IMG/VR virus record: IMGVR_UViG_3300035698_006503
Span: 1-27,827 of that record
Origin: a virus
Strand: one strand, 5' to 3'
DNA length: 27,827 nt
Each line of letters starts with the position of its first letter. Position 1 is the stretch's first letter. Positions 1 through 27,827 of this stretch are shown here, piece by piece. The position numbers and the translations under genes were made by a program. A model generated the notes under the pieces. That model worked only from the letters and a program-made list of their open reading frames with translations, did no database searches and was not told the DNA's origin.

Positions 1-469
1 ACGCGGCAAGGGGCGCAAGCGCTTCGCCGACGTTCCTGGTGAAATCTCGTCCCGTATCACTGCGGGGCTCGAATGTAAACTGTTTTGCACGTTCAACCGC
101 AAGCTGCTCTACTCTCTCTGCGGCTTCCGCCGTGCCGAACTCTCCTGCTGCTACTTCACGCAGGATGCCTTCGACGGCCCCCTCGATCTGGCCCAGCAGG
201 CCCGAGGTCATCCCCGTGAGCAACGAGGCACCGGTCTCCGCAGTGCCCACTGCCACCTCGGCGACCGTAGGCCCTCGTGGTGTGGGCACTGTTTCTCCCA
301 CAAAATCCTCTTGATCGCCGAACGCTTCGTGTACCTCAGTGAAAGGGTCCTCCTCTCGGGATGCCCGCGCCCGGCCTACCACCGCCGCTAGCTTTCGTGC
401 GGCATCGGTGTCCCCGGCCTTGTGTGCATTGAGAAGCGCGCGCTCTAGTTCTGGCAGGGTAGAAGGCAC
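1..469 (-). CDS. Internal virion / DNA-ejection protein, N-terminal part (runs off left edge)
   Basis: The reading frame is open from a GTG at 469 to the window edge, giving about 156 residues of an N-terminus. The GTG shares its first G with the TAG stop of the upstream gene, and the frame has no ATG near its beginning. Residues about 6-28 (ELERALLNAHKAGDTDAARK) match a motif I associate with large podovirus internal virion proteins, often lytic-transglycosylase ejection proteins. This is followed by an acidic linker and a Gly/Ala-rich, hydrophobic stretch typical of proteins that insert into or cross the host envelope during DNA injection. Its place as the last of three consecutive ejection-type genes after the tail genes fits that role. 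No catalytic domain lies within the visible part, so the enzymatic activity is inference. A tail fibre protein is a less likely alternative. Confidence 0.6.
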   Translation of the reverse strand, partial: MPSTLPELERALLNAHKAGDTDAARKLAAVVGRARASREEDPFTEVHEAFGDQEDFVGETVPTPRGPTVAEVAVGTAETGASLLTGMTSGLLGQIEGAVEGILREVAAGEFGTAEAAERVEQLAVERAKQFTFEPRSDTGRDFTRNVGEALAPLAA

Positions 470-1779
470 TAGGGCGCGCCTCCGTACTGCTGGACCAGCG
501 AGTCTATCTCGTCGGCCCCTGGGTCCACTGCCGGCGTGTCGGGAATCGTCTCCGGTATTCCGTATTTCTTAGACAAGCCGGTTCTCGACTTGAGGAGCAA
601 GCGCTGTATCTCTAGTAGGTTCTGACGGAAGCGGCCCTCGCTCTGCTTGGTTTTCAAGCTAGCAATAAACCCCTCCAGCTTAGCGCCTTCGTTTTTATCT
701 AAGCTTCCGAACGTCGCGCCGCCTTGCTTGGCGGCTACTAGGTTGGAGATGAACTGCTGACCCCTCACGGTCTCTACGTCCGCGAGCGCGTCGGCTCGGA
801 CATCCCCATCGGCAAAGGGGTTAAGGGACCCTAGTACCGTCGAAGGGTAGAACGAACTACCCTCTAGTGACCCCAGGACGTTGTCAAGCTCAGGGTTCTT
901 CAGCAGGCGGTCTATAGTGGCCACTGAGTTGTCTATGCCTAAGTTGGCGGCTTCGACCTCAGACACCTGGTCCCGCACGACTTGGTCCCGTTTGCGCTTG
1001 GTCTCTTCCAGCTCCAGCGCCATCTCGCCACGCTTGATCTCGTTTTGCTCTTTCTTTATACGGGTGTTCAGGGCTGCGACTTTCACGTTCTCGCGCGCCA
1101 CCTTGACGTCCTCCTGTATTTTGAGCGTGTCCCACCCCTGTTTGCGTAGGTCACTGACTATCTGAGCCTCTTTGAACTCAGCCTGGGTGGCGGCCTTGCC
1201 TGCGTCCGCCTGAGACTTGGTGAGCTTAGAGGGGTCGAGGGCCTTCTCTCTTCGCTCTTGCTCCAGTTTGGTAAAGGTATCTGTGAATTTATCAGTGCCC
1301 ATGATCGATGCCAGACGCATGCCCACCGCCGACTTAGCACGGTTGGGGTCTGCTTTGACGAGTTGCATCACGACGTCGGTCGCACGGGCCACTTGTTTAT
1401 TCCCGGAGGCTTCTGCCGCCCGCTTGTCCTTCTCGAGTAGCTCCATGGCGAGCCCGGGCTGTCCCGCGTCTAAGGAGGCGTACACGTCAGTGATGGCCCC
1501 CAGTCGGCTCGTCTGCTGCTCTGGACTAAGAATCTCCCACGCCTGGGTTAACTGCTTGGAGAACTGGGGGTACTTGACCACCAGGTCTGCGTAGTCCTTA
1601 GCGGAAGGCTCCCTCTTTTCGGTTATGCCCGCAAAGTCTTGCTGCATTTGGGCCATGTATTCCGCTCTCTCGCCAGAGGCCTGCTTAGCTTCTTTGATCT
1701 CGTTGATAGCACCTCCAACCTTCATGCCCTTGAGGAGGGCGTCGGTAGGGCTCTGTAGTGCCGAAAAATTGATAGGCAT
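469..1779 (-). CDS. Internal virion / DNA-ejection protein (436 aa)
   Basis: This is a complete 436-residue protein starting at an ATG that overlaps the stop of the upstream gene (TAATG), with GGAGGAAAATTCT just before it as ribosome site. The sequence is mostly helical, Ala/Gln/Lys/Glu-rich and without a signal peptide. Coiled-coil-like heptads run through about residues 185-275, and a Gly-containing patch near the C-terminus may be the membrane-active part. The N-terminal region (residues 1-60) resembles podovirus ejection proteins of the P22 gp16/gp20 functional class, which are packed in the head and expelled into the cell envelope with the DNA. Position between two other ejection-type genes supports this. 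I recognise the type by composition and context rather than a diagnostic motif, so the exact P22 equivalent is not assigned. Confidence 0.6.
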   Translation of the reverse strand: MPINFSALQSPTDALLKGMKVGGAINEIKEAKQASGERAEYMAQMQQDFAGITEKREPSAKDYADLVVKYPQFSKQLTQAWEILSPEQQTSRLGAITDVYASLDAGQPGLAMELLEKDKRAAEASGNKQVARATDVVMQLVKADPNRAKSAVGMRLASIMGTDKFTDTFTKLEQERREKALDPSKLTKSQADAGKAATQAEFKEAQIVSDLRKQGWDTLKIQEDVKVARENVKVAALNTRIKKEQNEIKRGEMALELEETKRKRDQVVRDQVSEVEAANLGIDNSVATIDRLLKNPELDNVLGSLEGSSFYPSTVLGSLNPFADGDVRADALADVETVRGQQFISNLVAAKQGGATFGSLDKNEGAKLEGFIASLKTKQSEGRFRQNLLEIQRLLLKSRTGLSKKYGIPETIPDTPAVDPGADEIDSLVQQYGGAP

Positions 1780-2394
1780 TAGAATTTTCCTCCGTAATAG
1801 GCCGCACCCACGCCGCTCAGCGCGCCGCTTGCGTCGCTCGCTGCGTTCGCCTGGGCTATGCGTGCGTTGCCTTGGTTGGTTGCGTCCGACATCAACAGGT
1901 TCCCGACCTGTCCTGCGCTCTGCATGCCCGCGTTTCCGGTAAACGATGCGGCGTTCTGACCCACACTGGTCATTCCTCCAAGGTTCGCATACTGCTGCTG
2001 GATTAACTGGCTGAGGAGCTGTGGCCTGTACTCCGCGAGAGCTGCCTGGGTGTTACCCCCTCGAAGTCCTCCGGTGGCTGACGCGTTCTGTAGTATTGCG
2101 TTCTCGCCTTGCTGGACCATGGCCCCGAACTGGGGGCCTTGTTCTATGCCGCTGATAGCCTCCTGTTGGGCGTCTGCGCCCGAAAGTCCAAGGAGCGCCT
2201 GCTGTTGCTCTAAGGACCCCTCCCCCTGCCTCAGCGTACGGGGCTAGTAGGCTCTGAAGAGCGTCGAACTGGTGCCTTTCTTCTGCTAGCGCCGCGCCTG
2301 TAGCTTTAGCAGAAGAACGGGCCGCACTCTTGGCCCCGTCCGCAGTCACTGCCGCCCCGAGCACGGCAGCCGCTGCTACCCATCCATAAGGCAT
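1779..2394 (-). CDS. DNA-ejection protein (P22 gp7-like role), broken by a one-base frameshift
   Basis: Two overlapping frames make one protein. The first begins at ATG 2394 (MPYGWVAAAAVLGAAVTADG), behind the ribosome site GGAGGG, and runs to about 2227. The second continues from about 2220 (GSLEQQQALLGLSGADAQQ) to the stop at 1779. The frame changes inside a G-rich run on the coding strand (CCCC T CCCCC at 2217-2226 on the plus strand). Deleting one G gives a 204-residue protein. The block with LQNASATGGLRGGNTQAAL and QLIQQQYANLGG is a hallmark of a common family of podovirus virion proteins thought to act in DNA transfer. An N-terminal hydrophobic Ala-rich segment and a Gly/Ala-rich tail fit a membrane-interacting ejection protein. 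The 113-residue frame from ATG 2120 alone would lack this N-terminus. Confidence 0.75.
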
Positions 2395-2960
2395 ACGCCC
2401 TCCTTACTTAATTTGTCTTGTTTAATACAGATTATCATCGAGATTTTATCCCGGCTTGATTCGTTACGGACCCAGTGCGTCACATCGTTACGGAATGCCC
2501 ATGCATCACCTGCGCTCCCTCCGACCTCGACCCCTTCGAAACAGAAATCAGCGCCAGGGTCGTTCAATACCGGGACCCAGTATTTGTCGTAATAGTCGGC
2601 ATGCCAACCCTGATCTACGTGTGGGTATATCCGCCCCCCTGGGGGGAGCTTCGTTAGGAGAACTGCACCTAGCCTACTGCCTTCTACGGCTGCCAAGAGT
2701 GCGTACGAAATGTCCTTCACGGCAGGGATGTCTTGCAGCCAGCGTGCGTCGTGCTCCTCGTTGAAAGTCGACCAGTCTTTGTCTCCCGCCACGAAGGGCG
2801 CCGGGTCGTTGTACCGTGCCCAGATATCCACCATCTCGCGGTGAGGGCCTCGGGGGTCGGCGCGCTCGCCTCTCTCCCCCCATAGGTCGCACGACTGCAG
2901 GAACTCAGCAAGAGCCGATACGTCGTAGCTAAAGGGGAGTTGGTTAATGGGCAGGGGCAC
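2376..2960 (-). CDS. 2-oxoglutarate/Fe(II)-dependent oxygenase, aspartyl/asparaginyl hydroxylase-like
   Basis: A 194-residue protein starting at GTG 2960 and overlapping the end of the upstream cupin gene by 17 bases; GAGGT 8 bases before the GTG is a plausible ribosome site. The core is a double-stranded beta-helix signature: KLPPGGRIYPHVD with the iron ligands H114 and D116, then the distal ligand H162 in DVTHWVRN. R166 or R170 is positioned to bind the 2-oxoglutarate carboxylate. The spacing and the THWVRN context resemble aspartyl/asparaginyl beta-hydroxylases found in several phage genomes. The substrate is unknown; candidates are a virion protein, a host translation factor, or a nucleotide. 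It sits between tail genes and ejection genes with a cupin as partner, a typical place for an accessory (moron-like) gene. No catalytic residue appears missing. Confidence 0.8.
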   Translation of the reverse strand: MPLPINQLPFSYDVSALAEFLQSCDLWGERGERADPRGPHREMVDIWARYNDPAPFVAGDKDWSTFNEEHDARWLQDIPAVKDISYALLAAVEGSRLGAVLLTKLPPGGRIYPHVDQGWHADYYDKYWVPVLNDPGADFCFEGVEVGGSAGDAWAFRNDVTHWVRNESSRDKISMIICIKQDKLSKEGVCLMDG

Positions 2961-3375
2961 CTATGGCCACCTCGTCTATCTTCGCGGGGTCTTTCTCGGT
3001 TGTAGCGTGTACGCAAAACCACACAACGTCCTCGAGTGCCTCGACTTGATGTTCTACCCCCGCTTTGATGTCAAGGACGGCGGGTGCGGTGTGCTTAGTC
3101 TCCACCAAAACCCCGTCTATTTCACGGGACAGCTTGCACACGCCTTTGCCTAGGAGGCTTAGGTGCGAGTAAGTGTGTCGGTGTCCCAGAGCTACGTGGC
3201 CCTTAGGTATATGGAGTTCCTTCGCATAGATATCGTCTGAAAAGTGATGCTTAACACCCATGTCAGTATCTATTGCGGAGTTTTTTATGTAATCAGGATC
3301 ATACACAGCGTTCTCTCCGGTTAGGGGGCGTTGGCTGCTGGGGGCCAGGGACTCAGCTGTATAAAATATTAGCAC
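2944..3375 (-). CDS. Small cupin-fold protein
   Basis: A 143-residue protein from GTG 3375; the purine-rich AGGGGG lies very close upstream, so an internal start is possible. A classical single cupin layout is visible: a first motif GHVALGHRHTYSH with H65, H67 and H71 as likely metal ligands, a Gly-turn (LLGKG), and a second motif around LDIKAGVEHQV with H109. Single-domain cupins bind a metal and act as dioxygenases, isomerases or small-ligand binders; nothing here identifies the substrate. The gene overlaps the following 2-oxoglutarate oxygenase, so the two metal beta-barrel proteins are translated together and may act on the same target. That pairing is inference. Confidence 0.7.
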   Translation of the reverse strand: MLIFYTAESLAPSSQRPLTGENAVYDPDYIKNSAIDTDMGVKHHFSDDIYAKELHIPKGHVALGHRHTYSHLSLLGKGVCKLSREIDGVLVETKHTAPAVLDIKAGVEHQVEALEDVVWFCVHATTEKDPAKIDEVAIGAPAH

Positions 3376-3396
3376 ACCCCCTGCGCTTACGCTAGT

Positions 3397-3729
3397 TTAA
3401 GATATCTGCCTACCCGAGGCACGTATCGTCACTCCGGTGGCGCTGGCTATCAACGAGATAAAATCCCCGGAGGCCAACGTGTGCCCTACCAGCTCAGGGA
3501 ACCGGTACACCTCCCCCGCCTGTAAGGTCTTGGTGGTGCGTATGAGGTTCGTCGGCCCTGCCGACCCCCCGCTGGGTACGAGGTTTACTGCTACGGTCAA
3601 CGCGCCCCCCGTCACATTTGACGCGGTGAATTTATCGATCAGCGTGACGACGTCAGTGGACGTGTACTCCATCGTCTGGACGGCTGGGGCGTCCTTTGAT
3701 GCTATCAGAACTGCAGCGGTCGTGGTCAT
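3397..3729 (-). CDS. Small virion-type beta protein, function unknown
   Basis: A 110-residue protein starting at ATG 3729 with AGGAGA about seven bases upstream. It is Thr/Ser/Val-rich with alternating hydrophobic residues and no Cys, suggesting a compact beta-sandwich. The pattern PTNLIRTTKTLQAGEVYRFP followed by ELVGHTLASGDFISLIA is one I associate with short structural domains in phage tail or head-fibre regions. It sits directly after the LTRKELAEFLPN-type protein and before the cupin, at the end of the tail block. A capsid or tail decoration role is inferred from composition and position. Confidence 0.5.
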   Translation of the reverse strand: MTTTAAVLIASKDAPAVQTMEYTSTDVVTLIDKFTASNVTGGALTVAVNLVPSGGSAGPTNLIRTTKTLQAGEVYRFPELVGHTLASGDFISLIASATGVTIRASGRQIS

Positions 3730-3740
3730 GTGGTTCTCTC

Positions 3741-4250
3741 CTACCAGGCCGGTATATACCGGGTGGTTCCGTTGTCATCGATGGCGACCCACTTGGTGGG
3801 GTCCCCGGCTGTTGGGGCGTTGGTTAGGGTGCCTGTCGCCGCTGCGGCCCCATCCGAGCACGTGGTGCTCGACTTGATAAGGTCGGAGGAGCTGTCGGTA
3901 ATTTGCGCGGCTACCCGGCCCCCTGTTATGTCCACCTCGTCCTCGTTCTGTGCGGACAGAGTACCAAACTCCCCTCGAGGCGCTTGGTCGTCGTCGAGAT
4001 CTTCTGCCTCCTCTTTCGACTGTCTGACCAACGTGGACACGTCCTCAGCAAGTTGAGTGAGTGCGTCAAGTGCCTCATTGGCCCTCGCGTCCGTCAAGCT
4101 GGTCAACAGCTCTAGTGCGTCTATCTGTATTTGTTGGTCTACGAAGTCGGCGGGAAGTAGGTCAAATATTTTCTCGAAGGCCCTTATGGCCCTCTGGTTG
4201 GGCAGGAATTCGGCCAGTTCTTTTCGGGTGAGGGGTCTTGGGTCTGCCAT
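3741..4250 (-). CDS. Phage virion-associated protein with helical N-domain and short beta C-domain
   Basis: A 169-residue protein from ATG 4250. Residues 7-35 (LTRKELAEFLPNQRAIRAFE) form a conserved helical segment seen in many podovirus and siphovirus proteins encoded near tail genes. It is followed by an acidic, partly coiled-coil region (residues 50-90). The C-terminus (GTLTNAPTAGDPTKWVAI to RYIPAW) is a short beta motif common at the end of phage head-fibre and tail proteins. The ribosome site is weak (GGCGGTG), suggesting coupling to the gp10-like gene that ends one base upstream. Family recognition is good, but a specific function is not known to me. Confidence 0.6.
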   Translation of the reverse strand: MADPRPLTRKELAEFLPNQRAIRAFEKIFDLLPADFVDQQIQIDALELLTSLTDARANEALDALTQLAEDVSTLVRQSKEEAEDLDDDQAPRGEFGTLSAQNEDEVDITGGRVAAQITDSSSDLIKSSTTCSDGAAAATGTLTNAPTAGDPTKWVAIDDNGTTRYIPAW

Positions 4251-4251
4251 G

Positions 4252-5655
4252 TTACACCGCCAGGGGTTCTAGTCGTGCGTTAAGCCGGGCGAAAGACAGC
4301 CTGCTGTCACTGTGCCCTCTGAACCTTTGGACCCTCCAGTTACGCATGCTTCCCTGCTGCAGCCACACGAGGCGTTTGGCCCTTTGGCCCCGGGTGCCTC
4401 CTCTTATCGCCTTGGGATTACTCCACACCTCACCGTCCAAGGTGTAGTCGGTCCACAGGGTCGAGCTCACCCCTAGCGCGTTCCGACCTGAGAGCGCGAC
4501 GAGTTCTAGTTCGTGGAACAAAGCCCCTCTCCCTTCGTTGTACGTTATCCCGGTCGAGAACTCCCAGGGCACTGCGACCCCCCAGTGGTCTGCGCTGGAG
4601 AGCGACAACAACCCTACCGCCCCGGATAGCGGATCACCTACGATCCACTTGTTGTAACAGTAGACGAGGTTCTGGGCCAAGTACCTCGTGGGCGTCCCCA
4701 GGGACCCTGAGTCCAGTGTGAACCACACCTGCTCTCCTACGAGTCGGGACGCCGCCCCGTCGAAGACTAAGGTCTTGTCGGGTAGATGTACGTAGAGGTG
4801 TTGGTGCCCACGGTCGACGCGGGCCTCTACACGTACGTCGCTAAGTTGGGCATCCGTGTACCCTTCTAGTATAAGGTCTATCTCGCGTGTTGATATTTTG
4901 GTGCTGCTACCACTCCCCCCCAGCCACACCGCATTGCCTTCATTCCTCCCTCCCCCTACGAAGACCACTGCCTCCAGGAAGACGCAGCACGAGTGGGTAC
5001 CTACGGTCCCCCTTGGTATCTGGGCGCCGTCGATGCGTTGAAAAGGGAACCCCGTCCCCCCTATATTGTCGAACACCTCGATGGTGTACCGGTTCAGCGC
5101 GTAAGGCTCATTTCGGACTTTAAGTAGCGCCTTTACGGGGTCAGGGTCTACTTCCGATGACCCGTACTTAGTGGGCAGCACAGAGAAAGGGTCGTTAAGC
5201 TCTGTGACAGGGATGAACTCCCCATCGGTGGTCATGAAATACCCGTCAACCCACATGACGTCGAGAACCACTCCTAGGTCTGTGTCGACGTTCTGCTGCA
5301 GCGTCGAACCGTCCCAGTAGAACAAGGAGCCCCCACTCGCTATGGCTAGGTAATCGAAGGAGTAATCCATACTCACCAGGCCTACGCCCCCTACATCCCC
5401 TAGTTCGAGCACGGTGCCGTCTTCGGCCACTTGAATTAGCTTAGTCCCTGACACACGGTAGCACACCCCGTTCCAGTTGATCGCGCCTCTGTCAACCCCA
5501 GGCCCGGTGGTGAGGGAGGTCACGCCCTCTGCGGGCCTCAAATACCCGCTACTTATGCCTTGGGCCACTGGCACCGGGACGAGGTTACGCGGGTATGAGA
5601 CCCTGAAATCGGAGTCCCCGCTGGTGTACACGCCGTTAAGGATAGGTACTTGCAT
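4252..5655 (-). CDS. P22 gp10-like tail hub / packaged-DNA stabilization protein
   Basis: A 467-residue protein. Although the frame is open to 5985, the extra N-terminus lies entirely inside the upstream gene and has Arg-rich shadow composition. The conserved start is MQVPILNGVYTSGDSDFR at ATG 5655, which overlaps the previous stop as TAATG. The protein matches the P22 gp10 class throughout: YPRNLVPVPVAQGISSGYLR, GPGVDRGAINWNGVCYRV, TDGEFIPVTELNDP, RIDGAQIPRGTVGTHSCCVF and a C-terminal QGSMRNWRVQRFRG. In P22, gp10 binds gp4 under the portal and closes the channel after packaging. The gp4-like factor lies three genes upstream. It appears full length with no broken motifs. Confidence 0.9.
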   Translation of the reverse strand: MQVPILNGVYTSGDSDFRVSYPRNLVPVPVAQGISSGYLRPAEGVTSLTTGPGVDRGAINWNGVCYRVSGTKLIQVAEDGTVLELGDVGGVGLVSMDYSFDYLAIASGGSLFYWDGSTLQQNVDTDLGVVLDVMWVDGYFMTTDGEFIPVTELNDPFSVLPTKYGSSEVDPDPVKALLKVRNEPYALNRYTIEVFDNIGGTGFPFQRIDGAQIPRGTVGTHSCCVFLEAVVFVGGGRNEGNAVWLGGSGSSTKISTREIDLILEGYTDAQLSDVRVEARVDRGHQHLYVHLPDKTLVFDGAASRLVGEQVWFTLDSGSLGTPTRYLAQNLVYCYNKWIVGDPLSGAVGLLSLSSADHWGVAVPWEFSTGITYNEGRGALFHELELVALSGRNALGVSSTLWTDYTLDGEVWSNPKAIRGGTRGQRAKRLVWLQQGSMRNWRVQRFRGHSDSRLSFARLNARLEPLAV

Positions 5656-6110
5656 TAGACTATAAGTCTTTGGTACTGAAATGACACCGTCATGTCGTCT
5701 GCGGAGGCATCTACGGCGGCGCGGTCCCTCACGCGTAAGGTGTACCCAGGCCCTAAGTAGCAGTCCACCGGTATAGGGGACTGTATCTCGTCGGAGGCGA
5801 ATGCGGCCTCGCGGTACGTCCCCTGGAGAAACGAGTAGTGCCTCGTCAAACTGGCGGCCTGTACGGCCGCCGCTACCGTGTCGAATATCTCGTTGCCCGC
5901 CCCGTCGAGTATCGACACCGTCATAGCCCTGTTCCCTACCGTGGCGGTGCTGATCAGAATCACGTGAATCCAGTGTATTTTCCACATCTCATTGAGGGGG
6001 ACCACCCACGTTTTGTCGCTGTCGTTGGCAGTTGCGTCGTAAGTGGACTCCAGAGGGGGGACGGATACCACCACCTCCGAGTAGTTGCCATTTTGTACGT
6101 TCTGTCTCAT
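5655..6110 (-). CDS. Virion-type structural protein next to the tail hub, function unknown
   Basis: A 151-residue protein from ATG 6110 (AGGGTGA just upstream), with its stop fused to the next start. It is beta-rich, with a WVVPLNEMWKIHWIHVI strand segment and a C-terminal DDMTVSFQYQRLIV. There is no signal peptide or membrane helix. Composition and position between the gp4-like and gp10-like genes suggest a head or tail accessory, possibly a jelly-roll decoration protein. I do not recognise a named family. Confidence 0.55.
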   Translation of the reverse strand: MRQNVQNGNYSEVVVSVPPLESTYDATANDSDKTWVVPLNEMWKIHWIHVILISTATVGNRAMTVSILDGAGNEIFDTVAAAVQAASLTRHYSFLQGTYREAAFASDEIQSPIPVDCYLGPGYTLRVRDRAAVDASADDMTVSFQYQRLIV

Positions 6111-6114
6111 GCGA

Positions 6115-6561
6115 TCACCCTACCCTGTACCATGTAAGAAGTACCGCGTCGTACTTCAGTGTGAAGAAATCATTGGCGGACAGCCCAGATGGCTCTCCGG
6201 TAACGGTGTTGGTCCCTCCGCTCACTGTCAACGTAGTGACCGCCTGGGTGCAGTTCACCAAAAACTGTTGTTTGTCTGCCGGTGCGGTCGGGAGGACTAC
6301 CGTCCCCGCCGCGTACCCTGCGACTGGTGTTAGGATCAGGTGTATATCGGCCGTGCTGTCTGTAACCGTAACGCTGAACCCTGTCGCGGACGGCGCAGAG
6401 TACTGCGTCGTGTAGCGCCTTGTCGGAAACGTTAGGTTGGCGTTCAGGTAAGTCAATAGGTCCGAGGCTGGCAGCCCTCTGTAGTCTCCTTGCGAAGTTT
6501 TCCAGAGGACAAATAAATCGCCCGCGACTACTGCGTCTGTTCTAGTTAGTCTTGTACTCAT
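6115..6561 (-). CDS. Small virion protein with phage fibre/decoration-type beta domain
   Basis: A 148-residue protein. Its ATG at 6561 overlaps the TGA of the gp4-like gene (CCATGAG). The C-terminal half has a pattern I know from phage head-fibre and tail proteins: LILTPVAGYAAGTVVLP, then QQFLVNCTQAVTTLTVSG, ending in LKYDAVLLTWYRVG. The N-terminal 40 residues (RTDAVVAGDLFVLWK) resemble short attachment peptides. It is probably a trimeric surface fibre or decoration protein; this is inferred from the motif and the neighbours. Confidence 0.55.
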   Translation of the reverse strand: MSTRLTRTDAVVAGDLFVLWKTSQGDYRGLPASDLLTYLNANLTFPTRRYTTQYSAPSATGFSVTVTDSTADIHLILTPVAGYAAGTVVLPTAPADKQQFLVNCTQAVTTLTVSGGTNTVTGEPSGLSANDFFTLKYDAVLLTWYRVG

Positions 6562-7043
6562 GGTTTAAACTCCAGCGCGTCTACCGGCGCGGTGATGATG
6601 CCGTCGTCGGCTGGTTGAAGGAACGGGTCCCCGTCGTTTCGCCAAGGCTTGTTTCCTGCGCCAGAGGGGGCGGTCGAGGGGAACTTCATCTCGTTGGGCA
6701 TGGCTGCTTTGATCAAGAGCTCGTTATAGGCAGCCTTGGCCGACCGCTTAGTGTCCGGCGACACTACCTTGCCCACCGTGGGCGCGAGTCGTATCGCTAA
6801 ATTGAGGTACACGCACTCGTTCGCCCGGTCCGGTATGCCTGTGACCGTATCTAGGTCTGAACTGCTAGGGGTACTAGGGAGGGGGTAGGAGAGGTGTATG
6901 CCTCGGCCGTTCAGCGTCGCCATGTAGGAGTCTAAACGACGGAGCGCCGCCTGCATTTGCTCTGGCTCTAAGTCGAATGCGTACCCTGCGTAACCGATCT
7001 CCTCGAACGCCTGTTCGACAAACTGTCGTTTAGTCCAACCCAT
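6558..7043 (-). CDS. P22 gp4-like head-to-tail connector (tail accessory factor)
   Basis: A 161-residue protein from ATG 7043, behind AGGAG at a six-base spacing. It matches the P22 tail accessory factor gp4 class: MGWTKRQFVEQAFEEIG at the start, a helical EPEQMQAALRRLDSYMATLN segment, YLNLAIRLAPTVGK, and the SGAGNKPWRNDGDPFL block near the C-terminus. Length agrees with the family. In P22, twelve copies of gp4 bind the portal ring first and create the platform for gp10; P22 gp4 is also reported to have muralytic activity, which I cannot judge here. Confidence 0.88.
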   Translation of the reverse strand: MGWTKRQFVEQAFEEIGYAGYAFDLEPEQMQAALRRLDSYMATLNGRGIHLSYPLPSTPSSSDLDTVTGIPDRANECVYLNLAIRLAPTVGKVVSPDTKRSAKAAYNELLIKAAMPNEMKFPSTAPSGAGNKPWRNDGDPFLQPADDGIITAPVDALEFKP

Positions 7044-7046
7044 ACG

Positions 7047-7379
7047 TTACTCCTGGGAGTGTGCGGCGAGAATCTCCTCGATCTTTCGAAGTAAAGTCTC
7101 GTCTTTGATGTTACTAGGGAATTGGATCCCCAGCAAGGTTGCTTTTTCTTCCAGCTCAGCGCGATTCGGCGCGGCGTCTTCAGGCTCAGCTTCGGGCTCC
7201 AGGGGGCTTACTAACTTGAAGTCTTCCGGCGCTTCCTGTGCTAAGGGTAGCGTAGGGAACCACCCGGCGCCAATCGCGGCGACGAGCTGCGCTTCGTCTA
7301 GCGCTTCACGGTACGCGTAGGTGCCTCCCGCGCACGCATGGGTGCCTGGGCAGCGGTATACTAGTGTTGGGAAATCCAT
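7047..7379 (-). CDS. Small protein with CxxxxC N-domain and LEM/HeH-like C-terminal domain
   Basis: A 110-residue protein from ATG 7379 with GGAG upstream. The N-terminus (YRCPGTHACAGGTYAYR) has two Cys and a turn-rich segment seen in small phage proteins of unknown function that precede head-completion genes. An acidic Pro/Glu linker follows, then a helix-extension-helix-like C-terminal domain (LEEKATLLGIQFPSNIKDE), which in phages can bind nucleic acid or other virion parts. It lies between the decoration gene and the gp4-like gene. Function is not established. Confidence 0.6.
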   Translation of the reverse strand: MDFPTLVYRCPGTHACAGGTYAYREALDEAQLVAAIGAGWFPTLPLAQEAPEDFKLVSPLEPEAEPEDAAPNRAELEEKATLLGIQFPSNIKDETLLRKIEEILAAHSQE

Positions 7380-7398
7380 ACAATACTCCGGTAAGAGG

Positions 7399-7416
7399 GG
7401 AGGCCCAAGGGCCTCC
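7399..7416 (-). terminator. Strong hairpin after the decoration gene (terminator or RNA processing hairpin)
   Basis: A perfect 8-base inverted repeat GGAGGCCC-AA-GGGCCTCC lies just after the stop of the 7423-8070 gene. On the coding strand it is followed by CCTCTTACC, only a weak T-rich tail. It sits about 20 bases before the next start codon, so it could be a partial terminator lowering expression of downstream genes, or an mRNA-stabilising hairpin. Confidence 0.5.
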
Positions 7417-7422
7417 GCCTGG

Positions 7423-8070
7423 TTAACCTAGGCGGTAAGTCACGAAGGTGTTGGCCGCAGTCTTGCGGGTGCGGAAGCTCGCCGCATTGCCGTGGATTAA
7501 ACCCGTAGTTGAGTGTGCCGACTGCACGATCATCGTGCCCACAACCGTGTGCGCAGACCCGGCCGTGACCGTCACCGTGTCCGCTGCTGCGGCCGAAAGG
7601 TTGATCAGGGTCCAGTCGAATGACTCGCCAATCGCCATCTCAAGGCCTGCGTCGGACAGGGTGCCGGTGGGCAGTGTGTAGGCCGCAGTTCCACCCACTG
7701 TGTGAGTCCCGGTAATGAGGCCACCGAGTAGCTCAGTTATGGTGAGGGTCACTGCGGTCGTCTTGGCCGCTGGCGCACCCTGCAGTTGCCCGTCGAAGAG
7801 CTCGAGGACGACAGGTGCTGAGCCGACTTGGTACAGAACGTCAGCAGCCCCCGCGTGGATCTCGACAGTGGCGCCGTCTGCGTAAGCCCCGAACACTATC
7901 TGTCCGTTCGTCACGGTGCCTAGCAGAGTTTTTACGTCAGGCACGTTGGGGTGCCTGACTACTCGGTATACTTGGGCCACGTCTTTAGTGTAGACCGCGA
8001 TACTCTCTGTGGCAGGGACCGTGATGCTGACGCCTAGCCCACCTTGCTTGTATATGATATTAGAAGACAT
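7423..8070 (-). CDS. Capsid decoration / head-fibre-type protein (215 aa)
   Basis: The gene starts at ATG 8070 with GGAGAAAGACT directly before it. The protein is rich in Ala, Thr, Val and Gly, with no Cys and a strongly alternating beta pattern. The N-terminal ~90 residues look like one beta domain, and the C-terminal ~110 residues (LPTGTLSDAGLEMAIGESFD to TFVTYRLG) look like a second, trimeric-type domain found in phage decoration and fibre proteins. It is the first gene after the coat protein and is bracketed by hairpins on both sides, suggesting separate control of a highly expressed virion component. The decoration role is inferred. Confidence 0.6.
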   Translation of the reverse strand: MSSNIIYKQGGLGVSITVPATESIAVYTKDVAQVYRVVRHPNVPDVKTLLGTVTNGQIVFGAYADGATVEIHAGAADVLYQVGSAPVVLELFDGQLQGAPAAKTTAVTLTITELLGGLITGTHTVGGTAAYTLPTGTLSDAGLEMAIGESFDWTLINLSAAAADTVTVTAGSAHTVVGTMIVQSAHSTTGLIHGNAASFRTRKTAANTFVTYRLG

Positions 8071-8090
8071 AGTCTTTCTCCGTTAAGATT

Positions 8091-8113
8091 TAAAAGTCGC
8101 AGCCGGAGCTGCG
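8091..8113 (-). terminator. Rho-independent-type terminator after the coat protein gene
   Basis: On the minus strand the sequence reads CGCAGC-TCCG-GCTGCG followed by ACTTTTA: a 6-base GC stem, a tetraloop and a short T tract, 14 bases after the end of the coat gene and before the next ribosome site. This is the classical position for a partial terminator that keeps coat protein mRNA above downstream transcripts. Confidence 0.6.
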
Positions 8114-8126
8114 GGGTTAGGCTAGC

Positions 8127-9392
8127 TTACGTTTGGTTAAACAACATGATACCTGACATTTCAGGCTGTTTGTTCACAACCCCGAACAACGTGTCGAGTC
8201 GGTATTTAGTTTTCATCGTGTTTATGTCGTATTGTTTGGCCCACACCAACTCGATGCCATTCTCGGTGGACGCGCGCATAACTGCTGCGCCCGCGTCCGA
8301 AGGGACCGCATACCTACCTGGTAGGATCTCTAGCGCGTCTTTCTGCCAGAAGGGGTTAATAGCGGCGGCTACCGTGTTCAAGAACACAATGGCTGCAGTC
8401 GCGGAGCCAGTGACCGATACGTTCTGGTACTGAGCCTCTGCGTCCGTGGCACCTTGGTTTGAGATGAGGGGAGGGCTGATCGTCGCCGTGGTGGATGAGT
8501 CCACCGATATAACCCGGAAGGTCTTCAGCTGACCCGTCGACTGCTTGGTGATGTGGTGCGTTGCTTCCACTCCCGCTATGGTGAAACAGTCACCGGCTAC
8601 GACGCTAGTCGTTGATGACCACGTAACCGTTTGGTACCGGTTGTCCACGTTGCTGCGCTCGCCCGTTGCTGAGGTGCGGGTTGCCACTGGCGTGTAGAAA
8701 TTAGCGCCAGCCACTAAGGTGTTGATAGTGAGCGACCCACCACCAGCTGCCGCCGTAATGCGGTTGGCGTAGTCAAGCTTGAACGTCTCGAAACTCGACA
8801 CCTCACCGACGTACGATTTCTCGTAGGCGTTCGTGGGCTTGGCATTCATCGTCCCCCGTGCAGCCAGGTTGCTGGCCATGCTGTTGTAGTCACGGGAGCT
8901 TAGCGCCATGTAGCGGTCGCTCATAGTGACGCCTTGCTCGTTCAGGATCGAGTCGCACTCAGCAACGTCGTCATACCCAGAAGCAACGGCGGACCGTTTA
9001 ACGACCATAGTGCCTTGGGTGGATGCTGTGTTCATGATAGCGACGTTGATGTCGGAGGCGAGTTTCTGCTTGGCTGCTTCACCTAGGCGGTTCTCCTGCA
9101 ACGCATCACGCAACTCTTTGGCATCCATGATCCACGGCGACGATTTCTCGAAGCCCAGGGTCGCTGGTACAGAGAGCTGCGTGCTCTCGTTAAAGTTGGC
9201 CGTCTGGTCCATGCCGTCAAATGACTGGGCTATGTAGGGCTGTGGGCGCCAGATAACGTCGCCTGATCGCTCCATGCCAGCGTCGCCAGTATTGTACTTA
9301 GATACGTTGTTAGACAGTATCAAGTAATCGTGAAACCCTTCAAGGATCTCTTCGAACGCAACGCGTTCCTCTTTCGAAAATGCATTAGACAT
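8127..9392 (-). CDS. Major capsid protein, P22 gp5-type coat protein
   Basis: A 421-residue protein from ATG 9392 with AGGAGA seven bases upstream. It is preceded by scaffold and portal genes in the usual P22 order. Regions typical of the P22 coat family are a long N-terminal helical region (about 1-130), a beta-rich inserted domain in the second half (about 225-330, around GDCFTIAGVEATHHITKQST), and a C-terminal segment with GRYAVPSDAGAAVMRAST and a terminal beta strand region. Length is close to the 430 residues of P22 gp5. Terminator-like hairpins downstream fit a highly expressed virion gene. No truncation is seen. Confidence 0.9.
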   Translation of the reverse strand: MSNAFSKEERVAFEEILEGFHDYLILSNNVSKYNTGDAGMERSGDVIWRPQPYIAQSFDGMDQTANFNESTQLSVPATLGFEKSSPWIMDAKELRDALQENRLGEAAKQKLASDINVAIMNTASTQGTMVVKRSAVASGYDDVAECDSILNEQGVTMSDRYMALSSRDYNSMASNLAARGTMNAKPTNAYEKSYVGEVSSFETFKLDYANRITAAAGGGSLTINTLVAGANFYTPVATRTSATGERSNVDNRYQTVTWSSTTSVVAGDCFTIAGVEATHHITKQSTGQLKTFRVISVDSSTTATISPPLISNQGATDAEAQYQNVSVTGSATAAIVFLNTVAAAINPFWQKDALEILPGRYAVPSDAGAAVMRASTENGIELVWAKQYDINTMKTKYRLDTLFGVVNKQPEMSGIMLFNQT

Positions 9393-9410
9393 AAAATGTC
9401 TCCTAATCTA

Positions 9411-10298
9411 TTAAGTTTTAGACTTGCGGATTTTCCGTTTGTACGCGGCGACTGCTGTGTAGTCCCCTGTCTTCTCGGCTTTCTCCCGCAGTCCGTCTAG
9501 TGTTGAGTCCACCGTGCCCCCAGAGGGTCCGGTACCAGTTACCTTTCGTTCTGGCGCTGGTGGCGCCTTACGTTTGCCCACTTTCAGATCTTTCTCCAGT
9601 TTGGCAACCGCAAAAGCGAATTGCACGGGGTCTTTCAGGGCAGCGAGTTCTTTACTGCGATCAGGGTTTCGATGAAGAGCCAGGAACACTAACGCTGAGT
9701 TCTCGGCACCTTGGATAACTATGCCTTGCTGCGTCTGGTCGAATGTGTCGGTTACGTAGGACTCTACCTCCTCGTAGTCTTTCACCTTCAACTTGTCACG
9801 CTGCGCCCCGTACACGCCCAGCCTAGCATCCCACGCGTCTTTCTGCGCTTTCTGCTGGCCAGACACCAAAGCCGCTTGGTCATCCGCTTTACGCTTCTGA
9901 TCATGCCACCCTGTGAGGGCTGTCTCGTACTCGTCGGTATCGTACCCGAAATCGCTAAGCGCTGGCTTTTTTCCGAGCTCGACCTGCTTTGGTTCAGGGT
10001 TCTGCTGGGCTTCTAGCTTTTTCTTAAGATCTCGATTTTCCCGCTGGATTTCCCGGTTAGATTTTCGTAGTTCCCGGACCCACGTGGGCGCTTTCTCTTC
10101 CTCCTCGATCTCGGGGGCTGGTGTGTCCCCTATGGTGATTACGATCTCGTCGTCATCGTCATCTTCGCTAGGCTCTGTTTTCTTGTCAGCCTCTAGCTCT
10201 ACGTCGTCGTCAACCTTAAGCTCTTCGTCCAGTTCTACCTCAACGTCAAGCTCTAGCTCGTCCTCTGCCACTACTACCTTCTCTTGCTGCTTAGTCAT
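9411..10298 (-). CDS. Scaffolding protein (P22 gp8-like)
   Basis: A 295-residue, strongly charged protein between portal and coat genes. Residues 1-65 are extremely acidic runs of Asp/Glu. Residues 72-100 form a basic/polar coiled coil, the middle is helical, and the C-terminus is basic (RKIRKSKT), the part that in P22 gp8 binds coat protein. Position, charge distribution and length all fit a P22-type internal scaffold needed for procapsid assembly. The ATG at 10298 has GAGGT upstream. Sequence similarity to P22 gp8 itself is weak, so assignment rests on architecture and order. Confidence 0.85.
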   Translation of the reverse strand: MTKQQEKVVVAEDELELDVEVELDEELKVDDDVELEADKKTEPSEDDDDDEIVITIGDTPAPEIEEEEKAPTWVRELRKSNREIQRENRDLKKKLEAQQNPEPKQVELGKKPALSDFGYDTDEYETALTGWHDQKRKADDQAALVSGQQKAQKDAWDARLGVYGAQRDKLKVKDYEEVESYVTDTFDQTQQGIVIQGAENSALVFLALHRNPDRSKELAALKDPVQFAFAVAKLEKDLKVGKRKAPPAPERKVTGTGPSGGTVDSTLDGLREKAEKTGDYTAVAAYKRKIRKSKT

Positions 10299-10317
10299 GT
10301 AGACCTCGTCTTCTACT

Positions 10318-10339
10318 CACCCACTAGAGCGACTGGGTG
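10318..10339. other. Short hairpin in the spacer between the hidden small gene and scaffold
   Basis: A 6-base inverted repeat CACCCA / TGGGTG with a 10-base loop lies in the spacer 10299-10380. There is no T tract beyond it on the coding strand, so it is not a convincing terminator; it may affect scaffold mRNA translation. Nothing else is recognised in this spacer. Confidence 0.3.
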
Positions 10340-10380
10340 GATGTCGCTTGGCTCACGCACACTGCTGCTGGATCGCTCAC

Positions 10381-10640
10381 TCAGCTGACAATGTCCGCGA
10401 ATAAACCTGTAAAACCTGCTTTGACGTCCTGTGTACCCGTGGACGCCAACGCTGTCATAGATATCAAGCTGTTGGGCTGTATGATCTCGTACGGGTGAAA
10501 CTCTTCCGTAAGGTCTTCCTGTTCAACCTGACCCTGTGCCCGTACGTGGCGTAGATCTCCGCCGCCGCGAGGTTGAAGTAGTCGTTGATTATTAGGTCCT
10601 GGTTGAACCCTTCGCCACTAAAATCCTTAGTTTTCGCCAC
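10381..10640 (-). CDS. Small protein between portal and scaffold, hidden by a one-base frameshift
   Basis: The gap after the portal gene contains a coding frame in two pieces. It starts at GTG 10640, 14 bases inside the end of the portal gene, and reads MAKTKDFSGEGFNQDLIIND then YFNLAAAEIYATYG. After the GGG at 10539-10541 (CCC on the plus strand), a one-base shift continues as AQGQVEQEDLTEEFHPYEI and on to FTGLFADIVS, stop at 10381. Adding one G to that run gives an uninterrupted 86-residue protein. Composition on both sides of the shift is protein-like, and the combined length is exactly in frame. It is rich in acidic and hydrophobic residues with no Cys. A structural or assembly role is suggested only by position; I do not recognise a family. 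Confidence 0.65.
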
Positions 10641-12696
10641 GATTCACTTCCTCGATGGGGGACCCCGGCACCGTTGGGGGTGCTATTCGGGGTCCTAACT
10701 CTTTTATGACGTCCATCAATGCTTTGAGCTTGTCCAAATCTAGGCCTGCTAGTATCTCTTGGGTCTCGGCGCGTGTCTTGTCCGCCTTCGCTTGCTCGCT
10801 GACTGTTTCCACTTGGTTTTTAACAGCCTCAGTTTGTTCCTTAGAAGCGGCGGCCTCGAGGTACTGATCCTCTGCCGACGGCTTCTGGTTCGCTTTCTCT
10901 TCTGCGAGGTTTTTGGCCTCCTCCTCGGTGGGGTCCACTACGCCCATCCGTATAAGCTTGAGCCGGAAGTAGTCACGCACGTCGCTAATACCTTCCCCTT
11001 CCATGTTCATCATGGCCATAGCGCCCAGTACCTGCTTGGTCTCCGGGTCTTCGGTCATGCCGGCCATGTTGACCAGGGTTCGTACGGTTGACGAGCGTTT
11101 AGTCGAGCTAGAAGGGCCTACGTCTACGCTCACATCAAACTTAGCGCGGGACAGGTCATTATCGTACTCGTCGGATGTACCCTCCATCGTGGGCCTCATG
11201 AGCTCCACCTGTGACAGCTCGCCCCGTAGCCCCACCGACTTCATGGTGCGGCCTTCCTCGACGAATAGCTCCTTCGCCATGCCGAGCCATACCTCACCGC
11301 AACGCTTCACTGCCTTAGCCATGTTGCTCATGTATATGTAAGTCTGCATGTCCAGCTGGTTCTGCACGAGGTGCGCCGTCTCTGTCGATATGTTGCCCGC
11401 TATTTTCTCGCCATCTTGTCTGTTACCCAGCAGGTCGTTGAGGTCGTCCTCGGTGATCTGCAAGAGCGCGGCCAGTGCCTGGGGTATCTGTGCTGTCTGG
11501 GTATACGCCAAGGGGCCTGCAGGCATCTCGTTGCCATTGGCGTCCATGATAGGGTTGACCAGCAGGTAGGGGAAGTTCTTGACGTTATCGTCCTCCCACA
11601 TAGTCTGGTGGCCGATTATCTGCTCGGGGGTGAGTATGGGCTTAGCGACAGAACCTAGCGCGCTGATCTCTCCCAGCTTGGATAGCTGCATGTTCTTGAG
11701 GCGCTGCGAGTCTTTGGCCAATCTTACGTGGCCCATACAGCGCTCAACGTTATCTATGAACCATCGTTTACCATACATAGGGATGATGGGTATACAGTTC
11801 CCTACGATGTAGCCACAGTCCTCCAGCACCTTACCGCCAGACAGTATGTACTTACGTATCTTGCGGCGTTTAATCTTCTTGATTCGTATCTCCTGCGCAC
11901 CGGTTGCCTCCAGCATCTCCAGCTGGTCCTCGAGCTCATCGTCGGTAAGGCGCAGCTCGGTCCCATCTAGTTTCTCCCATACATGGATGCGCTCCGATCG
12001 CTCTTCTACCCGGTAGTACTCCGCGACGTACACCACGTCCGGGGTGTTCCAATCGAACTCATGTTCCTCGACCGTCTTGGGCCAGCTGCTGGGGTCGTCG
12101 TCCCACTCGTCCTCGTAGGCTTGCGGGGTCATGCTGGTCAGAACGAAGCACTGCTTCGCGTCCGCCTTGTCTTGTCTTTTGGCTTGTAGGTCAAAGAACA
12201 CGGAGCTATCCGCGTCAAATATGGGCTCGATGGATATGCCCTGTCGGTCGTCCTCCGGGTCTTCATCATCTTCGTACTCAGCACGTAAGCGCCACGCACC
12301 GAACCCTCCGCCAACTGCTTCCTCGAACGCGTTGTCGTAGGCCTCTTCTGCGCCCGATTTGTCCTCGTCGGCACGGTAGAGCCCGTCGCAAACGTCGGCC
12401 AGCTTGTCATTAGCTGAGCCGTCTTTGCTGACGAAGTCCACGGTTATGCGGTTGTTGCGGTACTCGTTGATGATGCGGATTACTGCTAGGTGGATCTTGT
12501 TTACTTCAAACTTGGGCTTATTGGCGAACTGGTCTTGCAGGTCGCCCTCCCACTGTGCCCCTGCGATGGAGTAGAACCGGCGGTCCTGCAGGCACTGCTT
12601 GCGCTCATCCCGTAGTACACTCTGTATGCCATTGAATTGAATCAGGGCTTCTTGGTGTACTTCGCTGAGGCGTTGCTCTTTGTTTTTACGTGCCAT
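10627..12696 (-). CDS. Portal protein, P22 gp1-type (689 aa)
   Basis: The protein begins at ATG 12696, which overlaps the stop of the preceding 86-aa gene as TAATG. Length is close to the 725 residues of P22 gp1. The N-terminal region has the typical portal segment GIQSVLRDERKQCLQDRRFY, then GAQWEGDLQDQFANKPKFE and NKIHLAVIRIINEYRNN, characteristic of the P22 portal family. The middle has wing-domain beta segments, and the C-terminal ~80 residues (about 600-675) are a long Gln/Glu/Lys/Ala-rich helix matching the barrel/crown helices. It forms the dodecameric DNA channel and the docking site for terminase and for the gp4-like factor. No broken motifs. Confidence 0.93.
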   Translation of the reverse strand: MARKNKEQRLSEVHQEALIQFNGIQSVLRDERKQCLQDRRFYSIAGAQWEGDLQDQFANKPKFEVNKIHLAVIRIINEYRNNRITVDFVSKDGSANDKLADVCDGLYRADEDKSGAEEAYDNAFEEAVGGGFGAWRLRAEYEDDEDPEDDRQGISIEPIFDADSSVFFDLQAKRQDKADAKQCFVLTSMTPQAYEDEWDDDPSSWPKTVEEHEFDWNTPDVVYVAEYYRVEERSERIHVWEKLDGTELRLTDDELEDQLEMLEATGAQEIRIKKIKRRKIRKYILSGGKVLEDCGYIVGNCIPIIPMYGKRWFIDNVERCMGHVRLAKDSQRLKNMQLSKLGEISALGSVAKPILTPEQIIGHQTMWEDDNVKNFPYLLVNPIMDANGNEMPAGPLAYTQTAQIPQALAALLQITEDDLNDLLGNRQDGEKIAGNISTETAHLVQNQLDMQTYIYMSNMAKAVKRCGEVWLGMAKELFVEEGRTMKSVGLRGELSQVELMRPTMEGTSDEYDNDLSRAKFDVSVDVGPSSSTKRSSTVRTLVNMAGMTEDPETKQVLGAMAMMNMEGEGISDVRDYFRLKLIRMGVVDPTEEEAKNLAEEKANQKPSAEDQYLEAAASKEQTEAVKNQVETVSEQAKADKTRAETQEILAGLDLDKLKALMDVIKELGPRIAPPTVPGSPIEEVNRGEN

Positions 12697-12956
12697 TACT
12701 CACAGTACTCCGGTAGTATCTTGCGGCGTATGTCTATTTCGCAGTCTATCACATCCCTTTGCATTACGGCTATCTCCCCCACAAGCGCCATGGCCTGGCC
12801 CCCTGTCACGAACTGGTTGAACGTGGCGGCGTTACTCAGAGACCCTGCAAAGGCTATGCCTTGCACCTGCCCTGTCTCGGCCTCAGCCAGTAGCTCCTCC
12901 AGCATAGAGATGACAGTGGGGTTGGGAGTGGGCTTTACTTCTTGCATACGTATCAC
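12696..12956 (-). CDS. Small conserved phage protein between terminase and portal
   Basis: An 86-residue protein; the start is GTG 12956, overlapping the TGA of the large terminase, or ATG 12947 three codons later. Residues 10-30 (PNPTVISMLEELLAEAETG) and the following QGIAFAGSLSN match a type of short protein often encoded in this exact position in podovirus genomes. It is predicted to be a small alpha/beta protein without membrane segments. No function is known to me. Confidence 0.65.
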   Translation of the reverse strand: MIRMQEVKPTPNPTVISMLEELLAEAETGQVQGIAFAGSLSNAATFNQFVTGGQAMALVGEIAVMQRDVIDCEIDIRRKILPEYCE

Positions 12957-14308
12957 CAGTGGTTCCTGGACGGGGTTGCTATGACGCTTGAGTGATCTTT
13001 TTTCTCGTAGTTAGTGGGCCATATGTAATCAACGCAGTAACCGATGGCTGTTGTGACATGCTGATATTCGCTGTCGTCTTCTAGAAACGTACTTCCCTGC
13101 TTTGTCTGTACCGTCGCCAGCCCCTTGTGGCAGTAGGGGGCGCGCTGTGGGTTGACGAACAGCGAGACGTCGCCCGCTGCGTTCTTGATCTTGGCTCTGA
13201 CAGAGTTCTGCCTGTCACGTATGGCTGGTGCTGCATTCTTGACTTGTCGCTTGACAACCCAGTCATTACCTCTAAGAACCTTTTCAATTTCGATATAATC
13301 AGAATTATGTCCATGCTTCTCTCCTGCCTTGCCTGCGGGGTCACCGTACAGAAGTATAGTGCGGTTCGGGTGTTTTGCATACCGGTCCACGAACTCCTCG
13401 GCTGATTGCCTCGCTACCGCTGACGTGAGGATGATCTCGTCCAGGATGTGCAGCTCGTTCCGGCCCTCCCCCCTGCGTACCCCGATGGCGGAGCTCATAG
13501 GCGTGTAGTTGAAGTCATGGAACCACAGCAGCTGCTCGGCCGGCTTGATCGTGTCAGCGGTGTGATTGTGGGACCCGTAGTCCTCGTAGATCTTGCCAGT
13601 AGCGGTCTCGAAGCTGGCCTCGTACTCTTGCTTGTACTGTCGCACAGACATCCTACGCTTAGCTGCTTCGATCATCTCGGCCGGCAGGATATCCGAGCTA
13701 GGCCAGGTGTAGAACCCCCAGTCGGGGTCGCCTGAGTTCTGTGCGTACTCAGCCAGCTCGTAGTAGTGATTCAGACCGTCGGGTACCCCTATCAACCAGC
13801 ACCAGGCGCGGTGGTCTGGCTTAGACGGGTTGAATGTGTCCAGTGCGGGGGATATGTTCTCGGCCCACGCTGTGGCCTTGATGTCTGCTATCTCGTCTAT
13901 GACACCCCCCGTCCAGAACGTACCTTCGATGCGCTGGGGCTGGTCTAGCCCAACAAGTGTGATGGTGCTGCGGTTGGGCATTGTGATGGTGAGCTCTGTC
14001 TCACTGACGGAGCCCCTGGGCAGGACTGACGCGAAACACAGACGCTTCATGTCTTCCCAGTAAATCTTTTTGACTTGTGGCCTCGTTGGTGCTGCGAGAA
14101 AATATGACTCGTTTGAGTGGCGCATAACCTCACGTGCTAGGAATCGCTTAGCCCGTTCGGTCTTGCCAGACCGTCGGCCTGCAGGCACCACCTTGAAGCG
14201 TGTGGTGTCCTCCACCAGTGCTCGCTGGACAGGATGGTCCTTGAGCTTGTACCAGCGCTCTAAGTCCCTCAGCTGTCCGGGTGGCAACGGGGCGTGGGTG
14301 TCGGTCAA
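12953..14308 (-). CDS. terL: Terminase large subunit (TerL)
   Basis: A 451-residue packaging motor. The start is TTG 14308, supported by AGGAG eight bases upstream and by overlap with the stop of a tiny upstream ORF; no ATG is available in frame nearby. ATPase motifs are visible: Walker A PAGRRSGKT (residues 42-50) and Walker B GGVIDEIAD with D138 and E139. The RNase-H-like nuclease shows D265 in WFHDFNYTP, D323 in LLYGDPAGK and a late HVTTAIGYCVDY motif. It cuts and translocates DNA into the procapsid through the portal. The gene order TerS-TerL-portal is standard. Confidence 0.93.
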   Translation of the reverse strand: MTDTHAPLPPGQLRDLERWYKLKDHPVQRALVEDTTRFKVVPAGRRSGKTERAKRFLAREVMRHSNESYFLAAPTRPQVKKIYWEDMKRLCFASVLPRGSVSETELTITMPNRSTITLVGLDQPQRIEGTFWTGGVIDEIADIKATAWAENISPALDTFNPSKPDHRAWCWLIGVPDGLNHYYELAEYAQNSGDPDWGFYTWPSSDILPAEMIEAAKRRMSVRQYKQEYEASFETATGKIYEDYGSHNHTADTIKPAEQLLWFHDFNYTPMSSAIGVRRGEGRNELHILDEIILTSAVARQSAEEFVDRYAKHPNRTILLYGDPAGKAGEKHGHNSDYIEIEKVLRGNDWVVKRQVKNAAPAIRDRQNSVRAKIKNAAGDVSLFVNPQRAPYCHKGLATVQTKQGSTFLEDDSEYQHVTTAIGYCVDYIWPTNYEKKDHSSVIATPSRNHW

Positions 14309-14428
14309 CTCATGAGCTCCTGACGTCGCACAAGTACATCATCCAGGTCAGCCATAAGCAGCACCTGCTCGCCTAGTAGATCTCTCGCCGCGAGGTCTAT
14401 CGTGAGGTATGCCTGTGTATTTTCTCAT
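14305..14428 (-). CDS. Tiny ORF between terminase genes, apparently frameshifted
   Basis: An ATG at 14428 follows AGGAA at a good spacing (nine bases). After ATG AGA the frame is lost in an A run (TTTT at 14420-14423 on the plus strand). With one A removed it reads MRNTQAYLTIDLAARDLLGE, then QVLLMADLDDVLVRRQELMS and a stop at 14305 that overlaps the TTG start of TerL. The corrected length is 40 residues. The clean SD, the coupling to TerL and the amphipathic helical sequence argue for a genuine small gene, possibly a terminase regulator; function unknown. Confidence 0.5.
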
Positions 14429-14454
14429 GTGGGGGTGTTCCTGTGTGGTCAGAC
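14429..14454 (+). repeat. 26-bp repeat, copy 1 (second copy at 25510-25535)
   Basis: This sequence matches 25510-25535 at 25 of 26 bases in the same orientation, with the last 18 bases (GTTCCTGTGTGGTCAGAC) identical. It covers the last codons and stop of the small terminase and the region just before the tiny ORF. See findings for possible roles. Confidence 0.7.
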
Positions 14455-15018
14455 CGGGAGCCGGTCAGCTAGGGCCGCGAGCTGTTGGGCTACGGCTTCA
14501 GGAGATGTGGGGTTGGCGTTAGCCTCGGGGGCGAACGCAGACACGTCCGTAAGCTTGCCTATGAGCTCTAATGCCTTCATGCGGCAGTTACCCCTTAGTC
14601 GTATCTTTTTGGAGTCTACGAGGCCCTTGTCGTCCTGCTTGGACATAACGTCTACGGCATACTCGTGTATGCAGTACCAGTCCTCCTCGGTTGCGTCCTT
14701 GAAGTTGTACGCCGCATCACCGTTCCCGTCGGTCACTAGGAACTTACTGATATTAAAACTGGCTATCTTGTGCAGCTGCGTCAGCACCCACGTGGCGTCA
14801 ATCTTCAAGTCTGCGAGTACTTCTTGTTGCACGTGCCTGACGGCCTCGGCCACCAGGGGGTGCTTGAACGCCTCACTGGCGCGAACGCTAATTACATGTA
14901 CCGTCATGCCCGACGTCTCAAACCCGTGCTTATACGCCGCTAGCTTGTTGCGTGTGGGGTCATTCAAGTAGTGCGACACCATCGATTGCATCTTGGGCGT
15001 GAACCTGTGCTGACTCAT
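14449..15018 (-). CDS. terS: Terminase small subunit (TerS)
   Basis: A 189-residue protein starting at ATG 15018 with AGGAGAGCA before it. The frame extends further upstream to 15135, but that part has shadow composition and crosses the promoter region, so it is rejected. The N-terminus (HRFTPKMQSMVSHYLNDPTR) is the DNA-binding helix-turn-helix region of Terminase_2-type small subunits. A helical oligomerisation middle (DATWVLTQLHKIASFNIS) follows, then a C-terminal KALELIGKLTDVSAFAP motif typical of the family. It recognises the packaging site and activates TerL, encoded just downstream. Confidence 0.88.
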   Translation of the reverse strand: MSQHRFTPKMQSMVSHYLNDPTRNKLAAYKHGFETSGMTVHVISVRASEAFKHPLVAEAVRHVQQEVLADLKIDATWVLTQLHKIASFNISKFLVTDGNGDAAYNFKDATEEDWYCIHEYAVDVMSKQDDKGLVDSKKIRLRGNCRMKALELIGKLTDVSAFAPEANANPTSPEAVAQQLAALADRLPV

Positions 15019-15051
15019 TGCTCTCCTGCTCTGGCGCGAGGGTACCGTGGA

Positions 15052-15065
15052 TTTACTCGAGTAAA
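15052..15065. promoter_or_regulatory. Perfect 14-bp palindrome TTTACTCGAGTAAA (operator candidate)
   Basis: A perfectly self-complementary site overlaps the predicted -10/start region of the leftward promoter upstream of the small terminase. A dimeric repressor bound here would block late transcription. The binding protein is unknown; the excisionase-like or TetR-like proteins in the window are candidates only by inference. Confidence 0.5.
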
Positions 15066-15093
15066 CTATAAGCCACCGCAGGCCGTAAGACAA
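15065..15093 (-). promoter_or_regulatory. Leftward sigma70-like promoter for the packaging/virion genes
   Basis: Reading leftward, TTGTCT (15093-15088) is followed after 17 bases by TATAGT (15070-15065), about 50 bases upstream of the TerS start codon. The -10 edges into the palindrome at 15052-15065. Match to consensus is moderate (4/6 and 5/6). A phage sigma factor is encoded in the window, so late promoters might instead follow another consensus. Confidence 0.45.
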
Positions 15094-15124
15094 GGAGCAG
15101 CAGCTCTTCGACCAAAAAGTAACC

Positions 15125-15152
15125 AAGGGGCACAAGGGGGGGGTACAAGGGG
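15125..15152 (-). repeat. TTGTRCCCC-type repeats, inverted pair
   Basis: Two copies of the repeat in reverse orientation (AAGGGGCACAAGGGG and GGGGTACAAGGGG) lie back to back. They are the complement of the forward copies found at 15256-15468. Confidence 0.65.
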
Positions 15153-15255
15153 TGTTCTTCCCTATACGCGCTCAGACTCGTGCTTGCGCCCTTGCTCCTG
15201 CTCCTGCTCGCCCCACTTTTCTATAACTAATACTAATAGAACTAAAGAAGAGAAG

Positions 15256-15281
15256 TTGTACCCCTTATACCCCTATAGCCC
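15256..15281 (+). repeat. TTGTRCCCC-type repeat, forward copy 1
   Basis: TTGTACCCCTTATACCCC followed by the decayed third unit TATAGCCC. It is preceded by a run of A/T-rich TAACTAATACTAAT-type sequence. Confidence 0.6.
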
Positions 15282-15327
15282 TACAGCCCGCCGGACACCA
15301 AGGCCCTACCGGGGGCACGTCCACCCG

Positions 15328-15370
15328 AAGTTGTACCCCGTTTACGCCTAAGTTGTGCCCCTTGTGCCCC
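15328..15370 (+). repeat. TTGTRCCCC-type repeats, forward copies 2 and 3
   Basis: AAGTTGTACCCCGTTTACGCC is followed directly by AAGTTGTGCCCCTTGTGCCCC; both begin with AAGTTGT and are about 22 bases apart, i.e. two turns of the helix, as expected of iterons. Confidence 0.65.
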
Positions 15371-15377
15371 TCCTCAT

Positions 15378-15397
15378 GTTAGTAAGTACTTACCAAC
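15378..15397. promoter_or_regulatory. Palindrome GTAAGTACTTAC with extended arms (operator candidate)
   Basis: A perfect 12-bp palindrome at 15382-15393, extended by GTT and AAC arms with one mismatched pair. It lies about 110 bases upstream of the rightward promoter and between repeat copies. It could be a dimeric regulator or initiator site. Confidence 0.45.
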
Positions 15398-15446
15398 CAA
15401 ATTCTCCTGCGGAATTAGATTGATCACTAAAGAAGCGCCCCATCAT

Positions 15447-15468
15447 CCCCTTGTGCCCCTTATACCCC
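15447..15468 (+). repeat. TTGTRCCCC-type repeat, forward copy 4
   Basis: CCCCTTGTGCCCCTTATACC plus CC contains two TTRTRCCCC units in tandem. The copy ends about 33 bases before the rightward -35 box, so proteins bound here could contact RNA polymerase. Confidence 0.6.
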
Positions 15469-15501
15469 GGAATTTAAATAGACGTGCCCCTAAAAACCTC
15501 C

Positions 15502-15530
15502 TTGACAACGGGACAGTAGTGCCTTAAAGT
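15502..15530 (+). promoter_or_regulatory. Rightward sigma70 promoter of the early operon
   Basis: A perfect -35 box TTGACA (15502-15507), a 17-base spacer and TAAAGT (15525-15530) as -10. Transcription would start near 15537, just before the GAGGAG ribosome site of the first early gene at 15559. This is the strongest promoter match in the window. Confidence 0.75.
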
Positions 15531-15558
15531 TCAATCACACCTGCGAGGAGACACACCC

Positions 15559-15819
15559 ATGAGCGCCACCGTAACCCGATTAGAGCAGCTACTGTCCCAG
15601 CTATGCGACGCCACAGGCTACCGCCTCGTGCGAACTCAGACCAACTGCGACGAGTGCCTCGCCTCCCGAGCGGAGGTCCGTTCATACTGGGAGGGTCTCG
15701 ACCGTATGAGTGGTTTTCAGTACTACGTCATGCTGCTGCTAGGTGGCCCCTCAGGGCGTCCTCCTCTGGTCCTGCCCACCTACACCTACGAGATTAAGCC
15801 TCCATGCACGGTGAACTAG
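15559..15819 (+). CDS. First early-operon protein, small, function unknown (86 aa)
   Basis: The gene starts at ATG 15559, eight bases after a strong GAGGAG and right behind the early promoter. The 86-residue protein has an N-terminal helix (TRLEQLLSQLCDATGYRL), a single CxxC (C30, C33) and an aromatic/hydrophobic middle (FQYYVMLLLGG), with no signal peptide. Genes in this place in phages often take over host functions soon after entry, which is inference. It overlaps the next gene by 16 bases. No family recognised. Confidence 0.65.
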   Translation: MSATVTRLEQLLSQLCDATGYRLVRTQTNCDECLASRAEVRSYWEGLDRMSGFQYYVMLLLGGPSGRPPLVLPTYTYEIKPPCTVN

Positions 15820-16143
15820 ACCAACTAAAGAAGTCCCTCGAAGCCTTGGGCCGAGAGATAATAACAACCGAGTGCCTAGCCCTGCGGGTAAATAACCTGA
15901 GGGCCGCGACCATCGACACCCCGCACACGGGCCTTACGTGGAGGGCACCCCCTGCTACGAGCCGGTGGATCTCTGACCGTAAAGAGCCCGTGCACATGCA
16001 GGTGCAACGGGGACCACCCGAGCTTAGTGTGTCAGGGATGTAAGAGGTCGGAGTCCGGGCGCCTGGGGTGGTTGGGCAGCAGCGACGAACGTAGACTCCA
16101 AATCATAAAAAACTGCGAGGAACGTAAACGTGAACAAGAATGA
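15804..16143 (+). CDS. Small zinc-binding-type protein, frameshifted
   Basis: From ATG 15804 the frame reads MHGELDQLKKSLEALGREII and runs on to about 15945. Its own frame then ends at 16043 with poor-looking sequence. Another frame continues from about 15955 with SPCTCRCNGDHPSLVCQGCK and ends at 16143 (NCEERKREQE). A single-base deletion in the C run 15948-15952 joins them into a 112-residue protein; two one-base insertions (for example at the G runs near 15930 and 15965) would also work. The Cys pattern CxCxC...CxxC suggests a zinc ribbon. The corrected end overlaps the next gene by 14 bases, like its neighbours. Function unknown; possibly a transcription or nucleic acid-binding regulator. 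Confidence 0.6.
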
Positions 16144-16615
16144 GTTAATGAAAAGGTTTAACGCACTGGTCCGACATGTGGGGTGTACGGACCTCACGCG
16201 CTGCAAGGACTGCGTGGGCTGCGTGGGCTGCTCGGACTGCAAGGACTGCGTGTACTGCGTGGGCTGCTCGGACTGCAAGGACTGCGTGTACTGCGTGGGC
16301 TGCTCGTACTGCTCGGACTGCAAGGACTGCGTGGGCTGCGTGGGCTGCTCGGACTGCAAGGACTGCGTGTACTGCGTGGGCTGCTCGTACTGCATGGGCT
16401 GCTCGGACTGCACGGGCTGCGTGTACTGCGTGGGCTGCTCGGACTGCACGGACTGCACGGACTGCTCGGACTGCAGGTACTGCACGAGCTGCTCGGACTG
16501 CTCGGACTGCATTCTGTGTGTGGAACTTCGGGATGTCCGCGACGGGTACTGGCTACTCAATGAGGAGGTGACTGAGGCCGAGTACTCAGCTGCGGTAAGG
16601 GAGCTCCGGTCATGA
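16130..16615 (+). CDS. Cys-triplet repeat protein: Cys at every third residue over residues 25-130
   Basis: A 161-residue protein from GTG 16130 with GAGGAA nine bases upstream. After a short helical start (NKNELMKRFNALVRHVG) it contains 37 cysteines; from C25 to C130 every third residue is Cys without a break (36 in a row). The intervening pairs are mostly VG, SD, KD, VY and SY. The C-terminus (VELRDVRDGYWLLNEEVTEA) is an ordinary acidic domain. There is no signal peptide, so it should be cytoplasmic and reduced, able to bind many metal ions or form a regular solenoid with stacked thiols. I know similar Cys-triplet phage proteins only as uncharacterised. Frame use is secure: it overlaps both neighbours, and the other two plus frames are only repeat shadows. 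Confidence 0.75.
   Translation: MNKNELMKRFNALVRHVGCTDLTRCKDCVGCVGCSDCKDCVYCVGCSDCKDCVYCVGCSYCSDCKDCVGCVGCSDCKDCVYCVGCSYCMGCSDCTGCVYCVGCSDCTDCTDCSDCRYCTSCSDCSDCILCVELRDVRDGYWLLNEEVTEAEYSAAVRELRS
16202..16512 (+). repeat. Tandem 9-bp codon-triplet repeats within the Cys-triplet gene
   Basis: The DNA is built of 9-base units all starting with TGC: TGCGTGGGC, TGCTCGGAC, TGCAAGGAC, TGCGTGTAC, TGCACGGAC. Longer blocks (for example the units coding VGC-SDC-KDC-VYC) recur several times nearly identically, indicating recent expansion by slippage or recombination. The array leaves all frames free of stops, which explains long spurious ORFs on both strands. Confidence 0.85.
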
Positions 16616-16803
16616 ATGAAACGGTATTATTGACGACCGAAGAGGTGGCCACTGAGCTCCGCGTCAGCATCAAGACCGTGCAGCGATTAGTGCGGGAGGG
16701 CCTGCTCCCCCATTTCAACCTAGGATACCGTACTAAGCGCATCAGCAAAGAGGACCTTGACGCGTTTAAGGCCAAATGTGCGGTGACCCCGTATGGATGT
16801 TAA
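16612..16803 (+). CDS. Excisionase/AlpA-like helix-turn-helix protein (63 aa)
   Basis: A small protein from ATG 16612 overlapping the previous gene by four bases. Residues 6-55 form a MerR-type winged helix of the excisionase (HTH_17) family: LLTTEEVATELRVSIKTVQR, then LVREGLLPHFNLGYRTKR and ISKEDLDAF. Such proteins bind DNA as recombination directionality factors or as transcription regulators of phage genes. No integrase is in the window, so a regulatory role at the control region upstream is at least as likely. The final 10 residues overlap the methyltransferase start. Confidence 0.8.
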   Translation: MNETVLLTTEEVATELRVSIKTVQRLVREGLLPHFNLGYRTKRISKEDLDAFKAKCAVTPYGC

Positions 16804-17464
16804 CCACCTAGACGCCCGTTTGATGCAAGGGGACTACCTCGACCGCATGAGGGAACTCAGGCCCGCCTCAGTAGATATGATCCTCACTGACCCCCCTTAC
16901 GGCATGTCGTTCCTTAGCGGCTATCGCGCAAACTCACACCGCGCGATAGCCAACGACGAGCTGAGCTGGTTAGGTGGTTTTTTCAGGGAGGCGTACCGTG
17001 TGGCCGCGCCAGACACCGCGCATTATTTTTTCTGCAGCTTTCACCACGTGGACCTGTTCAAGCAGGCGTTAGAGGAGTCCTTCAAGCTGAAAAACATACT
17101 TATCTGGGAAAAGAACAACACTTCAATGGGAGACCTAAAGGCCGACTTCGCCCCCAAGTACGAGATGATCCTCTTCGCGCATAAAGGGCGGAGGAGGATA
17201 GAGGGCAAGAGGGATCCCAACGTGATGCGTTTCTCGAAGACTAGGTGTGGGCTTCACCCCACCCAAAAACCCGTGGACTTATGCGAGTACCTCCTCTCCA
17301 AGTTCAGCCTCAGAGGGGACGTGGTTTTAGATCCTTTCATGGGTAGCGGGACTACCGGTGTCGCGTGCATGAACTCCCACCGAAAGTTTATAGGCATTGA
17401 GCTGGACCACACCTACTACGGGACCTGTGTAAACCGAATACTGGAGGCCCAGTCATGCAATTAG
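16793..17464 (+). CDS. DNA adenine-N6/cytosine-N4 methyltransferase
   Basis: A 223-residue orphan methyltransferase. The catalytic motif DPPY is at residues 33-36 and the SAM-binding motif DPFMGSGTTG at 180-189, preceded by HPTQKP (155-160) and followed by FIGIELD. Catalytic motif first and SAM motif last is the beta-class order. No restriction enzyme partner is visible next to it, so it probably modifies phage DNA against host restriction, or affects regulation of phage DNA; the target site cannot be read from sequence. It overlaps genes on both sides by about 10 bases, showing translational coupling in the early operon. Full length for a minimal beta-class enzyme. Confidence 0.9.
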   Translation: MDVNHLDARLMQGDYLDRMRELRPASVDMILTDPPYGMSFLSGYRANSHRAIANDELSWLGGFFREAYRVAAPDTAHYFFCSFHHVDLFKQALEESFKLKNILIWEKNNTSMGDLKADFAPKYEMILFAHKGRRRIEGKRDPNVMRFSKTRCGLHPTQKPVDLCEYLLSKFSLRGDVVLDPFMGSGTTGVACMNSHRKFIGIELDHTYYGTCVNRILEAQSCN

Positions 17465-19845
17465 TCGAACAGCTTAAGGGCGTAGGCCTGGGCGCTTTTC
17501 CCTGCTCACTTGTATGGGACGACGACCGCAACAAATGGCAAAAAAGGCCACTTACGGTCGACGGCGAGTCCTGGCAGGTAACGGCCCGGCGACCCTTGCA
17601 GGACCCTGAAGTCCAGTGGTGCGCGAACCCTACAGTGGGGCTCCCAGTCCCCGAGGGCGTGGTTATACTGGACCTGGACACATACAAACCTGGCTGCACC
17701 ACTCAGATGGCCGAGGCTATCTTGGGCGCCCGCATCGATTGGAACGGGTCTGCACTGCAGCGCACGGTCAGTGGAGGCACACACTACGCATTCAAGGCAC
17801 CCCCTTGGGCTGTAAAGCAGACCGATAACATCGGCGGCCCAGGCAGTGGACTGGACACCCGCGTCGGCGGCAAGGGTTTTATATGCACTGGCCAGGGTTA
17901 CCACCCCCTGGGCCAAGGCGTTGTCAAACTCGCATACCCCGAAACCCTGCCTGAACTGCCGGACGCGTGCCGTGCAGCGCTTGAGCACGTGCAAGTAGTG
18001 CCTGCCGTCCCCGTTGAACTGCCCGATGGCCTCCGCGACACAGCCGTGGTTATGGAGGCACTCGGCCACGTTGACCCGTCCGCCAGAGACGACTGGAGGG
18101 ACGTCGGGTTCGCCCTTAAACACTATTTTCACGACGACGAATACACCGGTTTTGAGCTGTGGGATCGGTGGAGCTCCGGGGAGTTCTGTCCCGAGGGCGT
18201 GCCTCACAGTTATGCGGCAGACACCCAGCGAGATCAATGGGAGAGTTTTCAGGCACAGAAGGCTGGCGCTAGTATCACTATCGGAACGTTGTTTCACAAA
18301 GCCCTCCGGGGCGGGTGGCGTCCGCCCAGTGGCGTCGATGCGTTTAGTGCGTTTAGCACCGACCAGCTGCCTGCGGACGAAGTCGATCGCATACGTGAGA
18401 TGATCGAGGCCGACAGTGGGAACCTCAGCAAGCTGCGGCCCATTCTGGCCGAGATCAGTGCCATAGCCGACCCCCTTATCCGTGAGGGGGCTATCAGCCA
18501 ATTCAAGCAGTCGTTACGTGAGGCCAAACTGTACACGAGTAATCTGGGCAAAGAGATCGACGCCCAGGTCCGTGGCCAGCGCCCTAAAATGCCCGTAGGC
18601 GAAACGCCCACACCGGGCAAGGTTTTGGACGAAGATTCGGAAATGAGCCCCTTGTTGTGGAAACACGTCAAAGGGAAAGACTTGAAGCCCAAAGGAACGA
18701 GCGCTAACTTCAACACCATGATGTCTTGCTATGGCGTGCAGGTTATGTTCGACGAGATACTGAAAGAGGCGACAATAGCCTACCCCAAGCAGCACGGGGG
18801 CGTACTCAAAGACGAGGCAGCGGTGGGGCATATAGAGTCCTTGGCTAACCTCAACGAGTTCCCGACGGCATCAATCAACGCGGGCTTGAGCCAGGCAGCC
18901 CACCAGAACACCGTGAACCCGGTACGTAATTGGATCGAGTCAGCCCCTTGGGATGGCGTTAACCGCGTCGAGGAGTTCATGCGGGCCATAACACTGGCGC
19001 CGGAAGAGGACGCACAGGTGGCGGGCGTGCTTATCCACAAATGGCTGCGCGCGGCGGTGGCCATAGGGTTGGGGTTGGTTCGGAAAATGGAGTACGTTCT
19101 GGTGCTGGTGGACCCCCAAGGCGGGGCGGGTAAGACACGGTTTTTTGCAACACTAGCGCCCCCGGAGCTCATCAAGGACAGCTTGACCCTCGACCTGACG
19201 AACAAAGACAGTATAAAGATCGCGACGTCGTGCTGGTTGGGCGAGCTGGGTGAGTTGGATGGGACGTTCCGTAAGTCCGACCAAGCTAAGCTCAAGGCGT
19301 TCCTGTCGTCCCATGTGGACGAGATGAGGATGCCCTACGGCCGCACCTACAACAAGTACCCCCGGAGAACCGCGTACTTAGCGACGGTCAACACTACCGA
19401 GTTTTTGGTAGATAACACGACCAACCGACGGTTCTGGCCTGTGCGGGTCAAGTCGGTCAATCACCTGCACCAAACTAACATGCAGCAACTGTGGGCTCAA
19501 ATGTACCACGAGGTCAGCCAGGGAGCTACTTGGTACCTGAACGAGGCCGAGTCCGTGCAGCTGGCGCACCACAACGAGGACTTCCGGAGCCACAGCCGGG
19601 TTGTCGAATGCCTGATGGCTAAGCTTCCCAGAGAGGGAGAGCACACCGACCACCGCACCGTGACCGAGATCGTACAAGGCTGTGGTTTTCATGGCGCAAG
19701 TAAAGCCGACCTGAACGAGGCAGCGGCTTGGCTGCGGTCTCAAGGTTTCCGACGCTGTAAGCGGGCAGGGAAGGTGGGGTATCTTATCCCTCCCTCCGCC
19801 GCAGCAGTATTCACCCCTGAAATTATCCAAGGAGCAAAAGCATGA
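17455..19845 (+). CDS. Primase-polymerase with VirE/VapE-type helicase (796 aa)
   Basis: A large replication protein combining several domains. Residues about 10-165 are an archaeo-eukaryotic primase-polymerase domain with catalytic D73xD75 (VVILDLDTYK), SGGTHY (106-111) and LDTRVGGKGF (133-142). Residues about 190-290 resemble a PriCT-type linker domain (DDWRDVGFALKHYF). Residues about 480-720 are a VirE-type P-loop ATPase/helicase: APWDGVNRVEEF, Walker A GGAGKT at 556-561, SCWLGELGELDG as Walker B region, and NTTNRRFWPV. It probably initiates phage DNA synthesis by melting the origin and laying primers. It is coupled to the J-domain gene by an ATGA overlap. It appears complete, without frame changes. 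Confidence 0.92.
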   Translation: MQLVEQLKGVGLGAFPCSLVWDDDRNKWQKRPLTVDGESWQVTARRPLQDPEVQWCANPTVGLPVPEGVVILDLDTYKPGCTTQMAEAILGARIDWNGSALQRTVSGGTHYAFKAPPWAVKQTDNIGGPGSGLDTRVGGKGFICTGQGYHPLGQGVVKLAYPETLPELPDACRAALEHVQVVPAVPVELPDGLRDTAVVMEALGHVDPSARDDWRDVGFALKHYFHDDEYTGFELWDRWSSGEFCPEGVPHSYAADTQRDQWESFQAQKAGASITIGTLFHKALRGGWRPPSGVDAFSAFSTDQLPADEVDRIREMIEADSGNLSKLRPILAEISAIADPLIREGAISQFKQSLREAKLYTSNLGKEIDAQVRGQRPKMPVGETPTPGKVLDEDSEMSPLLWKHVKGKDLKPKGTSANFNTMMSCYGVQVMFDEILKEATIAYPKQHGGVLKDEAAVGHIESLANLNEFPTASINAGLSQAAHQNTVNPVRNWIESAPWDGVNRVEEFMRAITLAPEEDAQVAGVLIHKWLRAAVAIGLGLVRKMEYVLVLVDPQGGAGKTRFFATLAPPELIKDSLTLDLTNKDSIKIATSCWLGELGELDGTFRKSDQAKLKAFLSSHVDEMRMPYGRTYNKYPRRTAYLATVNTTEFLVDNTTNRRFWPVRVKSVNHLHQTNMQQLWAQMYHEVSQGATWYLNEAESVQLAHHNEDFRSHSRVVECLMAKLPREGEHTDHRTVTEIVQGCGFHGASKADLNEAAAWLRSQGFRRCKRAGKVGYLIPPSAAAVFTPEIIQGAKA

Positions 19846-20574
19846 GCCTATATGACACGTTGAACGTAGATCCATACGCCTCGCAGCCTGACATCAAGGC
19901 GGCATACAAGAAAGCAGCACAGAAGAGCCGCCCGGACAGAGGAGGCGACGCGGACCTGTTCCACGAGATACAGGAGGCCTATGAGGTGCTTTCTGACCCA
20001 GACCGCCGCCTCAAGTACGACAACACAGGGGAGACCGGCCAGGCCCCTGGTAAAGAGTTCCAAGCGCATAACACATTGATGGTATTGCTTAGCCAGATAA
20101 TAGCCAACCCCCAGATACCGCCCGGCGGCGTCCTCGAAGAGGCCAAGCGGCTCCTTCACAAACAGAAACGGGAGGGCGCGCACCACATAGCCTCGCAGAC
20201 CCTGGCGGCGGCCCGCACGCAGAAGATCAAGGGGGATTACGAGACGGTAGATGGCTCCGACAATCTGATCGAGGCGCTAACGGAGCAAGAGGCACACAAA
20301 GCCCTTGAGTCCGTGGCTGCAGTAGAGGAGCAACTCGAGATAATTGAAATTATGGTCACTATGCTGGATGCATACAAGTACGTAGGGGTTCGCGCAACAA
20401 AGAGCCGCACTTGACCGAGCCGAAGGCGCCTTGTACCGGCACCGCATGGGTCTGGTTCGACTCACGGATATCCTAAGCCACGTGATCACCCACGGCGTAT
20501 GTGACCGAGAGCAACTAACCCGGTTAGTTCTTGACAGATTACTTGCGGAGCTGGGAGCCCTGGACTACAGTTAA
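19842..20574 (+). CDS. J-domain (DnaJ-like) protein, C-terminal part behind a one-base frameshift
   Basis: Starts at ATG 19842 (ATGA overlap with the helicase stop, AAGGAG upstream). Residues 1-62 are a J domain: SLYDTLNVDPYASQPDIKAA, QEAYEVLSDPDRRLKYD. The invariant HPD is RPD here (R30-P31-D32). The frame stops at 20414, but the next 160 bases remain coding-like in another frame (FAQQRAALDRAEGALYRHRM through LVLDRLLAELGALDYS, stop 20574). Removing one G from GGGG at 20385-20388 yields a 243-residue protein with a long helical C-terminus. Being coupled to the replicative helicase, it may recruit or mimic host DnaJ in replisome loading or unloading. That role is inference. A separate 42-aa gene from ATG 20446 is a less likely alternative. 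Confidence 0.8.
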
Positions 20575-20595
20575 CTTACAAAGAGGAAAGTTAAC

Positions 20596-21081
20596 ATGAA
20601 AATAGAACTTATAGAATCAGTCCGCAGCATGAACGACGACGAGATATACAGCGCGATATACACCGACGCACTTACGGGCCTGTTGAACCGCCGAGCGTTT
20701 GACGCGGACGACCGCCCCTATGTAGGCATCGTCGACCTGGACTCGCTCAAGTACATAAACGACACACTGGGCCACCGCTTCGGGGACCACCAGCTCGTCG
20801 AGCTTGGCAAAGGACTGGTAGAGGCGTTCGGACAGGACAACGTGTACCGTCTCAGTGGCGACGAGTTTGTCGTGAAGTCTGAACACGCAGCCGGTCTCAT
20901 GTGGAAGCTCAGCCAACTACGACAAAGCCTGCCGGGGTTCAGTTTTGGACTAGGCCTCGGCGTCGAGCGCGCAGATGACCGACTCAACGAAGACAAAGCC
21001 CGCCGGGAACGGTCAGGACAGCGGTCTGCTCGCGGCGAGAGGCCTCCGTGGTTCGAGTCGCCCAGGTCTGCTTCTTGTTAA
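20596..21081 (+). CDS. Stand-alone GGDEF-domain protein (possible diguanylate cyclase)
   Basis: A 161-residue protein from ATG 20596 behind AAGAGGAAAGTTAAC. It is almost only a GGDEF domain: TDALTGLLNRRAF (23-35), GIVDLDSLKYINDTLGH (44-60) with metal ligands D47/D49, and the signature SGDEF at 87-91. The inhibitory I-site RxxD is absent (FGQD at 78-81). The C-terminal ADDRLNEDKARRE matches the final helix of the fold, but the stretch between signature and end is shorter than in bacterial enzymes. There is no sensor, transmembrane or EAL domain. S in place of the first G occurs in active enzymes, so synthesis of c-di-GMP is possible; a binding-only or other cyclase role cannot be excluded. It lies just before a sigma factor. 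Confidence 0.85.
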   Translation: MKIELIESVRSMNDDEIYSAIYTDALTGLLNRRAFDADDRPYVGIVDLDSLKYINDTLGHRFGDHQLVELGKGLVEAFGQDNVYRLSGDEFVVKSEHAAGLMWKLSQLRQSLPGFSFGLGLGVERADDRLNEDKARRERSGQRSARGERPPWFESPRSASC

Positions 21082-21221
21082 GCCTGTTCGCCGCTTGTGG
21101 GGTGCTAATGCGGGTAGAGAAACCCGCAAGCGACCTGAACACCTTATTAGTATTTTTAGCCACGTGGGCGCTGTCCGCGTTACTCACTCAATGTATTTTT
21201 GACTACGAACAAATGGTGTAA
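21048..21221 (+). CDS. Small two-helix membrane protein (57 aa)
   Basis: A short frame from GTG 21048 (GAGAGG five bases upstream) to the TAA at 21219-21221, overlapping the end of the GGDEF gene. It encodes two hydrophobic helices: residues about 4-21 (VAQVCFLLSLFAACGVL) and about 32-50 (LLVFLATWALSALLTQCIF), joined by a charged loop MRVEKPASD. The first helix ends in FAAC, which could also be read as a lipobox. The sigma factor gene after it has no clear ribosome site of its own and starts three bases after this stop, which supports real translation here. Holin-like, spanin-like or membrane anchor roles are possible; none is shown. Confidence 0.5.
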   Translation: MVRVAQVCFLLSLFAACGVLMRVEKPASDLNTLLVFLATWALSALLTQCIFDYEQMV

Positions 21222-21223
21222 AT

Positions 21224-21820
21224 ATGTCTTTAAGAGAAAACACAACACTGACTACCTACAAAGCCGAAGTCGGCGCGGTCCCTGTGCCTGACGTGGGGGC
21301 TGAGCTGACACGGCAAGAGCTCATCACCACTAATCTGAAACTGGCGATACACATCGCTAAGAAGTACGCGCGGAACCCAGACGAGCTACTCGACCGCATA
21401 CAAGACGCTAATGTCGGGCTGTGCCGGGCTGCGGACGCATATGACCCATCACGGGGGCCTTTTTGGGCAATCGCAGGCCTGCATATTCGCGCAGCGATAC
21501 GCAACGCCAGGCAAGACTGTCTGGGTAAGTACATTAGGGCTCGCGACGTAGAAGGGCTGCCAAGAAGCAGGGGGTACCTCCCTTCAGACGAGGCGCCCCC
21601 GGACACCCTCCGGTCTCTCTACTCCCTGGCCCCGGAGGACTCACTTAGTTACTCGAGGAGCTTGGAGCAGTTCACTTCACGCCTCAGCCCACGGCAGTAC
21701 GAGGTTATGTCGCTGCGCCTCGTCGGTTATTCGCACAAACAGATAGCAGCGGAGTTGTCCTGCTCACACCAGAACGTACAACAGGTCGAGCGTGAGTCGA
21801 TGAAGAAGGTGCGCTCTTGA
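21224..21820 (+). CDS. Phage RNA polymerase sigma-70-family factor
   Basis: A 198-residue protein with two sigma modules. Residues about 30-97 match region 2: ELITTNLKLAIHIAKKYAR, then ELLDRIQDANVGLCRAADAY and a region 2.3/2.4-like GPFWAIAGLHIRAAIRNA. Residues about 153-198 match region 4: LSPRQYEVMSLRLVGYSHK, then QIAAELSCSHQNVQQVERES, a clear HTH for -35 recognition. Region 3 is short or absent. It would redirect host RNA polymerase to phage promoters, probably late ones, as no phage RNA polymerase is seen here. The end is coupled to the next gene (TTGA overlap). Confidence 0.85.
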   Translation: MSLRENTTLTTYKAEVGAVPVPDVGAELTRQELITTNLKLAIHIAKKYARNPDELLDRIQDANVGLCRAADAYDPSRGPFWAIAGLHIRAAIRNARQDCLGKYIRARDVEGLPRSRGYLPSDEAPPDTLRSLYSLAPEDSLSYSRSLEQFTSRLSPRQYEVMSLRLVGYSHKQIAAELSCSHQNVQQVERESMKKVRS

Positions 21821-22068
21821 ACCACTGCCCAAGGTGCAACAGCACCGAGTCGACGGTTTACATGGGGACCCATACGCAGCAGTGTTTCGACTGCGGACAC
21901 GCAAGGCCGTGGGTCCCTTGTCGACCCACCCCCGCGCGCCGCAGGGTGGCCCCTTCACCGGCGGAGGTGGCAGCTTCACTGGGCGACGGTTTCACTGTAG
22001 GCCAAGCCGAGGCCATAGCTGCGGAAGTATACCAACCACTGCTAGAACTCATTAACTCGAGGACATGA
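21817..22068 (+). CDS. Small zinc-ribbon protein (83 aa)
   Basis: Starts with TTG 21817 overlapping the sigma factor stop. The N-terminus has CPRC (C4, C7) and CFDC (C23, C26), a four-Cys zinc ribbon. An Arg/Pro-rich linker and a C-terminal helix (GQAEAIAAEVYQPLLELINS) follow. The TTG places the Cys pair three residues from the start, the usual arrangement of such phage ribbons. Possible roles are DNA or RNA polymerase binding; coupling to a sigma factor hints at transcription control but that is inference. Confidence 0.65.
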   Translation: MNHCPRCNSTESTVYMGTHTQQCFDCGHARPWVPCRPTPARRRVAPSPAEVAASLGDGFTVGQAEAIAAEVYQPLLELINSRT

Positions 22069-22625
22069 ATATGATTAACCGATTGCTGTATCGACTCACC
22101 GCCCGTCTGCCCTGCCGACTTATACAGCGAGAGGACGGCGACCCGTACCTAGAGCGCTACTACGTGGGGGAGGTAATCGGTGTTACGTTCTACTTGCATC
22201 GATTCGTGTCCGAGGACGAAGAGCCGTTCCTGCATAATCACCCGTGGAACTGGGCACGTGCCCTGGTCTTGTCCGGGTCATACAATGAGGAGGTTGTCAA
22301 GGACTTATGCCCTCACGCAACCCCAGCAGGTGGGTCGGGGTGCATCACTGAGACACACAGAGTACGCTGGTGGAACCGCATAAACGGCAACCACTTCCAC
22401 CGAATCGCGGGCGCTAAGCCTGGCACATGGACTTTGTTCTTCCACGGCGAACGCGCTCGAGTGGCGATAGGGCAGTGCAGCAAGTTGAAAGGCTGGGGGT
22501 TCTTAGAGAATTTCTACGGGGTAGGACTGCACAACGTGACACTGTTCAGGCCCTTTCCGGTGTCTAGTGGTGAGTGGTGGCTGACAGCGAAAAAAGGACC
22601 TGAAGCGGGGCGCGAGCCCCTTTAG
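22065..22625 (+). CDS. Cupin-like phage protein of unknown function (186 aa)
   Basis: Starts at ATG 22065, overlapping the zinc-ribbon gene by four bases. Motifs suggest a single-domain metal beta-barrel: EEPFLHNHPWNWARALVLSG with two His in HNH, followed by HRVRWWNRINGNHFHRI with HFH, and TWTLFFHG. This looks like the cysteine-dioxygenase-type cupins seen in other phages. A metal would be bound by the three or four His. The substrate is unknown; candidates include small thiols or a modified nucleotide. It is the last gene of the early rightward operon and converges on the TetR-like gene, with the stop codons overlapping. No signal peptide or membrane segment. Confidence 0.65.
   Translation: MNMINRLLYRLTARLPCRLIQREDGDPYLERYYVGEVIGVTFYLHRFVSEDEEPFLHNHPWNWARALVLSGSYNEEVVKDLCPHATPAGGSGCITETHRVRWWNRINGNHFHRIAGAKPGTWTLFFHGERARVAIGQCSKLKGWGFLENFYGVGLHNVTLFRPFPVSSGEWWLTAKKGPEAGREPL
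22607..22624. terminator. Hairpin at the convergent gene junction (bidirectional terminator candidate)
   Basis: GGGGC-GCGA-GCCCC (22607-22620) is followed by TTTAG on the plus strand. On the minus strand it is followed after nine bases by a six-T run (AAAAAA at 22590-22595). It lies exactly where two transcription units meet, so a terminator makes sense, though the T tracts are imperfect. Confidence 0.45.
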
Positions 22626-22927
22626 ATCAACGAACCCACTGCCCTTCTGCGCACCCCTTCGGGTGCTTTCAACGCCTGAGCATCCCCTGACGCAATACCC
22701 TGAGCAATAACCGGATAGTTATGGTGCATGATCGCATAGCGCATGATGTCCTGCCGTAGCTGTAACATAGTGCCGAAGTGGTACTGAATCGCGGGACCAC
22801 TCAGCCTCACACGCGCGGCTATCTCGTCCCGCGTGACCTGCTGGTAATTTTTACGGGAAGCAAGGGCCAGTGCGGCCTTCAATATTTCCTCTTTGCGAAT
22901 CCTAGCTTTAAATCTTTTCTGTTTCAT
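22622..22927 (-). CDS. Short TetR-type DNA-binding protein (101 aa)
   Basis: From ATG 22927, overlapping the nuclease stop (TTATGA). Residues 11-55 are a TetR N-terminal domain: RKEEILKAALALASRKNYQQ, then VTRDEIAARVRLSGPAIQYHF, with the HTH at about 31-52. The large ligand-binding domain of true TetR repressors is missing; only ~45 residues follow, so it is a minimal phage form, not evidently truncated since such short versions are known in phages. It is last in the minus-strand cassette, suggesting autoregulation at 25225-25319; that target is inference. Confidence 0.8.
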   Translation of the reverse strand: MKQKRFKARIRKEEILKAALALASRKNYQQVTRDEIAARVRLSGPAIQYHFGTMLQLRQDIMRYAIMHHNYPVIAQGIASGDAQALKAPEGVRRRAVGSLI

Positions 22928-23415
22928 AAGTTCACCTCACCTGTGCTGAAAGTTGCGTAACCGCCTTTACTCACTATAAGAGCGAGCCAAGCGGCCTGTG
23001 CCTGCTCGTGTTTGTCCCCCCGGTAAACCCACCCCGGTCGTTTAGACTCAATACTGCCGAACTGCAGCAAGGTCTGGCCTACGTCTTCCTCGCGGATCAA
23101 CCGGGGAATACCCAGTATGAGATCTGATGATTTTATCTTCTTGTTAAGCTTAGTTGAATCATTCGCCAGGCCGTACCTCACCGGCCGTTGAGGTGCGTTG
23201 CACTCCGGGCACTTAGCCGGCGTGGCCCCCACGTTATTGCGCCAAGACAAGCAGCCCGCGTGGGCGACTTTGAACCTCGCCCGCTGTTGGCTCCAAGCCT
23301 CGGACTGTCCATCTGTCTCGATCTTACCGGGAGGGGAACAGGCCGCCGTAAGTATCTGCTGCAGTTCGAGGGCGGCCTGGGGGTGCTTTGCGGCCCACTG
23401 GGTGTAGTCACTCAC
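22924..23415 (-). CDS. PD-(D/E)XK nuclease, VRR-NUC-like
   Basis: A 163-residue protein from GTG 23415, overlapping the helicase stop. The nuclease core shows KIKSSDLILGIPRL with D98, FGSIESKRPGW with E123 and K125 (E-x-K), and a helix EQAQAAWLALIVSKGG with Q138. The order D, ExK, Q matches VRR-NUC-type Holliday-junction or flap nucleases. A small CPEC pair (69-72) is also present and could bind a metal. Coupling to an SF2 helicase suggests they act together in recombination, replication fork processing or degradation of other DNA. All catalytic residues are in place. Confidence 0.8.
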   Translation of the reverse strand: MSDYTQWAAKHPQAALELQQILTAACSPPGKIETDGQSEAWSQQRARFKVAHAGCLSWRNNVGATPAKCPECNAPQRPVRYGLANDSTKLNKKIKSSDLILGIPRLIREEDVGQTLLQFGSIESKRPGWVYRGDKHEQAQAAWLALIVSKGGYATFSTGEVNL

Positions 23416-25061
23416 GTCATGTCCTCGCTGAAACGTTTCTCAATAACCTGGATCAACGCCTCGGTCTGCTTGGCGTCCAGCGTGAACGCTGTGCCAATAT
23501 CAACACCGAAACGGTGGAAAAATCGTCTGTGTTTCTCGCTAAGATCACGGTCCGTCGGCTGGACCCCGACCCACCACGCTACGAGCTCATGCAGCACCGC
23601 TCTGCGTTGCTTAGACGCCTGGTGTGCTCTTAGCTGAACCCCGTGGCCTATAGAAGGTACGTGGCGAGCCACCATGTCTGCGCGGAACTCCTCGTTAGTC
23701 ATGTCTGCTCGGTTCAGTTGGAGGAACAATGCGGCCATGCCCTCAACGTCAAGCTCCATGAGGTCTCCCTCTACTTGCTCCGGTGCGGAACGACCTGCGG
23801 GCTCCGGCAAAGCCTCGCCGCAGTGGGGGCACGCTTTGTAGAACATCTCATATGGCTGAGTGCAGGCGAGGCAGACCCTCTGTGCAACGGTATCACTAAC
23901 GGCCCTAGTGCCCGCTGCTCTCCCGTCTAGGGACCACTTGCGGGGCCAGTTCGGCATGCCGTGCCTCTCCCAGTTCCTAACAGGGTCGATGATGATGGCC
24001 TCTTTCTTCCCCTTCATGATACGCAGCGCACGGCCGACCATCTGTAGGTATTTACCCAGGGACATTGTGACCCTAGCAAGCACGACCACCTCCACTGCCG
24101 GCACATCAAAACCTTCATCGAACAGGTCCACGTTGACCAAAACCTGTAGGTCTTTGTCCTCGAATAGATCAAGCTCTCGGTCCCTTACGGCCGTGTCGGT
24201 TGCGCCACACAGCGCGGATGCTTTCACCCCCGCAGCCCTGAACGCCGCAGCCATCTCCTCCGATGTCTCAACGTCCGACGCAAAGACTATGGCTTTTTTA
24301 CCAGGGGTGTACCTTAGATAGTGCTGCACAATGTCGCCGACGAGGTGCGACTCAACTGTGCGCTGTCTTAGAACTTTAGTGTTGACATCCCCGGAGGCGG
24401 TCACGGGAATGTTGTCCATGTTCAAATCAGTTGCAGGTGCTTTGTACGTGAAACGGCTTAAAAACCCTTGCTCTATGAGCCACCGGGTGGTAGGGCCTTC
24501 AACCATCTCGCCACAGTACCCGTCCGCGTGGGCCCCCAGCCCTTTCCCGTCGGCCCGTTCAGGCGTTGCGGTAACAAAGAGCTGCTTGGCGTTGGACATC
24601 AAGTCTACAGCCCGACCCCACAGGCCCCCTTGTACGTAATGGTGCCCTTCGTCGAACACGCACAACGTGACCTGACTAAGCCACTGCAGCAGCACCGCGT
24701 TGTTGCCGGAAGACTTGCTTGTCAGCGTCTGCACTGATATTACGCCCTGCTCGGCGTGGGGGTCGATGAACGAACGGTCGAATAACTTCAGGTGCTTACG
24801 TCGTATGAGGGATAGCACGGTAGGGGGTGCTATCACCCGGTGCTTGACGCCCAGACGCGCCATGCTGCAGCTAATCTGTATCACGATCTCTTTGCGGTGT
24901 ACTACTGCCGCCGCAGCGCCTACATGGTCCCGCATCGCTACCGTAAAGATGACAGTTTTACCACCCCCGGTAGGAACCACGGCGAGCACCGCACGCCCTC
25001 GGGTCCAGGCGTCTTTTATATCCGCGTAAACTGACTGCTGATAGTTGCGAAGTTTAATCAC
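23412..25061 (-). CDS. SF2 DEAD/DEAH-box helicase with zinc finger (549 aa)
   Basis: Starts at GTG 25061, overlapping the small membrane protein gene. Helicase motifs are present in order: Q-motif-like NYQQSVY, Walker A PTGGGKT (30-36), DEGHH (137-141), TATPERADGKG (about 163), and QMVGRALR (motif VI, about 338-346), typical of the RAD25/UvsW-like group. A four-Cys zinc finger follows at about 393-414 (CLAC...CPHC). The C-terminal ~110 residues are helical and not recognised. Roles in phage biology include branch migration, origin-independent replication and repair. It is the main gene of the minus-strand cassette with a partner nuclease. Confidence 0.9.
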   Translation of the reverse strand: MIKLRNYQQSVYADIKDAWTRGRAVLAVVPTGGGKTVIFTVAMRDHVGAAAAVVHRKEIVIQISCSMARLGVKHRVIAPPTVLSLIRRKHLKLFDRSFIDPHAEQGVISVQTLTSKSSGNNAVLLQWLSQVTLCVFDEGHHYVQGGLWGRAVDLMSNAKQLFVTATPERADGKGLGAHADGYCGEMVEGPTTRWLIEQGFLSRFTYKAPATDLNMDNIPVTASGDVNTKVLRQRTVESHLVGDIVQHYLRYTPGKKAIVFASDVETSEEMAAAFRAAGVKASALCGATDTAVRDRELDLFEDKDLQVLVNVDLFDEGFDVPAVEVVVLARVTMSLGKYLQMVGRALRIMKGKKEAIIIDPVRNWERHGMPNWPRKWSLDGRAAGTRAVSDTVAQRVCLACTQPYEMFYKACPHCGEALPEPAGRSAPEQVEGDLMELDVEGMAALFLQLNRADMTNEEFRADMVARHVPSIGHGVQLRAHQASKQRRAVLHELVAWWVGVQPTDRDLSEKHRRFFHRFGVDIGTAFTLDAKQTEALIQVIEKRFSEDMT

Positions 25062-25224
25062 CGGCTGTGTTTCTCCAGTGTCTCAGGGTTAACGCCCCTA
25101 GCCAGTCCGCCAGCATAACTAACGCCAGCAGCCCTCCCACTACTATTAGCAGTAGCAGTACGGACATAAGGACGAGTACTGTCGCCGGTATAAACGCGGA
25201 CATAAACTCCGGTGAAGTTACCAT
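25054..25224 (-). CDS. Membrane microprotein (56 aa, one transmembrane helix)
   Basis: From ATG 25224, with an excellent AAGAGGAAAATAAT ribosome site, to TAA 25054, overlapping the helicase start by eight bases. It encodes one or one-and-a-half hydrophobic helices (MSAFIPATVLVLMSVLLLLI then VVGGLLALVMLADWL) and a polar C-terminus (RHWRNTAGD). It is the first gene of the cassette transcribed from the control region. Being directly coupled to a helicase is unusual for a lysis protein; membrane anchoring or superinfection exclusion is possible, but there is no direct evidence. Confidence 0.65.
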   Translation of the reverse strand: MVTSPEFMSAFIPATVLVLMSVLLLLIVVGGLLALVMLADWLGALTLRHWRNTAGD

Positions 25225-25319
25225 ATTATTTTCCTCTTGCTAGTTGACTTTCATGTCAATAAGACTACCATAACTAATACCAAAGTCAATTAGAACTTTA
25301 AACACACGGAGAGCTAGAC
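25225..25319. promoter_or_regulatory. Divergent control region with TTGACTTT inverted repeat
   Basis: A 95-base A/T-rich spacer divides the minus helicase cassette from the plus recombination genes. TTGACTTT (25244-25251) and AAAGTCAA (25282-25289) form an 8-base inverted repeat 30 bases apart, each usable as a -35 box facing the other; another GTCAA lies at 25255-25259. No good -10 box fits at exactly 17 bases, so an operator array is as likely as promoters. ATAACTAATAC (25270-25280) is shared with 15223-15233 in the main control region. Confidence 0.55.
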
Positions 25320-26042
25320 ATGATCAAAATAGAATTCCCAGCAGACCGCGCGGACATCGCGCTGGCAATAGGGCACGCACTAGTGGGCGTGGGCGAAAGA
25401 GGAGAGGGGGCAGTCCGCCCCTACGAACCCCTTGCGGTAAAGTCAACGGCCGAAGAGTCTACACTAAGCACGGAGACCACCGACTCTTCTGCGCCTGTGG
25501 ACGATGTGGGTGGGGGGGTTCCTGTGTGGTCAGACTCGACCAGCCTTTTCAGCAAAGGTGCGGATGCCCTTGAAGGGGTTGCTGGGGTGGACCTCAACGG
25601 CGTGCAGAAAGACACACGGTTCTGTGGTACCGCAACGGAGCCTTTCTACGCGTCAGGCAAGCGGTCGGGCCAGTGGAAGAAACGCAAAGGAGTGTCCGAT
25701 GAGGGGTACGATGCGTGGTACTCGGCCCAGTCAGCGGGGTCGGTCGACGACAGTACTCGCGCCCCGGCCCCCGTCAGCGCGGCATCTGCGTTTTCAAGCC
25801 CTGTGGTGCAGGCAGCAAACAGCGAGCCCGTACCCCACGACTGTGGTACGTTTATGGGTTGGGTGTCTCAGCGACAAGCCGCCTCTACCCTGACCCCGAA
25901 GGACATATGCGAGGCGTACGGCGCGGTAGGCATCCAGGTTACGGATCTTTTCCCTCCTAACAACCCGCAGGACATCGCCCGACACATCGCAGGCCTGTAC
26001 GCAGTGCTTTCACCTCTAGCCGAATCGCGGCAGGGAGCCTAA
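25320..26042 (+). CDS. Replication-associated phage protein of unknown function (240 aa)
   Basis: Starts at ATG 25320 with CGGAGAG upstream. Residues about 88-137 contain the conserved block GVDLNGVQKDTRFCGTATEP then FYASGKRSGQWKKRKGV and YDAWYSA, which I associate with phage proteins encoded upstream of DUF2800 nuclease and DUF2815 ssDNA-binding genes. The first 35 residues form an alpha/beta start, residues 40-75 are a low-complexity Ser/Thr/Glu linker, and the C-terminal ~70 residues (KDICEAYGAVGIQVTDLFPP) look like a small helical domain. The KKRKG basic patch suggests nucleic acid contact. A 26-bp DNA repeat lies in the linker (residues 64-72). Confidence 0.65.
   Translation: MIKIEFPADRADIALAIGHALVGVGERGEGAVRPYEPLAVKSTAEESTLSTETTDSSAPVDDVGGGVPVWSDSTSLFSKGADALEGVAGVDLNGVQKDTRFCGTATEPFYASGKRSGQWKKRKGVSDEGYDAWYSAQSAGSVDDSTRAPAPVSAASAFSSPVVQAANSEPVPHDCGTFMGWVSQRQAASTLTPKDICEAYGAVGIQVTDLFPPNNPQDIARHIAGLYAVLSPLAESRQGA
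25510..25535 (+). repeat. 26-bp repeat, copy 2 (first copy at 14429-14454)
   Basis: Matches copy 1 at 25 of 26 bases; the sole difference is T versus G at the eighth base. Here it lies inside a coding sequence, in the low-complexity linker, in the other coding sense relative to copy 1. Confidence 0.7.
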
Positions 26043-26043
26043 C

Positions 26044-27235
26044 ATGTCCGACCTAGAGCACGCACCGCTTGCCCCTAGTTTTGCGCCCGTGTGGGGTCAC
26101 TGTTCTGGGGCCGTTTTGGCCGCAATGCAGAACCCGACCCCCTCCACTGCGCAGACAAGGGCCGGCAACGCGGCGCACTGGGTTGTGAGTGAGGCCCTCG
26201 AGAGTTACCAGGGCGGGAGCCTACGGGACGCGAGTGAGTGGGTAGGTACCTCCACCCCAAACGGGCTGTTGGTCGATGCCGAAATGGCCGAGGGCGCACA
26301 GGTCATGGTAGACGAGGTGGTCGAGACTGTTGAGGCCCGGAGTCGACAAGTCGGCCGTGACTTACGGGGTGACTTGCTGATCGAGTTTCGGGTCCACATG
26401 CCAGACATCCACGAGCATAACTGGGGGACGTTGGACTGCGCGCTTTATGTGCCTGAGATTTTTGTAATGCATTTGTGGGACTACAAGAATGGACACAGGC
26501 AGTGTGACGCGGAGGGGAACCTCCAGCTCATCGACTACGCCCTCGGCCTGCGTAATGCATGCGGCATCCACGGACACGTAGACCCCGCAGGTATCGGTGG
26601 TAATGCGGATAGTACAACCTTTCTGTTTTCGCAGTGAGGGCGTGGTGGACGAGTGGATCGTCAAGATGTCAGACCTCAGGGCTGACATGAACCTGCTACG
26701 CGGCATGGGCTCGGAGGCGTTCAGCAACCCCCGACTGACCACGGGGCTTCACTGCCGCGACTGTCCGGGGAAACTTAAGTGTGAGGCGCGGCGTAAGGCT
26801 GACTATAATTTTATCGACTTAGCAAATCAGCCTTACGAAATGGCTGAGATGACCAACGAAGACAAAGCAACCGAGCGGCAGATATTGGAGGACGGATTAG
26901 CTGTCGCTAAAGCACGACTAAAGGCCTTGGACGACGATCTAGAACACCAGATATCCTCGGGCAAGACAGTGCCGGGCTTCTGGCTACAGACTAAAGAGGG
27001 TCGACTGGAGTGGACGGTAGAGCCACAAGTTGCGAACGCCCTCGCCAACCAATTCGGATTCGACATAGCGCGGCCCCATGTTGCGACTCCGACACAAGCT
27101 AAACAGGCCGCACCTAAAGACATGCGCGTACACTTTGCGCAAGTACTAAAGACTATCACCCGCCGCCCGTCCGGGGGGCTAAAACTGACTAAGGCCAAAG
27201 ACAGCAGAGCTGCAAAAGCCTTTAAGAGGAAATAG
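26044..27235 (+). CDS. DUF2800 / Cas4-like Fe-S PD-(D/E)XK nuclease, split by a one-base frameshift
   Basis: From ATG 26044 (GGGAG upstream) the frame reads to D180 (HGHVD) then becomes nonsense ending at 26637; the second half is open from 26582 to 27235. Removing one C from CCCC at 26583-26586 gives HGHVDPQVSVVMRIVQP and a 396-residue protein. The active site is complete: H45, D131 (GTLDCAL), D146-Y-K148 (LWDYKNG) and Q161/Y165. One Cys near the N-terminus (C20) plus CxxCxxxxxC (about C237, C240, C246) match the four ligands of the 4Fe-4S cluster in Cas4/AddB-type nucleases. It is likely a recombination exonuclease that pairs with the ssDNA-binding protein downstream. Seen as two separate ORFs it would be misannotated. 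Confidence 0.85.
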
Positions 27236-27238
27236 ATT

Positions 27239-27827
27239 ATGCCAATACACGACCAGACATCCGTGCGAATCGACAACTGCATTGTCATTTGGAACGAGAT
27301 CACCCAGCCTGAGAAGACCGACGACGGAGGCCTCAAGTATGCCTTGCGCGTCCTCGTAGCCCCCGACTCGCCCGACCTGGCGCTGCTCAACCAGCTGGCC
27401 ACTGACTGCCTGCTGCAGAGTGAGTTTAAGGGGGTGATGCCTCCCGGCGCCAACTGGTGCATAGGGCAGGCGGGCGCGTCCGCCGCAGCCGCAGGCTTCG
27501 AAGGCTTTGCCACAGTGAAAGGGGTTACCTACAACGCACCTCAGGTGTTCGATGAGCAAGGCCAGCAACTCCAGCCCATGCAGTACGGTCCGGCAATATT
27601 CACAGGTCAGAGAGTCAACCTGCTGGTGTCATGTAAAGCATACAACAACGTGTCGAAAGGCATTAAGTGCCAACTCGAGGGTTTCCAGATCGTAGCGAGC
27701 GCACAGGCTCAGCCCCTCAACATAGGAGAGGGCGGAGCCAGCGCGGCTGCGGCATTCGGGGGAGGTAGCTGGCCAGCTCAAGGCTACGGCCAGCCAGCTC
27801 AACAGCCACCAGCTCAAGGCTATGGCC
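27239..27827 (+). CDS. ssDNA-binding protein, DUF2815-like (runs off right edge)
   Basis: Starts at ATG 27239 after AAGAGGAAATAGATT; 196 residues are visible with no stop. Residues 4-60 (VRIDNCIVIWNEITQPEKTD, then LKYALRVLVAPDSPDL) and a middle segment YGPAIFTGQRVNLLVSCKAY match phage OB-fold proteins of the DUF2815 type that serve as single-stranded DNA-binding proteins. The C-terminus is a Gly/Gln/Pro/Ala-rich flexible tail with repeated PAQGYG and GYGQPAQ, typical of SSB tails before the acidic tip, which would be beyond the window. Follows the DUF2800 nuclease immediately, the common pairing in phage replication modules. Confidence 0.8.
   Translation, partial: MPIHDQTSVRIDNCIVIWNEITQPEKTDDGGLKYALRVLVAPDSPDLALLNQLATDCLLQSEFKGVMPPGANWCIGQAGASAAAAGFEGFATVKGVTYNAPQVFDEQGQQLQPMQYGPAIFTGQRVNLLVSCKAYNNVSKGIKCQLEGFQIVASAQAQPLNIGEGGASAAAAFGGGSWPAQGYGQPAQQPPAQGYG

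Follow-up and report, generated by a model that had tools for sequence, protein, structure and literature searches.

A stand-alone GGDEF protein of a P22-like phage belongs to a phage-only branch shared with domains of giant polyvalent proteins

The window (the whole 27,827-nucleotide stretch of IMG/VR record IMGVR_UViG_3300035698_006503) belongs to a P22-like phage, with portal, coat, head closure and ejection proteins encoded on the minus strand. One end of the 27.8 kb record falls within a minus-strand ORF (2-469) adjoining the ejection genes, and this ORF may encode the first part of a large protein of the ejection or polyvalent kind. The features of the GGDEF gene and its surroundings are as follows.

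17455-19845, PrimPol/VapE-type primase-helicase (Pfam)
19842-20414, plus strand, DnaJ-domain protein, directly preceding the GGDEF gene
20582-20589, plus strand, strong Shine-Dalgarno-like sequence AGAGGAAA, 6 nt before the ATG of the GGDEF gene
20596-21081, plus strand, stand-alone GGDEF (diguanylate-cyclase-type) protein of the YuA gp44 family, 161 aa, ATG start
20734-20763, plus strand, D47-x-D49-S-L-K52-x-x-N55-D56, holding the metal Asp, phosphate Lys and guanine Asn; invariant in 33/33 members, aligned with SadC
20785-20787, plus strand, codon of D64, the second guanine-reading residue, from the alignment of family members
20854-20868, plus strand, SGDEF signature, residues 87-91; GDEF invariant in 33/33 members, S first in 25/33
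20971-21045, plus strand, phage-specific C-terminal signature AD..L...K..R...G.R..RG..P, residues 126-150, in 33/33 members and 0/83 other GGDEFs
21224-21820, sigma-70-like protein (Pfam)

The GGDEF ORF was intact and lay exactly where the preliminary description had placed it, with replication genes (primase-helicase) and the DnaJ gene upstream and the sigma-70-like gene downstream. That description had also read this position as a sign of host takeover, an argument that we do not retain; the neighbours were not conserved among the GGDEF relatives, so gene position means little. Across 14 loci no fixed operon partner was found, only a nearby primase recurring in five. Proteins weakly similar to the DnaJ-domain protein over its full length occur in Alteromonas and Brevundimonas phages. 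No EAL or PilZ partner was present among the window proteins scanned, and the window contained neither a c-di-GMP riboswitch nor a PADLOC defence-system match. Promoter and terminator matches around the gene were at chance level only. A direct repeat, AGTTAAC with 20 nt spacing (20569-20605), flanks the Shine-Dalgarno-like sequence and may be an operator or due to chance.

Residues 22-94 of the protein matched the Pfam GGDEF family (E = 1.2e-12; 48.3 bits versus a cut-off of 23.8) and residues 6-153 matched PHROG 5594 (E = 6.5e-31). The catalytic motifs noted in the preliminary description were all intact (D47-L-D-S-L-K52..N55-D56, G63-D64 and S87-G-D-E-F91), and the metal, phosphate and guanine residues together with a [GSA]GDEF motif place the protein in the GGDEF family. 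In the alignment with SadC of Pseudomonas aeruginosa (PDB 4wxo), D47, K52, N55, D64 and SGDEF fell on matching residues; we take their roles to be those generally assigned in GGDEF enzymes, namely metal binding (D47), phosphate binding (K52) and guanine recognition (N55/D64). Equally borne out was the lack of an inhibitory site and sensor. FGQD occupies the position of the RxxD I-site, an optional trait of the Pfam GGDEF family carried by 36/83 comparison GGDEFs, and only two short helices precede the GGDEF domain in the AlphaFold2 model.

The C-terminal end differed from that of canonical enzymes. The ADxALYxAKxxGR helix, typical though not universal in the GGDEF family, was found in 0/33 branch members, which have K..R...G.R..RG..P instead. 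In canonical enzymes the C-terminal element provides Lys/Arg contacts to the triphosphate. K134 and R146 were both initial candidates for the equivalent of PleD K442, and the polyvalent members (AD....AK..R) favour K134. Conservation of the basic tail in 33 members led us to reject a frameshift artefact as its origin, and the possibility that a tRNA or another RNA overlaps this end of the gene was also excluded.

AlphaFold2, supplied with 33 aligned phage sequences, predicted a confident GGDEF fold (pLDDT 95.2, pTM 0.87) with no obvious coiled-coil dimerisation stalk. The Foldseek matches listed against the PDB were all GGDEF proteins (best E 8e-8, TM about 0.6), so by its model the protein shares this fold yet is clearly divergent. 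The best viral match was the GGDEF protein of Bordetella phage CN1 (TM 0.84), and the second-best, at 37% identity, sits within a 1143-residue viral protein model. Compared with PleD, WspR and SadC, the fold and the catalytic and guanine residues were shared, whereas the window protein has no sensor, no I-site, shortened segments, SLK for the usual xFK and no ADxALYxAK. The Hypr GGDEF (cGAMP) enzymes and mCpol/OptS of Panoptes are likewise related palm-fold nucleotide cyclases. Hypr enzymes carry Ser at the position of D64, which the window protein keeps; it is thus not of the Hypr type. mCpol enzymes are nearly without the GGDEF motif, unlike the window protein, which also gave no mCpol profile match in the Pfam and PADLOC scans.

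To place the protein among known phages, we searched phage records with tblastn, which gave 46 records at at least 80% coverage. Among the matches listed were Yuavirus-type Pseudomonas phages (50-54% identity) and Bordetella phages (about 50%). YuA gp44 and its relatives in Yuavirus and in the Vojvodinavirus Bordetella phages (FP1, CN2, MW2) are also stand-alone GGDEF proteins, of about 156 aa, 50-54% identical to the window protein over about 95% of its length, without an I-site and with the same C-terminal signature. With its full-length homology, stand-alone form and common signature, the window protein is of the YuA gp44 type, a type long on record in Pseudomonas phage YuA and not unprecedented; a 2023 review already cites the GGDEF-only protein of YuA. 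The host phages differ, the window phage being P22-like and YuA a YuA-like siphovirus, and so do the neighbours of the GGDEF gene. Directly downstream of the YuA gene lies a Pfam Antirestrict (PF03230) gene (YuA gp45, L002 6534-6959). No prophage copy was detected at E <= 1e-30 in 598 genomes, 298 from a family centred on Pseudomonas fluorescens and 300 from an order centred on a Dechloromonas, with the best 11 candidates per genome scored; six records known to carry a family member scored about 1e-50 or better in the same search. Among plasmids the single match was partial and fell on an annotated diguanylate cyclase.

A single-protein pattern search of viral contigs gave no match, and an alignment was needed to find further relatives. 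Profile searches of these contigs yielded 32 sequences, which with the window protein form a branch set of 33, each 28-53% identical to the window protein. GDEF, D47, D49, K52, N55, D56, G63, A126, K134, R143 and P150 were invariant in 33/33, and D64, R137, G141, R146 and G147 were conserved in >90%. Allowing slight relaxations, K..R...G.R..RG..P followed GDEF in every member and in none of 83 comparison GGDEFs from bacterial genomes or prophage-like contigs. This contrast is conservative because the bacterial GGDEFs compared were those most similar to the query. The signature was first noticed in eight sequences; since most of the others were found via N-terminal and DxDSLK peptide patterns only, its presence in later members is a largely independent check, although sequences taken into the set were chosen to reach the C-terminus. 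Maximum-likelihood analysis set the branch apart from 35 canonical GGDEFs (support 100/99) and placed the stand-alone members in one group (94/86). Members scored at least 152 bits with the family model and other GGDEFs at most 92, with members having helped to build the model; YuA and FP1, outside the model-building set, scored 183 and 181 bits. Values of dN/dS on three close pairs (0.10-0.55) indicated purifying selection, mild in the YuA-BL8 pair (0.44-0.55). By sequence, the window protein and the YuA-type proteins fall in a GGDEF branch that is confined to phages and separate from bacterial GGDEFs, and the signature offers a simple means to find and compare phage GGDEF genes.

The same branch extends into polyvalent proteins. 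Twenty-one of the 33 members were not of the stand-alone type, 19 lying in ORFs of >1,000 aa (maximum 2,798) and the other two in ORFs of 665 aa and, for L047, 220 aa. The window protein is itself a single domain of 161 aa and so not polyvalent in the sense of a multi-domain protein with LPD or conflict-related domains. In 24 GGDEF-bearing polyvalent segments, Pfam detected the inorganic pyrophosphatase domain InPase (8), LPD22 (4), RadC (3) and ART-PolyVal (2), with LPD5, LPD23, ddrB-ParB and PBECR5 once each; L030 also matched a DarB-like antirestriction family. InPase lay N-terminal of GGDEF in L027, L030, L031 and L045 and C-terminal of it in L037 and L038, a pairing whose recurrence in two orders suggests that pyrophosphate removal may assist the reaction. 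The giant GGDEF genes of L022, L010 and L008 lie downstream of T7-type internal virion protein genes, which is consistent with ejection of their products into the host, and some phages probably inject such proteins with their DNA. Iyer et al. 2017 had already noted GGDEF in some polyvalent proteins (PMC5512222); these domains share the signature of the window protein, but each is embedded as one domain among others in a long protein that is probably injected, and each has an additional insert before the FSYG strand, whereas the window GGDEF is free-standing. Among openly licensed papers, none was found that joined them with the YuA-type proteins. In the giant ORFs of L010 and L011, two successive GGDEF-like copies occur at about residues 680-1000, of which the first is degenerate and the second carries SGDEY/HGDEY.

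Taken together, we consider it somewhat probable that the protein is an active, GTP-using and feedback-insensitive diguanylate cyclase of a phage-only branch, made early to alter host physiology. Stripped of its sensor and inhibitory I-site, a GGDEF dimer would condense two GTP to c-di-GMP with release of two pyrophosphates, without feedback control. If the gene is expressed with the replication/early region, host c-di-GMP would quickly rise and could shift surface, pilus and motility physiology in favour of the phage, and might also disturb nucleotide-signal defences. The stand-alone and polyvalent forms would be two delivery routes for one activity, the first by early synthesis and the second by entry together with the DNA. 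We infer catalysis, early timing and host purpose, and the c-di-GMP product from the kept guanine-reading residues. Catalytic and guanine conservation, dN/dS, the GGDEF fold, the branch support and signature, the gap in family-model scores and the location of giant genes beside internal virion protein genes all count for this reading, as does the InPase pairing, since pyrophosphate removal fits a working NTP-condensing enzyme. Against it count the lack of a stalk, of an EAL/PilZ partner among the scanned proteins and of a c-di-GMP riboswitch in the window, together with the dN/dS of the YuA-BL8 pair and the rewritten C-terminus; because this element contacts the triphosphate in canonical enzymes, activity cannot be assumed. 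High c-di-GMP usually has the opposite effect on flagellar motility to the rise seen in lysogens of Vojvodinavirus LK3, which is a further count against. The LK3 genome has a diguanylate-cyclase GGDEF gene and its lysogens over-produce biofilm, which counts in favour, and show elevated motility, both being phenotypes of the whole lysogen and not attributed to this gene in particular (PMC8471281).

That raised motility would suit a non-catalytic binder, which would either capture GTP or c-di-GMP or trap host diguanylate cyclases in dead heterodimers and so lower signalling. The missing stalk and altered C-terminus point the same way, and the degenerate first copies in L010 and L011 indicate that non-catalytic copies exist in relatives. 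However, the metal and catalytic residues are strictly conserved in 33/33, which would not be expected of a binder, and there is no I-site for binding c-di-GMP; purifying selection and this conservation favour an enzyme, and we regard a binder as very unlikely. A GGDEF-fold enzyme with another product, such as a linear dinucleotide, a differently linked cyclic dinucleotide or GMP placed on another acceptor, is unlikely. It would have its triphosphate/acceptor site reshaped by the rewritten C-terminus and its product would act as a decoy or competitor against cyclic-nucleotide defences. The signature is found throughout the branch and not elsewhere, the branch occurs in polyvalent proteins with other conflict-related domains, and interference with host nucleotide responses has been proposed for polyvalent GGDEFs (PMC5512222). 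Yet the residues defining GTP use and metal-dependent condensation are kept, and no family or structure match to mCpol/OptS or other defence enzymes was found with Pfam, PADLOC or Foldseek. The alternative nucleotide synthase raised in the preliminary description is disfavoured by the retention of N55 and D64, the guanine-reading residues.

It is similarly doubtful that the gene serves lysogenic conversion, benefiting the lysogen through biofilm or through superinfection immunity via altered pili, and not early takeover. The YuA gp44 record does carry the note 'contains diguanylate-cyclase domain; putative role in host cell conversion', LK3 lysogens are hyperbiofilm formers and pili are the receptor of YuA (PMC8471281). 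The search of 298 + 300 genomes nevertheless found no member while strongly recovering known ones, and the homologous domain is also part of putatively injected proteins, whose action falls at entry. An early role is favoured over a purely lysogenic one because the branch is carried in such proteins, and the takeover proposal of the preliminary description thereby gains indirect support, from giant polyvalent proteins of which some adjoin T7-type internal virion protein genes, while its argument from gene position falls away. A bolder and quite unlikely extension is that the branch is a viral nucleotide-signal synthase lineage, used interchangeably as an early gene or within virion-injected polyvalent proteins (some with their own pyrophosphatase), whose C-terminal element would give a product or regulation unlike those of cellular diguanylate cyclases, to override or confuse cyclic-nucleotide defence at DNA entry. 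Should the favoured diguanylate cyclase be active, this phage would be one of few making a bacterial second messenger and not degrading or sponging one, and the polyvalent link, with some of the genes located beside those for internal virion proteins, suggests that a c-di-GMP synthase may enter the host alongside phage DNA.

Elsewhere in the window, a 161-aa cysteine-rich protein with CxxC-type repeats (DCKDCVGCVGCS...) is encoded at 16130-16615 on the plus strand, without a Pfam or PADLOC match, and a 101-aa TetR N-terminal-type DNA-binding protein at 22622-22927 on the minus strand, opposite to its upstream neighbours. The plus-strand ORF at 26044-26637 matches DUF2800 over the first part of the profile and is overlapped in another frame by a plus-strand ORF at 26597-27235, a possible frameshift of natural or assembly origin.
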